The notes under the pieces were generated by a model. It searched no databases, was not told the origin of the DNA, and saw only the letters and a program-made list of their open reading frames with translations. Source: Lachnospiraceae bacterium NE2001 (lineage in GTDB: Bacteria > Bacillota > Clostridia > Lachnospirales > Lachnospiraceae). Taken from it: DNA of 64,000 bases. Where the stretch lies: NCBI GenBank assembly GCA_900110635.1, contig FOEK01000013.1, positions 1-64,000 of the forward strand, written 5' to 3'. Shown here piece after piece: positions 1-64,000 of the stretch. The position numbers and the translations under genes are program-made. The stretch's first letter is position 1; each line of letters begins with the position of its first letter.

Positions 1-203
1 ATGTCCAAAGTGCAATAATGAACATGACCGCGACATAAATGCAGCTATAAATATACGTAATGAAGGAATGAGATACTTAAGTATCTAAGTATAAATAGAA
101 CCGTCGGACAGACGGGGATAGCTCGTGTATGCTGTAATCATTAGATTACTCGAACGAGAAGCCCCCACTTCTTAGCGAAGCGAAAGTGGTGGGAGTATGT
201 CAC
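1..203 (+). mobile_element. Right end of an IS200/IS605-family (tnpB-type) insertion element
   Basis: The first 88 bases encode the C-terminus of a TnpB-like protein. They are followed by about 115 bases of non-coding DNA that ends in a subterminal hairpin (CCCCCACTT at 162-170 pairing with AAGTGGTGGG around 184-193) and the tail AGTATGTCAC. This layout, tnpB then a structured right end without inverted terminal repeats, is that of IS200/IS605 elements. The exact boundary near 203 is inferred. The left part lies outside the window. Confidence 0.75.
2..88 (+). CDS. tnpB: TnpB-like RNA-guided nuclease, C-terminal fragment (cut by window edge)
   Basis: Reading from base 2 gives CPKCNNEHDRDINAAINI and then a stop at 86-88. 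The CPKC pair is the second half of the TnpB zinc ribbon, and HDRDINAAINI is the conserved tail that carries the last RuvC-like acidic residue (the D of DRD). Only 28 residues are visible, so activity cannot be judged. TnpB proteins are RNA-guided nucleases associated with IS200/IS605 transposons. Confidence 0.85.
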   Translation, partial: CPKCNNEHDRDINAAINIRNEGMRYLSI

Positions 204-223
204 GTATCTATTCCATACAAAAA
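60..223 (+). ncRNA. Candidate omega RNA (TnpB guide scaffold) plus guide region
   Basis: In characterised TnpB systems the guide RNA overlaps the 3' end of tnpB, runs through the transposon right end, and takes its guide from the flanking DNA just beyond the end. Here the structured segment after the tnpB stop (GTCGGACAGACGGGGATAGC, then the 162-193 hairpin) fits that scaffold. The bases from about 204 would be the guide. Position and extent are inferred from layout only. Confidence 0.35.
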
Positions 224-314
224 GCAATTACTTGTTGCCCCGTATGTCGGCGGTGAGGAATCTTTTTTGACTCTTCGCCGCCGATTAAGTTTCGGTTCTG
301 CTATTTTGTTTTCT

Positions 315-878
315 TTATTTCAGTTTGGCACCGTCCTTAAATGCCTCTCCGACTCTGCCGCCTACTTTATAGTATCCATGGGTGTACGGATCAAAGGCGA
401 TAGCTTCAAGTGAATCAATATCCACCTTCCCGTCCTTCATATTGGCTTCTTCAACAGATGTTCTCAAAACCTTTCCGATAACACCGATACCCGTCTCATC
501 ACTCTGATACTCAATGAACTCACACTCCATAGCGATAGGAAACTCATTGATGACCGGTGCATCCACAAGATCGGATTTTGTATATGTCATACCACTTTTT
601 GCAAACTTCTCTTTTTCGGTATTTCCGCTTGCAATACCAAAATAATCAGCTTCTACCACATGCTTTGCATCAGCGATGTGAACTACAAAGCCTTTTCTTG
701 CCTTGATGTTCTCAACAGTCTTGTGGGTCTCTGTGAGATTAAGCGCAACCTTATCTCTGTCGAGCATGGTTCCCCACGCCGCATTCATCACATCCACGCT
801 GCCGTCCTCATTGAATGTCGATATCATAAGTACCGGCATCGGAAAAATCGCTTCTGTTGTCTTGATTTCCTGTTTCAT
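315..878 (-). CDS. Flavin reductase-like protein (FMN-binding split barrel)
   Basis: This 187-residue protein has the flavin reductase-like / flavoredoxin fold. Its N-terminus (FPMPVLMISTFNEDGSVDVMNAAWG) is the usual first strand pair with the FMN-contacting N-A-A-W segment. LTETHKTVENI and AMECEFIEYQ further on match conserved positions of the family. It probably binds FMN and passes electrons to a redox partner in the cytoplasm; the partner is unknown. An SD-like AGGAGG lies just upstream of the ATG. A fragment homologous to its last 20 codons lies at 2217-2279, past the alcohol dehydrogenase gene, showing that a paralogue once existed here. Confidence 0.85.
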   Translation of the reverse strand: MKQEIKTTEAIFPMPVLMISTFNEDGSVDVMNAAWGTMLDRDKVALNLTETHKTVENIKARKGFVVHIADAKHVVEADYFGIASGNTEKEKFAKSGMTYTKSDLVDAPVINEFPIAMECEFIEYQSDETGIGVIGKVLRTSVEEANMKDGKVDIDSLEAIAFDPYTHGYYKVGGRVGEAFKDGAKLK

Positions 879-1026
879 TGCTTTAGTTCCTCCTGTCTTT
901 TTACCCTATGGCAAGGTTTACTTACTATTATGTATTTTTTTGACATCATCCGCAGTAAATCCATGTACCTGATTCCAATAAGTTGAAGATTAAGATGAGC
1001 ACTTTATTCATTCGTTCGTCCTCCGT

Positions 1027-2193
1027 TTAGAGCGAATCTTTAAGGATCTGCCTGATCTCATCCTTTGTCAGCACTTTATAGCCACCTTCAAGGATCAATG
1101 TTCCTTCCGTAATCCCATCGATCATATCCTCCTTAGCGCCAAGCTCGGATATGTTCATAGCGACACCAATCTTTCTCATCCAGTTCTCCATAGCCTTAAG
1201 ACCTTCCTCTGCCACCTGTTCATCGGATGATCCATCAAGTGATACATTCCACACTTCTTCGGCAAATCTCTTAAACTTCTTCACTCCGTAAGGCATTATG
1301 TAACGATAATAAGGCAGTGAAACAGCCGATAACGTCATGCCATGCGTAGCATCGGTATAAGCGCCCACAGACTGTCCGATCATATGAACCATCCAGTCGG
1401 TGGACTTTCCTCTGGAAATAAGTGTGTTCAGCGCCCAGGTTGCTGTCCACATGATATTTGATCTCGCTTCATAATCCTCCGGATTCTCCACCGCTATGAG
1501 AGAACTATGGATCAGGGATTTCATCAGTGCCTCTGCGATATAGTCGCTCGTATTATCATCCTCTCCGGAGAAATACTGTTCGCAGATATGATTAAAGATA
1601 TCATAGATGCCCGCAACCATCTGTCTCTTCGGAAGAGAAAAAGTAAACTTTGGATTCAGGATAGAAAACTTTGGCATTACCTCTTCCCCGAAAACATGTC
1701 CTATCTTCAGTTTCTGCTCATGATTTGTTATTACGGCACCTGCGTTCATTTCAGAGCCGGTTCCGGCCATGGTAAGGATACATCCGACAGGAAGGATGTC
1801 GCATGTGGGTTCCTCAAACCTGATATAGTATTTATCCCATGGATCTTCATCACAGTTCACCGATACGGAAACAGCCTTGGCATAATCACAGCAGGATCCT
1901 CCGCCTACGGCAAGAAGCAGATCTGTCTTATTGTCCCTCGCAATTTTAATCCCATCACGAAGTTTCTCTATAGTGGGATTCGGCATTACGCCCGCATCCT
2001 CTATTATGTTTTTCCCATTGTCCTTCAGGATCTTTACGATCTCATCATATATACCGTTTTTCTTGATGGATCCGCCTCCATAGATCAACTGAACATTTTT
2101 CCCATACTTGGGAAGTTCATCATTCAGATACTTAAGGGAGTCATCTCCAAAATATAGTTTTGTTGCATTCTTGTAGCTGAAATTACCTAACAT
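1027..2193 (-). CDS. Iron-containing alcohol dehydrogenase (butanol dehydrogenase-like)
   Basis: At 388 residues it has the normal length for group III, iron-dependent alcohol dehydrogenases. The N-terminal Rossmann-like half carries LLLAVGGGSCCDYAKA, the nucleotide-binding loop. The C-terminal helical half carries the metal ligands in AGIYDIFNHICEQYF (Asp, His) and in WMVHMIGQ and DATHG (two His). It would reduce an aldehyde to an alcohol with NAD(P)H, as in butanol or ethanol formation; the physiological substrate is not readable from sequence. It lies downstream of gene remnants and upstream of the flavin reductase on the same strand, so co-transcription with the reductase is possible. Confidence 0.9.
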   Translation of the reverse strand: MLGNFSYKNATKLYFGDDSLKYLNDELPKYGKNVQLIYGGGSIKKNGIYDEIVKILKDNGKNIIEDAGVMPNPTIEKLRDGIKIARDNKTDLLLAVGGGSCCDYAKAVSVSVNCDEDPWDKYYIRFEEPTCDILPVGCILTMAGTGSEMNAGAVITNHEQKLKIGHVFGEEVMPKFSILNPKFTFSLPKRQMVAGIYDIFNHICEQYFSGEDDNTSDYIAEALMKSLIHSSLIAVENPEDYEARSNIMWTATWALNTLISRGKSTDWMVHMIGQSVGAYTDATHGMTLSAVSLPYYRYIMPYGVKKFKRFAEEVWNVSLDGSSDEQVAEEGLKAMENWMRKIGVAMNISELGAKEDMIDGITEGTLILEGGYKVLTKDEIRQILKDSL

Positions 2194-2216
2194 TGTTCTT
2201 CCTCCGATCTTTATTA

Positions 2217-2279
2217 TTATTTCAGTTTCAATCCGTCCTTAAAGGCTTCGCCTGCTCTGCCACTTACATTATAGTAATT
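2217..2279 (-). pseudogene. C-terminal fragment of a second flavin reductase
   Basis: Read on the minus strand this gives NYYNVSGRAGEAFKDGLKLK and a stop. It matches the last 20 residues of the intact flavin reductase at 315-878 (YYKVGGRVGEAFKDGAKLK). Homology stops abruptly at about 2279, where the aldo/keto reductase remnant begins. The rest of the gene is gone, so this is a deletion remnant of a tandem or recombined paralogue. Confidence 0.8.
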
Positions 2280-2284
2280 TTCTG

Positions 2285-2604
2285 TCAATACCAGTCATGC
2301 TTTTCGCCCCGATCCAACAGTAAAATCTTCTCCATTTCATCTTCTGTCAGTTCAAACCCGAACAGATCGAGGTTTTCTTTTATATGATCCGGATTTCCTG
2401 ATCCCGGTATGACCACAATGCCTCTTTGCAGATCCCAACGCAAAATGACCTGTGCAGATGATACTCCGTGAGCTTCTGCGATGGATTTTATAGTCTCATC
2501 ACCGAGAAGTTCTGATGTATGTCCTCTTCCTCCAAGAGGGTACCAGCATTGGACAACGATACCTTTCTCCTGAATGAACTCATAAAACTCTCTATCTTAT
2601 CGAA
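2285..2604 (-). pseudogene. C-terminal fragment of an aldo/keto reductase
   Basis: The minus strand reads FYEFIQEKGIVVQCWYPLGGRG, then AQVILRWDLQRGIVVIPGSG and NLDLFGFELTEDEMEKI, ending at the stop at 2285-2287. This is the last third of an aldo/keto reductase (the barrel end with the coenzyme-binding R-W-x-L and IPGSG segment). The catalytic Asp, Tyr, Lys and His of the N-terminal two thirds are absent. The reading frame runs out into an alpha/beta hydrolase fragment in another frame. No start or promoter is evident. Confidence 0.85.
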
Positions 2605-2735
2605 CGGGATATAATCCTTGTCACCGCCGTCATACAGATCTGTGTGTACAGCATCAGGAATGATCATTAGTTCCTTGTTATCCGCATACTTGCTGTCCTT
2701 TGTCATATCTGCATATGCATCCTTTGTTCTTTTGA
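2572..2735 (-). pseudogene. C-terminal fragment of an alpha/beta hydrolase
   Basis: The frame reads DSKYADNKELMIIPDAVHTD, then LYDGGDKDYIPFDKIESF. This resembles the extreme C-terminus of serine alpha/beta hydrolases, where the catalytic His lies in a P-x-x-x-H-x-D-L-Y motif. Nothing of the nucleophile domain is present. Past about 2572 the frame becomes nonsense because it reads the aldo/keto reductase remnant in the wrong frame. Assignment rests on about 45 residues. Confidence 0.6.
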
Positions 2736-2957
2736 TTACCGTTTACCTTCTTTTTGTGCCTGCCGTATCAGATAGTCCATCCGATCAACCTTCCTCTGAC
2801 TGTCATGCATCTCCTCCACCAGATCGCATCGGCATCTACGAAGATGCTTTATGAGTCCGTCGATGTCTCCGGCTTCATAAAGAGCCTTTGCCCTCAAAGT
2901 TCCTTCTCTGCTGCATCCATTGTCTGTAAGATTTTCTATCAGTGCCTTTATTTCCAT
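2736..2957 (-). CDS. Small conserved cytoplasmic protein, function unknown
   Basis: A 73-residue protein with two parts: a helical N-terminus (IENLTDNGCSREGTLRAKALYEAGD) and a Cys-containing helix pair (LIKHLRRCRCDLVEEMHDSQRKVD) ending in MDYLIRQAQKEG. There are no membrane segments or signal peptide. The ATG is preceded by AGGTAAGG. It resembles short proteins often seen in Clostridia beside regulators, and the RKVDRMDYLI tail recalls the C-terminal helix of MerR-type effector regions, but I cannot assign a function. It is divergent from the LysR gene at 3062, which suggests a regulator-target pair. Confidence 0.65.
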   Translation of the reverse strand: MEIKALIENLTDNGCSREGTLRAKALYEAGDIDGLIKHLRRCRCDLVEEMHDSQRKVDRMDYLIRQAQKEGKR

Positions 2958-3061
2958 CTGCCTTACCTCGTACCCTCATTATATTTACTTGACGGATTCT
3001 TCACTAATGAATAAAATGAATATCATGATATTCCAAAAGCGAATAACAGAGAGGGGTGCCT

Positions 3062-3937
3062 ATGGAGATCAAACACTTACGATACTTCCTTGCCGTCGCA
3101 AGAGAAGAGAATATGACAAAAGCTGCGGACATGCTTCATGTCACGCAGCCTACGCTTTCGAAAACATTAAAAACACTTGAAGATGAGCTTGGGAAGAGGT
3201 TGTTCACACGTCACAGCTTCAGCATTTCTCTGACAGATGAGGGAATGCTTCTTCGCGACCGTGCTGAGGATCTTATTGCAATGGCCGACAGGATCGAGCA
3301 GGAATTCATCACCCTTGACGACATCACAGGCGGTGATATCTACTTCGGACTGGCCGAAAGCTATCAGATAAAGTACCTTGCACGGGAGATCCGCATATTA
3401 AAAAGCAGTTATCCCGGATTTACCTATCACATCACCAGCGGCGATACAGAACAGGTTACGGAAAAACTGGATAAAGGGCTTCTTGATTTTGCAGTTTTAT
3501 GCGAAAAGCCAAATACGGCAAAATACGATTATGTAAAATTTCCGGAAGCTGATATATGGGGTGCCGTCATGCCAACAGACCATCCTCTTGCCATGAAGAA
3601 ATCCATTAAGGTAAAAGATCTCATCGGGCAGCCTCTCTTCTGCTCCGAGCAGAGCTGGAACAATGAAATCCCCGCCTGGGCCGGTGATGATTTTGAAAGA
3701 CTGCATCTTGAAGGTTCATTCCGCCTGTCTTATAACGGATCTCTTTTTGCACAGGAAGGTCTCGGAATTCTCCTGACCTTTAAGCATTTAGTCGAATGCT
3801 CAGAGGAGAATGGTCTTGTATTTCGTCCATTATCTCCGAAGCAGACATCTGATCTATACTTGATCTGGCATAAATTCCCATCCTTTACTCCTATAGCTGA
3901 AAAATTCCTTGCTCAGATCAAGACATCGTTCCACTAA
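3062..3937 (+). CDS. LysR-family transcriptional regulator
   Basis: The N-terminal 60 residues form the LysR winged helix-turn-helix (MEIKHLRYFLAVAREENMTKAADMLHVTQPTLSKTLKTLE). From about residue 90 a periplasmic-binding-protein-like effector domain follows (GDIYFGLAE...DFAVLCEKP...DHPLA). Length (291 residues) is normal. ATG 3062 is preferred over the in-frame GTG at 3056 because GAGAGGGG lies at correct spacing. It probably senses a small ligand and controls the divergent gene at 2736-2957 and perhaps the oxidoreductases beyond. The target is inference. Confidence 0.93.
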   Translation: MEIKHLRYFLAVAREENMTKAADMLHVTQPTLSKTLKTLEDELGKRLFTRHSFSISLTDEGMLLRDRAEDLIAMADRIEQEFITLDDITGGDIYFGLAESYQIKYLAREIRILKSSYPGFTYHITSGDTEQVTEKLDKGLLDFAVLCEKPNTAKYDYVKFPEADIWGAVMPTDHPLAMKKSIKVKDLIGQPLFCSEQSWNNEIPAWAGDDFERLHLEGSFRLSYNGSLFAQEGLGILLTFKHLVECSEENGLVFRPLSPKQTSDLYLIWHKFPSFTPIAEKFLAQIKTSFH

Positions 3938-3964
3938 CTCCATGGCTAAATTATTCGATATAAT

Positions 3965-4285
3965 CTACAGTTCATGGTAATATGGACAGATGTTTTCATA
4001 ATGCCCATCCTTCATACGAAATCCCCCTGGAATAGTCCCAAGCTGAGTAAATCCCAGTCGCTCATACAAATGTCTGGCATGAGTATTGCTTTCGACAACT
4101 GCATTGAATTGAAGAACTCGAAATCCAAATTCTTTTCCTTTCTTGAGGCAATCCAGAACTAATTGCTCTCCGATATGCCTTCCTCGGGCATCAGATGAAA
4201 CTGCATAGCTCGCATTACAAATATGACCGCAGCGTCCTACATTGTTTGGATGGAGAATATACAAGCCATATATCTTACCAAAACG
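3965..4285 (-). pseudogene. N-terminally truncated GNAT N-acetyltransferase
   Basis: The frame reads LYILHPNNVGRCGHICNASY, then the acetyl-CoA loop SDARGRHIGEQLV (motif A, R/Q-x-x-G-x-G/A) and HARHLYERLGFTQLGTIPGG. These are the last two thirds of a GNAT enzyme of about 170 residues. An in-frame stop sits at 4286-4288, no ATG is available, and the 5' edge overlaps the 3' end of the zinc-ribbon gene. The first 65 or so residues of the family are missing. It is probably an inactive remnant; a TTG at 4262-4264 would give only 99 residues. Confidence 0.75.
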
Positions 4286-4808
4286 TTATTCCACAAAGAC
4301 GAAGAGTTAAAATCATTATTACTAGAATAAGTATCCCCATCAAAAGACTAAATACCGGACTTCTTAATATATCCATGGTTCTTGCATACTTAGTTCTATT
4401 TTTAGACGGATCCTCAGGATTATATAAAATCCTACATGTCCTCTGAAGTGGGTGTACGATATCGTATCCTGAATAAGTCTTTCCGTCCACTTCGAAAACA
4501 TAATTTGTCCAGTTAGTATTACTGTTATGAAATGACAGTTTATTACTATCTCCAGCAAGAGGTAAATATGACGAATCATTCTTCTTATCAAGAATTCTAG
4601 CCTTAGCGCTCCTAGTCATTTTCTTATACTCAAGACGGTGCTTTTGACGAATTTCTTTTATCGAATACTGTACTTCGTTACTTCTGATGGTTTGGGGTTG
4701 CATTTGGATTCGGGGTTGAGGTGTCGTTATAGCTATTGGCTTTCCACATTTACTACAGAACCTATCTGCATCATTAACATTTGCTCCACAACTACTACAA
4801 AAAGACAT
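4275..4808 (-). CDS. Zinc-ribbon membrane protein of unknown function
   Basis: The 177-residue protein opens with a four-Cys zinc ribbon (FCSSCGANVNDADRFCSKCG, residues 3-22). A polar linker follows, then a small beta-rich segment (NYVFEVDGKTYSGYDIV...RILYNPEDPSKN) resembling the DUF3592 extracellular module. It ends in one transmembrane helix (VFSLLMGILILVIMILTLRL). The topology suggests a C-terminal anchor with a cytoplasmic ribbon. It stands alone between the GNAT remnant and deoB. No specific role can be given. Confidence 0.7.
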   Translation of the reverse strand: MSFCSSCGANVNDADRFCSKCGKPIAITTPQPRIQMQPQTIRSNEVQYSIKEIRQKHRLEYKKMTRSAKARILDKKNDSSYLPLAGDSNKLSFHNSNTNWTNYVFEVDGKTYSGYDIVHPLQRTCRILYNPEDPSKNRTKYARTMDILRSPVFSLLMGILILVIMILTLRLCGITFW

Positions 4809-4874
4809 AATGAATCCCTCTTTAATCTGATATTTTTCTACTAATGAAAGCCATGTTATTTATATAGTTTCTTT

Positions 4875-6089
4875 TTAATGATTATTTGCCAGAGATGCTT
4901 TATATACATCAATATAACGGCTTTCTCCTATAGGAAGCTTGCCCGGAATACTCAGAAGTTCTCTCACTGTTTCGCCAGAATCAGCGAAGGTAGTTCCAGT
5001 TCTCAGGTTTCTTCCTTGTTCTATCATATCGCCATATATCAGAAACGGTATATATTCCCTGGTGTGATCCGTTCCCTTAAAGGTAGGATCACATCCATGA
5101 TCAGCTGTTATGATTATTGTATCTTCCGAATACTTACCATCTACTGCTCCTATCTTAGCCATAAGCTCTCCCAGGCGCTTATCAAAGCGTTCAAGACCTC
5201 TTGCATAGCCTTCCACATCTCTTCTATGTCCCCAGGTAGAGTCAAATTCTACAAGATTGGTGAAAATAAGCCCATTCTTAACTATGTCAAGAGCCTCTAT
5301 AGTTTTATCCATACCATCCTCGTTATCTTTGGTATGAACAGCTTCTGTAACTCCCGAACCCGCAAATATATCCTCTATCTTACCTATAGCATATACGCTT
5401 TGCCCCGCGTCTCTTATCATAGTTAATAGATTGGGCTCGTCTGGTTTTCTTGAAAAGTCACGACGATTAGAGGTTCTTGCATACTTCTCTCCATCCCAGA
5501 TATAAGGACGCGCGATAACTCTCGCTACATTGTGATCGCCAGTTAGTATTTCTCTCGCTGTGTGGCACATGGAATATAGTTCTTCAGGAGAATATACACT
5601 TTCATCACAGGCAATCTGAAAGACACTGTCCGCCGATGTATAAACAATAGGCTTCTTACTTGCCTTCATCTCATCTCCCAACTCATTTATGATAGTGGTT
5701 CCTGATGCCACGCCATTATAGAGTACTCCTGGGACACCTGTACGTTTTATGAATTCATCAATTATCTCACTTGGAAAGCCATCAGGATATGTAGGAAATC
5801 TCTTAGGGGTATGTATACCGACCATCTCCCAATGCCCTATAGTCGTGTCCTTTCCAGCAGATAGTTCGGTTAGTCTTCCAAAAGCACCAAGAGGTTTATC
5901 CACTGGCTTTACTCCAACCATTCCATCTATATTTCCATATCCTATACATTTAAGATTCGGAATATCCAGATCAGGGAATTTCTCCATGATATGCCCAATG
6001 GTATTACAACCTACGTCATCAAAATCTGCTGCATCCGGCGCTTCACCCATTCCTACGCTATCCAGCACTATCCATATCACTCTTCTCAT
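4875..6089 (-). CDS. deoB: Phosphopentomutase
   Basis: The 404-residue protein matches DeoB throughout. It starts VIWIVLDSVGMGEAPDAADF (metal-binding Asp), carries the phospho-acceptor segment AGKDTTIGHWEM (Thr of the T-T-x-G-H-W-E motif), and ends with ITADHGCDPT and GTDHTREY metal ligands. It interconverts (deoxy)ribose 1-phosphate and 5-phosphate with two Mn ions in nucleoside salvage. It follows thiE by 96 bases with no clear terminator, so read-through from the thiamine operon is possible. No pup or deoC neighbours are present. Confidence 0.97.
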   Translation of the reverse strand: MRRVIWIVLDSVGMGEAPDAADFDDVGCNTIGHIMEKFPDLDIPNLKCIGYGNIDGMVGVKPVDKPLGAFGRLTELSAGKDTTIGHWEMVGIHTPKRFPTYPDGFPSEIIDEFIKRTGVPGVLYNGVASGTTIINELGDEMKASKKPIVYTSADSVFQIACDESVYSPEELYSMCHTAREILTGDHNVARVIARPYIWDGEKYARTSNRRDFSRKPDEPNLLTMIRDAGQSVYAIGKIEDIFAGSGVTEAVHTKDNEDGMDKTIEALDIVKNGLIFTNLVEFDSTWGHRRDVEGYARGLERFDKRLGELMAKIGAVDGKYSEDTIIITADHGCDPTFKGTDHTREYIPFLIYGDMIEQGRNLRTGTTFADSGETVRELLSIPGKLPIGESRYIDVYKASLANNH

Positions 6090-6185
6090 GGAAACCTCCG
6101 TCTATTCTGCAATATACCTTATTTACATCCTGTTTTTTGTATTCATCTAGATTAACCTCTTTTCAAGATTTAGCGGAAGAATCAT

Positions 6186-6809
6186 CTAAAAATTTGCCAG
6201 CAATTCCTCAACATTCTTAGCAGTCATGGCACTGCTCATAATGCAGGCTCCCGCTGCACCTGAGTTACGAATCTCATCTATATTCTCCGGCTCAATACCA
6301 CCTATGGCATATACCGGCAAATCCGTCTCCTGCGTTACCTTCCTTAAAAACTCTAGTCCCCTGCCAGGAAGTCCCTTCTTGCAATCTGTGTCATATATAT
6401 GACCTGCCAGGATGTAGGTACAGCCAAGAGCCTTAGCTCTTCTAGCATCGTGAGCGCTGTGGCAGGAAGCTCCAAGCTCTGATACTCCTAATCTTTCCAG
6501 GAGTAACTCTGGCTGATCATTTCCGAGTTTTGACACTACTTCTTCCAAAACCTGAAGTGGTAGATGAAGCCCATCGCTCTTTAGTTCCATAGCAACCCTA
6601 TAGAAATTATGAAGAAAAAGCCTTGTTCCTTCTTCTCTGCAGATTGGAAGTAAAAAGCTCGCGAGCTCTCTATACTCTTCCTCACTCATATCCTTCTCAC
6701 GAAGAATAATTGCTGAGGGATGAGCCTTTGCAATTTGCACTAGCTTCTCTTTAAAATCCCCTTCACAGAGATGCCTATTGGTAATACATATTATATCACT
6801 ATTTTTCAT
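6186..6809 (-). CDS. thiE: Thiamine phosphate synthase
   Basis: The 207-residue TIM barrel joins HMP pyrophosphate to the thiazole phosphate carboxylate to form thiamine phosphate. Family marks: IILREKDMSEEEYRELA (pyrophosphate-binding region), GLHLP, LGASCHSAHDARRAKALG (Ser-Cys-His-Ser), AGHIYDTDCKKG and VYAIGGIEPENI. The usual G-x-T-x-S-K stretch is replaced by AGHIYDTDCKKGLPGRG, a variation also seen in clostridial ThiE/TenI-like proteins, so a TenI role in thiazole tautomer aromatisation is an alternative. It is the last gene of the riboswitch-controlled operon, 14 bases after thiH. Confidence 0.85.
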   Translation of the reverse strand: MKNSDIICITNRHLCEGDFKEKLVQIAKAHPSAIILREKDMSEEEYRELASFLLPICREEGTRLFLHNFYRVAMELKSDGLHLPLQVLEEVVSKLGNDQPELLLERLGVSELGASCHSAHDARRAKALGCTYILAGHIYDTDCKKGLPGRGLEFLRKVTQETDLPVYAIGGIEPENIDEIRNSGAAGACIMSSAMTAKNVEELLANF

Positions 6810-6823
6810 TTAGTCTCCTGCTT

Positions 6824-8077
6824 TTATACAAATAGATAATCATTTAGTACTGGCTGAAGACCTTCGCCCTCAATATCCTGATACATCTTATCAAGGCTTC
6901 TGCTGTCGCTAATCTCGAACTGCTCATCGCCCTGATCGTACTCATCTTCTTTTCCTGTATATTTAGACTCGTGATCTCCTATTCCTGTAGATACACCAGC
7001 TGACACCTTAGTAGCTGCTATCTTAACGATTCCATTTCTAAACTGAGCACTCTCTCTCGAGGAAACTGTAATACCTGCAAATGGAAGGAAGATTCTATAT
7101 GCAGAGAGCACCTGGCAGAGCTGCTTTTCATGCACATCCAGCGGATTAATCTTTTCATTGTTAATGATAGGACGAAGTCTTGGACAGGAAAGCGAAATCT
7201 CTGCATGTGGATACTTCTTCTGAAGGAAGTATGCATGGAGGGCTGTAGCAAGGGCATCCTTTCTAAAGTCTGATAGACCAAGAAGAGCTGAAAACGCAAC
7301 ACCTCTCATTCCACCCATCAGCGCACGCTCCTGAGCATCAAATCTATAAGGCCATACTCTCTTATGTCCCATCAGGTGAAGTGTCTCATACTTATCTGTA
7401 TCGTAACTTTCCTGGAATACAGTTACGTAGTCCGCTCCACACTCATGAAGATACTTATACTCATCTACATTTACTGGATAAACCTCAAGTCCCACAAGTC
7501 GGAAATACTTTCTCGCAAGCTTGCAGGCTTCTCCGATATATTCCACACTACTGGCCGCACGGCTCTCACCTGTAAGAATAAGAATTTCTTCCATTCCGCT
7601 GTCAGCTATAACCTTCATCTCATGCTCTATCTGTTCTGTCGTAAGCTTCATTCTACGAATATTATTGTAGCAGTTGAAGCCACAATATACGCAGTAATTC
7701 TCGCAGTAATTTGCAATATATAAAGGTGTAAAAAGATAAACTGTATTACCAAAATGCTTGCTGGTTTCAAGCCTTGCTCTCTCTGCCATCTTCTCGAGGA
7801 AGGGTTCTGCTGCCGGTGAAAGAAGCGCCTTGAAATCTTCTATTGAACAGTGGTCATGGTTAAGTGCAGCCACAACATCCTTTGCAGTATACTTTGAATA
7901 GTCATAGCTATTCATTTCACTAAGTACCTTATCACAGATATCTGACTTTATGATATCCATTCCCGGCATATACTCCATATGATTAGTTCTACAAGATGGA
8001 TCATTTTCCAGGCGGTGTTTCTTCTCTAGTGCCTCTGGTGACAGTTTATCTGAATCTACTAAAAAGTTATTTTCCAT
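6824..8077 (-). CDS. thiH: 2-iminoacetate synthase (tyrosine lyase), radical SAM
   Basis: The 417-residue radical SAM enzyme cleaves tyrosine to dehydroglycine and p-cresol, giving the glycine imine used by ThiG. The cluster motif is IANYCENYCVYCGFNC (C-x3-C-x2-C). A ThiH/biotin-thiamine-associated C-terminal domain follows (SLSCPRLRPI, AGITVSSRE). The GLEVYPVNVDEYKYLHECGAD segment is typical of ThiH and not of BioB. Use of ThiH rather than the glycine oxidase ThiO is expected in an anaerobe. It sits between thiG and thiE. Confidence 0.95.
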   Translation of the reverse strand: MENNFLVDSDKLSPEALEKKHRLENDPSCRTNHMEYMPGMDIIKSDICDKVLSEMNSYDYSKYTAKDVVAALNHDHCSIEDFKALLSPAAEPFLEKMAERARLETSKHFGNTVYLFTPLYIANYCENYCVYCGFNCYNNIRRMKLTTEQIEHEMKVIADSGMEEILILTGESRAASSVEYIGEACKLARKYFRLVGLEVYPVNVDEYKYLHECGADYVTVFQESYDTDKYETLHLMGHKRVWPYRFDAQERALMGGMRGVAFSALLGLSDFRKDALATALHAYFLQKKYPHAEISLSCPRLRPIINNEKINPLDVHEKQLCQVLSAYRIFLPFAGITVSSRESAQFRNGIVKIAATKVSAGVSTGIGDHESKYTGKEDEYDQGDEQFEISDSRSLDKMYQDIEGEGLQPVLNDYLFV

Positions 8078-8097
8078 TTTTCTAATCCTCCAAATCC

Positions 8098-8880
8098 TTA
8101 GTCTCTAAGGAATCCTGTTAGAGGATCTGATGCAGAAGCACCTCTGGTAAGTACTCTTCCAAGCCCTGAAAGATATGCCTTACGTCCTGCATTTATAGCA
8201 TCCTTAAATGCTGAGGCCATAAGTGGAAGGTCACCAGCTGTTGCAAGAGCAGTATTTGCCATGACAGCTGCGCATCCCATTTCCATTGCTTCGCAAGCCT
8301 GTGAAGGACGGCCGATACCTGCATCAACAATAATTGGAAGATCTATCTCATCTATAAGAATCTGAACAAACTCTTTTGTAGCAAGTCCTTTATTGGAACC
8401 AATTGGAGAAGCGAGAGGCATGATTGATGCAGCACCTGCATTTGCAAGGTCTCTTGCTGCATTTAAATCTGGATACATATAAGGCATTACCACGAAGCCT
8501 TCCTTTGCAAGGATTTCAGTCGCCTTAATAGTTTCAACATTATCTGGTAAAAGATACTTAGTATCTCTCATTATTTCAATCTTTACGAAGTTACCGCATC
8601 CAAGCTCTCTTGCAAGGCGAGCAATTCTTACAGCTTCCTCCGCATTTCTTGCACCACTAGTATTAGGGAGAAGTGTTACTCCTTCAGGGATATAGTCAAG
8701 GATATTCTCGTTATCCTTTGTATTTGTTCTTCTCACTGCAAGAGTGATAAGCTCAGCTCCCGCATCACGAACTGCCGCTTCGATAAGCTTCATTGAATAC
8801 TTACCTGAACCTAAAATAAAACGGGAAGTGAATTCCTTTCCTCCGATTACTAACTTATCTTCTGTTTTAATGTCTTCCAT
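8098..8880 (-). CDS. thiG: Thiazole synthase
   Basis: ThiG builds the thiazole phosphate carboxylate from 1-deoxyxylulose 5-phosphate, dehydroglycine and ThiS thiocarboxylate. Visible marks: [12 protein letters not shown] near the start, [17 protein letters not shown] with the Schiff-base Lys, [32 protein letters not shown], and [28 protein letters not shown] choose the ATG at 8880 because AAGGA lies 7 bases before it; an ATG at 8898 would add six residues. It is 20 bases upstream of thiH. Confidence 0.95.
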
Positions 8881-8928
8881 CATTTTTCCTTCTTTCATTC
8901 TATTTATTAATCTATATGTTATGTAAAC

Positions 8929-9573
8929 CTATACATCCTTCTCACCAGATAATATCCTGAGAACCATATGTGCTTCGTGTGCCGCGCACACCATAACCCT
9001 AGATGCCACAAGTCCGATGCCATCATTCACATCGCTCTTTTCATCTCCAGAGAGGTAGAGCTTCCCAAAAGCCTTGCGACTCTGTATAGTATTCGCACTT
9101 CCGAAGCCTGCCATTCCAGTCCCTGACAGGATATATTTATCTGGAAAAGTTTCAAGTACTGTATTAACCAGCATTGCCTTCTGATCAGCCTTGTCAAATG
9201 CCTCACATATGATATCTGCCGTACCAAGCAGCTTAGGTATATTCTCTTCCGTTAGCTTAACCGTGTGGATTTCAATTTCAGTATATGGAGATATCTCCCT
9301 TAGATTCTCCAAACAACTCTCTGTCTTATACTTTCCAATCTGACTCATCTTATATTGCTGACGATTAAGATTCTTGATATCAACCTTATCGAAATCTATA
9401 AGTATTAGCTTACCTATTCCCGCACGAGTAAGAGCATTTGCTATGTTGGACCCCAGTCCTCCAAGTCCACATACTGCAACAGTAGCATTTAGAAATCCAT
9501 TCTGGCGTTCCTTTCCATGCCTCTCCACTAACGCATTTATCCACTCTTCTCTAGTAGGGATCATATCATCCAC
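8929..9573 (-). CDS. thiF: ThiS adenylyltransferase
   Basis: The 214-residue E1-like enzyme adenylates the ThiS C-terminus. The nucleotide loop is VCGLGGLGSNIANALTRAGIG (residues about 33-53), with DFDKVDIKNLNRQQYKMSQIG as the second ATP/Mg motif. It is the short form with no rhodanese domain and without the two C-x-x-C zinc pairs of the longer E. coli ThiF, as in many anaerobes. Its start overlaps the end of thiS, indicating translational coupling. Confidence 0.93.
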   Translation of the reverse strand: MDDMIPTREEWINALVERHGKERQNGFLNATVAVCGLGGLGSNIANALTRAGIGKLILIDFDKVDIKNLNRQQYKMSQIGKYKTESCLENLREISPYTEIEIHTVKLTEENIPKLLGTADIICEAFDKADQKAMLVNTVLETFPDKYILSGTGMAGFGSANTIQSRKAFGKLYLSGDEKSDVNDGIGLVASRVMVCAAHEAHMVLRILSGEKDV

Positions 9574-9760
9574 CTCCCACGAAACTTACAACTTCTACTG
9601 TATCTTCGTCTTTTAAAGTAGTCGCACTATAACTTGCCTTAGGCACAATTTCCATATTAATTTCTACTGCGATACGTTCAGTAGAAAAGCCTTGATTTTC
9701 TAGCATTTCCAGTACAGTAAGCCCTGCATAGTCATAGCTCTCACCATTTACCTTGACCAT
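9566..9760 (-). CDS. thiS: Sulfur carrier protein ThiS
   Basis: This 64-residue ubiquitin-like carrier ends in VEVVSFVGGG; the terminal Gly-Gly is the site adenylated by ThiF and converted to a thiocarboxylate. I prefer ATG 9760 (MVKVNGESYDY) over ATG 9766 because AGGAGG lies six bases ahead of it. It is the first gene of the operon behind the TPP riboswitch and overlaps thiF. Confidence 0.93.
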   Translation of the reverse strand: MVKVNGESYDYAGLTVLEMLENQGFSTERIAVEINMEIVPKASYSATTLKDEDTVEVVSFVGGG

Positions 9761-9803
9761 ATTCATCCTCCTTGTCCTCTTATAAAACTATGCGTCAAGA
9801 CGC

Positions 9804-9840
9804 AAAAACAGCTGACATACCATCAGGCATATCAGCTGTT
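9804..9840 (-). terminator. Riboswitch-controlled intrinsic terminator before thiS
   Basis: On the minus strand AACAGCTGATATGCC pairs with GGTATGTCAGCTGTT around a TGAT loop, followed by TTTTT (9804-9808). It lies between the TPP aptamer and thiS, so it is the expected expression platform: terminator formed when TPP is bound. Confidence 0.85.
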
Positions 9841-9871
9841 CATTCATTCAGAATAAGATTTAATTCTTTGA

Positions 9872-9955
9872 CTCTTCCCTACGTTGGCATTATCCAAATC
9901 AGGTTAACGGGTCGAAGTTTTTACTTCCTCTCAGCCAGTACACTAGCTCCCCAAT
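9872..9955 (-). promoter_or_regulatory. TPP riboswitch (THI element)
   Basis: The minus strand carries all conserved blocks in order: GGGGAGC start of P1, CTGAGAGGAAG in J/P3, GACCC, ACCTGAT, GGATAATGCCAACG, and closing GGGAAGAG. It binds thiamine pyrophosphate and switches off the thiSFGHE operon through the terminator at 9804-9840. Confidence 0.97.
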
Positions 9956-10070
9956 GATATTAATATCATATATGACTTTATTAAATTTCGTGACTAATTC
10001 TATTCCTACCACTTAATTTTGTCAATCATTTCATTCATACTTCTTCGCTATACCACTGTACTTGAAATTT

Positions 10071-10751
10071 TTACATTAATGTCTGTTCATTTATGATTAA
10101 GTGGAATTCTAGATTCAGGAAACTAGCAGCCTTACGACAGAGTAGCATTCGTTCCATAAATATCTCAAAATATTCCCCTATTTCACCATATCTCGTATCT
10201 ATTTCAAGCTTAAGCTTTATCGATGTATGGTCCTGATTAATCTTAAGCTTTGAAGACTTAACAGAGTAATTAACTCTATCATGTATATCATAATTTCTTT
10301 TGTCGTCGTCCTGAACTCTGCTTCTTCGAACATCGGACTTATCAGCAAGAATAAGTGCTGCAGCTATATTACTAACTGGCACTCCACTACCTTCATCATG
10401 ATTACCTATCGCTCTTATAATAGGTGCTATATCCTCTGCTGGAACTCCCATCTTATCTAACAGATAAAATGTCATCATAGCGCCAGACTGACTATGATCT
10501 ACACGATTTATCACATTTCCTAAATCATGCATCCACGCCGCTGTAAGAGCAAGATCGATAGTATGATCATCAATCCCAAGGGTATCCAGGATATAACCTG
10601 TTCTATCGGCAACTAAGCCAATATGTGCAAAACTATGTTCAGTAAATCCCATAGCTTGCAAAGATTTATTCTGCTCCTCGATATATACACTTATATCATG
10701 ATCGTGTCTTACCTTATTGAATAACGGAAACCTTTTTTCATCATCTTGCAT
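10071..10751 (-). CDS. HD-domain metal-dependent phosphohydrolase
   Basis: The HD fold is visible from about residue 35: HSFAHIGLVADR (first His), AAWMHDLGNVINRVDHSQSG (His-Asp plus downstream His), AIGNHDEG, and AALILADKSDVRRSR (final Asp). The C-terminal 60 residues (LKLEIDTRYGEIGEYFEIFMERM) look like a small beta-alpha accessory domain. Such proteins hydrolyse nucleotide or other phosphate esters; the substrate is unknown. ATG 10751 is chosen, though a TTG at 10778 is in frame. It has its own promoter and is not obviously co-transcribed with frdB. Confidence 0.85.
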   Translation of the reverse strand: MQDDEKRFPLFNKVRHDHDISVYIEEQNKSLQAMGFTEHSFAHIGLVADRTGYILDTLGIDDHTIDLALTAAWMHDLGNVINRVDHSQSGAMMTFYLLDKMGVPAEDIAPIIRAIGNHDEGSGVPVSNIAAALILADKSDVRRSRVQDDDKRNYDIHDRVNYSVKSSKLKINQDHTSIKLKLEIDTRYGEIGEYFEIFMERMLLCRKAASFLNLEFHLIINEQTLM

Positions 10752-10870
10752 GTTATTACTCGTACTCCCAGATTTCAAATGAATTCATAGTTCTTTTTAT
10801 ATCATTTCTAAACATATTTGTTTATTTTTTATTCATATTACACATATCTTGACATTATTCTTATTGACAT

Positions 10871-10899
10871 ATTTTACTACATCACATACACCGATTCAA
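10871..10899 (-). promoter_or_regulatory. Putative sigma-A promoter for the HD gene
   Basis: On the minus strand TTGAAT (10894-10899) and TAAAAT (10871-10876) are separated by exactly 17 bases, upstream of the HD-domain gene in an AT-rich intergenic region. Confidence 0.55.
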
Positions 10900-10951
10900 A
10901 TGTAATTGTTCAGACCTGGTTATTGTTAGTTCCTTATTCATTAATCAGGTT

Positions 10952-11623
10952 TTACTTATTTAATTTCGCCATAGATGAGATGATTGGTATATTCATAGGA
11001 CATACATCCATACAGGATAAAGACTTTGAACAAGACGACGCAAAGTGTTCTCCGTAGAGTTTCCTGATCTTGCCTGATTTTTCAGAATTTCTTGACACCA
11101 CCAGGTAGCAGTCATTCGCAAATGCAGCGCCATAGAAGGTGTTACCATTCACGTAATTCGGACAAACCTCAAGGCACAGTCCGCATTTCAGGCATTTAGC
11201 TGCTGCATACTGGTGTGCATGATCTTCGTCTTCAGACGGTTTGAAATTCTCTATGTATACATTTGTTTTTTTAAGATTTTCCTGTATAGATGACCTATCT
11301 ATAACAAGGTCATTGATAACCGGAAACTTACGCAGAGGTCTGATCTCGACCACCTTGCCCTTTAGGTTTCTTAAAAATGTTTCGCAAGCCAGAGCAGGTA
11401 CATTGTTAATTACCATGGCGCATGCACCACAGATTCCCTGAAGGCAGGAACACTCCCATCCAATCCTGGTAGTTTCTTCCCCTTTGTCATTCACTATATC
11501 ATCATTATAATTAAGATAATCCAGCATTCCAGCAACTGATATGTCTTGTGGTCCATCATAATCAAAAACTTCCCAATAAGGCGTTGCTCCGGGATATTGT
11601 TGGCGCAATACTTTAACTTTCAT
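10952..11623 (-). CDS. frdB: Fumarate reductase iron-sulfur subunit
   Basis: The 223-residue electron-transfer subunit has an N-terminal ferredoxin domain with [2Fe-2S] ligands in WECSCLQGICGACAMVIN and a following Cys (PALACE). The C-terminal domain has CLKCGLCLEVCPNY ([4Fe-4S]) and CSKSLSCMDVCPMNIP (third cluster region). It connects the membrane cytochrome to the flavoprotein. Its start overlaps the end of frdA by 11 bases. In a fermenting anaerobe it most likely works toward fumarate reduction; succinate oxidation is unlikely given the flavoprotein change. Confidence 0.92.
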   Translation of the reverse strand: MKVKVLRQQYPGATPYWEVFDYDGPQDISVAGMLDYLNYNDDIVNDKGEETTRIGWECSCLQGICGACAMVINNVPALACETFLRNLKGKVVEIRPLRKFPVINDLVIDRSSIQENLKKTNVYIENFKPSEDEDHAHQYAAAKCLKCGLCLEVCPNYVNGNTFYGAAFANDCYLVVSRNSEKSGKIRKLYGEHFASSCSKSLSCMDVCPMNIPIISSMAKLNK

Positions 11624-13247
11624 ATAATTTTTCCTTGTCTAATCTAATCTTAAAATCTCCATTATTGTAGGATATAATTGAAGCATACGCGTCCGCATCT
11701 TTTGAGTCAGGATAATCACTTCGATAATGAGCCCCTCTACTCTCTTTTCTTGCTTTTGCGGAGAATACAGACGCCTTAGCTATATTTAGTATCCCCACAA
11801 GACTGTAATTGAAGTATGCCAGTACACTGTTATCATATCTCAGTTTTTCAGCTATGGACAGATAATAATCAATATTATATAAGCCCTTATCTAATTCCGC
11901 TTCAGTCCTAACTATCCCCATAGATTTATTCATGGTTTCTGCCAGCATATCTCTAATGTACATTACCGGGAACTTACTTCTTGTTTCCATTCGTTGCTTA
12001 AGCTTCTCTTTTTCTTCCTCTATTTCGAGGCTAAAGTCAATATCTTCTTTGGGCTTTGGATTTTTAGATATATCATCTGCCGCAACCATTCCACTATATA
12101 TAGCAGACAGAAGTGAATTTCCACCAAGCCGATTTGCTCCATGATACATGGAAGCGCACTCTCCTATAGCATATAAACTTCGGATGTTTGTCTCATGGTT
12201 CATATGAACCGCCAGCCCACCCATGAAGAAATGTACACATGGCGCTACCGGAATAGGTTCCTTCGATATATCTATGCCACGATACTTAAGGCAGAGGTCC
12301 CTTACTTCTGGGATTTTCTCATTTATCCGTTCCTTATTCATAAATGATATATCCAGATATACGTCACGACCTGTTTCATAGATACTTCTGGACATTATAT
12401 CTCTGGTGACCAGATTACCTTTCGCACCGAATTTTTCCTCCATGAAGTATACTTTCTTACCACTTTCTTCATAGAAGAGCCTTCCGCCTTCTCCTCTTAC
12501 CGCTTCTGATATGAGCATACGTTTCTGGAATATATCAATAGTTGTAGGATGGTACTGAATAAATTCAAGGTTCTTAAGTTCTGCCCCCTGCATAAATAGC
12601 TTGCCAGCCACATAGCCATCACACTGAGTTGAACCTGTCGTCTTACCAAAGAGTGAATTTTGTCCTCCTGTAGCTATAATTACCGAATCTCCATACAGAG
12701 CTTCAAGGCCTTGAGTACTTTCATCATATATTAAGACTCCATAACATACCCCATCCCTGATAAGCGCAGAATGAAAGCAGCTCCAAAGCCTTCTCTCAAC
12801 CATGCCGGCAGCTTCCAGGCGTCTCGCCTCCATAACAAGCGCAGATACTATCTGCTTTCCAGTCGAAGAGCCACAATAATAAGTACGTCTGTAGGACTGT
12901 CCACCAAAGGAACGTCTGATAAGTTTTCCGGATTTATCTATAGAGAAAACCGTACCTAATTTTTCAAGATATTCAATTATATTTTCTGCATTTTCACACA
13001 GTCCGGTAACAGCCTTGCTTCCAGCCAGATAACTTCCGCCCTTTAATGTATCCTCAACATGACAGGCGACTGAATCTCCCGGATCACAATCCCGGAGCAC
13101 CGCATTTATACCGCCGGCCGCCATGACAGACTGAGATCTTTCAGAAGGGAAAGGAGATATCAGTGTTACTTTTACTCCCTGCCCGGCACACCTTATAGCA
13201 GCTGTCATTCCGGAAATACCACTACCTACTACGATTACATTTCCCAT
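11613..13247 (-). CDS. frdA: Fumarate reductase flavoprotein subunit, Gln at the FAD-attachment site
   Basis: The FAD-binding Rossmann motif is VIVVGSGISGMTAAIRCAGQ at the N-terminus. Substrate-domain residues include QYHPTTI, SEAVRGEGGRLF, APCVHFFMGGLAVH and GANRLGGNSLLSAI. In covalent-FAD SdhA/FrdA proteins the His lies in R-S-H-S/T-x-x-A-x-G-G; here the same place reads ERSQSVMAAGGIN, with Gln39, so FAD should be bound non-covalently. Work on E. coli FrdA shows that loss of this His keeps fumarate reduction but abolishes succinate oxidation. ATG 13247 is preferred because GGAG lies 7 bases upstream. Confidence 0.92.
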   Translation of the reverse strand: MGNVIVVGSGISGMTAAIRCAGQGVKVTLISPFPSERSQSVMAAGGINAVLRDCDPGDSVACHVEDTLKGGSYLAGSKAVTGLCENAENIIEYLEKLGTVFSIDKSGKLIRRSFGGQSYRRTYYCGSSTGKQIVSALVMEARRLEAAGMVERRLWSCFHSALIRDGVCYGVLIYDESTQGLEALYGDSVIIATGGQNSLFGKTTGSTQCDGYVAGKLFMQGAELKNLEFIQYHPTTIDIFQKRMLISEAVRGEGGRLFYEESGKKVYFMEEKFGAKGNLVTRDIMSRSIYETGRDVYLDISFMNKERINEKIPEVRDLCLKYRGIDISKEPIPVAPCVHFFMGGLAVHMNHETNIRSLYAIGECASMYHGANRLGGNSLLSAIYSGMVAADDISKNPKPKEDIDFSLEIEEEKEKLKQRMETRSKFPVMYIRDMLAETMNKSMGIVRTEAELDKGLYNIDYYLSIAEKLRYDNSVLAYFNYSLVGILNIAKASVFSAKARKESRGAHYRSDYPDSKDADAYASIISYNNGDFKIRLDKEKLYES

Positions 13248-13259
13248 ATACAAACTCCG

Positions 13260-13820
13260 TCAGCTTAAAAACATTATGATCTGGCCTCTGACAATTGCAA
13301 CTACAGCTAAAACAAAAACAACTGCATTCACTATATATATAACCTTATCTATCTTGTTCATCAATTCTTTCGAACTTAAAATTCCCAGAGTGATAAACGC
13401 TTTTGTAATAGATACTGAAACATGTGTAATAACTGTTGCGAAGAAAAGTACTTCAGCGATTATAAGCAGAATCACGTATATAATTTTGCCGCTTGTTGCG
13501 CTGTTATTCATAAGCGTAAATGTATAGAGGTGTAGTATCAAAAATGGAAAGATAAGCGCTGCCGAGAGTCTTTGAAGTACAGTCCTCATATTCTGATTCG
13601 GGTAGAGATCCATTCTGGTCCCGTCACCCTGTGTAAAGACCGTCATCATACCGCATATAGCATGCAGGCATACCATAACCATAAAAGGTACTGCGAATAC
13701 ATATTTTAGTACCGGATTATAGTACATAGTAAAATACGCAAATACACTATATCCAATATGTAATAGCATTAGTAATATAGATAGCAGCCCCAACACCGCA
13801 TTTATCTTCTTTAATTTCAT
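13260..13820 (-). CDS. frdC: Fumarate reductase cytochrome b membrane subunit
   Basis: The 186-residue protein has five predicted membrane helices. Histidines at the places expected for two heme b groups are seen in LMLLHIGYSVFAYF, VCLHAICGMMTVF, PFLILHLYTFTL and VITHVSVSITKAF. This is the single-subunit five-helix anchor of the B. subtilis SdhC / W. succinogenes FrdC type. Gene order cytochrome-flavoprotein-FeS matches that type. It anchors the enzyme and takes electrons from quinol. It is the first gene of the operon. Confidence 0.87.
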   Translation of the reverse strand: MKLKKINAVLGLLSILLMLLHIGYSVFAYFTMYYNPVLKYVFAVPFMVMVCLHAICGMMTVFTQGDGTRMDLYPNQNMRTVLQRLSAALIFPFLILHLYTFTLMNNSATSGKIIYVILLIIAEVLFFATVITHVSVSITKAFITLGILSSKELMNKIDKVIYIVNAVVFVLAVVAIVRGQIIMFLS

Positions 13821-13928
13821 ATCTGTTACACCCTCGTATCTTATGATAATTCACATGACATTTAAAAGTTAGTATTTCTAAAAGCATCTTCTCTGTAAAA
13901 ACTTGGTGTTCGTAAAGTATTTAACAAA

Positions 13929-13957
13929 ATGGTATTATTTTTGTTTACGTTCGTCAA
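13929..13957 (-). promoter_or_regulatory. Putative promoter of the fumarate reductase operon
   Basis: Minus-strand TTGACG (13952-13957) and TACCAT (13929-13934) lie 17 bases apart, about 110 bases before frdC. The rest of 13821-14109 is AT-rich and shows no gene. Confidence 0.45.
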
Positions 13958-14109
13958 GTTTTGGCTCGTAATTGTCGAAAAAAAAGCCTTTCAAAATGTA
14001 TGATAGGTATAGGGAACTAAATCGATATAGAAATATTACGGAGGTTAAAAAATATAATTATCTATATGTTTTTATGGTAAAGCGCTGTCAAAATGCTGTC
14101 ACAAGACAT

Positions 14110-14150
14110 AAAAAAATCCCGCAACCCCTTTATTTATAAGGGATTGCGGG
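14110..14150 (-). terminator. Intrinsic terminator after the fructose operon / guaA remnant
   Basis: Minus strand: CCCGCAATCCCTT pairs with AAGGGGTTGCGGG around a short AT loop, followed by a T run (14110-14116). It lies 9 bases beyond the guaA remnant stop, so it was probably the terminator of the ancestral guaA copy and now ends the fructose operon. Confidence 0.85.
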
Positions 14151-14159
14151 AAATTGTAT

Positions 14160-14183
14160 TTATTCGTACTCCACAGTTGCTGG
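14160..14183 (-). pseudogene. Last seven codons and stop of a second guaA copy
   Basis: The minus strand reads PATVEYE and stop, identical to the last seven residues of the intact GuaA at 23855-24835 but with different synonymous codons. It begins right after the stop of the DeoR-type regulator gene. Its missing upstream part is at 22112-22236, which ends exactly at YTPKP; joined, the two give the GuaA C-terminus with no gap. Confidence 0.8.
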
Positions 14184-14185
14184 TA

Positions 14186-14941
14186 TCACTCATCAACAAT
14201 CTTTATATCCAATGATTTCATATAGAGTTTTCCCGGATTCTTATCGGTGATCACAACCGTTCCGCCAAAATCGGCAAATGTAACGGCATATGATTGTCCG
14301 AACTTATCGTGGTCCGCCAAAACAAATCTTGAACCGATCTGTGTATTCTGAATAGCAACTCTTTTTATAAGCGCTTCTCTGACATCCGGAGTGGTATATC
14401 CCAGTTTATTATTGATACCATTTGTACCGAAGAATCCTTTTGTGAAATGATATTTCTGGATATACAGGATCGCATCAGCCCCTACAACGGCTTCCGTATT
14501 TTCTTTCAGTTCCCCACCGATAAGAAGTACCTTACAACCTTTTCTTACCATATCCTTTGCATGAGAAACCGCATTCGTTACATATGTAGCATGTTTCTCG
14601 GTTATATAATCAATCATATATTCCGTTGTAGTTCCCGAATCAATAAATACATAATCTCCGGGCATGATCAGACTCGCAGCATATTTTGCTATTCTCAGCT
14701 TTTCATCTTTATTGATCGATTCTTTAACAATAACCGATAATTCTTCGGATGATGGTGGCTCATCAAGAGCCACCGCTCCTCCGAAAACTTTTATAAGCTT
14801 ACCTTCACGACTAAGTGCTGTTATATCTCTTCTGATCGTTGATTCAGACACACCCAGTTCATCTGTTAACTCCTGAACAGTCACACTTTTCTCAGTATTT
14901 ACTTTTTTTAGTATATGCAACTTTCGCTCTTCTGTAAGCAT
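14186..14941 (-). CDS. fruR: DeoR-family regulator of the fructose operon
   Basis: A DeoR winged helix-turn-helix fills residues 1-57 (KVNTEKSVTVQELTDELG, then VSESTIRRDITALS). The sugar-phosphate-sensing C-terminal domain follows (DYVFIDSGTTTEYMIDYI, VTNAVSHA, GFFGTNGI, ADHDKFGQ). Such repressors of fructose operons respond to fructose 1-phosphate or fructose 1,6-bisphosphate (family knowledge). It is the last gene of the module, 16 bases after ptsI, so it would be autoregulated. The likely operator is the AATCAAA/GGTCAA repeat before fruK. Confidence 0.9.
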   Translation of the reverse strand: MLTEERKLHILKKVNTEKSVTVQELTDELGVSESTIRRDITALSREGKLIKVFGGAVALDEPPSSEELSVIVKESINKDEKLRIAKYAASLIMPGDYVFIDSGTTTEYMIDYITEKHATYVTNAVSHAKDMVRKGCKVLLIGGELKENTEAVVGADAILYIQKYHFTKGFFGTNGINNKLGYTTPDVREALIKRVAIQNTQIGSRFVLADHDKFGQSYAVTFADFGGTVVITDKNPGKLYMKSLDIKIVDE

Positions 14942-14957
14942 TTCTCTTCACCTCGTT

Positions 14958-16613
14958 TTATTTGTAACCTTTTTCTTCCTTATACTCGGAAACATTTGTT
15001 TCCAAAACCACCTTCCTGAGTGGAAGAATTCTTCCCGGTGAAACCGATAATTCATCATATCCCATAGCCAGAAACTCTTTTGTAAGTGAAAGGTCCGATC
15101 CCAGCTCTCCGCATATTCCGGCCCAGGCTCCTCCCTTATGAGCTCCGTCTACGATCATCTTCAACATCTTGAGAAGTCCCGGATGATGTGAATCATAGAA
15201 CTCATCAAGACTCTCATTCTGTCTGTCTATAGCCAGAGTATATTGTGTCAGGTCATTAGTTCCGACTGAGAAGAAGTCAACTTCTTCAGCCAGTTCTTCG
15301 GCCATCATAACCGCTGCCGGAGTTTCGATCATAATACCAAGTTCGATATCCTTGTCATATAACAGACCGTCGGCATCCAGTTCTTTTTTCACTTCGGCTA
15401 CTATATCTTTTATCTTCTTCACTTCCTCAACGGAAATGATCATCGGGAACATGATCGATATCTTACCAAATGCAGATGCTCTAAGTATCGCACGAAGCTG
15501 AGTCTTGAATATCTCAGGTCTGGTAAGACAAATCCTTATCGCACGAAGCCCCATTGCAGGATTCTCTTCATGAGGAAGATTGAAATAATCCGCCTGCTTA
15601 TCGGCTCCGATATCCAGTGTACGGATAATGACTTTCTTTCCCGCCATAGTCTCGGCAACCTGCTTATAGATAGCAAACTGTTCTTCTTCGGTCGGATAAT
15701 CATCCGAGCCGAGATATATAAACTCGGAACGGAAAAGTCCTATTCCGCCAGCATCGTTTTTAAGCACCAATGCAAGATCTTTCGTATTACCGATGTTTGC
15801 ATAAAGGTTTATCTTCTGTCCGTCAAGAGTTACATTTTCCTTACCCTTAAGCTGTTCAAGTAGAGTTTTCTTTTCCTGTTCCTGAAGAAGTATTTTCTTC
15901 TTTTCTGCCAGAACATCAGGATCCGGATCGATATAAACCTTTCCTTCGAAGCCATCAACTATAGCTTCTCTTCCATTCATCTCATCTGTAAGCGGAATAT
16001 CACAACCTATTATCGCCGGTATATTCATGGTCTTAGCCAGGATCGATGTATGGGAATTCGCAGAACCGTGAACGGTAACAAAGGAAAGTATCTTACCCTT
16101 ATCCATCTGAACGGTTTCCGAAGGAGCCAGATCATCGGCAACAACTATAACAGGTTCATCACTTTCTATTCCTTCACTTCTGCCGCCTGCAAGACAATTG
16201 ATGATCCTTTCGGTAATATCTTTAACGTCTGCCGCACGTCCGCGGAAATATTCGTCATCCATTTCCAAAAACATCTTCTGGAAATTATCTCCGGTTTCGG
16301 CAACAGAAAACTCGGCATTAAGCCCCTGAGAGCGAATGATATTCTCTACGGAATCTATATAGTCACCGTCCTCAACCATCATCTGGTGAGCTTCGAATAT
16401 CTCGGCACTCGCCTCACCTACTTCTTTTACTGCCTTCTCATAAAGAGCCTGAAGCTGTTCAACTGCTTTTGCTCTTGCATCTTCGTATCTCTTAACTTCC
16501 GCTTCAACATCCTCTACTTTTTCTCTTTTTACAGTCTGTTCAGATTTTTTGAAAACAGAAAGCTTTCCAATGGCAACACCTTCAAATACGGCTCTGCCTT
16601 CTTTTATTATCAT
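14958..16613 (-). CDS. ptsI: PTS Enzyme I (phosphoenolpyruvate-protein phosphotransferase)
   Basis: The 551-residue protein has the standard Enzyme I order: N-terminal HPr-binding helical domain, phosphohistidine swivel domain with His188 in TVHGSANSHTSILA, then the PEP-binding barrel with IGLFRSEFIYL, GIMIETPAAV, FFSVGTNDLTQYT and GICGELGSD (catalytic Cys). It takes phosphate from PEP and passes it to HPr. It is slightly short of the usual 570 residues. It is part of a fructose operon rather than a stand-alone ptsHI locus. Confidence 0.97.
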   Translation of the reverse strand: MIIKEGRAVFEGVAIGKLSVFKKSEQTVKREKVEDVEAEVKRYEDARAKAVEQLQALYEKAVKEVGEASAEIFEAHQMMVEDGDYIDSVENIIRSQGLNAEFSVAETGDNFQKMFLEMDDEYFRGRAADVKDITERIINCLAGGRSEGIESDEPVIVVADDLAPSETVQMDKGKILSFVTVHGSANSHTSILAKTMNIPAIIGCDIPLTDEMNGREAIVDGFEGKVYIDPDPDVLAEKKKILLQEQEKKTLLEQLKGKENVTLDGQKINLYANIGNTKDLALVLKNDAGGIGLFRSEFIYLGSDDYPTEEEQFAIYKQVAETMAGKKVIIRTLDIGADKQADYFNLPHEENPAMGLRAIRICLTRPEIFKTQLRAILRASAFGKISIMFPMIISVEEVKKIKDIVAEVKKELDADGLLYDKDIELGIMIETPAAVMMAEELAEEVDFFSVGTNDLTQYTLAIDRQNESLDEFYDSHHPGLLKMLKMIVDGAHKGGAWAGICGELGSDLSLTKEFLAMGYDELSVSPGRILPLRKVVLETNVSEYKEEKGYK

Positions 16614-16619
16614 TCAGTA

Positions 16620-18566
16620 CTACCCCCTCTCGTGTTCTTTGATAAGACCTATCCGATAGCACTCTATCAGTTCTTCAAGGTCGAATATTCTTTTCTTAAG
16701 TTCCTCACCTATGTCCGTATCCCTTACAAGCAGTCTTCGAGGAAGCATTTCCGTAACATACATTTTCGGAGTATTATCTCCCTTTCGGTCGTATTCCGTA
16801 TGCTCGGCAAGCGCCAGATGATGGGAATTAAATATAAGCGTATAACCTGCTATTCCCGTTCTTCTGTGATAAGCCTTGGACAGACCTCCGTCTATCACAT
16901 ACAGCTTTCCGTTAGCTTTCACAGGCTTCTCGCCCTTCACAACCTTTACCGGAACGTGACCGTTTATTATATGGGAAATCTCCGGATTCATTTCAAATTC
17001 TTCGAATATTTTATCGCAATACTCAGACTGTTTTGAAAACTCGTAATAAGCATTATAGTTTTCTTTAGCCAGTTCTTTTTCTTCTAAATAAATGTGTTCA
17101 AAAGTGGCCATTCTGTCTTTACCGAAAAGCGGAGATATAGGTCCTGCCCACATATACCACATAAGGTCAACTCCGTATCTTTTCTTTTCCGGCTCATCGA
17201 ACTCATCCGCAAAATATGCATCAATGATCTTCTCTTCAAAGAAATCCATCAGATCTTTTCCCCTATACTTACCCTCATCGGTAGCAAGGACTATAAATTC
17301 CCCATTCTCATCCATCGGAATACATCCGTGGAACAAAAGGTTATTATTGTACTTCTTATATATACTTCCGTGAGAATATAAAAATCTGATATGTTTCTGA
17401 AGTCTTCTGCTATGAAGGAATGATATCTTGAGAGTCTCAACGAGTTGTTCCTCTTCATCCGTAAGCTTATACGGATTCTTCGGATCGATCGTAGGAAAAT
17501 TCATATCCTTCATCTTATATTCCTTATCACCGATAAGAACCGTTCCTTTTTCATAGTCGATTTTATCAAGCAGGAGTCTGTCATTCATCTGAAACTCCGC
17601 GTGACGCTTTATAAGCTGACCTGACAGTTTCAGTTCGATAATGGAAATTGCCTTGCACATTTTTGCAGCAAGTGATGGTGAAACAGAATCATATTCATTA
17701 TCATCAAGTAAATGCGGCCAAAAGCATTTACATTCATCATTCTTATATATCTTATCCGCAAACATAGAGAGCGGTCTCAGATTTATACCGTATCCGTCCT
17801 CAAGCACATCAAAGGAATTATAGCCTGTAGCAATTCTCAGAACTGTTGCTATACAGGTTGTGTTTCCCGCTGCGGCGCCCATCCAGCTTACATCGTGATT
17901 ACCCCACTGGATATCCACGTTCCTGAACTTTATCAGCTCATCCATAACGTAGTCAGCTCTCGGACCACGATCGAATATATCTCCGATGATATGAAGTGTA
18001 TCGATAAGCAGGGACTGTATAAGTTCAGCTAAGGCTATAATGAAATCATCTGCCACTTCTATTTTTGCAACTGATTTGATTATCTCGTTATAGTACAGTC
18101 TTTTATCAGGTTCAGATTCATCCGTATGAATCAGCTCGTCTATTGCATACCCGTATTCTTCGGGCATCTTTTTACGAACCTTTGATCTTGTATACTTCGA
18201 AGAAACTTCCCTTACAAGCATAACAAGCTGATGAATGGTACGTTCGTACCATCCATCAGCTATCTCACCTGAATGTTTCATAGTAATAAGTACTTCGTTA
18301 GGATAATAGATGAGATGAGCGAGCTTACTTTGTTCTTCTTCCGTCATAAGGCTGCCGAATACATCTTCGATCTTCGCCTTAACCACGCCCGAAGCACTCC
18401 GGATAAGATGTATAAAGCTTTCATACTCACCATGTATATCCGAAAAGAAGAATTCATTTCCCTTTGGAAGTGCCAGGATGGCATTCAGATTTATCATCTC
18501 TGCAGCACAGCTTCGTGCACTCGGAAACTCGTGACTGAGAAGATTTAAATAATCCATATCTCTCAT
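16620..18566 (-). CDS. fbp: Fructose-1,6-bisphosphatase, class III
   Basis: At 648 residues it matches the Firmicutes class III FBPase, a metallophosphoesterase-type enzyme. Metal motifs: FFSDIHGEYESF (D-x-H), IIGDIFDRGPRADYV (GDxxDRG), IQWGNHDVSWMGAA (GNHD) and IINGHVPVK (GH). It hydrolyses fructose 1,6-bisphosphate to fructose 6-phosphate. Fructose taken up as 1-phosphate enters as the bisphosphate, so hexose 6-phosphates must be made by this enzyme. That explains its place between ptsH and ptsI. Confidence 0.97.
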   Translation of the reverse strand: MRDMDYLNLLSHEFPSARSCAAEMINLNAILALPKGNEFFFSDIHGEYESFIHLIRSASGVVKAKIEDVFGSLMTEEEQSKLAHLIYYPNEVLITMKHSGEIADGWYERTIHQLVMLVREVSSKYTRSKVRKKMPEEYGYAIDELIHTDESEPDKRLYYNEIIKSVAKIEVADDFIIALAELIQSLLIDTLHIIGDIFDRGPRADYVMDELIKFRNVDIQWGNHDVSWMGAAAGNTTCIATVLRIATGYNSFDVLEDGYGINLRPLSMFADKIYKNDECKCFWPHLLDDNEYDSVSPSLAAKMCKAISIIELKLSGQLIKRHAEFQMNDRLLLDKIDYEKGTVLIGDKEYKMKDMNFPTIDPKNPYKLTDEEEQLVETLKISFLHSRRLQKHIRFLYSHGSIYKKYNNNLLFHGCIPMDENGEFIVLATDEGKYRGKDLMDFFEEKIIDAYFADEFDEPEKKRYGVDLMWYMWAGPISPLFGKDRMATFEHIYLEEKELAKENYNAYYEFSKQSEYCDKIFEEFEMNPEISHIINGHVPVKVVKGEKPVKANGKLYVIDGGLSKAYHRRTGIAGYTLIFNSHHLALAEHTEYDRKGDNTPKMYVTEMLPRRLLVRDTDIGEELKKRIFDLEELIECYRIGLIKEHERG

Positions 18567-18581
18567 CTATCGTACCTCTTT

Positions 18582-18839
18582 TTACAGGTTTGCTTCCATA
18601 AACTCCTTAACAGCAGCCATCTCAGCTTCTTCGTCAGGACCTTCGAATGTAAACTTAACTGTATCGCCCTGCTTTGCTCCCAGTGACATGATACCCATAA
18701 GTCCCTTAAATGGAACTTCTCTGTCACCCTTCGCAACCTTAACAGCTGACTCATAATTCTTTGTCAGCTTAAACAGATCTGTTGCAGGTCTTGCGTGAAT
18801 TCCGTGAACATCCTTGATCTCATACTCAAAACTTACCAT
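18582..18839 (-). CDS. ptsH: HPr phosphocarrier protein lacking the regulatory Ser46
   Basis: The 85-residue HPr has the active-site GIHARPA with His15 and the phosphotransfer Arg17. At position 46, where Gram-positive HPr has Ser in K-S-I-M-G, this protein reads PFKGLMGIMSLG, i.e. Gly46. HPr kinase therefore cannot phosphorylate this site, so it should act in phosphotransfer but not in CcpA-linked catabolite repression. FruB-type HPr domains of Proteobacteria similarly lack the serine. It lies between fruA and fbp. Confidence 0.95.
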   Translation of the reverse strand: MVSFEYEIKDVHGIHARPATDLFKLTKNYESAVKVAKGDREVPFKGLMGIMSLGAKQGDTVKFTFEGPDEEAEMAAVKEFMEANL

Positions 18840-18888
18840 ATCGGTTACCTCCTGATTTTTATATATTTTTACGTTATTGATTTCTTAT

Positions 18889-20979
18889 TTATTTATTCAT
18901 TTCAGCCGGCTTCTTGATAAGTCCGAGCATTATACATGTAACTGCCGAACCAACCAACCATGCTACGATATACATAAATGGATTTCCAACTGTTGCGAAT
19001 ACGAAGAGTCCACCGTGAGGTGCCATAAGTGTACATTTGAAGAGTGCTGCAAGGAATCCCGCAACTCCTGCTCCAACCATTGTACAAGGAATAGTGTGAA
19101 GCGGATCTGCCGCTGCAAATGGGATAGCTCCCTCAGTGATGAATGAAGCACCCATGACAACATTTGATACAGCCGAACCACGTTCTGCCTTCGTAAACTT
19201 CTTAGGGAATATCCAGCATGCAAGTGCGATACCAACCGGTGGAACCATACCACCAACCATGATTGCTGCCATTGATACATAGCATGCAACAACCTTCGGA
19301 TCGTCTGCGGACATTCCACTGTTCAGATAATCAGATGCCTGAGTAAGCATACCAACACCGAATACATAAGCCGCTTTATTGATAGGACCACCCATATCTA
19401 TTGCCATCATGGCACCTAAGATGAGTCCGAGTACTGTCAGCATTCCCGCATCGGAAATAGCTGTAAGCATATGTGAAAGACCTGTGTTTGCAAGTCCGAT
19501 AAGCGGATTAAGTATGAAGCACATTATCACGCCTTCAAGGAAGATACCAACGAGCGGATAAATAAGTGTCGGCTTGATTCCATCCAGTGCCTGTGGAAGA
19601 TTTGCACACAGCTTCTGAAGTCCGAGAACGATAAATCCTGCAAGGAAACCTGCTACGATACCGCCGAGGAATCCGGATACTGTATTACCACCGTCCGGCT
19701 GCTGGAATGCAAACTTGGAAAGGAATTCTCCGAATCCACCGATTGCTTTTCCGTCTACAAGTGTGCCTTCTGCAAATGTATATCCGGAAAGGAGTGCATT
19801 ACCGTTGGATGCAAGCATACCACCTACAAATCCGACTGCAAGACCCGGTCTGTCGGCTATCGCATAAGCTATATATCCTGCAAGAACCGGAACCATAAGT
19901 CCCATAGCGAGACCACCGATATACTTAAGAAGTGCTGCAAGTGGTGTGATACTACCGAAGTCTCCACCACCTGTTGCTCCGTATCCTGCTATTGTATCGA
20001 TCAGGAATGCAATAGCTACGAGGATACCACCACCGATTACGAAAGGAAGCATATGGGAAACACCGTTCATAAGCCAGGTATAAATCTTATGTCCTACGCT
20101 ACCCTGATTTTCTGTTTTTTCGCTTTCGCTACTTTCCGAAGCATCTCCCGAGAAAATAGGCGCCGAGCCGGCTTTAACAATTCCCATCAGCTCATCGGCT
20201 TTATTTATTCCGTCTGCAACCTTACGCTGAATAACCTTCTTACCTTTAAATCTATCCATAGGTACTTTCGAATCAGCTGTTACTATTACACAGTCAGCTG
20301 CAGCTATATCTTCATCTGTAAGGACATTCTTTGCTCCCGAGGAACCCCTGGTTTCTATCTTAATCTTTATACCTGCCTTATCAGCTGCTTTCTCAAGACC
20401 TTCGGCAGCCATATAAGTATGAGCGATTCCGGTAGGACATGAAGTTACGGCAACAACCTTAAGTGCGCCGGATGTATCATCAACTATAGATGTTTCTGCT
20501 ATTGTCTCATCAACACTTCCTCTTCCCTCGTCGGTTCTGTCTACGATATCGATAAACTCGTCAACATCCTTAGCATTAATGAGTGAATTACGGAAGTCTT
20601 CATCCATAAGCATCATGGAGAGCTTTGAAAGCACATCCAGATGTACATTATCTTCTGTATCAGGAGCTGCAATAAGGAAAAGAATATTTACAGGTTCCTC
20701 ATCAAGTGCTTCGAAATCAACTCCATCTTTTATTACCATTGCCGCAAGTCCCGGCTTGTCGACACAGTCGCCTTTTCCGTGAGGAATAGCTATTCCTTCT
20801 CCTACTCCTGTGGTGCTTTCTTCTTCACGTGCATACACCAGTTTTTTATAAGCTTCTTTGTCTTTGATCTTTCCGCTTTCCACCATAAGATCTACGGCCA
20901 AATCCAGCGCTTCACTTTTAGACTTCGGTGCCGCATCAAGACTTATACTCTTCTTATCAAGAAGTTCTATTATCTTCAT
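18889..20979 (-). CDS. fruA: Fructose-specific PTS transporter EIIABC
   Basis: The 696-residue protein has three fused domains. EIIA (1-150) has His67 in GIAIPHGKGD. EIIB (about 170-270) has Cys181 in VTSCPTGIAHTYMAAEG. EIIC (about 295-690) has around nine membrane helices, including MLPFVIGGGILVAIAFLID and GGPINKAAYVFG. It imports fructose with phosphorylation to fructose 1-phosphate, receiving phosphate from HPr. The ATG follows fruK by 17 bases. Confidence 0.97.
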   Translation of the reverse strand: MKIIELLDKKSISLDAAPKSKSEALDLAVDLMVESGKIKDKEAYKKLVYAREEESTTGVGEGIAIPHGKGDCVDKPGLAAMVIKDGVDFEALDEEPVNILFLIAAPDTEDNVHLDVLSKLSMMLMDEDFRNSLINAKDVDEFIDIVDRTDEGRGSVDETIAETSIVDDTSGALKVVAVTSCPTGIAHTYMAAEGLEKAADKAGIKIKIETRGSSGAKNVLTDEDIAAADCVIVTADSKVPMDRFKGKKVIQRKVADGINKADELMGIVKAGSAPIFSGDASESSESEKTENQGSVGHKIYTWLMNGVSHMLPFVIGGGILVAIAFLIDTIAGYGATGGGDFGSITPLAALLKYIGGLAMGLMVPVLAGYIAYAIADRPGLAVGFVGGMLASNGNALLSGYTFAEGTLVDGKAIGGFGEFLSKFAFQQPDGGNTVSGFLGGIVAGFLAGFIVLGLQKLCANLPQALDGIKPTLIYPLVGIFLEGVIMCFILNPLIGLANTGLSHMLTAISDAGMLTVLGLILGAMMAIDMGGPINKAAYVFGVGMLTQASDYLNSGMSADDPKVVACYVSMAAIMVGGMVPPVGIALACWIFPKKFTKAERGSAVSNVVMGASFITEGAIPFAAADPLHTIPCTMVGAGVAGFLAALFKCTLMAPHGGLFVFATVGNPFMYIVAWLVGSAVTCIMLGLIKKPAEMNK

Positions 20980-20996
20980 TCTTTGTTCCTCCTTCT

Positions 20997-21902
20997 CTAC
21001 TCTACTGTTGAATAAACCTTCATGATTTCTTCTTTTGTTGCCAGGTTATCAGAAAATGCGCTGGCTGACCCCGAACTAAGTCCCAGTTTAAATGCATGGA
21101 GCAAATTCTTTTCTGTCAGATATCCCGCTATAAATCCTGCTACCATTGAATCGCCTGCACCTACGCCGTTAACGAGTTTCCCTTTCGGAGCTTCTCTCAT
21201 GTATACTTCTCCATTGCCGTTTACAAATACCGCACCTTCACCGGCCATGGAAATGATTACATTTTCCGCTCCCATTTCAAGTAGCTTCTGAGCGTACTCA
21301 ACAACGCTCTCTCTAGTTTCCAGTTTGACACCAAAGATTTCTCCAAGTTCATGGTTATTAGGCTTTATAAGGAATGGTTTGTATTTGAGTACATTTAGCA
21401 GGAGATCTTTGGTAGCATCGACTACTATCCTAATTCCCTTTCCTTGAAGATTTGCCATAATATCACTGTATATGGTTTCAGGCATACTAGAAGGAATACT
21501 TCCTGCAAGAACAAGAGTATCCCCTTCCTTTAATCCATCCAGCTTTTTATACAGTTCTGCTATAGCTTCATCAGAGATGTCAGGACCCATACCATTTATC
21601 TCGGTACCATCAATTGATTTAAGCTTAAGGTTAATTCTGGAACATCCTTCGCTGATCCTGATTTCATCAGCTTTTATTCCGCTTTCCTTTATCCTTCTTG
21701 TTATCTCGTCACCTACAAATCCTGCCGAAAAATATATGGCAGTGTTTTCGATTCCGAGATTACTGAGAACGATCGAAACATTAACTCCCTTACCTCCCGG
21801 CAGCATCAGCTCCGATGTTGTCCGGTTAGTAAGCCCAAGCTTAAAATCATCAACCGTAACGATATAGTCAAGTGATGGGTTAAATGTTATGGTATATACC
21901 AT
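20997..21902 (-). CDS. fruK: 1-Phosphofructokinase
   Basis: The 301-residue PfkB-family kinase has the N-terminal motif MLPGGKGVNVSIVLSNLG, KPNNHELGEIFG, and the C-terminal PfkB signature GVGAGDSMVAGFIAGYL with the catalytic Asp. It converts fructose 1-phosphate to fructose 1,6-bisphosphate with ATP. It is the first gene of the operon. A strong AGGAGG ribosome site lies 7 bases before the ATG. Confidence 0.96.
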   Translation of the reverse strand: MVYTITFNPSLDYIVTVDDFKLGLTNRTTSELMLPGGKGVNVSIVLSNLGIENTAIYFSAGFVGDEITRRIKESGIKADEIRISEGCSRINLKLKSIDGTEINGMGPDISDEAIAELYKKLDGLKEGDTLVLAGSIPSSMPETIYSDIMANLQGKGIRIVVDATKDLLLNVLKYKPFLIKPNNHELGEIFGVKLETRESVVEYAQKLLEMGAENVIISMAGEGAVFVNGNGEVYMREAPKGKLVNGVGAGDSMVAGFIAGYLTEKNLLHAFKLGLSSGSASAFSDNLATKEEIMKVYSTVE

Positions 21903-21933
21903 TTTGCCACCTCCTATTTTACATCATAAATTC

Positions 21934-22001
21934 AGTATATAATCAAACTCGGTCAAAATCAAGCAAAAAGTTGACCAGTTTTAATCAAATTGGTCAACTT
22001 T
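21934..22001 (-). promoter_or_regulatory. fruK promoter with repeated operator motif
   Basis: On the minus strand TTGATT (21957-21962) and TATACT (21934-21939) are 17 bases apart. On the plus strand two direct copies of AATCAAA-n2/3-GGTCAA occur at 21941-21956 and 21983-21997; the first lies in the promoter spacer. An 11-base perfect inverted repeat (AAAGTTGACCA and its complement, 21967-21977 and 21991-22001) overlaps the upstream copy. This is where the DeoR-type regulator would bind (inference). Confidence 0.6.
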
Positions 22002-22111
22002 CATTTTTAATCATTTATATTCAATTTGTATAGTGTTCAACGGTTGCTACAACCGCAGATAAATATGCCGGTCCGAACAGATTCAGGTGGTTTATAAGGT
22101 GATATAGATTA

Positions 22112-22236
22112 TGGTTTTGGTGTATAGTCGAACAGCACTCTATTGATTCCCGGTACTTCTGTAATTATTCTCTGAACCAGGTGGTCGATCAGTTCGTCTG
22201 AAAGGTGTTCTACGGTAACTTCCATAACATCTGTTG
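22112..22236 (-). pseudogene. Internal-to-C-terminal fragment of a second guaA copy
   Basis: The minus strand reads ATDVMEVTVEHLSDELIDHL and on to ITEVPGINRVLFDYTPKP, almost identical in protein to the intact GuaA (one Asn-to-Gln and one Thr-to-Ala change) but with many synonymous differences. It then runs into unrelated sequence (IIY...). Its 5' side is cut within five bases of the stop codon of the DUF4143 ATPase. The remaining PATVEYE-stop lies 7.9 kb away at 14160-14183. Confidence 0.9.
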
Positions 22237-22240
22237 CTGT

Positions 22241-23560
22241 TTACAAAAATATTGCCATATAAAGAGGCAAAGTAATTTTCTTTTCAGATACACCAACATT
22301 TCCATCGATAAGTTTATAGCCATATGGGATTTCATCTTTTTTCAAAATATTATCCAAAGATTTAGAACGGCTTCTGCCAGATTTTACTTCGATAGGAATA
22401 ACACCTTCTTTGTTCTCAATAAAGAATTCAATCTCGAATGAAGAAGCTTCGTCTTTTCTAAAGTATATATTTTTGTGTCCGTTTTTTATAAGCATATCTG
22501 CTATGACTGCTTCATATAGTCCGCCTTTCACCATTGAATTTAGCTTTTCCGCGTTAGGATGAAGTATCAGTTCCTTGACCGAATTGTCATACATTCCCAC
22601 CAGCAAACCTATATCAGTTGGATAAATACGGAAATTGTCATCTATTCTTTTACTGATCAGGGGGATATCATATCCAGAAATATTATATATTTTTCTAATA
22701 AGATATGCACCTTCCAGCCAGTCAATACTTGAACCATATTTTCTTGCCGCCCCACCTTTTTCAACAACTGAATACATAAATTTATGATTTTCCTTTGATA
22801 ACTGTTTAGCTAAAGAGAAATAGCAGGATTCGGCCTTTATTTTTACATCCGTGGATGCGTAATGAGCTATATCATATCGATAGTCATTTAAAATGCTTTT
22901 TATTTTTTCGCTTGAGTCAGATATTGAATCAGATTCGAAGTAAAGACTTACGACTTCCGGCATTCCACCAATTATCATATAAAGTCTCAAGTATTCCATC
23001 ATTTTATCGTGTATTGCCCAAGGGACAACAGTTTTGCTGTCATAATACTCTTTCAATGTATTGATTATATCGTCATTTATTCCCGCGGCGTATAAAAATT
23101 CTCTAAAGTTTAGAGAAAACATATCAATATACTGTATAGAGCCAACGGGATAAGATGTAGGTCTTTTATAGTCAATCCCAAGCATTGAACCGGATACGAT
23201 TAAATCGAAATCCTTTTCTTTTTCAAGAAATTTAAGTGCAGTGATTGCTTCCGGACATTCTTGTATCTCATCAAGGAAAAGACACGTTTTTTTAGAAATG
23301 AATTTACTATTGGGAATATATAATGAGATATTGGTCTTTATTGTTTTTGCATCAAGATTACCTGAAAAAATCATTTTCATTTGTGGACTTTCAAGAAAAT
23401 TTATCTCGATAAAAGACTCGTATTCTTTCTCGCAGAATCGTTCAATTGCGTATGTTTTTCCAACCTGTCTCGCCCCTCTGACCATAAGACATTTATGGTT
23501 TTTGTCAGATTTCCATCTTTTAAATTCCTCAGTCACTTCTCGTCTTAATTCTTTATTCAT
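22241..23560 (-). CDS. AAA ATPase with DUF4143 domain
   Basis: About 439 residues from ATG 23560. The AAA_14 domain has Walker A VRGARQVGKTYAI and Walker B TCLFLDEIQECPEAI, followed by IVSGSMLG (sensor 1). The C-terminal DUF4143 region ends with FEIEFFIENKEGVIPIEVKSG, a PD-(D/E)xK-like core. Such genes are common, often multi-copy, in anaerobes; their function is not established. An ATG at 23620 would add 20 residues, but it lies inside a palindrome repeat, so the later ATG is preferred. The gene sits between the guaA fragment and the intact guaA. Confidence 0.85.
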   Translation of the reverse strand: MNKELRREVTEEFKRWKSDKNHKCLMVRGARQVGKTYAIERFCEKEYESFIEINFLESPQMKMIFSGNLDAKTIKTNISLYIPNSKFISKKTCLFLDEIQECPEAITALKFLEKEKDFDLIVSGSMLGIDYKRPTSYPVGSIQYIDMFSLNFREFLYAAGINDDIINTLKEYYDSKTVVPWAIHDKMMEYLRLYMIIGGMPEVVSLYFESDSISDSSEKIKSILNDYRYDIAHYASTDVKIKAESCYFSLAKQLSKENHKFMYSVVEKGGAARKYGSSIDWLEGAYLIRKIYNISGYDIPLISKRIDDNFRIYPTDIGLLVGMYDNSVKELILHPNAEKLNSMVKGGLYEAVIADMLIKNGHKNIYFRKDEASSFEIEFFIENKEGVIPIEVKSGRSRSKSLDNILKKDEIPYGYKLIDGNVGVSEKKITLPLYMAIFL

Positions 23561-23576
23561 CGCAATAAAACCCCCG

Positions 23577-23633
23577 AAAATATGCATGGTTACATATTTT
23601 ACCCTACCAAAAATATGCATCTATGCATATTTT
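23577..23633 (-). promoter_or_regulatory. Palindromic operator repeats before the DUF4143 ATPase
   Basis: AAAATATGCAT occurs at 23577-23587 and 23610-23620; the second copy faces its exact complement at 23623-23633 with a two-base spacer, a perfect 11-base-arm palindrome. The sequence lies directly upstream of the ATPase start. It looks like a binding site for a dimeric regulator, or for autoregulation. Confidence 0.55.
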
Positions 23634-23665
23634 AACACTTATTAAATGTAAAAGTCAATTTCTCT

Positions 23666-23699
23666 CATCGGGATACCGGCAAAAGCCGGTATCCCGATG
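23666..23699. repeat. Perfect 15-bp-arm GC-rich palindrome
   Basis: CATCGGGATACCGGC is followed by AAAA and its exact complement. No T run follows on either strand, so it is not a standard terminator. It lies between the ATPase promoter region and the composite element at 23709-23848. Confidence 0.8.
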
Positions 23700-23708
23700 T
23701 ATGTTGTC

Positions 23709-23848
23709 GCCAAGCCGAGATAGATAATCAGCGCTGCTTCGCAGCCACTAGCCAATAAAGAAAACACACCCTTTCATGCAAGCATAAGGGTGTGTTTCTT
23801 CATTGACTACCACCTTCGGTGGTCGCTGATTATCTATCTCGGTTTGGC
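23709..23848. repeat. Composite inverted-repeat element after guaA, with nested hairpins
   Basis: Arms of 25 bp (23709-23733 and 23824-23848, one mismatch) enclose three further hairpins: GCTGC-TTC-GCAGC (23733-23745), a 12-bp-arm stem (23762-23773 with 23786-23797), and ACCACC-TTC-GGTGGT (23809-23823). The whole ends six bases from the guaA stop. Size and structure suggest a MITE-like or REP-like element. Confidence 0.75.
23757..23797 (-). terminator. Intrinsic terminator of guaA
   Basis: On the minus strand AAACACACCCTT pairs with AAGGGTGTGTTT around an 12-base loop, followed by TTCTTT. It lies about 60 bases after the guaA stop, inside the composite inverted repeat. Confidence 0.7.
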
Positions 23849-23854
23849 TCGTTA

Positions 23855-24835
23855 TCACTCATATTCCACCGTAGCAGGTGGTTTTGGTGTGTAGTCGAAG
23901 AGAACTCTGTTGATACCTGGAACCTCAGTGATGATGCGGTTTACCAGGTGGTCGATAAGTTCGTCTGACAGGTGTTCTACTGTTACTTCCATAACATCTG
24001 TTGTGTTGATGGCACGGATGATGCAAGGCCAGTCAAATGTACGCTTGCCATCCTTTACGCCGGTTGACTTGAAGTCTGGAACGACTGTGAAATACTGCCA
24101 TACCTTGCCTTCGAGACCATTCTTTGCAAACTCCTCGCGGAGGATTGCGTCGGACTCACGAACTGCTTCGAGTCTATCTCTTGTGATAGCGCCTGGACAT
24201 CTTACGCCAAGTCCTGGGCCTGGGAATGGCTGACGATATACCATATTATCTGGAAGGCCAAGAGCCTTTCCTACTACACGAACCTCATCCTTGAAGAGGA
24301 TACGTACTGGCTCAACCAGTTCAAAGTTCATATCTTCAGGGAGACCGCCTGCGTTGTGATGTGCCTTGATTCCGGCATCACTCTCCAGGATGTCTGGCCA
24401 GATTGTTCCCTGCGCAAGGAACTCGATTCCATCCAGTTTACGTGCTTCCTCTGCAAATACCTCGATGAACTCACCACCGATTATCTTTCTCTTCTGCTCT
24501 GGATCTGTAACTCCTGCCAGCTTATCAAGGAAACGATCGGTTGCATCTACATATACAAGATTTGCTCCCAGTTCTTTACCAAATACTTCAATTACCTGCT
24601 CAGGCTCTCCTTTTCTAAGAAGGCCGTGATTTACGTGAACGCATACAAGCTGCTGTCCTACCGCCTTGATAAGAAGAGCTGCAACTACTGATGAGTCAAC
24701 TCCTCCTGAAAGTGCAAGAAGCACCTTCTTGTCGCCGATCTGTGCCTGCATCTTCGCAATCTGCTCCTCGATGTAAGCATTTGCCTGATCCTCAGTTGTG
24801 ATACGTTCCATATTGTCTGGTCTTGATTCCAACAT
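23855..24835 (-). CDS. guaA: GMP synthase ATP-pyrophosphatase subunit (no glutaminase domain)
   Basis: The 326-residue protein covers only the C-terminal two domains of GuaA: ATP-PPase with P-loop LLALSGGVDSSVVAALL (SGGVDS at 43-48), IIGGEFIEVF, LAQGTIWPDILES, and the dimerisation domain (RQPFPGPGLGVRCPG to YTPKPPATVEYE). The N-terminal class I glutamine amidotransferase half of the usual 510-525 residue enzyme is missing. The start (ATG 24835, GGGAGG 8 bases upstream) and the upstream neighbour show this is not a window artefact. It aminates XMP to GMP, using ammonia or a separate glutaminase as in archaea (inference). Confidence 0.93.
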   Translation of the reverse strand: MLESRPDNMERITTEDQANAYIEEQIAKMQAQIGDKKVLLALSGGVDSSVVAALLIKAVGQQLVCVHVNHGLLRKGEPEQVIEVFGKELGANLVYVDATDRFLDKLAGVTDPEQKRKIIGGEFIEVFAEEARKLDGIEFLAQGTIWPDILESDAGIKAHHNAGGLPEDMNFELVEPVRILFKDEVRVVGKALGLPDNMVYRQPFPGPGLGVRCPGAITRDRLEAVRESDAILREEFAKNGLEGKVWQYFTVVPDFKSTGVKDGKRTFDWPCIIRAINTTDVMEVTVEHLSDELIDHLVNRIITEVPGINRVLFDYTPKPPATVEYE

Positions 24836-24871
24836 ATGTTTGTCCTCCCATATATATTTGTTTTTTGCTAT

Positions 24872-25324
24872 TTAAAAATTATACCCTACAAAGGATAGTA
24901 TGAAAAGGACAAATCCCAATAATACTAAGAAGCCTCCTACTATATAGAAAATTATATAGAACAGCTTGAAGCCTCTTGTTCCCTCCAGGATAACCCTCTG
25001 AGGATTGTTTCTATCATATAGGATAGGCAACTGTGTTCCTACTGGGTAATTCTGATTAGTTGTATATATGGTTGGTGTTGCCTGGACCCACTGGCCATTT
25101 GCCATGAATCTTAGGTTTGGTGCATAAACCTTCTGGTGACTCATAGAGCTTACGGCGCCATTTGTTTTCATGCTCTTCCGCTTAATCTCTACAACCTCGC
25201 CGAAGGTACGTTCAGTACAGTTCTTTATTGTGCTGTTTTCTATAGTCATGAAAAGGACAGCAAATAGAATAAAGAATATTCCTAAGCCTAGAAAAACAAG
25301 ACCAATTATAGTTAATGCTTCCAT
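24872..25324 (-). CDS. DUF3592-type membrane protein
   Basis: A 150-residue protein with a membrane helix at each end (IGLVFLGLGIFFILFAVLF and LFYIIFYIVGGFLVLLGFVL) and a beta-rich domain between them (EVVEIKRKSM...LRFMANGQW...PILYDRNNPQRVIL), the DUF3592 layout. Function is unknown. Its ATG overlaps the agcS stop by one base, so the two are translationally coupled. guaA follows 36 bases later. Confidence 0.8.
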   Translation of the reverse strand: MEALTIIGLVFLGLGIFFILFAVLFMTIENSTIKNCTERTFGEVVEIKRKSMKTNGAVSSMSHQKVYAPNLRFMANGQWVQATPTIYTTNQNYPVGTQLPILYDRNNPQRVILEGTRGFKLFYIIFYIVGGFLVLLGFVLFILSFVGYNF

Positions 25325-26898
25325 TACTCCTCTCCCGTTTCCTCAATCTTCTTTATGTTTTCTTCCTCGATTTCTGGGAAGAATGACAGCATTGGCTTTA
25401 CGTCTGTCTTTCCGTGAAGACGACGGTCCACGTAGTTCTGCGTCAACTTCATAACCAATGGTGACAGTGACACAACACCTATAAGGTTTGGAAGCATCAT
25501 AAGACCGTTAAATGTATCTGATATATCCCAAGCTATGGAGGAGGTCATAAGTGCACCTGATGTTACCATCAGCACGAAGATCACCTTGTAGACCTTTGTT
25601 ACGATCGGAGCCTTGTCACCTGCAAGGTACTCTACAGCCTTTGAGCCATAGTGTGACCAGCCCAGGATCGTAGTGAAGGCAAAGAGCAGAATGGCCAGCG
25701 CAATAAAGTATCTGCCGAACTCAAAGCTGCCTATCTTAAATATAGTGTTAAATGCCTCTGCCACAAGGGTTGAGTCACTTTCTGAAACAGCCTCTCCAGT
25801 TGTAAGATTGATAACTCCTGATGTAAGGATTGTAAGTGCAGTCATAGTACATACAACTATGGTATCAGCGAACACCTCGAAGATTCCCCATATTCCCTGC
25901 TTTACAGGCTCCAGGACATTTGAATTGGAATGAACCATAACTGATGAGCCAAGACCTGCCTCGTTGGAGAATACACCTCTCTTGCAGCCCATGGTTACAA
26001 CAGTCTTAAATGTTATACCTGCGGCACCACCCCAGGCAGCCTGCTTGGAGAAAGCCATGGTGAAGATTGCCTTAAATGCAGCTGGGATAGAAGTAACATT
26101 TCCCAGAATTATTATTATAGAACCAATGATAAATGCAACAACCATAAATGGAATGATCTTCTCGGCAACAGAGGCAATTCTCTGAAGTCCACCAAGGAGA
26201 ACTATACCTACTATTACCATCAGGACTACTCCCACGATCAGCATATAGAGTGTCACATCGCTGCCGCCTGATGAATAGAGCACGTGGCTTGAAAGCGCCT
26301 TTATGTTGAAGGCCGAGGTAAAGTTGATAACTATCTTATTTACCTGACCCATATTTCCGATACCAAATGAAGCAAGGGTCGCACAGATTGCAAAGATAAC
26401 TGCAAGAATCTTGCCCACGTGCTTCATACCGCCGTATCCGCCAAGACCGTCCTCCAGATAGTACATAGCACCACCGGACCACTCGTCTGCGTGATTCTTA
26501 CGTCTGAAATATATACCTAGGATATTCTCTGAATAGTTGGTCATCATACCAAAAAATGCAGCAACCCACATCCAGAAAACTGCACCAGGTCCGCCTGTCA
26601 TTATAGCCGCTGCAACACCTGCGATATTTCCTACACCTACTGTTGCAGCAAGGGCTGTACAGAGGGCCTGAAACTGTGATATAGAAGCCTTATCATCTGT
26701 ATGTCCTTTTACCTTATCATCGAAGAGACTTCCTACTGTCTTCTTCATCCAGTGGCGAATGTGTGTCACCTGGAAGCACTTGGTAAGGATGGTCATAAGT
26801 ACGCCTGTGATGATAAGCAACCACACTCCAACCTTCGTCCATACAAAGCTGTTAACGATATCGTTGTACTTTGCAAGATTATCCAAAAAGTTACTCAT
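25324..26898 (-). CDS. Alanine/glycine:sodium symporter (AGCS family)
   Basis: About 524 residues with around ten membrane helices. Family marks: FQALCTALAATVGVGNIAGVAAAIMTGGPGAVFWMW, KRGVFSNEAGLGSS and ILGWSHYGSKAVEYL. It imports alanine or glycine with sodium. The start at 26898 (MSNFLDNL) is used because the upstream in-frame extension carries the ribosome site. It leads an apparent agcS-DUF3592-guaA transcription unit. Confidence 0.95.
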   Translation of the reverse strand: MSNFLDNLAKYNDIVNSFVWTKVGVWLLIITGVLMTILTKCFQVTHIRHWMKKTVGSLFDDKVKGHTDDKASISQFQALCTALAATVGVGNIAGVAAAIMTGGPGAVFWMWVAAFFGMMTNYSENILGIYFRRKNHADEWSGGAMYYLEDGLGGYGGMKHVGKILAVIFAICATLASFGIGNMGQVNKIVINFTSAFNIKALSSHVLYSSGGSDVTLYMLIVGVVLMVIVGIVLLGGLQRIASVAEKIIPFMVVAFIIGSIIIILGNVTSIPAAFKAIFTMAFSKQAAWGGAAGITFKTVVTMGCKRGVFSNEAGLGSSVMVHSNSNVLEPVKQGIWGIFEVFADTIVVCTMTALTILTSGVINLTTGEAVSESDSTLVAEAFNTIFKIGSFEFGRYFIALAILLFAFTTILGWSHYGSKAVEYLAGDKAPIVTKVYKVIFVLMVTSGALMTSSIAWDISDTFNGLMMLPNLIGVVSLSPLVMKLTQNYVDRRLHGKTDVKPMLSFFPEIEEENIKKIEETGEE

Positions 26899-26949
26899 AA
26901 TTTTTCTCTCTTTCATTAAGTAATTATATATAGAATTTTTGCCCTAAAG

Positions 26950-26978
26950 AATATAGCATATATCGCATAATCTGACAA
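26950..26978 (-). promoter_or_regulatory. Putative promoter of agcS
   Basis: Minus strand TTGTCA (26973-26978) and TATATT (26950-26955) with a 17-base spacer, about 50 bases before the agcS ATG. Confidence 0.6.
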
Positions 26979-26999
26979 TAAATCATTAGAGAAAAATAC

Positions 27000-27028
27000 T
27001 TCAAATATAAGACACTGGATGTTATAAT
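27000..27028 (+). promoter_or_regulatory. Putative promoter of the sensor diguanylate cyclase
   Basis: TTCAAA (27000-27005) and consensus TATAAT (27023-27028) with a 17-base spacer, 60 bases before ATG 27088. Confidence 0.6.
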
Positions 27029-27087
27029 GAAAGTGCTAGCTTTGCTACTAGAAACTATGGGGTTTGTTTCAAGCTAAGGGGTTATTT

Positions 27088-29019
27088 ATGGATAGAAAAA
27101 TAGTCGCTGCATTTATTGCCGACATTTACCGTGATATGGTAAAGGAGACACAGTACGGCACTATTATGGCAGCAAAAAGATTCGGGGTTAAACTTCTCTT
27201 CTTTGCGAGCTTCAGTGATAATTTCAGTAATGCTCAGTATTCCCGTATTTCAAACTATGATATAGGCGACAGCGCCATATATAAGCTACCGAACCTTCAG
27301 AACTTCGATGGCCTTATTACTTATGACAGCTATATGCCAAGTATATTTATCAGCCTGATCAACGAGCTTAAGGAGAAGGCTCCTTGTCCGGTTGTTACTC
27401 TTGGTGATATCAAGGACTATTCCTATAATGTTGTAAATGATCAGGACCTTTCCTTCAGAGAGGTTATCGAGCACACCATCAAGGTTCACGGAGCGAAGGA
27501 GCTTATTCACGTTGCAGGTAATCCTGAGCTTTCCTTTGTACAGGATCGAATGAGAGTTTTCAAGGAGACTCTTCTTGATAACGATCTGCCGTATGATGAC
27601 AGCCGTATTCTGTACGGTACTCTGTGGTATGACTCTGCACAGAGAGTTACAGATGAGATACTGAAGCTGTATGAGACAAATGAGAAGCAGATGCTTCCTG
27701 ATGCTATAATCTGTGCAAATGATTATACTGCCATCGGAATAGCTGATGAGCTCTCTCGTCGAGGCTTTAGAATACCTGAGGACACCATCATCACAGGATA
27801 TGATGATGTTATACAGGCCAGATTCCACGAGCCATCTATTACCACATCCTCTCAGCCATTTGAGCAGGTTGGTAAAAATGGTATCGGGGTTCTTGAAAAG
27901 CTTTGGAGTGGTGAGCCCGTTCCGCACGTTACTGCGGAGCCTGGACTGCTCAGAAAGCGTCAGTCCTGCGGATGCGAAGAGAAGCATCAGTATCAGCAGG
28001 ATGACCTGAGGGAGAGTTACGCTACCATCATTGATAAGCTGGGCAACCTGTCCAGATCCAACACGAATCTTATCCTGTCAGTTTCCTCAGCTGAAACCAA
28101 CAAGGATGTATTTGATGAGATAGAGGCTAACTGCCGCAAGGATACTGGATTTAAGGATGCAGTACTCTGCCTGATAAAGGGCTGGGATCAGCACAAGATA
28201 ATAAATGAACCTTCAGACTTTGATGACGCCGAATTTGAGGTTGTATGTGGTATATATAACGAAAGATCCATCCGTAGAGAGAAACTTCCAAAGGGACAGC
28301 TTCTTCCTTCGGTAATGCTTGATGATAATGAGGCGTACTATCTTGTCCCTATTCATCATCTTCAGTACTTTATGGGATACTTCATATTATCACCGGATCT
28401 GGAAAATCTATCACAGCTGAATATCAAGTCCTGGTTCATAAATGTCAGCTCCATGCTGGAAAACTGGCGAGTTAAGCAGCAGCTGAAGGTCACAGTTGAA
28501 AGACTTGAGAATCTGTATATGACGGATACACTGACAGGGCTTTATAATCGCCGCGGCTATGGAAATCATTTCAAGAATTATTATGAGGAAACCTTGAAGA
28601 ATAATGCTTCGCTGGCAGTATTCCTTATAGATATGGACAATATGAAGTTTATCAACGATAACTTCGGTCACGATGAGGGTGACTACTGTCTGTGTACCAT
28701 AGCTAATTCTATGAAGGCCGCAGCATCAGATGATGAGATCTGCATCAGATCTGGTGGTGATGAGTTTGTTGTTCTTGCTAAGAACTATGATGATGATAAG
28801 GTCAAGGATTATATAAACAATCTTAGAACCCACATAGACAACTCCTGCAGTAACGACAAGAAGCCTTATAGCATATCCGTAAGTATAGGCTGCTATATTC
28901 AGACTCCTAGTGGAAGCGAAGAAAATGCCTCATCTATTACCGATATCTCTGAGAGATACCTAAGAGAGGCAGATACATTGATGTACCAGGAGAAGAAGGA
29001 GCATAAGAAAAAGCTGTAA
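27088..29019 (+). CDS. Diguanylate cyclase with LacI-type sugar-binding sensor domain
   Basis: About 643 residues. Residues 1-290 form a LacI/periplasmic-binding-protein-like domain (KIVAAFIADIYRDMVKETQ, DAIICANDYTAIGIADEL, TGYDDV), with no helix-turn-helix and no signal peptide, so it senses in the cytoplasm. A CGC-containing linker, a GAF-like region, a short coiled coil and a GGDEF domain follow (DTLTGLYNRRGYGNHF...CIRSGGDEFVVLAKN). The intact GGDEF predicts c-di-GMP synthesis. ATG 27088 has AAGGGG upstream. A paralogue without GGDEF lies at 31097. Confidence 0.92.
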   Translation: MDRKIVAAFIADIYRDMVKETQYGTIMAAKRFGVKLLFFASFSDNFSNAQYSRISNYDIGDSAIYKLPNLQNFDGLITYDSYMPSIFISLINELKEKAPCPVVTLGDIKDYSYNVVNDQDLSFREVIEHTIKVHGAKELIHVAGNPELSFVQDRMRVFKETLLDNDLPYDDSRILYGTLWYDSAQRVTDEILKLYETNEKQMLPDAIICANDYTAIGIADELSRRGFRIPEDTIITGYDDVIQARFHEPSITTSSQPFEQVGKNGIGVLEKLWSGEPVPHVTAEPGLLRKRQSCGCEEKHQYQQDDLRESYATIIDKLGNLSRSNTNLILSVSSAETNKDVFDEIEANCRKDTGFKDAVLCLIKGWDQHKIINEPSDFDDAEFEVVCGIYNERSIRREKLPKGQLLPSVMLDDNEAYYLVPIHHLQYFMGYFILSPDLENLSQLNIKSWFINVSSMLENWRVKQQLKVTVERLENLYMTDTLTGLYNRRGYGNHFKNYYEETLKNNASLAVFLIDMDNMKFINDNFGHDEGDYCLCTIANSMKAAASDDEICIRSGGDEFVVLAKNYDDDKVKDYINNLRTHIDNSCSNDKKPYSISVSIGCYIQTPSGSEENASSITDISERYLREADTLMYQEKKEHKKKL

Positions 29020-29049
29020 TCTCCTGATACAATATATTTTATATGATTA

Positions 29050-30201
29050 TTATCTGAGAACTATAATGAAGCGTACGCCTTCGTTATAGTTCTCTGCTTT
29101 TATAGAGAAACCGTGATGATCGATAATCTCCTTTGCAAGAGACAGTCCTATACCTGTGCTGCCACCCTCGCCCATATAGAAACGGTCGAACATCTTGCTT
29201 CTGTCCTCCTCCGACAGATGCATTCCATCGTTCCAGATAACTATGGTGTCGCCTGTACAGCCGATGTAGATCCTGGTCTGGGCATAACGGATGGCGTTGG
29301 AGATAACATTTGACACCGCTCTTTGCATCTGCTCTATATCAACGGTGATAAAGCGGTCCTCTATCTCGGTGGTAACCACCAGATTCTTGTTCTGTATCTC
29401 CATATAGAAAGCATCCAGAGCATCTCCCACCAGTTCGTTGATGGAGATTTCCTCCATATTAAGCTTCATGCTCTTTCGGTCATACTTGGAAAGCAAGAGT
29501 ATCTCGTCCACCATCTGGGACATCTTGCGGACCTCCTTCTGTATAACCTTGTAAGCGTGCTTTGGCTCTATAACGCCCTTCTGAAGGCCCTCCGAAAAGC
29601 CCTGGATGGACATAAGGGGAGTCTTCAGCTCGTGAGAAGCATTTTCAAAGAACTTCTTCTGCTTATCCTGCTCGTCCCGGATACGCTTTGTCATCCTGAA
29701 GCCTAGTACCGTTGAAATGGCATCGCAGACGATCATTACAACGAGAAGCAGCAGCATAACGATCCGCTCCATGGTTTTGGCCGAGGAGATATCTGTATAG
29801 ATAGCTATACGGTCGTTGGTGTCCTGCTCTCTTATCTGCTTTATATAAAACAGACGGTCCTCAAGTTCAACGGAATATATCTTGTTGGTCTTGTTTCTGT
29901 TCTCATTACACCAGCTTCTGACCAGATTTTCCATGCCATACTCCATATCAGGTTGGAATTCCTCAGAATTAAACTCCAGCAGAAAATAGTAGGACCTGAA
30001 CAGATTCTTGCCCTCACTGTACTCCATATAGGAATCAGAATCTCGCTTTCTAAGAAAGCCCTCACAGTTCTGTATGCTTCTATAAGCCTCTGTTCCGATA
30101 TAGCGGTTCAGCGCCGTAAGAACGCACACAAAGACTATGATAAATGATATAGTCAGTATGACAAATATATATAATCCAAGATTTTTTCCTGATCTGGTCA
30201 T
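29050..30201 (-). CDS. Sensor histidine kinase
   Basis: About 383 residues. Two membrane helices (LGLYIFVILTISFIIVFVCVL and IVMLLLLVVMIVCDAIS) flank an extracellular sensor of some 110 residues. The HisKA box is NASHELKTPLMSIQGF with the phospho-His. The ATPase domain has NVISNAIRYA, IWNDGMHL and GGSTGIGLSLAKEI. The ATG at 30201 overlaps the response-regulator stop (ATGA) and has GGAGAGG upstream. It phosphorylates the adjacent regulator; the stimulus is unknown. Confidence 0.93.
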   Translation of the reverse strand: MTRSGKNLGLYIFVILTISFIIVFVCVLTALNRYIGTEAYRSIQNCEGFLRKRDSDSYMEYSEGKNLFRSYYFLLEFNSEEFQPDMEYGMENLVRSWCNENRNKTNKIYSVELEDRLFYIKQIREQDTNDRIAIYTDISSAKTMERIVMLLLLVVMIVCDAISTVLGFRMTKRIRDEQDKQKKFFENASHELKTPLMSIQGFSEGLQKGVIEPKHAYKVIQKEVRKMSQMVDEILLLSKYDRKSMKLNMEEISINELVGDALDAFYMEIQNKNLVVTTEIEDRFITVDIEQMQRAVSNVISNAIRYAQTRIYIGCTGDTIVIWNDGMHLSEEDRSKMFDRFYMGEGGSTGIGLSLAKEIIDHHGFSIKAENYNEGVRFIIVLR

Positions 30202-30899
30202 AGAACCTCTCCAAGCTGATAACCATATCCCCATACAGTATTGATAGTTACTCGGCTGCTTGCCCCTCTTAGCTTCCTGCGAAGACGTCTTACTGTCTCA
30301 TCAACAACTCTGGTTTCCGTGTCTGAATCCAGTCCCCACAGGTCATTCAGAAAGTCTTCTCTGGAAATGGCCTCTGCTGATCTCTTCAGCATATATTTCA
30401 GGAAGTCCAGTTCCATCTCTGTAAGTCCCAGATTCTTGTCTCCACAGATTATGGCGTGACGGCTTTCAGAATAGGTTATATCTCCGTAGCTCAGATCCTC
30501 TGGTACATTTTCCTTTACTGATTCGCGCTCCAGCTCTATACGTCTGAAAAGCGCCTTGATCCTCATCATCAGGATTGATGGGGAAAATGGCTTGATCATA
30601 TAGTCATCGCTTCCAGAGGTGATGCCGATGGAGTAATCCATCTCGGACTCCTTGGCAGTCAGCATAATAATAGGGACCTTTGAAATGGCCCTGATCTTCT
30701 TGCATATCTCGATACCGCTGGAGCCAGGCATCATTATATCAAGGATAACCATATCAGATGGCTTCTTCAGAAACTCCTCGTAAAGTGCGTCGCCTGTCTC
30801 GAAGAGAACAACCTCGTAGCCTGCCTGCTGCAGGAAGGCGTGAAGTATCTCGCGGATATTTTCCTCATCATCTGCGGCGTATATAAGCTTACTATCCAT
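30198..30899 (-). CDS. OmpR-family response regulator
   Basis: A 233-residue protein with a receiver domain (ADDEEN acidic pair, phospho-Asp in DMVILDIMMPGSSG, Lys in YMIKPFSP) and a C-terminal winged helix (MELDFLKYML...VVDETVRRLRRKLRG...VWGYGYQLGEV). It is cognate to the overlapping histidine kinase. It lies divergent from the sugar-binding sensor at 31097. Confidence 0.95.
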   Translation of the reverse strand: MDSKLIYAADDEENIREILHAFLQQAGYEVVLFETGDALYEEFLKKPSDMVILDIMMPGSSGIEICKKIRAISKVPIIMLTAKESEMDYSIGITSGSDDYMIKPFSPSILMMRIKALFRRIELERESVKENVPEDLSYGDITYSESRHAIICGDKNLGLTEMELDFLKYMLKRSAEAISREDFLNDLWGLDSDTETRVVDETVRRLRRKLRGASSRVTINTVWGYGYQLGEVL

Positions 30900-31096
30900 T
30901 CATTTACCTCTTAGTTTTTTCATAGTCATTTTATATAGATTTTTCAACCTTCTACATTATACTCTTTGTTTATATTTTTTACTATAATATTTCGGCAATC
31001 TGGTTTATAATTAGGGTAGGTATTGTCTGTATCCGACAGAAGGGGCTAACTGGTCGGCAGGCGTTCTTATAATGTAGTTGAAAAGAGGGGTATTTT

Positions 31097-32830
31097 GTGA
31101 ACGATAAGAAGAAGATAGGTTTCCTTGTCAGCGGGATAACTGACGAGTTTACCAAGCCACTGTGCGAAGGTATGATAGAGGAAGCCTCCAGGGATGACGT
31201 GGACATCATTGTCATTCCGATAAAGTATATAGACAGAGAGATGAAGGACATCCCTGATCTCTTTGAGTATCAGTACAGGACAAATGTTGAAAGTATTCTC
31301 AGCGAGAACATTGATGTTCTTGTTGTGTCTGCCGATACCATTGGCTGTCTCACTACCCGGGAGAGACTGACTGAGTTTCTTGCCGAGCTGAAGTCCAAGG
31401 GAATCCCTATACTTCTTGCAGCTGCAAGAATGGAGGGCTACCCTGGAGTTATCTTCGATAACAAGGTGGGTATCATCGATGGCATCACATATCTGGTTGA
31501 GGAGATGGGTGTAAAGAACATCTGTATGCTCCGTCCTCTTTACAGCAATTCTGATATAGACGAACGTTGCGAAGCATTTTACGAGACAATGGATTACTAC
31601 AAGCTTCCAGTCGGTCCGAACTCAGTTATCACCACAACACATTCAAACAATTACATACCGGATTGTAACAGACTTATGGACCTTAACCCGGATGTTGAAG
31701 CTGTCTTCTGTGTTACTGACGCAGCGGCTATGGAGTTCTACAAGGCCATGGATGACCGCGGACTTAAGCCAGGCCGCGACATCAAGATCATGGGCTTCGA
31801 CAACTCTATCAGTGGCAGTATGGTGACACCGTCCCTCACCACTGTTGAGGCAAACGCCCAGATGCTGGGAAGACGTGTATTCAAGCAGGTCCGTCGAATT
31901 ATGGAAGGCTGGGACATTGGCGACTCCGTCGTTCCGACCAGGTTCATACTTCGAGATTCATTTGGCTCCTTCTTGAACAGGTCAAATGTTGACGAGAAGA
32001 TCCTGGACAAGAATTATCTGGACAGATACTTCAACCGTATCTTCTTTAAGTTTGATAACACTTCGGATTCAGAGGGACTTGAGACGCTGATTCAGTTCAA
32101 GACTCTGCTGAACGTTATTATTGACTATGTAAATGACGCCGACTTCAGTACAGAGAGATCTTCGTTTTTGAAGGGCAAGCTGGATGAGTTTCTTCGAACC
32201 GGGGCTCTGGCTTATTCCGATGCCGAAGTTCTGCTGGCATATATCAACCGCCTGAAGCAGGCTATCCTGAACCGCTTCGACGATCCTGAGGACAGGTGTC
32301 ACGTATATAATACATTTTCAGGACTGTCTGAAAGGATTACCATCATACTTCGTGAAAATGTCATAAAGCATGAGCGTGCAATGAGGGATTCCTTTATTGC
32401 ACTGAAGGATATGGTGGAGGACACACTGAACTTCAGTCAGGGCGATGATGAAAGCTATAAGAACATCGTGTCGAACCTGTCACACTTCGGAATAAAGAAT
32501 GCTTACGTTTATATCTATGAGAAGCCGATCATCCACAAAGATAAGGAGCCATTCAAGGCCCCTGACACACTGCTTCTCAAGGTTGCAATGACGGAGGGAG
32601 AGATTCAGGTTCTTCCTCCAGAGGAACAGCCGATCAACCTGATGGATATTTATAATAATCAATTTATTACGGACTCCAAATACAATATGGTTCTGATGCC
32701 GCTTTATTTCCGCGAGACACTCTACGGAAGCGTGCTGTACGACCTGACGGATATTACTTACGAAAACGGTGAGTTCCTGGCCAACCAATATGCTACCGCA
32801 GCCCGCGTCATCGATATCCTGAACCACTAA
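31097..32830 (+). CDS. LacI-type sugar-binding sensor protein without output domain
   Basis: A 577-residue protein. Residues 1-285 are a periplasmic-binding-protein-like domain (KIGFLVSGITDEFTKPLCEG, AVFCVTDAAAMEFYKAMDDR, KIMGFDNSISGSMVTPSLTT). The rest is a helical and GAF-like region (NAYVYIYEKP, NMVLMPLYFRETLYGSVLYD). It ends at AARVIDILNH, just where related proteins pass through a coiled coil into GGDEF. No DNA-binding, GGDEF or EAL domain is present. The start is GTG with GAGGGG upstream. The GGDEF may have been lost; a dispersed repeat lies 8 bases past the stop. Confidence 0.8.
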   Translation: MNDKKKIGFLVSGITDEFTKPLCEGMIEEASRDDVDIIVIPIKYIDREMKDIPDLFEYQYRTNVESILSENIDVLVVSADTIGCLTTRERLTEFLAELKSKGIPILLAAARMEGYPGVIFDNKVGIIDGITYLVEEMGVKNICMLRPLYSNSDIDERCEAFYETMDYYKLPVGPNSVITTTHSNNYIPDCNRLMDLNPDVEAVFCVTDAAAMEFYKAMDDRGLKPGRDIKIMGFDNSISGSMVTPSLTTVEANAQMLGRRVFKQVRRIMEGWDIGDSVVPTRFILRDSFGSFLNRSNVDEKILDKNYLDRYFNRIFFKFDNTSDSEGLETLIQFKTLLNVIIDYVNDADFSTERSSFLKGKLDEFLRTGALAYSDAEVLLAYINRLKQAILNRFDDPEDRCHVYNTFSGLSERITIILRENVIKHERAMRDSFIALKDMVEDTLNFSQGDDESYKNIVSNLSHFGIKNAYVYIYEKPIIHKDKEPFKAPDTLLLKVAMTEGEIQVLPPEEQPINLMDIYNNQFITDSKYNMVLMPLYFRETLYGSVLYDLTDITYENGEFLANQYATAARVIDILNH

Positions 32831-32837
32831 GGTTTCA

Positions 32838-32957
32838 CGGGGACGAAAGACAGGGGACGACAAAGACAGGGGACGGTTCTCTGTCTTTGTCGTCCCCTGT
32901 TTTTGTCCGTCCCCCTGTCTTTGTCGTCCCCTGTCTTTGTCCGTCCCCCTGTCTTTG
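32838..32957. repeat. GGGGACGG/AAAGACAG palindromic repeat cluster
   Basis: Several copies of GGGGACG and AAAGACAG in both directions. A 20-bp perfect inverted repeat (32850-32869 with 32881-32900) surrounds GGGACGGTTCT, followed by two more tandem half units. It lies between convergent genes and may act as a bidirectional terminator. Related copies are at 38330, 49480 and 50620. Confidence 0.85.
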
Positions 32958-32958
32958 T

Positions 32959-35223
32959 TTACCGGCGAAAACGGACGCGGTAGTATTTGTCGAAGAGTTC
33001 ACGAAGGTTTGCACGTTCTTCGTCGTTATCCACGTACTCCAGGTAGTCGTAGATTGACGAGCTGTTTTTGTGAAGTCTTTTTATTATCTCCCGGGCGCTT
33101 TCTCTTCTTTCCTGGCGAGCAGCTGACTGACCCTTTTCCAGTTCTATGCTTGATTGACCATTTTTCAACTCTATGACAGTTCGACTTTTTTTCTTTTTTT
33201 GTTTATCCTGGGACTCCAGCTTCTTCTCGATTCCCGCACAGGCCTTCTTTACCATTTCACCTAACTTTCTTTCAGGTGGAAGGAAATGCAGCCATATAAG
33301 CCTGCCAAGGAATACGACAAGGAATAGAGCTGCAACTGCACCAACGATCATTACGACGTAGATAAGCACCTGCTTTACTATCTCTGCATTTTCTTCTGAG
33401 GATACAACTGGGTCAGCAGCGGATTCATCTGGCTGAACAGTTGCCTGGGCACCCTCCTCCATCACTTCATCTATTGTTTCATCCTGATAGTATTCGCCCC
33501 AGTCTGTTCTGTCGCTTTCATCGGTTTCCTTCACCACAAGTCCCCAGGACAGGTCCTCAGCGGATTCCATGGTGGCTGTTGGTTCAAATGTCATCCAGCC
33601 CATTCCCTCGATATAGGCTTCAACCCACGCGTGGGCATCTCCGCTCTTTACAAAGGTGTCTGTTCCATTATACAGATATCCGCTTACATATCTGGACGGA
33701 ACCCCAGCTTCTCTAAGAAGCAGCACCATAGCTGATGCAAAATGTACACAATAACCGCTCTTTGTATCGAACAGGAAGCTGGCCACATAGTTATCGGTTC
33801 CACGAAGATCAACGCTTGTATCGTACTTATAGTTTCTAAGATAGCTCTCAATAACCTTTGCTTTGGTATAGTCATCTTCACAACTATATGTTAATTCATT
33901 TGACAGCTTCTTTATCTCATCAGTAGACATGGAAGTATCCAGATAAAGACTCAGCTCCTCCTTATACTCATCTGAACCAAGACGTTTTACTGCCTCATCA
34001 TATTTCTCCTGTGACATAAAGCGGGAGATATTGATCTTAAATGTATCGAAGGTATATTCCTTTACCTCAGTGTAGCTATGAGTCGGCTGAGAGGAGGCTC
34101 CCTCCAGAGCCCTCTGGAAGTAAGGGCTTGAATAATCGATAAGCATATATTGCAGCTTATAATCGAAGCCCTTTCCAGCTTTCTTTTTCAGGCCATTCTC
34201 CACTGAATTATCGATATTAAGAAGGTTCGATGGGCGTATGATATCTTCTGTTCTAAGATACTCATAAACCACCTCAGCACTCTCTATACGTGCAAAGCAC
34301 CTAGCCTCTTTATTAGAGATATCCGCATCCATCAGAGCATTCATATAAAGGATGAACCAATCATTATAATCAGGAGAGATACTATTCTTTCCCGTCAGCC
34401 CCTCAGCAGTTATAGTGCTGTAATCAGAGCCCTTCAGATATGTTGTCCTGTTAGTCCCACCACTCTTCAGGAAGGTCAGTTCCTCACGGGAGCCCTTCTT
34501 TAGCGAACCATTCAGTGTACCAACACCTGAGTAACCACTGTAGGAACCGCCAAAATCAACTATTCCACTTACGCGGTAACCGATCTCATTTCCTATATCA
34601 TCAACAACGGACATGGCTTTGTAATACACATCCTTCACAACAGTCCACTGAATCGGCTCTTCTCTGATAGGGAGAAGCACCACCAGGATCAGCGCCAGGG
34701 TAACGGCAAATCTGTAATCTATATCCTTCCGGATAAGGTATGATATGCAGTAAAATGTTCCAACCACGAGACAAACAATGGCATAGCGGTTGTCGATACT
34801 GTTTACTGCACAGGCTATTACATTTGCCACCACAAAGACTGCAAATAGAACATACGCCGTCTTCTTCCACTTTGAAAGTGCCAGGAACAGAATAAAGAAA
34901 ACCACTGCCAGAGCCAGCAGGATATTTACGGTTATTACTGTATCCCTGGATATCAGAATTAACACCAGGGACATAAGGATAAGCCCTGGAATAACAAGGG
35001 ACCGCTTCTTCAAAAACTCAAATATCATAATGACGCCCACGAAGAAAAAGACATAGCAGCCATAGAAAAGCGGTTCCAGTCTGTAAAAGAAAGGAACAGC
35101 CGCCAGGTCGAAGAAAGCGATCAATGCGACGATCAGGATCTCAGGCAGCTTCATTACGTAGCTCTCGAATATCCCAGCCTGCACCGAGGTATTATTCAGT
35201 TTTTTACTACTGGTTATCGTCAT
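32959..35223 (-). CDS. Membrane transglutaminase-like protein (TgpA type)
   Basis: The 754-residue protein has an N-terminal region with about seven membrane helices (residues 30-200), a large external domain, and a transglutaminase-like core with the Cys in TKSGYCVHFASAMVLLLREAG, His in GDAHAWVEAYIEG, and Asp/Glu in GWMTFEPT. A further helix (VLIYVVMIVGAVAALFLVVFL) and a charged C-terminal cytoplasmic tail (DUF4129-like) follow. With MoxR and DUF58 it forms a familiar but poorly understood trio. It overlaps the DUF58 gene by 17 bases. Confidence 0.9.
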   Translation of the reverse strand: MTITSSKKLNNTSVQAGIFESYVMKLPEILIVALIAFFDLAAVPFFYRLEPLFYGCYVFFFVGVIMIFEFLKKRSLVIPGLILMSLVLILISRDTVITVNILLALAVVFFILFLALSKWKKTAYVLFAVFVVANVIACAVNSIDNRYAIVCLVVGTFYCISYLIRKDIDYRFAVTLALILVVLLPIREEPIQWTVVKDVYYKAMSVVDDIGNEIGYRVSGIVDFGGSYSGYSGVGTLNGSLKKGSREELTFLKSGGTNRTTYLKGSDYSTITAEGLTGKNSISPDYNDWFILYMNALMDADISNKEARCFARIESAEVVYEYLRTEDIIRPSNLLNIDNSVENGLKKKAGKGFDYKLQYMLIDYSSPYFQRALEGASSQPTHSYTEVKEYTFDTFKINISRFMSQEKYDEAVKRLGSDEYKEELSLYLDTSMSTDEIKKLSNELTYSCEDDYTKAKVIESYLRNYKYDTSVDLRGTDNYVASFLFDTKSGYCVHFASAMVLLLREAGVPSRYVSGYLYNGTDTFVKSGDAHAWVEAYIEGMGWMTFEPTATMESAEDLSWGLVVKETDESDRTDWGEYYQDETIDEVMEEGAQATVQPDESAADPVVSSEENAEIVKQVLIYVVMIVGAVAALFLVVFLGRLIWLHFLPPERKLGEMVKKACAGIEKKLESQDKQKKKKSRTVIELKNGQSSIELEKGQSAARQERRESAREIIKRLHKNSSSIYDYLEYVDNDEERANLRELFDKYYRVRFRR

Positions 35224-36268
35224 AATCCTTTTCCCTAAATACTATAACATTTCCAGTCATTCCCTTAACCTCAGCCAGCATTTCATCCTCGTGTCCAACA
35301 CCAGACTTGCTGCCCACCTTTGTCAATAGCTCAGTATAGAACTCATGAAAGGTTTCAGGACTGTCAATGACGTAGGACTTAACGCCTACATAATAGTAAA
35401 ATATCATAAGCGGCTTCCGCTTCATTCCAAAGAACTCTGCTATAGAAACCAGATACTCCAGGTATTTATCTCTAAGCCTGATGCTCTCCAGAGAGCCATC
35501 CATCATCTCAGTGATAAGCACCATGCTGATCATCTCAGATTCCTGATTTTCAGGAAGTCTGGTATAGAGATGGTTAGTTTTAGCAAAAAGCTTCCAGTGA
35601 ACACGGTTCAGGCTGTCGCCCTCCATATACTTTCTAACTTCATTGCCAAGATGATTTTCAGGGCTTGTGAGGCTGAAGAGATTACCATTCTTCTCGTCAG
35701 TCAGCAGGCGCTCGATAACATTTTCAGCTACATCTGTAATAACTGGAAGCACGTGAACTCTTATAGGAATCTTGACCTTCTTCCTGAAACGAAGTATGCC
35801 GAAGATGTCCTGCACCGTATAGCCCTCGACGCCTGCATCATAGCTTCCGGCGTAGCGAAGGATGATTTTCGCATCCACAGTTATCTTCTCCTTAGGAAGG
35901 AGCCTGAAGGACTTTACTGTGAAATCCTCTGGGAAATGTGTTATCTCCTTCTCGTAATAGAAGGTTATATCTGATATTGGAATGGGCCCTGCGTTCTCGA
36001 TCACCAGCTGATAATCCTCAGCTGTACCCTTCTGTATCAGCTTGCCTGTGGTTTCCTGATATATCTGCAGGGCGATAAAGATATAGATGATATAGATAAA
36101 TGACAGCGGCAGATACAGAAGCACTGAATAAAAGAAAACATAGGAAAAAGTTCCTCCGTGATAACTTACATTTATGGTGGCCGCTATTAGCAGCGCTATG
36201 TAAATTACCACAGGAACAAATCTCCTATGTAATAAGTCTTTTATTTTGTTAAATATCTTTGATTTCAT
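35207..36268 (-). CDS. DUF58 family membrane-anchored protein
   Basis: A 353-residue protein with two N-terminal membrane helices (VVIYIALLIAATINVSY and YLPLSFIYIIYIFIALQIY), a beta-sandwich segment with FGILRFRKKVKIP, and the DUF58 core EVRKYMEGDSLNRVHWKLFAKTNHLYTR, related to von Willebrand A domains. It works with MoxR ATPase, probably in assembling or chaperoning a membrane or cell-surface complex (inference from conserved context). Confidence 0.9.
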   Translation of the reverse strand: MKSKIFNKIKDLLHRRFVPVVIYIALLIAATINVSYHGGTFSYVFFYSVLLYLPLSFIYIIYIFIALQIYQETTGKLIQKGTAEDYQLVIENAGPIPISDITFYYEKEITHFPEDFTVKSFRLLPKEKITVDAKIILRYAGSYDAGVEGYTVQDIFGILRFRKKVKIPIRVHVLPVITDVAENVIERLLTDEKNGNLFSLTSPENHLGNEVRKYMEGDSLNRVHWKLFAKTNHLYTRLPENQESEMISMVLITEMMDGSLESIRLRDKYLEYLVSIAEFFGMKRKPLMIFYYYVGVKSYVIDSPETFHEFYTELLTKVGSKSGVGHEDEMLAEVKGMTGNVIVFREKDYDDNQ

Positions 36269-36310
36269 CTGTGTGGGGATTCTTTGGTATTACGAAAATT
36301 ATCTCAAGTA

Positions 36311-37237
36311 TTATGATGGTCTCTTTATCTTCTCTATAATATCGACTATTATCTGGAAGCCCGTGTACTTATTCATTCGGGACTGTGTCGTAAGCACCAT
36401 TCTGTGAGGAAGAGTGATCCTCGACATAGCTATAATATCCTCAGGGATAACAAAGTCACGGCCTGCCACGTATGCTGCAGCCTTGGATGCTGACAGAAGA
36501 TCCAGGGATGCTCTTGGGCTGAGACCATACTCCAGGTTGTCGTTCTTACGTGAACTCTCTATGATGCTAAGAGCGTACTCGATAAGCTCATCGCTGATAA
36601 TAACCTGACTTACCTCTTTTTTCATTTCAATAATATCTTCAGATTTAACCACAGGCTCCAGCACCAGCTCCAGTTCACCAGCAAGATGTCTCTTTGCCAT
36701 ATCCCGCTCCATATCCCGCTCAGGATATCCAATGGACAGCTTCATCAGGAATCGATCCAGCTCAGCCTCTGGAAGCATATAGGTTCCAATCTGCTCAACC
36801 GGATTTTCTGTGGCTATGACCATAAAGAGTTCAGGCAGCTGGAATGTCTCTCCATCTATAGTCACCTGATGCTCCTCCATAGCCTCAAGCAGCGCAGCCT
36901 GTGACTTTGGCGATGCACGGTTTATCTCATCAGCCAGAACTATCTCCTTATGGATAGGTCCCTTAACTATCTTAAAGCTGGACTCCTTTGCATCAAATAT
37001 GCTGGTTCCAGTAATATCCGTTGGAAGTGTATCCGGCGTAAACTGTATTCGCGAGAAGCTGGCATCCACCGACTCAGCCAGAGCCTTTGCAAATGTGGTC
37101 TTACCAACTCCGGGAACATCCTCTATCAGAACGTGTCCTCCGGCAAGAAGAGCTATTATAACATTTTCAATAACCGCTTTCTTTCCTACAAATCTTTTCT
37201 CTATATTTTCTCTAATTCTGGCAACATTATCCTGCAT
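36311..37237 (-). CDS. MoxR-type AAA+ ATPase
   Basis: A 308-residue AAA+ protein: Walker A EDVPGVGKTTFAKALAES, Walker B IVLADEINRASPKSQAALLEAMEEHQV, sensor ATENPVEQIGTYMLPEAELDRF, and lid region LEYGLSPRASLDLL. MoxR ATPases act as chaperones for partner proteins with metal-ion-dependent adhesion sites, here presumably DUF58. It is the first gene of the trio. Confidence 0.95.
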   Translation of the reverse strand: MQDNVARIRENIEKRFVGKKAVIENVIIALLAGGHVLIEDVPGVGKTTFAKALAESVDASFSRIQFTPDTLPTDITGTSIFDAKESSFKIVKGPIHKEIVLADEINRASPKSQAALLEAMEEHQVTIDGETFQLPELFMVIATENPVEQIGTYMLPEAELDRFLMKLSIGYPERDMERDMAKRHLAGELELVLEPVVKSEDIIEMKKEVSQVIISDELIEYALSIIESSRKNDNLEYGLSPRASLDLLSASKAAAYVAGRDFVIPEDIIAMSRITLPHRMVLTTQSRMNKYTGFQIIVDIIEKIKRPS

Positions 37238-37286
37238 GACAAAACTCCTATATACAACTTAAAACCTGTGAATTACAGACTTGTAA

Positions 37287-37315
37287 ATAGTACCACATTA
37301 TCGTGCATTTTTCTA
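37287..37315 (-). promoter_or_regulatory. Possible promoter of the MoxR operon
   Basis: Minus strand TAGAAA (37310-37315) and TACTAT (37287-37292), 17-base spacer, about 50 bases before the moxR ATG. Both boxes deviate from consensus. Confidence 0.35.
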
Positions 37316-37348
37316 TACCGTTCCAGTTTTTTCCGTACTTTGTATGGG

Positions 37349-38275
37349 TTAATTCTGGATTTTTGTAGGAGCCTTTTTCTTTATCTTATTAAATGCTATC
37401 GGATAAACTCCAAGTAATATGAAGCTGGCTATGGTATATCTGATAAATCTGAACAGGAACGCCCCCAGAGTGGCAGAGCTTCTGAACTCCTCGGAAAATG
37501 GGAGCTTGATAATAGCATTTAACCCAAAATATATGGCTCCGCCTACCAGAAGCCTAAGGACTGACTCCAGTATGCTGCCGCTTTTCTCAAAGTTAATATA
37601 CTTCTCCTCCACATATTCAGCCATATAGAGACCTGCCATAACACCAAGTCCTGTGAAATAATCATTGCTGCGGCAGTAAATTATGCCAAGGGCCGCGATA
37701 AGAAATATGACCAGATGCATCCGATGCTTCTTTGTGCTGTCCCCACCAAACTTACTTTGGAGAAATGTCATAAACACAAGGCATATACCTCCCAGCAGCC
37801 AGCCCATCATAACATCTGTAGGATAGTGAACCCCCAGAGAGAAACGGGAAATTCCCACAAGGATAGGCAGAACTATAGCTATAATCAGAAACATCCTGAA
37901 GCCCTTTCTTTTGTTCTTAGCTATGTATATTGGAAATGAACCATATACAACAATGGAATCTGTGGAATGAGCGCTGGGAAATGAGAACCCCTGGGCCGCT
38001 ATATCGAACTGATCCGCGGAAGAGTTCACTCGTTTTAAGCATTTCACTCCTGGATTATCAAAATAAGGTCTTCTTCTGACAAAGATATTCTTGATCATGG
38101 GGTTCAGCACCATGGCAAGGGTTATGTTCTCACCGATGAACTTCCCAAACTCCTTGTCGTAGCAAAAATATAAAAAGGCAAGGACCAAAACCATAACGGT
38201 TTCCTCGCCAAAAAGTGTTATAAAGCTGGCAAGAGTGACTGCCACAGAACCCATCATACTCTGCAGCCACTCCAT
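37349..38275 (-). CDS. PAP2-family membrane phosphatase
   Basis: About 308 residues with eight or so membrane helices. The three PAP2 motifs are KNIFVRRRPYFDN (K-x6-R-P), SFPSAHSTDSIV (PSGH-like, here PSAH) and SRFSLGVHYPTDVMMG (S-R-x5-H-x3-D). It probably dephosphorylates a lipid phosphate such as undecaprenyl pyrophosphate or phosphatidic acid. ATG 38275 is preferred; the upstream extension would start with TTG in a region without ribosome site. Confidence 0.88.
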   Translation of the reverse strand: MEWLQSMMGSVAVTLASFITLFGEETVMVLVLAFLYFCYDKEFGKFIGENITLAMVLNPMIKNIFVRRRPYFDNPGVKCLKRVNSSADQFDIAAQGFSFPSAHSTDSIVVYGSFPIYIAKNKRKGFRMFLIIAIVLPILVGISRFSLGVHYPTDVMMGWLLGGICLVFMTFLQSKFGGDSTKKHRMHLVIFLIAALGIIYCRSNDYFTGLGVMAGLYMAEYVEEKYINFEKSGSILESVLRLLVGGAIYFGLNAIIKLPFSEEFRSSATLGAFLFRFIRYTIASFILLGVYPIAFNKIKKKAPTKIQN

Positions 38276-38329
38276 CAGCCTTACTTCCCATTCAAAATAA
38301 AATGTCAACCCAGTCAATTGTTTCCTCCA

Positions 38330-38367
38330 AAATCACCAATCAGGGACGGTTCTCGATTGTTGGTTTT
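38330..38367. repeat. Dispersed GGGACGGTTCTC palindrome, copy 2
   Basis: AAAATCACCAATC and GATTGTTGGTTTT flank AGGGACGGTTCTC. It is closely related, in opposite orientation, to 49480-49523. It lies between dtd and the PAP2 gene and touches the dtd stop. Confidence 0.75.
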
Positions 38368-38830
38368 ATAGCTCGTCGCTGTCAAGGTCGATGGTGAAGG
38401 GGCCATCATTTACCAGCTTACAGCTCATATCGGCACCAAAGCTTCCCGTCTCAACCTTTATCTTCTTTCCGTCTTCACTGCCAAGGACACGGCACTGCTC
38501 CACTATATAATCATAGAGCTCCTCTGCGTGTTCGGGAGATCCTGACCTAATGAAAGATGGACGGTTACCCTTCTTGCAACTCGCGTATAGGGTAAACTGC
38601 GAAACGAGTAGCAGGTCTCCGCCAACTGACGCTATATCCAGATTGGTCTTCCCTTCAGAATCCGCGAAGATTCTGAGCCCCAGCAGTTTCTTTATCATCT
38701 TGTCAGCGATCTCCTTTGTGTCGGTATCACAAACACCGATCAGCACAAAGAAGCCCCTGCCTATCTCGCCTATTATCTCTCCATCTACTGTGACTGACGC
38801 CTCAGTCACCCTCTGAATCACAAACTTCAT
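38366..38830 (-). CDS. dtd: D-aminoacyl-tRNA deacylase
   Basis: A 154-residue protein with the two Dtd active-site motifs: [21 protein letters not shown] (S-Q-F-T-L) and [14 protein letters not shown] (N-x-G-P-x-T). It hydrolyses D-amino acids mischarged on tRNA and also Gly-tRNA(Ala). Full length. It is four bases from the HD-GYP gene start side and probably in one transcript with it. Confidence 0.96.
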
Positions 38831-38833
38831 ATC

Positions 38834-40540
38834 TTACTCACTATATTTTTCAACTACGAGACATATCTTGGTCTTTACGCGGAGCATCGCCTCCACAACT
38901 TCGGGATCAAAATGTGTCCCAGCCTCTTTAACTATTATATCCAGTGCTTTTTCTATAGAAAAGGGTTCTTTATATGGTCGGCGTGATACCAAAGCATCAA
39001 ATACATCTGCAACCGCCATGATACGTGCTGACAACGGAATGTTGGTGCCAGAAATCCCCTGAGGATAGCCCGCTCTGCTGCCATCCCACCATTCGTGATG
39101 ACAATATGCTATATCCTCTGCCATTTCCAGGTAAGCTGTCTCACCCATGGTTGCCTTCGTGCTCTCCAGCATGGACTTACCCATGGTGGTATGAGTCCTT
39201 ATTATATCAAACTCTTCATCAGTAAGCTTTCCTGGTTTATTTAGGATTGCATCTGGAATCCTGATCTTGCCAATATCGTGAAGCGGTGCTGCTATCCTGA
39301 GGGTTTCAATATATTCCTCAGTCAGCTCATCGGTATATTTGCCACTTCTTAGCAGCTCCTTTGCGATAATCTCACAATACTTTGCTGTTCTCTTTACGTG
39401 GAAGCCAGTAGTCGAATCACGACTCTCAACAATATCAGCCAGTGTAGTGATGATATTGATATGCAGGTTGTTTATAGTTGATGCCTGCTGATTGGTCATA
39501 TCGATATAGTCATCAATATCCACAACAGTCTTTGACATAGCCTCATAAAGGTCCTGAATCTCATTTCCAGTTTTTATATCAAGAGACTGAATCTTTGCAA
39601 CTGATTTATCTCTTCCTGTTTCACTATCGTAGGCAAATCGGTTCAGCTCCCTGGCCATCTTGTGAAGCGGTGTAACAACCACGTGATCAGCAAGAACCAT
39701 AGCAAATGAAACAACGCAGAGAAGGAGTCCCAGAACAGCAGACAGCATCTTGCCACAGTAAAGCAGAGTCTCTGTTCGAAGCACTGCAGGGTCATAGGTG
39801 CCATTTGGATAACCAGCCACCTTAGCCTCCATATAGGTCTTATAGGAAATAAAGAAGGCTACCATAACGATGAGCATACCAGCTATCATCAGCCAGATAC
39901 CAAGCTGGATCCTGAGGGAGCTTCTCTTGTCCTTGTCCTCGTCGGACAGCATCCTCTTTATCTCCTTGCCGGAGAGCTTCCCCAGCTTGTTCCGTACATC
40001 AAGCGGTATCAATCTATATAGAAAATATGAAGCAATAAGAGATATCAGCTTGTCAGGTATCTCCACTGCAAAGTCGCCCAGAATCTGGGATGCGAGAATT
40101 GGAAGTCCCTTATCATGGAGAAATGATACAGCTGGCGCCGATACGTTGTCTCCTATCTGGAACTTAAACAGTATGTACGTAAGCAGCGAACAAGGAATAC
40201 TAAGCAGAATATAGCAAGGAAGCAGTGATACAATCTTTGGCAGTCTCTCAAAGTACCCTCTCTCAGACGCCATACCAGCAATGAGCGCTATAAGAACATT
40301 TATGGTTCCATAATAAAAGGTGGAGGTATCACTAAGACCACCTATCATATTGGTAATAAAGCCCACCATCATACCTGGAAATGTTCCACCCAGGGCAGCG
40401 ATAAACATGGTGCCGATACTATCCAAATAAAGCGGCCATCCGAAATAACCGCTAATACCATTTATCACTCGATTGATAACAACGCCAAGTGCTATCATGG
40501 ATAATACATATATTATATTTTTTTTGGTAATTACTTTCAT
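38834..40540 (-). CDS. HD-GYP c-di-GMP phosphodiesterase with ECF S-component-like membrane sensor
   Basis: A 568-residue protein. The N-terminal 190 residues hold about five helices with YLDSIGTMFIAALGGTFPGM and VGFITNMIGGL, resembling substrate-binding S-components of ECF vitamin transporters. Two more helices flank an external loop, then a HAMP-like segment (VTPLHKMARELN), and an HD-GYP domain: APLHDIGKIRIPDAILNKPG, HHEWWDGSRAGYPQG, ADVFDALVSRRPYK. It probably cleaves c-di-GMP. The S-component resemblance is by eye. Confidence 0.85.
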   Translation of the reverse strand: MKVITKKNIIYVLSMIALGVVINRVINGISGYFGWPLYLDSIGTMFIAALGGTFPGMMVGFITNMIGGLSDTSTFYYGTINVLIALIAGMASERGYFERLPKIVSLLPCYILLSIPCSLLTYILFKFQIGDNVSAPAVSFLHDKGLPILASQILGDFAVEIPDKLISLIASYFLYRLIPLDVRNKLGKLSGKEIKRMLSDEDKDKRSSLRIQLGIWLMIAGMLIVMVAFFISYKTYMEAKVAGYPNGTYDPAVLRTETLLYCGKMLSAVLGLLLCVVSFAMVLADHVVVTPLHKMARELNRFAYDSETGRDKSVAKIQSLDIKTGNEIQDLYEAMSKTVVDIDDYIDMTNQQASTINNLHINIITTLADIVESRDSTTGFHVKRTAKYCEIIAKELLRSGKYTDELTEEYIETLRIAAPLHDIGKIRIPDAILNKPGKLTDEEFDIIRTHTTMGKSMLESTKATMGETAYLEMAEDIAYCHHEWWDGSRAGYPQGISGTNIPLSARIMAVADVFDALVSRRPYKEPFSIEKALDIIVKEAGTHFDPEVVEAMLRVKTKICLVVEKYSE

Positions 40541-40605
40541 AGGCCAGAATTACCTTCTCAATATAATTCAAAAGGGATCAAAAAACTTTTTCAGACTATA
40601 TGACT

Positions 40606-40634
40606 AAGGTGTCAAAAGAACCTTTTGACACCTT
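40606..40634. terminator. Perfect 13-bp hairpin after the DHH gene
   Basis: AAGGTGTCAAAAG, loop AAC, then the exact complement. No strong T run follows, but it lies 12 bases after the DHH stop and before the HD-GYP start, consistent with a terminator or RNA-stabilising hairpin. Confidence 0.5.
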
Positions 40635-40645
40635 AAATAAATCAC

Positions 40646-41572
40646 TTAATTACCATTTAATTTCTCTATGATGTTAGGAAGCTCTGCATCCACCTTATCG
40701 TTATCCAGCTGACAGGTTCCTGCATTTGCGTGACCACCGCCACCGTAGGTGAGACAAAGCTCACCAATATTGAAGTTTGAGTTCTTGTTGATGATAGACT
40801 TACCGATCATAACAGCAGTATTCTGCTTCTTGAACCCCCAGGCAACGTGCACAGATATCTCAACCTCTGGCCACATAGCATAAACCATAAAACGGTTTCC
40901 TGTATAAATGGTCTCTTCATTTCTCAGGTCGATCACAGCTACCTTGTTATGGATCCTGGTGATACGTCTAAGCTGAGCCTTAAAGAGCTCCTGCTGTTCA
41001 AAATACATTTCAACACGCTCTTTAACATCTGGAAGCTCCAGAACCTGCTTGATATCGTGATCAACACAGTAATCGATCAGCTCCATCATCAGATCATAGT
41101 TAGAGATACGGAAATCGTGGAAACGTCCCAGTCCTGTACGAGCGTCCATCAGGAAGTTCATAAGAACCCAGTCTGTTGGATTCAGGATTTCTTCCTCAGT
41201 GAAGTCAGCGCTGTCGCCCTTATCAACTGCAAGCATTATCTCCTCAGATACTCTGGAAAATGTCTCCTTACCGCCATAGTAATCATAGACAACTCTTGCT
41301 GCAGACTTTGCATCACCGTCGATGATGTACTTGCCCTCGTACTCCTCTTTCTTATTTCTGATAAGCTCACTTTCGTGGTGGTCAAATGCAAGTCCAACCC
41401 TCTTATCAAAAGGAAGATTCGTAGTGATATCATTTTCAGTAATGTCTATCTTTCCATCCTGCACATCCTTCGGATGCACAAACTTAATATCGTCAATCAG
41501 GTCAAGCTCCTTAAGAAGCATAGCACATACAAGTCCGTCAAAATCACTTCTCGTAACAAGTCTCTTCTTCAT
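40646..41572 (-). CDS. DHH-family phosphoesterase
   Basis: A 308-residue protein. N-terminal DHH domain: TRSDFDGLVCAMLL (first Asp pair) and LAFDHHESE (D64-H65-H66). The C-terminal DHHA1-like domain has YGGGGHANAGTCQ. Enzymes of this family hydrolyse nano-RNA, pAp, cyclic dinucleotides or polyphosphate; a soluble form without membrane or PAS parts does not decide which. Near the HD-GYP protein, a role in pGpG removal is conceivable (inference). Confidence 0.88.
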   Translation of the reverse strand: MKKRLVTRSDFDGLVCAMLLKELDLIDDIKFVHPKDVQDGKIDITENDITTNLPFDKRVGLAFDHHESELIRNKKEEYEGKYIIDGDAKSAARVVYDYYGGKETFSRVSEEIMLAVDKGDSADFTEEEILNPTDWVLMNFLMDARTGLGRFHDFRISNYDLMMELIDYCVDHDIKQVLELPDVKERVEMYFEQQELFKAQLRRITRIHNKVAVIDLRNEETIYTGNRFMVYAMWPEVEISVHVAWGFKKQNTAVMIGKSIINKNSNFNIGELCLTYGGGGHANAGTCQLDNDKVDAELPNIIEKLNGN

Positions 41573-41689
41573 ATATTGTAACCTCCCATAAGTTGTAGAT
41601 GCCCTTCTCGCATCATAAAAACCAATCGATAATATTTTAACATATTATGAGTAGATTTTGTATATAAGATTTTAGGTAAAATGTATAAA

Positions 41690-42190
41690 TCAGCCAGGAC
41701 AGCTTCTTGTACAGGCATCTATACAACTAATTATCCACATACATATCGATATGATGACAACCAACAGCATAACTATAAATATAGCTGTAGTAGCCTTGGA
41801 CAGTTTTCCCGCTGGATACTTGGTCCTTCCGATAAGCATAAATATCCAGGACATAATAAAAGTTATACAGTCAATAATTGCCACTATTAGAAAAGCTTCA
41901 AAGGATTCATCATCCGGAAACCACGTATAGGCATTCACATAATTGGGCTTATATAAAACGAAATAATAAACCGCTGTAACCAGCCATGGTAAAAACTGCA
42001 GGACCAAAGCAAGAATCAGATATGTCTTGCTGAGACTCTTATCCGCCTCCGAATACTCTAGCTGTCTTTTCACAGGCCTTCTATTAAATACAGAATTGTG
42101 AGGCTGATTATTTTGCGGAATGTTATCCAAATCGCGATATGGGCTGACATACTCTTCGCTGTTTTGATATTTAAACTTATTATAATCCAC
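41690..42190 (-). CDS. Membrane protein of unknown function behind the two-component system
   Basis: A 166-residue protein with a polar, Asn/Gln/Pro-rich N-terminus of 50 residues and three membrane helices (TYLILALVLQFLPWLVTAVYYF, AFLIVAIIDCITFIMSWIFML, ATTAIFIVMLLVVIISICMWI). The C-terminus has two Cys (CIDACTRSCPG). It starts 11 bases after the histidine kinase stop and is likely co-transcribed with it. No family is recognised. Confidence 0.65.
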   Translation of the reverse strand: MDYNKFKYQNSEEYVSPYRDLDNIPQNNQPHNSVFNRRPVKRQLEYSEADKSLSKTYLILALVLQFLPWLVTAVYYFVLYKPNYVNAYTWFPDDESFEAFLIVAIIDCITFIMSWIFMLIGRTKYPAGKLSKATTAIFIVMLLVVIISICMWIISCIDACTRSCPG

Positions 42191-42201
42191 TATGTTTTAC
42201 C

Positions 42202-43416
42202 TTAAACCTTCTTCACCAGGAGTTCTACCACGAAGCCGTTATCGTTATAGTACTCCATGCCACCACCCTGCTTCTCCATATACCATTTGACAAGATAGAG
42301 ACCCAGACCATATCCAGCCTTATCCTTGGTATCATTTCCACGATAATACTTCTCAATAACCAGTGGAAGCTCATCCTCCGGAACACCCGGGCCGTCGTCC
42401 TTAATCTTAATCTTGATATAGTTATTCTTCTTTCCGTTCCTGCCCGGCAGATCATTTACCTCTGAGAAAGTAACGTGTACGTCTGTACCAGCATACTTGT
42501 AGGCATTTCCCACAATATTGTCTACAACCTGGCTCATTCTAAGTGTATCCAGATACACGAGACATTCAGGTATATCATTTTCAAGTAAAATGTTACCGTA
42601 ATCCTTTAGTTCTTTGAAGTACCCCAGAATAACACGGGAATCCGTCTCAGCCGGAGATACCTGTATTTCATCCATATCCTCAAGATTAGCACGAAACACG
42701 CTCTGCACCAGCTGATTTATGGTTTCGCTTTTGGAGGATATGTAGCCTGCTTTCTCTAACAGGTCTTTTAACTCTTCTTCCTCAACCTTTTTTTCAGCTG
42801 ATCTTGCCGCGAGTTTCTCGTCAGTGTCGTCCTCTCCCAGAGACTCCAGCTCCTCCCTAAGCTGAGACAGTTTACGTCCCACCTTCATTTCAAGGACCTC
42901 ACAGGTAGCCTGAATCGTAGCAACAGGAGTTTTTAGATCGTGGCTCAGCTCAGCTACCATTTCTCTCTTAGCATGCTCAGCCGCCAGCTCCCTCTCTTTA
43001 GCAGTTTTTAATTCCTCGCGCATGAGATCAAAGCTTTCTGTTACCCCACCCAGCATATTTCCTCTTCTCATCGGCAGGATTGCATCCAGGTTGCCCTTGG
43101 CAATCTCTGTGGCAACACTTTCCATATCCCTGATAGGCTTAATCTGAACAATATAAACCGCAGCTATAAGAATATAACCAATTACAAGAAGCACTCCCCA
43201 GAAAATAATGCAGTATATCAGAAGCTTATGCTGGGACGCTTCCACTCCTTTATTTATGTCGCTCCAGATAACCTTGTACATCTCAAGCTCTGCATCGCTA
43301 TAGGATCCTACATCACTAAGAGATGCATCAAATCTTCCGACAAAATAAAGCATCACAAAAAGTGCAATGGCCATGAATATTGTATATGCAATTGTGACAT
43401 TTCTAATTAGCTTCAT
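42202..43416 (-). CDS. Sensor histidine kinase
   Basis: A 404-residue protein with two membrane helices flanking a short external segment of about 50 residues, a HAMP domain (QIKPIRDMESVATEIAKGN), HisKA box AELSHDLKTPVATIQATCE, a long charged insertion (EELESLGEDDTDEKLAARSAEKKVEEEELK) and ATPase motifs DNIVGNAYKYA, KDDGPGVP and GYGLGLYLVKWYM. It partners the regulator at 43447 and probably controls the ABC exporter upstream. Confidence 0.93.
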   Translation of the reverse strand: MKLIRNVTIAYTIFMAIALFVMLYFVGRFDASLSDVGSYSDAELEMYKVIWSDINKGVEASQHKLLIYCIIFWGVLLVIGYILIAAVYIVQIKPIRDMESVATEIAKGNLDAILPMRRGNMLGGVTESFDLMREELKTAKERELAAEHAKREMVAELSHDLKTPVATIQATCEVLEMKVGRKLSQLREELESLGEDDTDEKLAARSAEKKVEEEELKDLLEKAGYISSKSETINQLVQSVFRANLEDMDEIQVSPAETDSRVILGYFKELKDYGNILLENDIPECLVYLDTLRMSQVVDNIVGNAYKYAGTDVHVTFSEVNDLPGRNGKKNNYIKIKIKDDGPGVPEDELPLVIEKYYRGNDTKDKAGYGLGLYLVKWYMEKQGGGMEYYNDNGFVVELLVKKV

Positions 43417-43446
43417 TTCAATAATTCGCTTTTCACTAAGATCACA

Positions 43447-44178
43447 CTACAGTTCAAGGATATAACCTGTACCCCAGATAGTCTTGATAAATTCAGGATT
43501 ATTAGGATCATTTTCCATCTTCTCACGAAGCTTTCTGATATGCACATTTAATGTACCATCCGAATAAAATGCATCTCCCCAAACTTCATCAAAGAGAGTA
43601 TCCTTTGTTACTATGGTATTCTTATGTGCGTATAGACACTTAAGAAGCGCAAACTCTTTAGCTTTAAGACTTATTCTTTCACCTCTCAGGATCACTGACA
43701 TTGTAGGTTCATCCAGACTCAGGATATCCGACTTAGAATCATCTGCACCATCTGAAGCATTTGCATCAGAACCACTTAGTTTCGATTCGCTACTATCTAA
43801 AGCCTGGTTCAACTGTTCTACACGTTTCAGGTTAACCTTAACCTTAGCAAGAAGCACCGATAAGCTGTAAGGCTTCTTTATGTAGTCATCACCACCAATA
43901 CTAAGTGCAACAAGCACATCATCATCACTTTGACGGGCACTGATAAAAAGGATTGGAAGCTGGTACTCTTCCCTAACCTTCTTGCACACCTCAAATCCAG
44001 AACCGTCTCCCAGATTTATGTCCAGCAGGATAAGATCTGCACTATTCTCCTTCAGAAAATCAAAACAAGACCGAGCCGAATCAACGTACTCAGTCTTTAC
44101 ATCAAACATATTGAAGTACTCAGCCGTCATCTTGGCGAGTTCCACCTCATCATCTACTATCAAGCAATTAATATGCAT
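43447..44178 (-). CDS. OmpR-family response regulator
   Basis: A 243-residue protein. The receiver has VDDEVE, phospho-Asp in LILLDINLGDGSG, and Lys in YIKKPYSL. A Ser/Asp-rich linker (SSESKLSGSDANASDGADD) precedes the winged helix (LKAKEFALLKCLYAHK...LNVHIRKLREKMENDP...IWGTGYILEL). It has its own GGAGGGG ribosome site directly after the hairpin at 44194-44233. Confidence 0.95.
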   Translation of the reverse strand: MHINCLIVDDEVELAKMTAEYFNMFDVKTEYVDSARSCFDFLKENSADLILLDINLGDGSGFEVCKKVREEYQLPILFISARQSDDDVLVALSIGGDDYIKKPYSLSVLLAKVKVNLKRVEQLNQALDSSESKLSGSDANASDGADDSKSDILSLDEPTMSVILRGERISLKAKEFALLKCLYAHKNTIVTKDTLFDEVWGDAFYSDGTLNVHIRKLREKMENDPNNPEFIKTIWGTGYILEL

Positions 44179-44193
44179 AATATATCCCCTCCA

Positions 44194-44233
44194 AAAATGT
44201 GACAGTCAAGATTAATCTCAACTGTCACATTTT
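44194..44233 (-). terminator. Hairpin between the ABC permease and response regulator genes
   Basis: AAAATGTGACAGT at 44194-44206 is exactly complementary to 44221-44233. On the minus strand it ends in TTTTT followed by the regulator ribosome site. It could be a terminator or attenuator separating the exporter genes from the two-component genes. Confidence 0.6.
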
Positions 44234-44285
44234 ATTCTACAACATATTAAATATTTTTTAAACCTTCACTATTCTTTATTATAAA

Positions 44286-46706
44286 CTACTCTTCAGTAAT
44301 CATTTCAATCGGAATAAGTCTTCTTACCTTAAGCCCAGCCAAGGCCGATGTGAGAATCGCTATACCAACGATACCTGCTACCGTAATAAGTATATAGTAT
44401 GAAGGTATTTCGAATGGAACGCTTTTTATTACGAAGAGTGCAAATGCTGCACGGCAGCCAGCACTTCCTACAAATGGTGCAAGCAGCGAACCAATCAATG
44501 CTCCTACAAGAATGGCAGGCATATTTGAAAACATTATCTGGGAGATAAGATTAGCGCTTGTCTGTCCAAGTGCCTTACTGATTCCCATACCACGCCACTC
44601 ACGGCTGATCTTAGCACGGATTACAAGGGATTCAACAAAGACTACAACTAATACTGTTACGATTACAATGATCACACATATAAGCTTCATTGACATTCCA
44701 AGAGTATCAACTGTAGAAGCCATCTGCTTACTATAATCCTGGCAGCTAAAGCTTAAATCTTCAGCCTTCTCGAGTTTCTTTACTCCATCAATAAAATCAT
44801 CATATGTTATTCCCTCTTTTGTTGTAACATAATACATATAAGGCAGTCCACCTGGGATAATCTTCTTAGAACCATCTACGGTCATAAGGATGGTACGTCC
44901 CATTCGCTCCATTCTCTGATTTGTTCCAACGATTATATAATCTGCTTCATCCTCTGCATACTTTATAGAGATGATATCACCGATCTTTACTCCTAAATCT
45001 TCAGCTACACCCGCTGAAACCAGGATTTCATTTTCCTTCTCCGGATATCTTCCATCCAGAAGACAGATATTAGTTGATTTATCTACATCATCATAGATAT
45101 ATGTATATATTGACTGCTCCTTATTATCACTCTTTGCTGTAAGATCAGTTCCAGTAACTGCAAGTACATTTTCAACTCCATCAATACTTTCTAAGTACTC
45201 TGATGTCTTCTTGTAATCAGTACTCTTGTCATCATCATCCACAAGGGCTGTACACTGCTCAAATCCAAACATATCCAGCATACCTTCTGGTGACTTACCA
45301 AAGTTTTCCAGCATTCCAAATCCAGACATTGTTGAAATGGCAAGTATAGCAACTATCAGGATCATAATAAGATTTCTGCCAAATCCACCAAATGTATCCT
45401 TAAGTGTCATAACGAGTGATATAGGAAGTGGTGTTTTTTCAAATGAGAAGAAGTTCTTTCTGAAGTTATGTGTTGATATTCCTCCTCTAAGTGCATCAAG
45501 TACAGTAATCTTTTTATAAGTTCCGCTTATTAATCTTGCTACTATTCCCATAGTAGCTACAACACCGATTACAGTGAGTACTGCCAGCATCCAGTTAATT
45601 GGCTGATTCCAGGTAAGTCCTACAACAAGACTGACAATGTCACCAAAGCGATTAAATGTTGCAATTCCAACTCCGATTCCTATAAGGCTTCCTACAAGAC
45701 CAACAAGAACGATCTGAAGTGTAAGTGCCCATCTGAGCTCTTTCACTGTGTATCCACTTGCTTCCAGGATACCTGTGTTCTTCATATTTTTCTGAATAAA
45801 GTTCTTTATGCTAAATGATATTATTACGATAGCTATAACAAGTATAAGTACAGCAAACATTAAGATAACAGCCATTACTATAATTGGGATAAACTGAGAT
45901 CCGCCTCTCATCATCTGCCAGTTTGCAAGTAAATAACTTGGATATACCTTCTCTGGATTCTCCTTCTGAGCCTCGGCAAGTGCTGATTTATAGTTTTCAC
46001 CTATCTCGCCCTCGATGTCTGTAGTATTAATGTCTCCTGATTCAAGCTTTGACTCATCAACAAGTCCCTTATGAACCATCATTGTCTGAACTATATTTGA
46101 GTGATCATCTATAAGTTCATCAATCATTTTCTGAGAAAGATTTACGCTGTAAACTGTGATGTTCATAGTATTGCAGAAGTATGGATCTTCAAGATAGCCT
46201 ACTACTGTAAAATCATAGATATCATCATCCAGCTTCAACTGTATAACATCTCCCTCTGAAAACTTGCCCTGCATATTTAGTGGAAGAAGTATTTCATCGT
46301 TCTTATATGTTCTGTCAGGTCTTTCCACATTCATAATAGTCTTCTGAGTATCAAAACTCTCTGCTAAGAATGTGTAGTCCATAAAGTCTTTCTCACCTTT
46401 TTTTCTATACTTAGCATATATACGATAAGCAGGTGTCTGTTCATACTCTATGATCTCATCATTATCTTTAAATGCCTTTTCAGCTGCTTCTACTTCTTCA
46501 TCGCTATCTCCTGCATAGAGAAGAAGGTGTGCACCATTAATTTCCTCAAATTTGTCATCTAATATATTAGAGATGCCTATAAGAGCAGATGCACAATCGA
46601 ATATAAGAAAGGCTGCAAGAAAAGTGAGAATGAGAAATGTGATCATATCGCCCTTCTGCTTCTTCATATTATTTTTTGCTATTACGAATAATTTATACAT
46701 CTTCAT
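44286..46706 (-). CDS. ABC transporter permease, FtsX/MacB type
   Basis: An 806-residue protein with two FtsX repeats: an N-terminal helix (MITFLILTFLAAFLIFDC), a large external domain (about 45-270), three helices with the FtsX core (KNFIQKNMKNTGILEASGYTVKEL), a further helix pair, a second external domain (about 495-680), and a last three-helix core (REWRGMGISKALGQTSANLI). This is the layout of Gram-positive peptide or lipid exporters linked to two-component systems. The substrate is unknown. Confidence 0.9.
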   Translation of the reverse strand: MKMYKLFVIAKNNMKKQKGDMITFLILTFLAAFLIFDCASALIGISNILDDKFEEINGAHLLLYAGDSDEEVEAAEKAFKDNDEIIEYEQTPAYRIYAKYRKKGEKDFMDYTFLAESFDTQKTIMNVERPDRTYKNDEILLPLNMQGKFSEGDVIQLKLDDDIYDFTVVGYLEDPYFCNTMNITVYSVNLSQKMIDELIDDHSNIVQTMMVHKGLVDESKLESGDINTTDIEGEIGENYKSALAEAQKENPEKVYPSYLLANWQMMRGGSQFIPIIVMAVILMFAVLILVIAIVIISFSIKNFIQKNMKNTGILEASGYTVKELRWALTLQIVLVGLVGSLIGIGVGIATFNRFGDIVSLVVGLTWNQPINWMLAVLTVIGVVATMGIVARLISGTYKKITVLDALRGGISTHNFRKNFFSFEKTPLPISLVMTLKDTFGGFGRNLIMILIVAILAISTMSGFGMLENFGKSPEGMLDMFGFEQCTALVDDDDKSTDYKKTSEYLESIDGVENVLAVTGTDLTAKSDNKEQSIYTYIYDDVDKSTNICLLDGRYPEKENEILVSAGVAEDLGVKIGDIISIKYAEDEADYIIVGTNQRMERMGRTILMTVDGSKKIIPGGLPYMYYVTTKEGITYDDFIDGVKKLEKAEDLSFSCQDYSKQMASTVDTLGMSMKLICVIIVIVTVLVVVFVESLVIRAKISREWRGMGISKALGQTSANLISQIMFSNMPAILVGALIGSLLAPFVGSAGCRAAFALFVIKSVPFEIPSYYILITVAGIVGIAILTSALAGLKVRRLIPIEMITEE

Positions 46707-46744
46707 AATGTCTCCTTTACTTTGGCTTGCTGGTCGCTACGTGC

Positions 46745-46882
46745 CATATCACTTCGTGATATGCAATCCCTGCTTCGCAGGTCTTGGTTCTGCTACGCAG
46801 AACGCATCCTCACTTCGTTCGGACCATCGATTACTTCGTAATCGATAGCTGAGCTCCGCAAGATTTGCTTTGCAAATCTTGC
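46745..46882. repeat. Array of mini-hairpins with three-base loops
   Basis: Five perfect hairpins in 138 bases: 46745-46763 (ATATCAC-TTC-GTGATAT core), 46769-46781 (CCTGC-TTC-GCAGG), 46787-46803 (GTTCTGC-TAC-GCAGAAC), 46826-46846 (ATCGATTAC-TTC-GTAATCGAT) and 46858-46882 (11-bp arms, loop TTT). An imperfect one lies at 46807-46823. The array fills the gap between ABC ATPase and permease genes. Confidence 0.85.
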
Positions 46883-46885
46883 CAA

Positions 46886-47722
46886 TTACCATCCCATTTC
46901 CTGAAGGAAGTCCTTCAGCTTGCGGTGTCTTTCGATTGCCTGCTCCTGATTTGGATTTGACTCATCCTTGTAGTCACCAAGGTATGGTCCAAGATCCAGC
47001 TCATCTGATATAACTCCATCTGCCAGGTATATGATTCTGTTTCCTCGCTCGGCAGCCTTTACTGTATGTGTTACCATTACTATGCTCTGTCCCTGATTAT
47101 TCAGGTCTGTCATAATATCCAAAACGTTAGTTGTGTTCTGTGAGTTAAGTGCTCCTGTTGGCTCATCGGCAAAGAGGACTTCAGGATCATTTATCACTCC
47201 TCTTACTACTGCAACCCTCTGCTGCATACCACCGGAAAGCTGTGTAGGGAACTTCTTGTAATCATTCTGACCAATCTCAACCTTTTCCAGGAGGCCTTTA
47301 GCTTTACCAGCGAGAGCCTTACGATCCTTTGTTCTAAGGAGGCCGCTCACCATTACGTTGTCGAGAGCGCTCATACTGTCATTCAGGTAATTCTGCTGGA
47401 AGACGAAGCCTGCGTGGTATCTTCTGAAGAGTGCCAGCTTATCGTTCGAAAACTTTGATATCTCGATACCATTTCCCGTCTTAGATCTAAGCTTCTTGTT
47501 GTCCTCTTCAACAAAATATGTGATGGAACCAAGGGTAGGTCTGTCCATTCCTGAAAGTGCATACAGCAGTGTACTCTTTCCTGATCCGGAGTTTCCCATA
47601 ACTACTGTGAAGTCACCCTTATATATGCTGAGGTTCAGGTTCTTCAGAACATGCTGCTGAACTGACTCATTTGAAAATGTCTTTGATAAATCCTTTGCGG
47701 TTAAAACTGCTACTTTATTCAT
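46886..47722 (-). CDS. ABC transporter ATP-binding protein
   Basis: A 278-residue ATPase: Walker A VMGNSGSGKSTLLYALSG, Q-loop FVFQQNYLND, signature TQLSGGMQQRVAVVRG, Walker B EVLFADEPTGALNSQN, and H-loop MVTHTVKAA. It is of the LolD/SalX (MacB-like) class and partners the FtsX permease. A C-terminal tail of about 35 residues is extra. It leads the exporter operon. Confidence 0.95.
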   Translation of the reverse strand: MNKVAVLTAKDLSKTFSNESVQQHVLKNLNLSIYKGDFTVVMGNSGSGKSTLLYALSGMDRPTLGSITYFVEEDNKKLRSKTGNGIEISKFSNDKLALFRRYHAGFVFQQNYLNDSMSALDNVMVSGLLRTKDRKALAGKAKGLLEKVEIGQNDYKKFPTQLSGGMQQRVAVVRGVINDPEVLFADEPTGALNSQNTTNVLDIMTDLNNQGQSIVMVTHTVKAAERGNRIIYLADGVISDELDLGPYLGDYKDESNPNQEQAIERHRKLKDFLQEMGW

Positions 47723-47781
47723 ATCTTTTCTCCTCTTCTTTTCTACTCATCACCAATTCGTCTTTTTTATCTTTTTTCTAT

Positions 47782-47842
47782 AAAAAAGACCTCCGTGTTT
47801 TGTTGTTGATGTTAATATACAACAACCACACACGGAAGTCTT
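47782..47842 (-). terminator. Intrinsic terminator after the LCP gene
   Basis: On the minus strand AAGACTTCCGTGTG at the start pairs with ACACGGAGGTCTT at the end, with GTTGTTG/CAACAAC inside, followed by TTTTTTA. It lies 50 bases after the LCP stop and before the ABC ATPase start. Confidence 0.8.
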
Positions 47843-47892
47843 AAATTGATTCTTCTATAATCCTTAACTGATTCTTAAATGTGAATTACACA

Positions 47893-49422
47893 TTATTCGG
47901 CTGTGCCGTTCATGTATTCCTGAATTAATTGCTGGTTGGCAGCGATGTCTGGCACAAGGACAGCCATACCGCTGATCGTATCCGCATAGTAGGTGCCTTC
48001 AGCCGGGATGATGTAGCTTTGCATTTCACCACTGGTCACAAGACCGGAAGCAAGTCTCATCATTCCAAAGGTGCCAAGATCTGTGGTGATGCTTGGAGCC
48101 GCCTCACTGGCAACCTTGTATCCCTTGATAAAATGTCCATGCTTCACCTGGCTCACAACGCCGGAAATAACCTTACGCTGTCTCTCAGTTCTATCCCAGT
48201 CAGAATTACCAACGTAACGCATACGGGAGTAGCAGAGAATCTGGCTAGGTGTCAGTTCATTCTCGCCCTCGGTAAGTGACCACTCTTCGTCAGATTCGTC
48301 ATTATTGGAACCTAGGGCTGGGTTTTCATTCATGTATTGAGCTTCTTCAGCAGTCAGATCCATTTTAAGAGAACCGATTGCTGACATGGCATCAAGGAAA
48401 CCGTTGAAATCCACCATCATATTTCCGTCGATGGTGATGTCAAAGTTCTGCTCGATGGTCTGGTCCAGCAGATCAAATCCGCCATAGGCATAAGCAGCAT
48501 TCAGACGATTGCCGCCATATCCAGGGATATCCACGTAGGTATCACGCATCAGCGAAATCATACAAGCACTGTTGTTCTTCTGGTTTATGGATAAAATGAT
48601 CATGCTGTCTGAACGCTGGGACTCTTGTCCATCACGGGCGTCCTGACCAACCAGAAGTATATTTACAATCTGATGCTTCATTGAGTCTGCTCTTTTTGAA
48701 ACCTCAGTATCTATCTTGTTAAACTTGCGGGTAATGTTCCAAACCGCTCCACCAAAGGCAAGCAGTAAAATGAGAATAATAATTATCAGATTTCTAAAGA
48801 ACCTCTTTACAGGATGCTTCTTTTTCTGCTTCGGCGGCTTTATCTTCATATAACCGTCTTTATCAACATCCTTATTACGTTTTTTCTTTTCTTTAGAAAC
48901 TCTGCTTTTATCCCTGGAATCTTTTTCCCTGCGAGAGCTTCTGGAATAATCCACGTAAGCCTCATCGTAGTCGTCGTAATCATCATCAAAGCTTTCAAGA
49001 TATTCTGTATCACTCACCGCCTGATCAGGATCGTAGGTTCTCTGGCGATGCTTCTTTCTTGGCATCGGATTCTGTACATATTCCTGTTCTCTGGAAGGCT
49101 GCTGGGTATACTGCCTCTGCTGAACAGACTGCTCTTGGTACTGGTCCTGCCTCTGCTGTGGCATAGGGTTCTGTATGTACCCCTGCTGTGACTGCGAATA
49201 TCCCTGCTGCTGTACAAACGCCGAATCAATCTGAGTTCTAGGCTGTTCCTGAACAAAAGCCGAATCCATTTCAGGCTTATAGTCCTCGTCAACTCCCATT
49301 TGTTTTAATCTTTCAAGTTCCTGAATCCTGCGAAGCTCCTCAAGCTGGAGAGTCTCAAGCTCCTTCTTACGCCTAGCTGTCTCAGCCTGTATTCTCGCAA
49401 GCTCCTCATCCTCGTAGCTCAT
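47893..49422 (-). CDS. LytR-CpsA-Psr (LCP) family cell-wall glycopolymer ligase
   Basis: A 509-residue protein. The N-terminal cytoplasmic part has a Glu/Arg coiled coil (residues 5-45), then a Gln-rich stretch (50-120) and a basic segment. One membrane helix (LIIIILILLLAFGGAVWNI) follows. The external LCP domain has DSMIILSINQKNNSACMISL, RDTYVDIPGYGGNRLNAAYAYGG and CYSRMRYVGNSDWDRTERQRK (catalytic Arg cluster). It attaches teichoic-acid-like or capsular polymers to peptidoglycan. The long cytoplasmic Q-rich tail is unusual. Confidence 0.93.
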   Translation of the reverse strand: MSYEDEELARIQAETARRKKELETLQLEELRRIQELERLKQMGVDEDYKPEMDSAFVQEQPRTQIDSAFVQQQGYSQSQQGYIQNPMPQQRQDQYQEQSVQQRQYTQQPSREQEYVQNPMPRKKHRQRTYDPDQAVSDTEYLESFDDDYDDYDEAYVDYSRSSRREKDSRDKSRVSKEKKKRNKDVDKDGYMKIKPPKQKKKHPVKRFFRNLIIIILILLLAFGGAVWNITRKFNKIDTEVSKRADSMKHQIVNILLVGQDARDGQESQRSDSMIILSINQKNNSACMISLMRDTYVDIPGYGGNRLNAAYAYGGFDLLDQTIEQNFDITIDGNMMVDFNGFLDAMSAIGSLKMDLTAEEAQYMNENPALGSNNDESDEEWSLTEGENELTPSQILCYSRMRYVGNSDWDRTERQRKVISGVVSQVKHGHFIKGYKVASEAAPSITTDLGTFGMMRLASGLVTSGEMQSYIIPAEGTYYADTISGMAVLVPDIAANQQLIQEYMNGTAE

Positions 49423-49479
49423 TTATCTCATTTCTCCTCATTATTATCGACCACAGATTTTACATCTATATTCTATCAA

Positions 49480-49523
49480 AACACCATCAACAATTGAGAA
49501 CCGTCCCCAATTGGTGATTTTAT
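49480..49523. repeat. Dispersed GGGGACGGTTCTC palindrome, copy 3
   Basis: AAAACACCATCAACAATT, GAGAACCGTCCCC and AATTGGTGATTTT form an imperfect stem. It is nearly the reverse complement of copy 2 at 38330-38367. It lies between the LCP gene and the M24 peptidase, reaching the peptidase stop. Confidence 0.75.
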
Positions 49524-50599
49524 AGTTCTATCAAGTGTTTAGGTGAGGCGGCCAGGGATTCACAGCCATCCTCGGTGATAAGTATCATATCTTCAATTCG
49601 CACACCAAACTTCCCTGGAAGATAGATGCCCGGCTCGTCTGTTTCTATCATACAAGGTTTCACAACCGATTCATCTCTAGTGTTAAATGCTGGCGATTCG
49701 TGGATATACAGTCCAACTCCGTGGCCAAGTCCGTGACCAAAATAGTCACCATAGCCCTGTTCTGCTATATAATTCCTGGCTATCCTATCCACATCCTTGC
49801 ACAGCATTCCAGGCTTCAACTGTTCCAGAACCATACGCTGTGCCGTAAGTACAATGTCATAAACCTTCTTCTGCTCTTCGCTGGCTTTACCGATACAGAC
49901 GGTTCTCGTCATATCGGAGCAATAGCCATTATAGCGACAGCCAAAATCCATTGTCAGAAAGTCGCCCATTTCTAGTTTCTTCTCCGACGGAATTGCGTGC
50001 GGCATAGAGGAATTGACCCCTGAAGCAGCAATGGTGTCAAATGATAAGCCTTCAGCTCCATGCTTTTTCAAGCTGTACTCAAGCTCAGCAGCAACCTCAA
50101 GTTCTGTCATACCCGGTTTCAGGATTCCACATATATCGTCAAACGCCAGATCTCCAATATGCTCAGCTTGCCGAAGAAGCTCTATCTCCTCAGGAGTCTT
50201 TATCTGTCTCGGAATAAGCAGTGCATCACCCAGAGGTATAAACTCTACGATTTCACTTTCTTTATCGTCTTGAATGAAGTTTACATAACGTTGATAGTCA
50301 GCATATATAATGCTTTGATCCTCGAAGCCTAGCCTCTGAACGTTATCCTTCTTAACCACATCCTGAACGCAGGCTTTAAGTGGATTTTTCAGATTAAACT
50401 CTATTACCTCAAAATCACTTTCCTTTCCAGCCGCTTCGGTGTAACGGGAATCAACCAGAAGGACGTCGCTTTTCTCAGTTACCAGAGCAACACCCTCTCC
50501 GCCACGAAAGCCTGTGTAATACCGAAGGCTGTACGGATCCGTAATCAGCGCCATATCCAGATTTTTTTCTTCTAATATCTTTCTAATCTTATCTTTCAT
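49520..50599 (-). CDS. Xaa-Pro aminopeptidase-like M24 metallopeptidase
   Basis: A 359-residue protein with the creatinase-like N-terminal domain (MALITDPYSLRYYTGFRGGEG) and the pita-bread M24 domain. Metal ligands: LTMDFGCRYNGYCSDMTRTV (two Asp), FGHGLGHGVGLYIHE (His), IETDEPGIYL (Glu) and GVRIEDMILI (Glu). It removes N-terminal residues before proline from peptides in the cytoplasm. Confidence 0.95.
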   Translation of the reverse strand: MKDKIRKILEEKNLDMALITDPYSLRYYTGFRGGEGVALVTEKSDVLLVDSRYTEAAGKESDFEVIEFNLKNPLKACVQDVVKKDNVQRLGFEDQSIIYADYQRYVNFIQDDKESEIVEFIPLGDALLIPRQIKTPEEIELLRQAEHIGDLAFDDICGILKPGMTELEVAAELEYSLKKHGAEGLSFDTIAASGVNSSMPHAIPSEKKLEMGDFLTMDFGCRYNGYCSDMTRTVCIGKASEEQKKVYDIVLTAQRMVLEQLKPGMLCKDVDRIARNYIAEQGYGDYFGHGLGHGVGLYIHESPAFNTRDESVVKPCMIETDEPGIYLPGKFGVRIEDMILITEDGCESLAASPKHLIEL

Positions 50600-50606
50600 A
50601 ATCCTA

Positions 50607-51338
50607 TTATCTCTTTCTCAAAGACAGAGAACCGTCCCCTGTCTTTATAAACTTTGGTTCTATGAATTCAACACCATTTGCAAGTATTTCTTCGAGGAAG
50701 AGTTTATAGTATTCTGGCACCAACTCCTCCGTCTCATCGTGGGCATGAAGCAGCAGTAAATGCTCGGTGCCGTCTACAAGCAATCCTTCATTTGTTTCTG
50801 GATCGATGTAGTGGATCCTTGCCATAACATCGTCCTTTGTGAAGCCACTGCCCTCACGGATATTCCACTCCATAAAATCAAAGGTCCAGAAGGTATCTAT
50901 ATCCTGGTCAAGTCCCATCTCCTTCCAGGACTTAAATGGTATCCTCGTATCATCCACCTTATCGAAACCATTTTCCCGAAGGTACTTCTGCAGAGCCTCT
51001 TTATTTTCTCCGCCTTTATTGCCGTATGGAAATCTGAACGGTCTATAACGTCTTTCAACGCCTGCCTCCTGATAGAGCCTGTCCAGAACAGCCTCGCACT
51101 TTTCGATCTCATTTACACATTCTTCAAAGCTAAGCTCTGAAAACTGTGGATGGGAATAGCTGTGATTACCAACTACGATCCCACTCTTCAAGGCATATAC
51201 CGCATTATCAAAATACTTCTCAACATTTTCGCCCCAGGCAAACATAATTGCCGGAATCCCCTTCTCAGCAAGATAATCCACTATCGCCGGTGTATTCCTG
51301 GATGCTATATCATCTATTGTAAGTAACGCTTTAATCAT
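50607..51338 (-). CDS. Polysaccharide deacetylase-like (NodB fold) protein
   Basis: A 243-residue protein: KALLTIDDIASRNTPAIVDYL (NodB motif 1, D-D in TIDD), VGNHSYSHPQF (motif 2, H-S-x-x-H), RFRFPYG-like RPFRFPYGNKG (motif 3), LLLHAHD (motif 5). It may remove acetyl groups from cell-wall or plant polysaccharides. No signal peptide is seen. ATG 51338 is chosen (GGGGAG upstream). The C-terminal residues KTGDGSLSL are encoded by a dispersed repeat (50620-50646). Confidence 0.85.
   Translation of the reverse strand: MIKALLTIDDIASRNTPAIVDYLAEKGIPAIMFAWGENVEKYFDNAVYALKSGIVVGNHSYSHPQFSELSFEECVNEIEKCEAVLDRLYQEAGVERRYRPFRFPYGNKGGENKEALQKYLRENGFDKVDDTRIPFKSWKEMGLDQDIDTFWTFDFMEWNIREGSGFTKDDVMARIHYIDPETNEGLLVDGTEHLLLLHAHDETEELVPEYYKLFLEEILANGVEFIEPKFIKTGDGSLSLRKR
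50620..50646. repeat. Dispersed GGGGACGGTTCTC palindrome, copy 4, inside a coding end
   Basis: AAAGACAG, AGAACCGTCCC and CTGTCTTT form a stem-loop matching the core of the cluster at 32850-32900. It lies within the last 14 codons of the deacetylase gene. Confidence 0.8.
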
Positions 51339-51520
51339 TTTACACTCCCCCGTATTTCTTAATCTCACTCCATTCGAAGCAACGATTTACTACACAAATT
51401 GTTTACAATTATATCATAATTCAAGAAAAAAGTATGTTTTTGCTGTATTTAGTGTGTATAAACCGTAAAAGAATTGTTATAGAATAGAATGGTATTTATT
51501 TGATTTTCGTGGAGGTTGTT

Positions 51521-53017
51521 ATGAATAAGAGAATAATTGTTGACGGTGAAGGTCGGGTGGACTTTCACAACAACGTAGATTCCTGTGTAGGAACGGGCAG
51601 GTGGGGGCTTGCTCTGACTGAAGAATATCTAAAGGAGCTGGAGTTCGTTCAGGGTGAAATGGGATTTAAGCTGATCCGCGGACATGGTATATTTCACGAT
51701 GATCTGTCCATCTATCACGAGTATGAAGAGGATGGGGAGATAAAGCTTGAATATAACTATACTTATCTCTTTAGGATAATTGACCGATTCCTGGAGATTG
51801 GAATCAGACCATATCTGGAACTGAGCTTTATGCCATCTCAGCTGGCAAAGGGAACCCAGACTCTCTTTCACTGGAAGGCAAATACTACACCACCAAAGGA
51901 GTATCGTCTCTGGGCTGATATGGTGGTAGCTCTTCTAAAGAATCTTCGCGCACGCTACGGTGAAGAGGTTCTTGACTGGCCTATCGAAGTGTGGAACGAG
52001 CCAAATCTTCCTGGCTTCTGGTACAAGGCCGATATGGATGAGTATTTTAAGCTCTTCAAAGAAACCTACGAGGCTGTCAAGGCTTATGACAGTCGTTTTA
52101 AGGTTGGCGGTCCTGCTATCTGCGGCGTTAATGAAGAGGAATGGATCAGAGAGTTCCTTACCTTCTGCATAAAATATAACCTGAAGCCTGACAATATCAC
52201 GAGACATCACTACACTGTCGAGTTCCCAGAATCTATCGGTCACTACGACTATTCCAAGCTGGAAGACTCCGATATGAGGATCAATAATCTTCAGGCTACA
52301 AGGGACCTGGTTGATTCATTTGATGATTTTAAGGGAACCCCGATACATATAACTGAGTTCAGTACTTCTTATACACCTAGGGGCGTGATTCACGATACGA
52401 ATCTAAATGCCGCTTATCTCGCTCACCAGCTGTCTCGCCTGGGCGATATGAACGAGCTTTATTCCTACTGGACCTTTGGCGACGTATTCGAGGAGAAGGG
52501 AGTTCCAAACTCGCTATTCCACGGAGGCTTCGGTATGGTTGCTGCTGGCTGCATTCCAAAACCAACCTTCTGGACGTTTTCCTTTTATAAGCATTTAAAG
52601 GAGTTTAGTGAAATCTGTGTTCATAGAGATGAGAACTCTGTAATCGTAAAATCTGAAGAAGGATACGCTGGAATTCTCTGGAATAAAGATGAGGAAGACC
52701 TGAGTGCTATTCTTGCTCTTCCATTCGAAACTGGAGAATACACCCTCATCACAAAGACCGTTGATGAAGAGTGCTGCAATCCGCTCAAGCTGTGGCACGA
52801 TATCGGAGAGCCTGCATATCCGACCAAAGAAGAGACTGAGCTGATCCGAAGTGGCGCATATCCACTTATCAATAGCTCTATTGTTGATGTGAATGATGAT
52901 TCCACTGTTCTATCATTTGACGTTCGTAAACATGGTATCATCTACTTCGAACTTACAAAGCGCAGATTCACGCCAGACCGTGGCTACGACTACAACAAAG
53001 TACTAACCCACCACTAA
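51521..53017 (+). CDS. Glycoside hydrolase family 39 beta-xylosidase
   Basis: A 498-residue protein with no signal peptide. The family 39 acid/base is Glu160 in IEVWNEPNLPGFW and the nucleophile Glu279 in PIHITEFSTSYTP. Also typical are RGHGIFHDDLSIY near the N-terminus and a beta-sandwich C-terminus. It cleaves xylose from xylo-oligosaccharides imported into the cell, fitting a plant-fibre degrader. ATG 51521 is chosen, with GGAGG 8 bases upstream. It is the only plus-strand gene in this part and stands alone. Confidence 0.94.
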   Translation: MNKRIIVDGEGRVDFHNNVDSCVGTGRWGLALTEEYLKELEFVQGEMGFKLIRGHGIFHDDLSIYHEYEEDGEIKLEYNYTYLFRIIDRFLEIGIRPYLELSFMPSQLAKGTQTLFHWKANTTPPKEYRLWADMVVALLKNLRARYGEEVLDWPIEVWNEPNLPGFWYKADMDEYFKLFKETYEAVKAYDSRFKVGGPAICGVNEEEWIREFLTFCIKYNLKPDNITRHHYTVEFPESIGHYDYSKLEDSDMRINNLQATRDLVDSFDDFKGTPIHITEFSTSYTPRGVIHDTNLNAAYLAHQLSRLGDMNELYSYWTFGDVFEEKGVPNSLFHGGFGMVAAGCIPKPTFWTFSFYKHLKEFSEICVHRDENSVIVKSEEGYAGILWNKDEEDLSAILALPFETGEYTLITKTVDEECCNPLKLWHDIGEPAYPTKEETELIRSGAYPLINSSIVDVNDDSTVLSFDVRKHGIIYFELTKRRFTPDRGYDYNKVLTHH

Positions 53018-53028
53018 AAATGTGTGAG

Positions 53029-53075
53029 TGGGGACTGTCCCCATTGCACATAGGTCTGTCCCCAATTGCACATTA
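53029..53075. repeat. Tandem GGACTGTCCCC-ATTGCACAT repeat
   Basis: Two near copies of the unit (GG[A/T]CTGTCCCC[A]ATTGCACAT) in 47 bases between the convergent xylosidase and YbaK genes. It resembles the GGGGACGGTTCTC family in having a GTCCCC core but has a different arm. Confidence 0.7.
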
Positions 53076-53537
53076 TGCGAGGTCGGCATATTGGCTGCCA
53101 ACGACTTTCTCGAGATCACTCGGGGAAAGCTCGACCTGGTAGCCAACTTTTCCGGCGCTGACATACATTTTTTCATATTCTTTAGCAGTCTGGTGGATAA
53201 ATGTTGGAAAGCGCTTTTTCATTCCCACGGGAGAGCAGCCTCCATGAACATATCCTGTCAGTGGGAGAAGCTCCTTCTGTTTTATCATACTGACTGCCTT
53301 TTCGCCAGCTGCCTTGGCTGCTTTTTTCAGATCCAGTTCTGCATTTACTGGGATCACAAAGACGTAGTACTGTCCCGACTTTGCCTGAGTCACCAGTGTC
53401 TTAAAAACCTTTTCCGGATTCTCACCAAGTATTCCTGCTATCTCTTCACCTGACATAGTCGCATCTGGCTCGTACTCGTGGCTTTCATACTTTATCTTCT
53501 TGCTGTCCAGCACACGCATCACATTTGTCTTTTCCAT
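53073..53537 (-). CDS. ybaK: Cys-tRNA(Pro)/Cys-tRNA(Cys) deacylase
   Basis: A 154-residue YbaK/EbsC-type editing protein. Family marks: KIKYESHEYEPDA, EKVFKTLVTQ with the catalytic Lys, FVIPVNAELDLKKAAKAAG and GYVHGGCSPVGMKKRFPTFI (the G-x-x-S-P binding loop). It clears Cys mischarged on tRNA-Pro in trans. It is complete, starting at ATG 53537. Confidence 0.95.
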   Translation of the reverse strand: MEKTNVMRVLDSKKIKYESHEYEPDATMSGEEIAGILGENPEKVFKTLVTQAKSGQYYVFVIPVNAELDLKKAAKAAGEKAVSMIKQKELLPLTGYVHGGCSPVGMKKRFPTFIHQTAKEYEKMYVSAGKVGYQVELSPSDLEKVVGSQYADLA

Positions 53538-53586
53538 CTATTCCACTCCTGCACCAAAAATATGTATCAAGCTTTTACTACAATTG

Positions 53587-54105
53587 TTATTCTATTTCTT
53601 CCAGTGCAGCCTTGTAAGCGTTATATGTTGTATCATCGAAAAGAACCCACTTGATCACGTCAAACTTATCAGGATTCTCCTCCAGATATTTCTTAGCTAC
53701 TCCAACTGCAATCCTGGCAGCCTCATTTAACGGATATCTATAAACACCAGTAGAAATGGATGGAAATGCTATGCTTCTTATCCCTTTCTCCAAAGCAATA
53801 TCCAGACACGAGCTGTAACAGGATGCCAGCAGCTCCGCCTCATTGCTTTTTCCACCGTGCCAGATAGGTCCCGGCGTATGGATAACGTATGCACACGGCA
53901 GATTATATGCCCCTGTGATCTTTGCCTGTCCAGTCTTGCATCCATTCAGAGTACGGCACTCCTCCAGAAGTCCCCTTCCTGCTGCCCTGTGAATTGCACC
54001 GTCCACTCCGCCACCTCCAAGAAGAGAGGTGTTCGCTGCATTTACAATCGCCTCGACTCCACAGTCCTTTGTAATATCGCCCTTTAATAGTACTATCTTG
54101 TCCAT
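53587..54105 (-). CDS. Macrodomain O-acetyl-ADP-ribose deacetylase
   Basis: About 172 residues of the YmdB type: VEAIVNAANTSLLGGGGVDGAIHRAAG (ADP-ribose loop 1 with Asn and Asp) and SIAFPSISTGVYRYPLNEAA (loop 2). It hydrolyses O-acetyl-ADP-ribose or ADP-ribosyl esters. ATG 54105 is chosen because GGTGGAG lies at proper spacing; an in-frame ATG at 54129 would add eight residues. Confidence 0.94.
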   Translation of the reverse strand: MDKIVLLKGDITKDCGVEAIVNAANTSLLGGGGVDGAIHRAAGRGLLEECRTLNGCKTGQAKITGAYNLPCAYVIHTPGPIWHGGKSNEAELLASCYSSCLDIALEKGIRSIAFPSISTGVYRYPLNEAARIAVGVAKKYLEENPDKFDVIKWVLFDDTTYNAYKAALEEIE

Positions 54106-54180
54106 TTTACCAACTCCACCTTTAACCATATTTATACTTTTAACAACATTAACTCACACGAAACCATTTTATACTAAATG

Positions 54181-54636
54181 TTACTCTAATTCTTCCAGCA
54201 TCTGCGTTGGATTGTCAGCTGCTTTAACATTTCCAAACGCCTTAATTATAATTCCCTTTTCATCGATGAGATATGTGGTTCTCACAACTCCCATAGAAAC
54301 TTTGCCATAGTTCTTCTTCTCTTTCCAGACATCGTAAGCCTGAATCACTTCTTTTTCTACATCAGAAAGAAGTGTAAATGGAAGTCCATATTTTTCTTCA
54401 AACTTCTTGTGAGAAGCAACAGAATCCTTGCTTACTCCAAGAATCACAGCTCCCTTTTCCTTGAATTGTGGCATAAGCTCGCCAAAGCTGCAGGCCTGTT
54501 TTGTGCAGCCAGAGGTATTATCCTTCGGATAGAAGTAAAGTACAACTTTCTTTCCCAAATAATCTGACAACTTATGCATTTCACCGTTCTGATCCGGAAG
54601 CGTAAAATCCGGAGCCTTAGTTCCAATCTCTAACAT
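54181..54636 (-). CDS. bcp: Peroxiredoxin, Bcp (PrxQ) type
   Basis: A 151-residue thiol peroxidase: APDFTLPDQNGEMHKLSDYL, YFYPKDNTSGCTKQACSFGE with peroxidatic Cys and the resolving Cys five residues later, and GVVRTTYLIDEKGII. It reduces hydroperoxides using thioredoxin. With the macrodomain and YbaK genes it forms a small same-strand housekeeping group. Confidence 0.96.
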   Translation of the reverse strand: MLEIGTKAPDFTLPDQNGEMHKLSDYLGKKVVLYFYPKDNTSGCTKQACSFGELMPQFKEKGAVILGVSKDSVASHKKFEEKYGLPFTLLSDVEKEVIQAYDVWKEKKNYGKVSMGVVRTTYLIDEKGIIIKAFGNVKAADNPTQMLEELE

Positions 54637-54664
54637 ATCTAACCTCCCAAAAATTGATGTTTAT

Positions 54665-55294
54665 CTAGCGTGAGTTCTCACGTATTCTTGATTCTTCTTT
54701 TTCTCTGTCGAAGAGGCCACTGAACCTTGCCTCAACTCCGTGCTTCATCCTGACAAAGTTTGGATAGTGCTTGAAAATGATAAATAGCCCGATAGCCGCT
54801 ACGATTATTGTACCTATAAGGTCCTTTGTTGATATTCCATATATCACTGGAAATGCAATGCACACCATGGATATAACTATGCAGATGTAATCAATAATGA
54901 CAAGAAGTATGACTGCGCAAGTAAGCAGAAGAAGAAACCATTTATAGTTAAACGCCAGGATTAATCCTCCAAAGCTGGCAAAACCTTTTCCACCCTTAAA
55001 CTTCATAAATACAGGAAATACATGTCCCAAAATACAAAACATTGAAGCAAGGGCACCTATAAAGGGATAAGCTGGAAAGATCATCATAGCCACCTTGTAG
55101 CAGCCAAATGATTTCAGTATATCCAGAACTGCTGTAATAATACCAGCCTTTGTTCCCATGGTAATAACTGCATTAGCTGTTCCGGCATTTTCCGATCCAG
55201 AGTTTCTTATATCGAATCCCCGAATTTTTGCCATTATGTACGCTGGATTAATACAACCTACCAGGTAACAACAAATAACTAATAAAGCTATTTT
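54665..55294 (-). CDS. plsY: Glycerol-3-phosphate acyltransferase PlsY, divergent
   Basis: About 209 residues with five membrane helices. Motif 2 GGKGFASFGG (acyl-phosphate binding) is intact, and ILGHVFPVFMKFKGGKG matches the family. Motif 1, usually GSGNxGATN/TTN-x-x-R, reads NSGSENAGTANAVITMGTKAG, so the third Gly is Glu and the Arg is Ile. It would make lysophosphatidate from acyl phosphate; a divergent paralogue role is possible. Start 55294 (MKIALLVICCYLVG) is preferred, leaving a 25-base gap to the nuclease gene. Confidence 0.85.
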   Translation of the reverse strand, partial: KIALLVICCYLVGCINPAYIMAKIRGFDIRNSGSENAGTANAVITMGTKAGIITAVLDILKSFGCYKVAMMIFPAYPFIGALASMFCILGHVFPVFMKFKGGKGFASFGGLILAFNYKWFLLLLTCAVILLVIIDYICIVISMVCIAFPVIYGISTKDLIGTIIVAAIGLFIIFKHYPNFVRMKHGVEARFSGLFDREKEESRIRENSR

Positions 55295-55319
55295 CATATA
55301 AAACCATACCTCCATATCA

Positions 55320-56453
55320 CTATCTATATTCAGCCAGGCATCTGCCACAAGGTTCATAACCTTTCTTCTTTAATTCACTGATGGAGCTTTCACATTCCTG
55401 CTTATTTTTTTCAGCCATATCATTTACGCTGCTGCAGGTTGGAAGATGTATCTTCTTGGAGTTTGTATTGAGGATGTAAGTTCTCTCTTCGTCCTCACCA
55501 CTAACAACCGTCTTGGTTTCAGAATTTGCCTCTGTTGTGGATTCTGTATCCGCTCCGATTAAGATTACTGAAGAATCCTCTGCTTCTGATTCTTTAGTCT
55601 CGCCCTTTTCCTCGATGGTCTCTCCGGATTCTTTGGCTGTATCTTTAGATTCTTCGGAAACTGAGCTGTCCCCAGTTACATAGTCAATCTCAATTCCAGG
55701 CTGCACGTTGTAACAGAAAACATTGAAACAGATTCCCTCGCCCTTATCCTCAACAGACCAGGCCTCCATCTGAACACCCGTCGCAACCAGATTGTCGCCC
55801 TCGAATACAGGTGTCACACGATACAGCACGTGATTATCGGTGCTTCGTACATAATCAAGAACCTTCAGTTCAAAGATCTGCATAGTCTCCTGATTCAGGT
55901 ATCTCGTTCCTGTGATCAGATTCTTCTCATTTGCATTTTCACCAGCAAGGCTAAATGCAATAAGGTGCGATCTGTTATAGAGATAGTTATCTTCTATCAA
56001 GTCGGGGTACTTCACCACATGCCAGCCTGAAGGTCTTACGTCTCCTATCTCCCCACGTTCCTCAGTGGGCATTATCTCCTTGCAGATATTGGCAAATGCA
56101 GCTCCACATCTCCCCAGCGAGTCCAGCTCGCTGTAATTCTCAAAGGCTTCAGTACTCCTCTTTTCATCCTCGGTGAACTCAGGAACGTTATCATTTAACT
56201 GGACAAACGCTTCTCCATCGTAAGGTGCTATTACAAGTTCATCAGCAGTCTGAAAATCAGTTTTCGTTTCAGACGTTTCTTCTGTAGTCTCTGTCACGGC
56301 CTCGGTTATCTCTGTTGTTGTCTCAGTATCTTCCGCAACAGTTTCACTCTCGGCAGGTTGATCTGCAGAATAAGGAATAGTACAGCCATTTGCCCCTGTT
56401 ATAATGACCATACACATAGCTATTATACAGATTTTTCTATATAATCTCCTCAT
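55320..56453 (-). CDS. Secreted lipoprotein DNA/RNA non-specific endonuclease
   Basis: A 377-residue protein. The signal peptide ends in a lipobox-like VIITGANGC. A Thr/Glu-rich linker (40-75) follows, then the nuclease domain with YNRSHLIAFSLAGENANEKNLITGT, the ββα-metal motif of the EndA/NucA type (catalytic His in R-S-H, Asn metal ligand). A Ser/Glu-rich spacer leads to a C-terminal YILNTNSKKIHLPTCSS...CGRC module like the Ada zinc-binding fold common on surface nucleases. Probable role: extracellular nucleic acid degradation. Confidence 0.9.
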   Translation of the reverse strand: MRRLYRKICIIAMCMVIITGANGCTIPYSADQPAESETVAEDTETTTEITEAVTETTEETSETKTDFQTADELVIAPYDGEAFVQLNDNVPEFTEDEKRSTEAFENYSELDSLGRCGAAFANICKEIMPTEERGEIGDVRPSGWHVVKYPDLIEDNYLYNRSHLIAFSLAGENANEKNLITGTRYLNQETMQIFELKVLDYVRSTDNHVLYRVTPVFEGDNLVATGVQMEAWSVEDKGEGICFNVFCYNVQPGIEIDYVTGDSSVSEESKDTAKESGETIEEKGETKESEAEDSSVILIGADTESTTEANSETKTVVSGEDEERTYILNTNSKKIHLPTCSSVNDMAEKNKQECESSISELKKKGYEPCGRCLAEYR

Positions 56454-56570
56454 TCTCTCTGTCCCTGCTCATCAGTTTATAGTATATCTTAAATCTTATT
56501 CCTTTCTAATATCATAATTATACATCACAAACCGCTTTAGTAAAGTGGTTTACATAATCAATTCACAGAA

Positions 56571-57407
56571 TTAGTCCTCAAATAAATCCGGATGTTCCTC
56601 TGACCACCCTGCCTGTGGGATACAGGACAGATATGATATTTCATCCTCATTTAAGTCAAAATCAAATACATCCAGATTCTGAAGCATACGTTCCTTGCTG
56701 GATGCCTTCGGAATTACCGGAATACCTCTCTTAATCAGGAAACTAATCAGAACCTGGGCTGGTGACTTACCATACTTATCAGCAAGCTTTATAATACGTT
56801 CATCACTGAGCATTCTCGCTCTTCCAAGTGGGCTCCAGGCCTGAGGAACTATGCCCTCCTTCTTCAGATAGGACAAGGTGTACTCCTGCATATAACCCAC
56901 GTGAAGCTCCAGCTGATCCACCATTGGTTTGATGCGTGCTGCTTCTAATAACGGGCGCAGGTGATGTGGCAGAAAATTTGACACACCAATAGCCTTGATC
57001 CTGCCTTCATCGTATAGCTCTTCCATTGCCTTCCAGCCTTCGATTATTTTATCCAGCCATCTCTCATCACTCTGACTCACCTTCGGCCAATGAATAAGGA
57101 ACATATCCAGATAATCTGTCTGCAGCTTCCTGCATGACTCCTCGAAGGATTCTCTGGTTTCTTCTAACCCCAGCATAGTGGGCCAAACCTTACTACAGAT
57201 AAATATATCCTCTCTCAGAATCCCCGACTCAAGAATAGCCTCTCCTATGGCATCCTCGTTATAATAATAGCTGGCTGTATCGATATATCTGTAGCCTGTT
57301 TCAAGGGCATCAAGAATAACCTGTTTACCCCCATTTTCAGTTGACAGATACGATCCATACCCAACCATCGGTATATTCACATTGTTACTTAGTGTTACTT
57401 CCTTCAT
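56571..57407 (-). CDS. Aldo/keto reductase
   Basis: A 278-residue full-length enzyme. Catalytic tetrad: YIDTASYYYNEDAIGEAI (Asp, Tyr), FICSKVWP (Lys) and FLIHWPK (His). Coenzyme site: GVSNF, QAWSPLGRARML and IPVIPKASSKERMLQN. It reduces aldehydes or ketones with NADPH. It differs from the remnant at 2285-2604 and is probably not its source. It is co-directional with the esterase upstream. Confidence 0.94.
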   Translation of the reverse strand: MKEVTLSNNVNIPMVGYGSYLSTENGGKQVILDALETGYRYIDTASYYYNEDAIGEAILESGILREDIFICSKVWPTMLGLEETRESFEESCRKLQTDYLDMFLIHWPKVSQSDERWLDKIIEGWKAMEELYDEGRIKAIGVSNFLPHHLRPLLEAARIKPMVDQLELHVGYMQEYTLSYLKKEGIVPQAWSPLGRARMLSDERIIKLADKYGKSPAQVLISFLIKRGIPVIPKASSKERMLQNLDVFDFDLNEDEISYLSCIPQAGWSEEHPDLFED

Positions 57408-57442
57408 ATCAGAACCCTTTCATATTAACAACTCTTCTTCGT

Positions 57443-58321
57443 TCAGCGAGTCTTCACCACGTGCCGCTTCATAAAATCACACTGGTCATCATTTGCCTGA
57501 CCAGCAAGCCCGCTCTTTACATCCACGTGAAATACGTGCCCAATATTCTTATCCCCATACACCTTGCTCTCGCATTCTACGCCCCTGTCTCGAAGAAGCT
57601 GCGTCATAGGTTCTACATTTTCCAGTAGAAAATCCCCTCCAGAGCTAAATATATAACAAGGCGGATAGTTCTGATCTATATAGTCCAGCACCTTCAGTTT
57701 CTCCCCGAAGCCTTCAGGACTGGATGTAAAATAATCCTTTATAAGTCCCGTTCTCTTTCCACCAAGATGTTTCTCCAGATCATAGAGGCCACAGGCAAGG
57801 GACAGTCCCCGAATGCTTGCTTCAGGCTTCCTTAACCTGAAGAGCTTGCGATACTTTTCGTTTGAATATATAGCCCCATACTGGCTGGCGAGCTGTGCTC
57901 CTGCAGAATCTCCGATCAGAAATACATTTGACATATCAACAGGATAAAGCTCTTTCTTAGTTTCTAGCCACTCTATTACCTTTGAGATATCCTCTAAGGG
58001 AGATGGAAACTTAAACTTAGGAGCAAGCCTGTAATCGAAGTTCACCACCGTGAAACCACGCCTTGCCAGATCTGCGCAGTAGAACTGATACACCTCCTTA
58101 CTACCGTAGACATAGGCCCCACCATGAATGCTGATAATAACTGGAAGCTTCTTATCTGCCTTATCTCTTGGATAACAGATGTCCAGACTGTTATAAAACT
58201 CATCATCGCCGTATCTGTTATCCCTGATATATCTGACCTCCTCAGGGATAGTAAGCCCCGCATCGCGCTTTGCATCGTTTTTCTTCCAGGTGACATTTAT
58301 AAAAATACTTTCTAATGACAT
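57443..58321 (-). CDS. Alpha/beta hydrolase, HSL-like esterase
   Basis: A 292-residue protein: oxyanion motif ISIHGGAYVYGS, nucleophile VFLIGDSAGAQLASQYG (G-D-S-A-G), and catalytic His in KNIGHVFHVD. This is the hormone-sensitive-lipase-type esterase family; in rumen-type bacteria such enzymes often deacetylate xylo-oligosaccharides (inference). No signal peptide, so it is cytoplasmic. Confidence 0.92.
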   Translation of the reverse strand: MSLESIFINVTWKKNDAKRDAGLTIPEEVRYIRDNRYGDDEFYNSLDICYPRDKADKKLPVIISIHGGAYVYGSKEVYQFYCADLARRGFTVVNFDYRLAPKFKFPSPLEDISKVIEWLETKKELYPVDMSNVFLIGDSAGAQLASQYGAIYSNEKYRKLFRLRKPEASIRGLSLACGLYDLEKHLGGKRTGLIKDYFTSSPEGFGEKLKVLDYIDQNYPPCYIFSSGGDFLLENVEPMTQLLRDRGVECESKVYGDKNIGHVFHVDVKSGLAGQANDDQCDFMKRHVVKTR

Positions 58322-58414
58322 ATCAAACCCCTATCACATATACATCACTTGTCATCTTGCTCACATCCATCATTATACATTATACAGGTGGGTTTATCTA
58401 GCAACCTTATACAT

Positions 58415-58446
58415 AAAAAAACGAGCCACTTTTCTAAGTGACTCGT
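58415..58446 (-). terminator. Intrinsic terminator after the sigma factor gene
   Basis: Minus strand ACGAGTCACTT pairs with AAGTGGCTCGT (one mismatch), then TTTTTTT. It lies 10 bases after the sigma gene stop. Confidence 0.85.
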
Positions 58447-58455
58447 TCACTAACA

Positions 58456-59367
58456 CTACAGGCAGGCTGCCTTCTTGCTATTATATGCCTTGGAAAGGGA
58501 TCTGAGGCGAGGATTCTTACTAAGCTTCACAAAAGCCGCACCCTGAATCTGGCGGATACGCTCTCTTGTAACCCCATAAACCTCGCCAAGCTCCTCAAGA
58601 GTGTAGATCCTGTCTGCGAAACCGCATCTCTTGATTACAATGTCGAGCTCCTGAGGGGTAAGGCTGTCCCTCATCGCCTCTCTTACCACCTCTCCGACCT
58701 CGTCTCTGAGGATAGCCGTCTCCGGTCCCTCCACGGATACATCCTCAATAAGGTCTCCCAGACTGGTCTCACTCTCCTCATCGATTTCCCTGTCGATGGA
58801 ATCCATCTGGATACTATAGATGTCGCACTCAGCAACCTTCTCAACACTGATTCCCAGCGCCTCTGCTATAACCTCATCAGAAGCATAAGTGCCATTCTGA
58901 TGGAAGTAGGCCTCCCTTGCCTTCCTGACCTTATTCATCCTCTCAAACATATGGTCCGGGATTCGGATGCTTCTGCCCTTCTGGGAGAAGGCCCGGAGGA
59001 TGCTCTGCTTAATCCAGGTCATTGCGTAGGTGGAGAAAGCATAACCCATACTTGGGTCGAACCTCTCTGCAGCCTTGATAAGACCGAAATTGCCCTCCTG
59101 GATAATGTCCTCAAGTGACATATTAACACCATTCTTAGCGTACTGCTTGGCAACAGACACAACCAGCTTAGTGTTCTGCTCAACAAGCTCATTCCGAGCG
59201 ATGGTCGAATCACTATTAACCAGAGTGCCATCCAGCTTGTCAGCTGTGTACTTCCTACTGTTACTGATGTCAGCAATGTACTCCTTGAATCCGTTATACT
59301 CAGAGCCCTTGTCATAGTAATCTGTATTGTTCTCAGCAATGTTCTCATCAAAATCAATAATATTCAT
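58456..59367 (-). CDS. Sigma-70 family RNA polymerase sigma factor (short form)
   Basis: A 303-residue sigma factor with region 2 (NTKLVVSVAKQYAKNGVNMSLEDIIQEGNFGLIKAAERFD, FSTYAMTWIKQSILRAF), region 3 (IPDHMFERMNKVRKA) and region 4 (LTPQELDIVIKRCGF, YTLEELGEVYGVTRERIRQIQ). It lacks region 1.1 and a standard 1.2, so it looks like a group 2 or alternative factor close to SigA, not the main one. ATG 59367 has AAGGATG upstream. Confidence 0.93.
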   Translation of the reverse strand: MNIIDFDENIAENNTDYYDKGSEYNGFKEYIADISNSRKYTADKLDGTLVNSDSTIARNELVEQNTKLVVSVAKQYAKNGVNMSLEDIIQEGNFGLIKAAERFDPSMGYAFSTYAMTWIKQSILRAFSQKGRSIRIPDHMFERMNKVRKAREAYFHQNGTYASDEVIAEALGISVEKVAECDIYSIQMDSIDREIDEESETSLGDLIEDVSVEGPETAILRDEVGEVVREAMRDSLTPQELDIVIKRCGFADRIYTLEELGEVYGVTRERIRQIQGAAFVKLSKNPRLRSLSKAYNSKKAACL

Positions 59368-59374
59368 AGCCAAC

Positions 59375-59574
59375 TCATCCTTTCAAAACTTATACTAGAT
59401 AACAATATGTTCTATAAATATTCTTTCTATAAATACTTTTTTCCATATTAAGTTGTTATTCAGTTGTAAAGGTGCAGTTCGCCCTGATAAGGGCAGGAAA
59501 GGGCTTCTTTTCTATCTTAAGTATACAAAATAGTCTGTCCCATAAAAAGCCAGACTAAAATTGAAATTTAAACC
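59375..59574. other. Intergenic region before the sigma gene, no gene seen
   Basis: AT-rich DNA with no plausible reading frame. A TATACT on the minus strand (about 59519-59524) could be a -10 box, but no good -35 box lies 17 bases from it. GCCCT and AGGGC around 59490-59512 can form a weak stem. Confidence 0.5.
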
Positions 59575-59608
59575 AAAAAAAGTACCACCGATAGAACCTC
59601 GGTGGTAC
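59575..59608 (-). terminator. Intrinsic terminator after the erythromycin-esterase-like gene
   Basis: Minus strand GTACCACCGAGG pairs with the matching CGGTGGTAC, followed by TTTTTTT. It lies about 60 bases beyond the gene stop. Confidence 0.85.
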
Positions 59609-59665
59609 ATGGGGAGGGAGTTGTTATAGTTGCAAAACTACAACAAATGTCATCGGACTATGTAA

Positions 59666-61003
59666 TTATTTATCGGTCCATATTCTAATTGGACTTACCT
59701 CGTAGTAAACGATCATAGCATCATACATATCAGCAGGCTTATAGTTTATCGTATAAGTACTCTTCAGGAACTTGTACATTATAGAGTCAGTCTCTCCAAC
59801 AGAACCAGTTCTGATAGCGCTGTTCACCTTCTTGCCAAGATCACCATTTGCATCAACCTTGTTGAAATCCACATAGTACTTGTCCTCAGGCATATCCTTT
59901 ACCTGATAAGCTATAGGATCTCCTGAGCAGAACTTCCTGTCAACTCTGTCTCTTGCACTGGTCTTAGGAACGCTGTCCACGGAGTTATAAAAATCAGTTC
60001 CTATAGCAAAGTACTTGTCACCATATTCTTCAGCAAGAAATGTACCAAGAAATGTAGCTACTGAAGAACGATTTCTTGTCATATGTCCATTGTGGCAGGA
60101 GATCATAACTGCTCCGTTATGCTCTCTCTCCTCCACTTCAAGGAACCAGTCAACATTAACCTTCATATATGTATCCCTAGCCTTATTAGAAGAGTTTTCC
60201 TTTGCCCAATAGCTCGCGAAATACTTTAGGTTTTCTGCTGCATAGCTTGCGAGTTCCACCTCAGCGGCTCCTACATTTTCTGTATATGCATCCTTATTAG
60301 CTTCAATATCAGATTTAATCTCGTCCATCAGTTTAACAACATTATCATAATTTGACGATTCAAAATCTTCTGTAACCTCTCCCAGATAACTCATCATCTG
60401 ATCTGAATAATCACCAAACTTTGCTTCATCAACCCTCTTATAGAACCCATTCAGAAATAGTACGGTATCCTCATCATACTGTATATCCATACCGTAAAGT
60501 CTGACCTTGTCACCCTCAGCCGCAGTCTGGTTATAATCATGCATCCACTGAACCAGTTCACACATCTCATCAGTTTTATACAGTGTATATCCCAGATGAA
60601 GGGTTGCTTCCTCAGCTGTGCCTTCTCCGCCCTGAATATAATCATTTGCAATAGCACATCCGCCAAAGTCGCCTTCAAGAATAAGAGCTCTGACGTTGGT
60701 CTTCTCAACCAGTTTCTGGAACACCTCCAGCTTTAGCTCCTGGAATTCCTTGTTGCCGTGAGCTGCTTCTCCCAGCGCAACGATTCTTGTCCCCTCCGGG
60801 ATCTCTATGTTATCGATAGTAGTAGCCTGAGTTTCAAAGTCCTTCATCTTTGCAGGCTTCCTCATCTTAAGCGCTACAATAGCAGCAGCTAAAACTACTA
60901 CAGCTATAATTATTCCGGTCACTATCTTTTTAGAAGGATTCCCAGATTTCATTTCTGTCATTTTTTTCTTTGTTTCTTTTTGAGTCATTTTCTCTTCAGT
61001 CAT
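59666..61003 (-). CDS. Erythromycin esterase-like protein, membrane-anchored
   Basis: A 445-residue protein with a Lys/Glu-rich N-terminus, one membrane helix (IVTGIIIAVVVLAAAIVAL) and an external Ere/succinoglycan-biosynthesis-like domain: RIVALGEAAHGNKEFQELK (catalytic His and Glu region), ALILEGDFGGCAIAND, RLYGMDIQYDED, GAVMISCHNGHMTR. Ere enzymes hydrolyse macrolide lactones, but many relatives have other, unknown substrates. The outward topology is unusual for a resistance enzyme, so function remains open. Confidence 0.82.
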   Translation of the reverse strand: MTEEKMTQKETKKKMTEMKSGNPSKKIVTGIIIAVVVLAAAIVALKMRKPAKMKDFETQATTIDNIEIPEGTRIVALGEAAHGNKEFQELKLEVFQKLVEKTNVRALILEGDFGGCAIANDYIQGGEGTAEEATLHLGYTLYKTDEMCELVQWMHDYNQTAAEGDKVRLYGMDIQYDEDTVLFLNGFYKRVDEAKFGDYSDQMMSYLGEVTEDFESSNYDNVVKLMDEIKSDIEANKDAYTENVGAAEVELASYAAENLKYFASYWAKENSSNKARDTYMKVNVDWFLEVEEREHNGAVMISCHNGHMTRNRSSVATFLGTFLAEEYGDKYFAIGTDFYNSVDSVPKTSARDRVDRKFCSGDPIAYQVKDMPEDKYYVDFNKVDANGDLGKKVNSAIRTGSVGETDSIMYKFLKSTYTINYKPADMYDAMIVYYEVSPIRIWTDK

Positions 61004-61134
61004 CTTTGTACTTTCCTTTTTCTTATTTATTCAGCATTTTTCGTTGTACTGTATTTGATAATTGGATATTATCACGGGAGGAGAGGATAATTGTAAATGC
61101 TGTTGTGAACGGGTAAAGATGTGTCGCAAATGGA

Positions 61135-61164
61135 AAAACCGCCGAGAAGCTTCTCGACGGTTTT
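61135..61164. terminator. Bidirectional-looking hairpin after the Dabb gene
   Basis: AAAACCG-CGAGAA and TTCTCG-CGGTTTT pair over 13 positions with one mismatch, with A and T runs at the two ends. It lies 50 bases beyond the Dabb stop and would end its transcript. Confidence 0.75.
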
Positions 61165-61216
61165 GATATATTATCCTTATTTCAATATTTATCACTGATT
61201 ATTATTCGTGAAATCT

Positions 61217-61519
61217 TCACTTCTCAAAGTCGAGGCACACTCTTGTCTTGGTATATGGTCTAACTGCTCCATCTGCAACAGCAACATGTGCCGGATGGAC
61301 AGCGTAACCCTTCAGGGACTCCTCATCTTCAAAGCTTGAATCAAGCATAAGATCGGCATTAGAAGAAGCAAGCCCTTCCGTCTCAACTCTGATTTCAATA
61401 AGTCCAGGAATCTGACCAGCCAGACCCTCAAGCCCATCCTTAATGTTTTTCTTAACCTTTTTCTTCTCCTCAAGTGACAGTTCGTCTTTTAATTGCCAAA
61501 GTATTACGTGCTTTACCAT
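61217..61519 (-). CDS. Dabb-family (stress-responsive A/B barrel) protein
   Basis: A 100-residue dimeric alpha-beta barrel protein: MVKHVILWQLKDELSLEEKK, then IPGLIEIRVETEG, SNADLMLDSSFEDEESLKGY and HPAHVAVADGAVRPY. Family members are linked to stress or act in small-molecule modification; no specific role is assigned. ATG 61519 with GGGAGG upstream is chosen. Confidence 0.9.
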   Translation of the reverse strand: MVKHVILWQLKDELSLEEKKKVKKNIKDGLEGLAGQIPGLIEIRVETEGLASSNADLMLDSSFEDEESLKGYAVHPAHVAVADGAVRPYTKTRVCLDFEK

Positions 61520-61592
61520 TATGAAAACCTCCCTCAAAAACTTTTTTTCATTATCTCATAAACCATCGATTTTCACTAGTCAAATAAAAAAA

Positions 61593-61666
61593 TCGGTGCG
61601 ACGGGATTCGAACCCACGACCTCTGCGTCCCGAACGCAGCGCTCTACCAAACTGAGCCACGCACCG
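61593..61666 (-). tRNA. tRNA-Pro (anticodon CGG)
   Basis: The minus strand folds as a full cloverleaf: acceptor CGGTGCG/CGCACCG, D arm GCTCAGTTTGGTAGAGC, anticodon stem CTGCG/CGCAG with loop TTCGGGA, T arm GTGGGTTCGAATCCCGT, discriminator A. The 3' CCA is not encoded. No integrase or duplicated 3' end is seen next to it. Confidence 0.97.
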
Positions 61667-61711
61667 ATATACCATAAAAAAATATTACGTACAACTTACT
61701 TATAATACACC

Positions 61712-62449
61712 CTAATCATTATTTATACAATCGTTATTTGAAGCAAATCTGCTTGCAAAATGATTAACCACATATGCTATGGCTGCTATCACGAATATAA
61801 GTATCTGATAGTTTGAGATGGCTGTTCCAACGTGGGATTCCCGAAGGAACTCGAGACCTATCTTTGCGACCGTAGAAAGGATTATTACAATGCTGGCGCT
61901 TCTGTTTCTGTCTATCCGGAGGTAGAGAATAAGACCGATAACAAAGATAAGGACAAATGCTATAGTTTCAGTCAACTGAATGGGGAAACAGCCTGTCCCA
62001 CTAAAACCGTCACTAGCATCCGAAAGCTTTTCCAGATAGGTTACTGAAAACGGTCCATCGTAGGGAATGCCACGACAGCATCCTGCTATATGACACCCAA
62101 TCTTTGAGAGCCCATACATAAGCGGCGCTGCGATGATCCAGGCCGTAAGAGCATCATTTGTGTGGTCACGAAAGATGAGAGATGCAGTAACAGCACCAAA
62201 CATCAGGCCAAGGGCTCCACCAGCACCAACAAAACCTATCTTTCTGACATCGCGAGATAAGATTAGTGACACCATAAAGGAGCACATAATTATACATACA
62301 AAAGTAAAGAGTGCTGTATAGAATACAGTCACTCTTTTTACTCCTGCTTTATTCATAATGACACAGGCTACGATAATACCAATAAAGATGGAACCGAGCA
62401 CTATAGGTCCGTAAAATGTATATTCAAGATATGGAATCACAAAGTTCAT
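61712..62449 (-). CDS. Prolipoprotein diacylglyceryl transferase-like (Lgt) protein
   Basis: A 245-residue protein with seven membrane helices. The Lgt signature region reads GLSKIGCHIAGCCRGIPYDGPFSVTY, with FPIQLTETIAF and FLRESHVG further on. The usual Arg of H-G-R-I-G is Lys, and the core has the G-C-x-x-A-G-C-C variant common in clostridial Lgt-like proteins, so this may be a paralogue rather than the main enzyme. It starts 6 bases after the GGDEF gene, suggesting one transcript. Confidence 0.82.
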   Translation of the reverse strand: MNFVIPYLEYTFYGPIVLGSIFIGIIVACVIMNKAGVKRVTVFYTALFTFVCIIMCSFMVSLILSRDVRKIGFVGAGGALGLMFGAVTASLIFRDHTNDALTAWIIAAPLMYGLSKIGCHIAGCCRGIPYDGPFSVTYLEKLSDASDGFSGTGCFPIQLTETIAFVLIFVIGLILYLRIDRNRSASIVIILSTVAKIGLEFLRESHVGTAISNYQILIFVIAAIAYVVNHFASRFASNNDCINND

Positions 62450-62455
62450 CAGTGA

Positions 62456-63970
62456 TCATTCTTCTTTCAGTTCTTTCTTGTTAGCATACATTTCATTGTC
62501 TGCCTTTTCAAAGACAAGCTCCAGGGCGGTGTCAGCATTTGGCACATAATCAGCGAGTCCACTTGCGACCACAACCTTGTCTTCTTCTTTATTTATCTGC
62601 ACCTGAGTACGAAGCTCTCCCAGAAGAGAAGCACGATTCTCAAAGTCTTCTCCCTTCAGGATGACTACAAACTCATCACCACCAATGCGGTAAACCGGGC
62701 TGTGCTTGAAGACACGGCAGATCATCATACAGGCTTCACGGATATGTTCATCGCCAGCCTTATGGCCTTTGGTGTCATTGATAATCTTCAGATTATTGAC
62801 ATCACATACAACCACCGCAAAATCCTTTTCAGAACCAGCGGCGATCTTTTCATTTAACTCATTCTCCATAATGCTGTAAGCGTTCTTGTTCTTAACACCT
62901 GTAAGAGCATCACGATTAGCCATATTCATTACGGTATCTATGCGCTGTTTGAACTCTTCCTCGCGCTGCATGGACTCATTGATGTTGATCACGCCCACAA
63001 CGATGTGCTTGTTGTCATCCCTTGGCTTCATAGCGCGAAGATTGACGTACTGCGGTTCTCCATCAAGGATAAGACGATAGGTAATAGTGAATACCTTCTT
63101 GTCACGGATAACATTTAACAGATTACTCTTATCCATAGCAGTCGCCATCATTGGATAATCATCCACATAGATATCTCTCACAAGATTACGCTGTGTTTCT
63201 GCGAAGAAATCATATCCGTGGTGGCCAATATCCAGGTGGCTGTAGGCCTCGCTGGTACTGAACTCATAGAACTCATTTGTCTCTATATCTACATAGTAGA
63301 GAACCTCATAGCGTGAAGCCAGCGCATTAGCTATCCTGCCAAAAACCTCGCCCTGCTCAGCTGCGGCAAGGGCCTTCTTGTGAGCCTTGGTCTCAGTGTC
63401 CACATTTCTAACACCTATTACTATGTATTTGTCATCAGCGCCCGCGCCCTTTGTGGCTTTTAGATTGTAGTAAACAGGCTTGCCGTTCTTAACAAGTCGG
63501 TAATTCAGATGGAAGGTCTCGTCCTTGCGGAATATCTCGTATAGTTTCTGCTTATTAATATATGATTTGAAATGTTCCCTGTCATCCTTGTAGACAAGCT
63601 TCTCCGTATTTATCAGCGTATCCGCAAAGAAATCCTTACCTGATGAAATGATAGTAAGGCCATCCTCTTTGTTTTCCAGCTGTCCCATCAGGCTGTACTC
63701 GTTGTAGCTGTTATCCTTGGTGTTGATATAGTACACGCTTTCATAATCGCCTGCCAGAGAGGTGGCAATCTGTGAAAATGTCTTTCGCTCCTCCTGACTC
63801 TTGCTGCTATATTGCAGCATAAGTATGTAGAGCGCTATTATCTCAAACAGCGCAACGAAAAAGAGCACGAAAGCCATAGCCCGGTAGCCCAGCTCTCGCA
63901 TAACCAAACTTGCTATGAATATAAGAATACTCGCTACAAGCGACATTCTGGTTTTAGTTTCGTCTTTCAT
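62456..63970 (-). CDS. Membrane diguanylate cyclase with two PAS-like domains
   Basis: A 504-residue protein: two N-terminal helices (LVASILIFIASLVMRELGYRA and MAFVLFFVALFEIIALYILML), then two similar PAS-like repeats (VYYINTKDNSYNEYSL with VIGVRNVDTETK; VLYYVDIETNEFYEFS with VVGVININESM), and a GGDEF domain (RDALTGVKNKNAYSIME, YRIGGDEFVVILKG). It should make c-di-GMP in response to a cytoplasmic signal. The repeat pair indicates an internal duplication. Confidence 0.93.
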   Translation of the reverse strand: MKDETKTRMSLVASILIFIASLVMRELGYRAMAFVLFFVALFEIIALYILMLQYSSKSQEERKTFSQIATSLAGDYESVYYINTKDNSYNEYSLMGQLENKEDGLTIISSGKDFFADTLINTEKLVYKDDREHFKSYINKQKLYEIFRKDETFHLNYRLVKNGKPVYYNLKATKGAGADDKYIVIGVRNVDTETKAHKKALAAAEQGEVFGRIANALASRYEVLYYVDIETNEFYEFSTSEAYSHLDIGHHGYDFFAETQRNLVRDIYVDDYPMMATAMDKSNLLNVIRDKKVFTITYRLILDGEPQYVNLRAMKPRDDNKHIVVGVININESMQREEEFKQRIDTVMNMANRDALTGVKNKNAYSIMENELNEKIAAGSEKDFAVVVCDVNNLKIINDTKGHKAGDEHIREACMMICRVFKHSPVYRIGGDEFVVILKGEDFENRASLLGELRTQVQINKEEDKVVVASGLADYVPNADTALELVFEKADNEMYANKKELKEE

Positions 63971-64000
63971 GTAAAATCCTTTGATGTAAAAAGCGTTTAT

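Follow-up and report, generated by a model that had tools for sequence, protein, structure and literature searches.

A fructose operon within the 3′ end of a short guaA gene, a recurrent insertion site in a group of gut bacteria

We found that, in the 64,000-nucleotide stretch of DNA analysed here (the window), a second and diverged guaA gene has had a fructose operon inserted into its 3′ end, and that the exact ends of the insertion can be read. The same gene end is a recurrent insertion site in relatives, integrases are present there in some of them, and the transfer of the operon was recent. Insertion had been proposed in the initial annotation; it is now backed by a terminator shared with intact guaA genes, by guaA-tail remnants in nine other loci, by an identical operon end base in the species G009 and by the integrases of relatives.

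A guaA end on either side of a fructose operon

All genes of the arrangement lie on the minus strand. The operon comprises 1-phosphofructokinase (20997..21902; TIGR03828 and PfkB), fructose PTS EIIABC (18889..20979; domain searches), HPr (18582..18839; PTS-HPr), a Firmicute fructose-1,6-bisphosphatase (16620..18566; FBPase_2), PTS enzyme I (14958..16613; domain searches) and a DeoR-family regulator, named fruR here (14186..14941; domain search), whose stop codon stands 2 nt before the scar. Upstream is a guaA 3′ fragment of an older allele (22112..22236), which translates as TATDVMEVTVEHL...FDYTPKP, where its match ends abruptly, and which is 84% identical over 125 nt to positions 23879-24003 of the intact copy. 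Downstream is a guaA tail remnant, PATVEYE and a stop codon (14160..14183), recognized by translation and by a pattern search. The module is thus flanked as the initial annotation had described, within the broken 3′ end of a second guaA.

The 24-nt degenerate pattern P-A-T-V/I-E-Y-E-stop, which detects only remnants retaining PAT, matched twice in the 3.7-Mb genome, once at the downstream piece and once where the intact guaA ends; reversed as a control, it matched nowhere in the 61 genomes searched. Because of these two counts a chance origin of the PATVEYE piece is excluded. The only other match of the 125-bp fragment in its own genome is the intact short guaA, and the best match that we found for it anywhere is 86%, to the copy in G030. 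With 84% identity to its neighbour, a recent duplication of that gene was ruled out, in agreement with the earlier view of a diverged allele. Judged from the alignments, both pieces are parts of a diverged allele of a short guaA that lacks the amidotransferase (GATase) domain.

The neighbouring intact gene (23855..24835) is itself such a short form: a domain search of its 326 aa found the PP-loop ATPase and GMP_synt_C and no amidotransferase domain, and it aligns solely to the C-terminal part of the full enzyme that holds these two. An intact guaA copy had been correctly placed here; it does not encode the full enzyme. Full-length guaA (a 544-aa frame) lies on another contig of the same genome and is 53% identical to the short form. 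A relative of the short form with at least 79% identity is present in 29 of 36 same-genus genomes, three of the 29 relatives being partial.

The predicted stem at 14117..14151, 14 pairs followed by a T run, now stands 3′ of fruR and also follows intact short guaA in the relatives G061 and G007, identifying it as the former guaA terminator. Of the expected precursor, a guaA followed by this terminator and the frd operon, the first two parts were thus found; the complete guaA-terminator-frd arrangement was sought in relatives and not found. Matches to frdC occurred in 15 of 61 genomes, including this one, the best after the window being 66%. Two direct TGACAGC repeats (14082..14102) resemble repeats 3′ of intact guaA in G007 and are possible integrase arm sites, a role suggested by their sequence and position.

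Between the guaA pieces lie the six genes that had been reported and also, at the left edge of the insert, the final codons of a gene for fructosamine kinase (22021..22111). This remnant, identified by protein and DNA matches, is 82% identical over 28 aa to the gene in G015 and 64% to the gene in G009, which carries a Fructosamin_kin domain. The left junction has a single shared base. Since it carries the end of this gene, the insert is, judged by its content, a captured chromosomal segment. A donor locus with a fructosamine kinase adjoining the fructose operon was not found: N-terminal fructosamine-kinase matches occurred in six of 61 genomes, and neither of the two full genes read (G009 and G015) adjoins the operon. 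The remnant, like the further layer upstream described below, is an addition to the initial annotation.

Recent transfer and repeated use of the site

In the species G009 the operon has about 99% identity, compared with 68-73% for alignable background stretches, and it lies there directly 3′ of guaA with its right end at the same base as in the window. On the strength of this identity and this shared end, the sequences show that the operon moved horizontally and recently. In the relatives read, its gene order is kept at other chromosomal places with flanks that differ from those in the window. A megablast of positions 13821-24010 against PLSDB gave no match, and a plasmid may still have been the source.

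The count of guaA-tail remnants was 12: the window has two, and the remaining ten are spread over nine other loci (L041, L166, L167, L174 with two, L176, L179, L182, L203 and L247). A shorter tail pattern, whose reversed control gave ten matches in 61 genomes, had added one clear remnant, in G075, recognized by the type-A sequence 3′ of it; a G077 remnant at a contig edge was left out of the count. Inserts are stacked with target-gene remnants between them: the window holds the intact gene and two remnants, one contig of G075 (L174) likewise holds intact guaA and two remnants, and G015 has one tail and two structure remnants. In five of the 12 the remnant begins at, or within about 2 bp of, the PAT codon (simulated P of 0.0003 for uniform breaks over a 150-bp span of our choosing, with starts judged by eye). 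Overall the starts are spread over codons ~278 to 324, and other truncated copies start only within the 3′ structure.

Five groups of loci share a downstream end. In three, third codon positions vary among the guaA tails as far as PAT, and the tails are alike from GTGGAATATGA onward, the region of the GAGTGGGA core of GIsul2 given in the pertinent section of PMC9376610. In the other two, both of type A, differences extend into the V-E-Y-E codons, so the exchange point suggested at PAT|GTGGAATATGA is not sharp. The left junction of the fructose insert, at KP|PAT, lies about 9 bp upstream of this suggested point.

Our named loci are the 80 best among at least 583 confirmed relatives. Of these, 10 of 43 had a tyrosine integrase similar to one of five queries no more than 3 kb beyond the 3′ end of short guaA, and 0 of 65 had one on the 5′ side. 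Four that we scanned (364-377 aa) have Arm-DNA-bind_4, SAM-like and Phage_integrase domains, and we take the guaA-adjacent integrases to resemble Tn916 Int. One integrase-bearing guaA locus also has a MobA/MobL relaxase. The IMG/VR contig L311 carries a short-guaA tail (96%, query residues 192-326) followed by an integrase oriented toward guaA; its further genes are presumably phage-like. With the same five queries no integrase was matched in the 64-kb window, as had been noted for the surroundings of the operon, and none was found in a further 11 loci that we tested, of which seven carry tail remnants. Together, the remnants and the integrases of relatives uphold the earlier suggestion of an integration hotspot, and the compared sequences show the guaA 3′ end to be a site of repeated uptake of foreign DNA in this group of gut bacteria.

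A further layer and its structured element

An AAA_14/DUF4143 ATPase gene (22241..23620; domain search), whose stop codon and the guaA fragment lie 4 nt apart, separates that 125-bp fragment from the intact short guaA. It would be the cargo of the youngest layer, a guaA end with this gene that was probably stacked later on top of the fructose insert.

Directly 3′ of the intact guaA lies a structured element that we call type A (23664..23856, minus strand), the newest part of our findings. It forms a closed four-way stem structure (23697-23856) and a 3′ hairpin, with a z-score of -14.9 and compensatory changes at 35 of 60 pairs across 16 copies. Among 16 distinct complete copies, an intact guaA tail precedes 15 and a displaced remnant precedes one (G079), and 5′-truncated copies are found at the far ends of cargo. 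An Rfam search gave no match at the gathering score; six weak matches were listed, among which BSnc120 (E 0.36) spans the 3′ hairpin and is chance-like. A 17-mer of the structure occurred in five IMG/VR contigs, which by our own estimate is chance level. The label A denotes any tail with TGATAACGAG in one of our classifications, so that L258 is A there and B in another. We consider it doubtful, if conceivable, that the structure is a functional part of the hotspot, such as a folded recombination site or an RNA brought in and displaced by new inserts.

Origin of the insertion and its meaning

Elements at guaA ends are known. Tn5801-like ICEs of Staphylococcus and Enterococcus integrate at the guaA 3′ end with an 11-bp putative core repeat (in the passages on integration in PMC4844618). 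The window resembles them in the place of insertion, with both junctions (22112 and 14184) in the last codons of the gene, and differs in its target, a short accessory paralogue of guaA in Lachnospiraceae-type genomes, and in an insert that carries metabolic genes and no integrase. For GIsul2 and other guaA islands (ATE-1, the IncP island), the corresponding parts of PMC9376610 and PMC5704250 describe the guaA 3′ end as attB and, for GIsul2, three att sites with integrase-driven movement of a sub-unit; those islands have other hosts and cargo, and the present insert is known from sequence. The window has neither a matched tyrosine integrase of its own nor a direct-repeat att core at both ends with a restored target gene: at the left end ...KP runs straight into the fructosamine-kinase remnant, guaA is not restored there, and the PATVEYE tail lies at the right. 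CIMEs, which as outlined in part of PMC5704250 are integrase-less segments bounded by target-gene remnants and stacked at one gene end by ICE-IME tandem accretion, share with the window, G075 and G015 the stacked inserts separated by such remnants. They differ in keeping both attL and attR, whereas here a recognizable tail is present at the right junction only, the guaA-proximal junction lacks an intact att core, and cargo ends in or beside chromosomal-type genes. The locus plainly adds a further case to a familiar kind of gene-swapping hotspot and does not represent a new mechanism.

The origin that we think probable is an attachment site at the guaA end with tandem accretion, the fructose segment having been inserted between ...KP and PATVEYE. 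The 3′ end of the accessory short guaA would serve as attB for integrative elements with tyrosine integrases, namely temperate phages and mobilizable elements, and successive inserts would accumulate there. An earlier short-guaA allele would have received the fructosamine-kinase end and the complete operon through an integrase since lost, and its displaced tail and terminator would now close the operon. A new guaA end, with its type-A 3′ structure and the DUF4143 ATPase gene, would then have been added in front by a later event, and the 125 bp that separate the two layers would be what is left there of the older allele; this order is the one that we infer.

The insert lacks element-like ends, because its left end cuts the fructosamine-kinase gene and its right end falls 2 nt after fruR. 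Such ends would also suit a capture without any integrase, in which the guaA tail was broken and a foreign chromosomal fragment with a beneficial operon either served to repair it or became attached through one-sided homologous recombination. The single shared base at the left, the right end just past a stop codon, the variable starts of remnants elsewhere and the count of 0 integrases in 7 remnant loci tested are in keeping with this; the five of 12 remnants that begin at one codon, the integrases at the guaA end in many relatives and the common operon end base in G009 speak against it, and we hold it to be rather unlikely. It is very improbable that the operon is native and that a rearrangement, or a duplication of the neighbouring guaA, brought the guaA pieces to its two sides: the operon's conserved gene order at other chromosomal places would agree with this, but the near identity to G009 above the background, the complementarity of two pieces from a diverged allele and the terminator matching that of intact guaA genes elsewhere do not. 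An assembly artefact is hardly credible, for although the draft has 62 contigs and 3.2% estimated contamination, and this site is a frequent breakpoint of contigs in relatives (MAG contig ends within 500 bp of guaA at 21 of the best 80 of at least 583 loci on the 3′ side and 3 of 80 on the 5′ side), G009 has the same guaA-operon adjacency and right end base, and tail remnants occur in nine other loci.

At this site a complete sugar-uptake operon has moved between species of one gut genus by way of a guaA-end hotspot where integrases also occur, and the cargo docks onto the terminator of the gene that it interrupts. The structured element, with no Rfam match at the gathering score, is a candidate for taking part in recombination or in RNA processing. 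The stacked remnants may be read as a record of successive insertions.

The divided guaA tail and its insert

All genes of the finding lie on the minus strand. The intact short guaA (24835-23855) encodes a 326-aa GuaA that matched only the PP-loop and GMP_synt_C part. Because a full-length guaA-like gene was also present in the same genome (contig C39, a 544-aa frame 53% identical to the short form), the short guaA is an accessory paralogue. A GMP synthase without an amidotransferase domain and a full-length guaA coexist in this genome. Of 36 listed genomes from the same genus, 29 had a relative at 79% identity or more, three of the matches being partial.

The initial annotation had placed a guaA fragment ending in YTPKP and its missing end, PATVEYE and a stop, on either side of a six-gene fructose operon. 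We found that the 125-bp fragment (22236-22112) is 84% identical to the tail of the intact gene and translates as TATDVMEV...FDYTPKP before running into a stop, and that the tail piece (14183-14160) translates as PATVEYE*. A degenerate 24-nt pattern for this type of tail had only two matches in the genome itself, and its reversed control had none among 61 genomes. Together with the two translations, these results show that the observation is real. Joined across the insert, the pieces rebuild an uninterrupted GuaA end, as had been claimed; most of the intact short guaA genes listed likewise end in ...YTPKP-PATVEYE*. The insert (22111-14184, 7928 bp) carries the six expected genes: 1-phosphofructokinase, fructose EIIABC, HPr, Firmicute FBPase, enzyme I and the DeoR-family regulator FruR. 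The 3' end of a fructosamine-kinase gene makes up its first 91 bp (82% identity across 28 aa to genome G015, 64% to G009), and its right end lies 2 nt past the fruR stop codon, so the insert is a piece of chromosome rather than a tidy element. A palindrome, TTGACCAATTTGATTAAAACTGGTCAA, precedes the 1-phosphofructokinase gene (22001-21967), with similar sequence in G009 and G015, and is a possible FruR operator.

The sequence past the tail piece matched the 3' flanks of intact short guaA genes in G061 (88% over 86 bp) and G007 (85% over 117 bp, a stretch that covers the terminator as well as the direct repeats that follow). Because of these matches, the terminator closing the fructose operon is an old guaA terminator. 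Of the predicted precursor, guaA followed by this terminator was therefore recovered, and the full order guaA-terminator-frd was not seen in any relative.

The guaA 3' end as an integration site

That guaA 3' ends are integration sites, and that inserts accrete, is already known. We surveyed the best 80 named loci, many titled Lachnospiraceae, of at least 583 confirmed relatives. Of 43 loci that had sufficient sequence 3' of the short guaA, 10 carried an integrase gene within 3 kb; on the 5' side none of 65 did. Contig ends within 500 bp of guaA were concentrated on the 3' side (21/80, compared with 3/80 on the 5' side), as expected at a variable site. Four integrases scanned had Arm-DNA-bind_4, SAM-like and Phage_integrase domains, and one locus (L038) had a MobA/MobL relaxase. 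An IMG/VR contig (L311) starts inside a short-guaA tail (96% identical), with an integrase gene within 130 bp reading toward the tail and genes beyond it that are phage-like as judged by eye. In agreement with the initial annotation, five integrase queries matched nothing in the window, and no integrase was found in 11 other loci tested, seven of which hold tail remnants.

We identified 12 guaA tail remnants. The window holds two of them, and the other ten are spread over nine loci (L041, L166, L167, L174 with two, L176, L179, L182, L203 and L247). Together with the integrases, they mark the site as a hot spot. One G075 contig holds an intact guaA and two remnants. Five of the 12 have their start within about 2 bp of the PAT codon; when breaks were simulated uniformly over 150 bp, 0.03% of draws placed at least five of them in one 3-bp window. 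The remaining starts are at KPPAT, PPAT, LFDYTPKP, TVEYE, EYE and TTDVMEV, with one degenerate copy further up. Four of the 12 remnants lie a few bases from the end of a cargo gene: 2 nt for fruR, 4 nt for the DUF4143 ATPase, 12 nt for a GGDEF gene and 17 nt for a PfkB kinase. L041 is a counter-example: the cargo at its remnant is a short second copy of sequence also lying just 3' of guaA there, cut where the remnant starts. In L203 (10972-11112), a degenerate second tail, apparently a decayed remnant, lies 50 bp past the intact gene.

Cargo 3' of the short guaA looks defence-related in five loci (L031, L036, L037, L041 and L043), which across them include an Abi-like protein, HsdM, a Schlafen AlbA_2 protein, a YhcG nuclease and a C5 methylase. 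AAA_14/DUF4143 ATPase genes recur as cargo near type A guaA ends, the class carrying a structured element (window 23620-22241; L035 3885-5222; L040 4715-6055). Just upstream of the window copy, paired TGCATA-rich inverted repeats (23577-23633) are possibly an operator.

Among 59 distinct guaA tails compared, five groups of three or four had a common downstream end. In three groups, third-codon-position differences ran up to P-A-T and the tails agreed from GTGGAATATGA on, barring isolated changes close to the stop. The remaining two groups, both of type A, still showed differences within the V-E-Y-E codons. These patterns place the exchange region in about the last twelve bases of guaA. It coincides with the published core positions of GIsul2 (GAGTGGGA; PMC9376610) and Tn5801 (an 11-bp repeat; PMC4844618). 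In a tree of 98 guaA genes, 21 of them type A, 3'-end type required 13 changes, nine forced by well-supported branches. It was also clustered: of 500 shuffles of the labels, 0-1 gave as low a value. Exchange of 3' ends is frequent, but not free.

Origin of the fructose insert

The same operon lies directly 3' of a short guaA in G009, at 98.7% identity along 5501 bp and 99.0% along a further 991 bp. The short guaA genes of the two genomes are 81.5% identical, and their background is 68-73% identical in alignable stretches of one 8.9-kb segment. Homology stops at base 14184 in both, and the DNA beyond differs. The operon has therefore been transferred horizontally. The G009 copy may be decaying, because its enzyme I has an internal deletion. 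This deletion is large (enzyme I at L032 9243-9574), and a second match to the part concerned (79%) lies on G009 contig C1. On contig C15 of G015 (L035, L166), structure and guaA remnants are spread over about 22 kb 3' of guaA, and a further operon copy (90%) lies about 47 kb downstream.

We infer that an integrase made the fructose insertion. The short-guaA tail would serve as attB for several integrases, and inserts would stack there, with their integrases lost over time; PMC5704250 describes such accretion and how CIMEs form. The fructose segment would be one such layer, and the DUF4143 ATPase with the new guaA end a later one. The window holds no integrase and the left junction of the insert no att core; the main rival is that a broken chromosomal fragment was captured at the guaA tail. 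Literature matches on Lachnospiraceae integrative elements at guaA were, judged by title, not on topic, and those listed on guaA in rumen and related settings did not concern this site. Two features look new as an instance rather than as a type: the use of a short guaA paralogue as the site in this group, and cargo that consists of a fructose operon.

The structured element 3' of guaA

The type A element comprises a four-way stem structure of about 160 nt 3' of the short guaA (23697-23856, minus strand) and a 3' hairpin. Compensatory changes occurred in 35 of 60 pairs across 16 distinct copies, the folding z-score was -14.9, and Rfam gave no match at gathering score. In relatives (L034, L035, L040 and L166), copies truncated at the 5' end lie where the cargo ends on the far side, and L042 (5372-5652) holds a tandem repeat of its 3' half with a 133-bp period. 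This element is the part of the locus most deserving of separate study.
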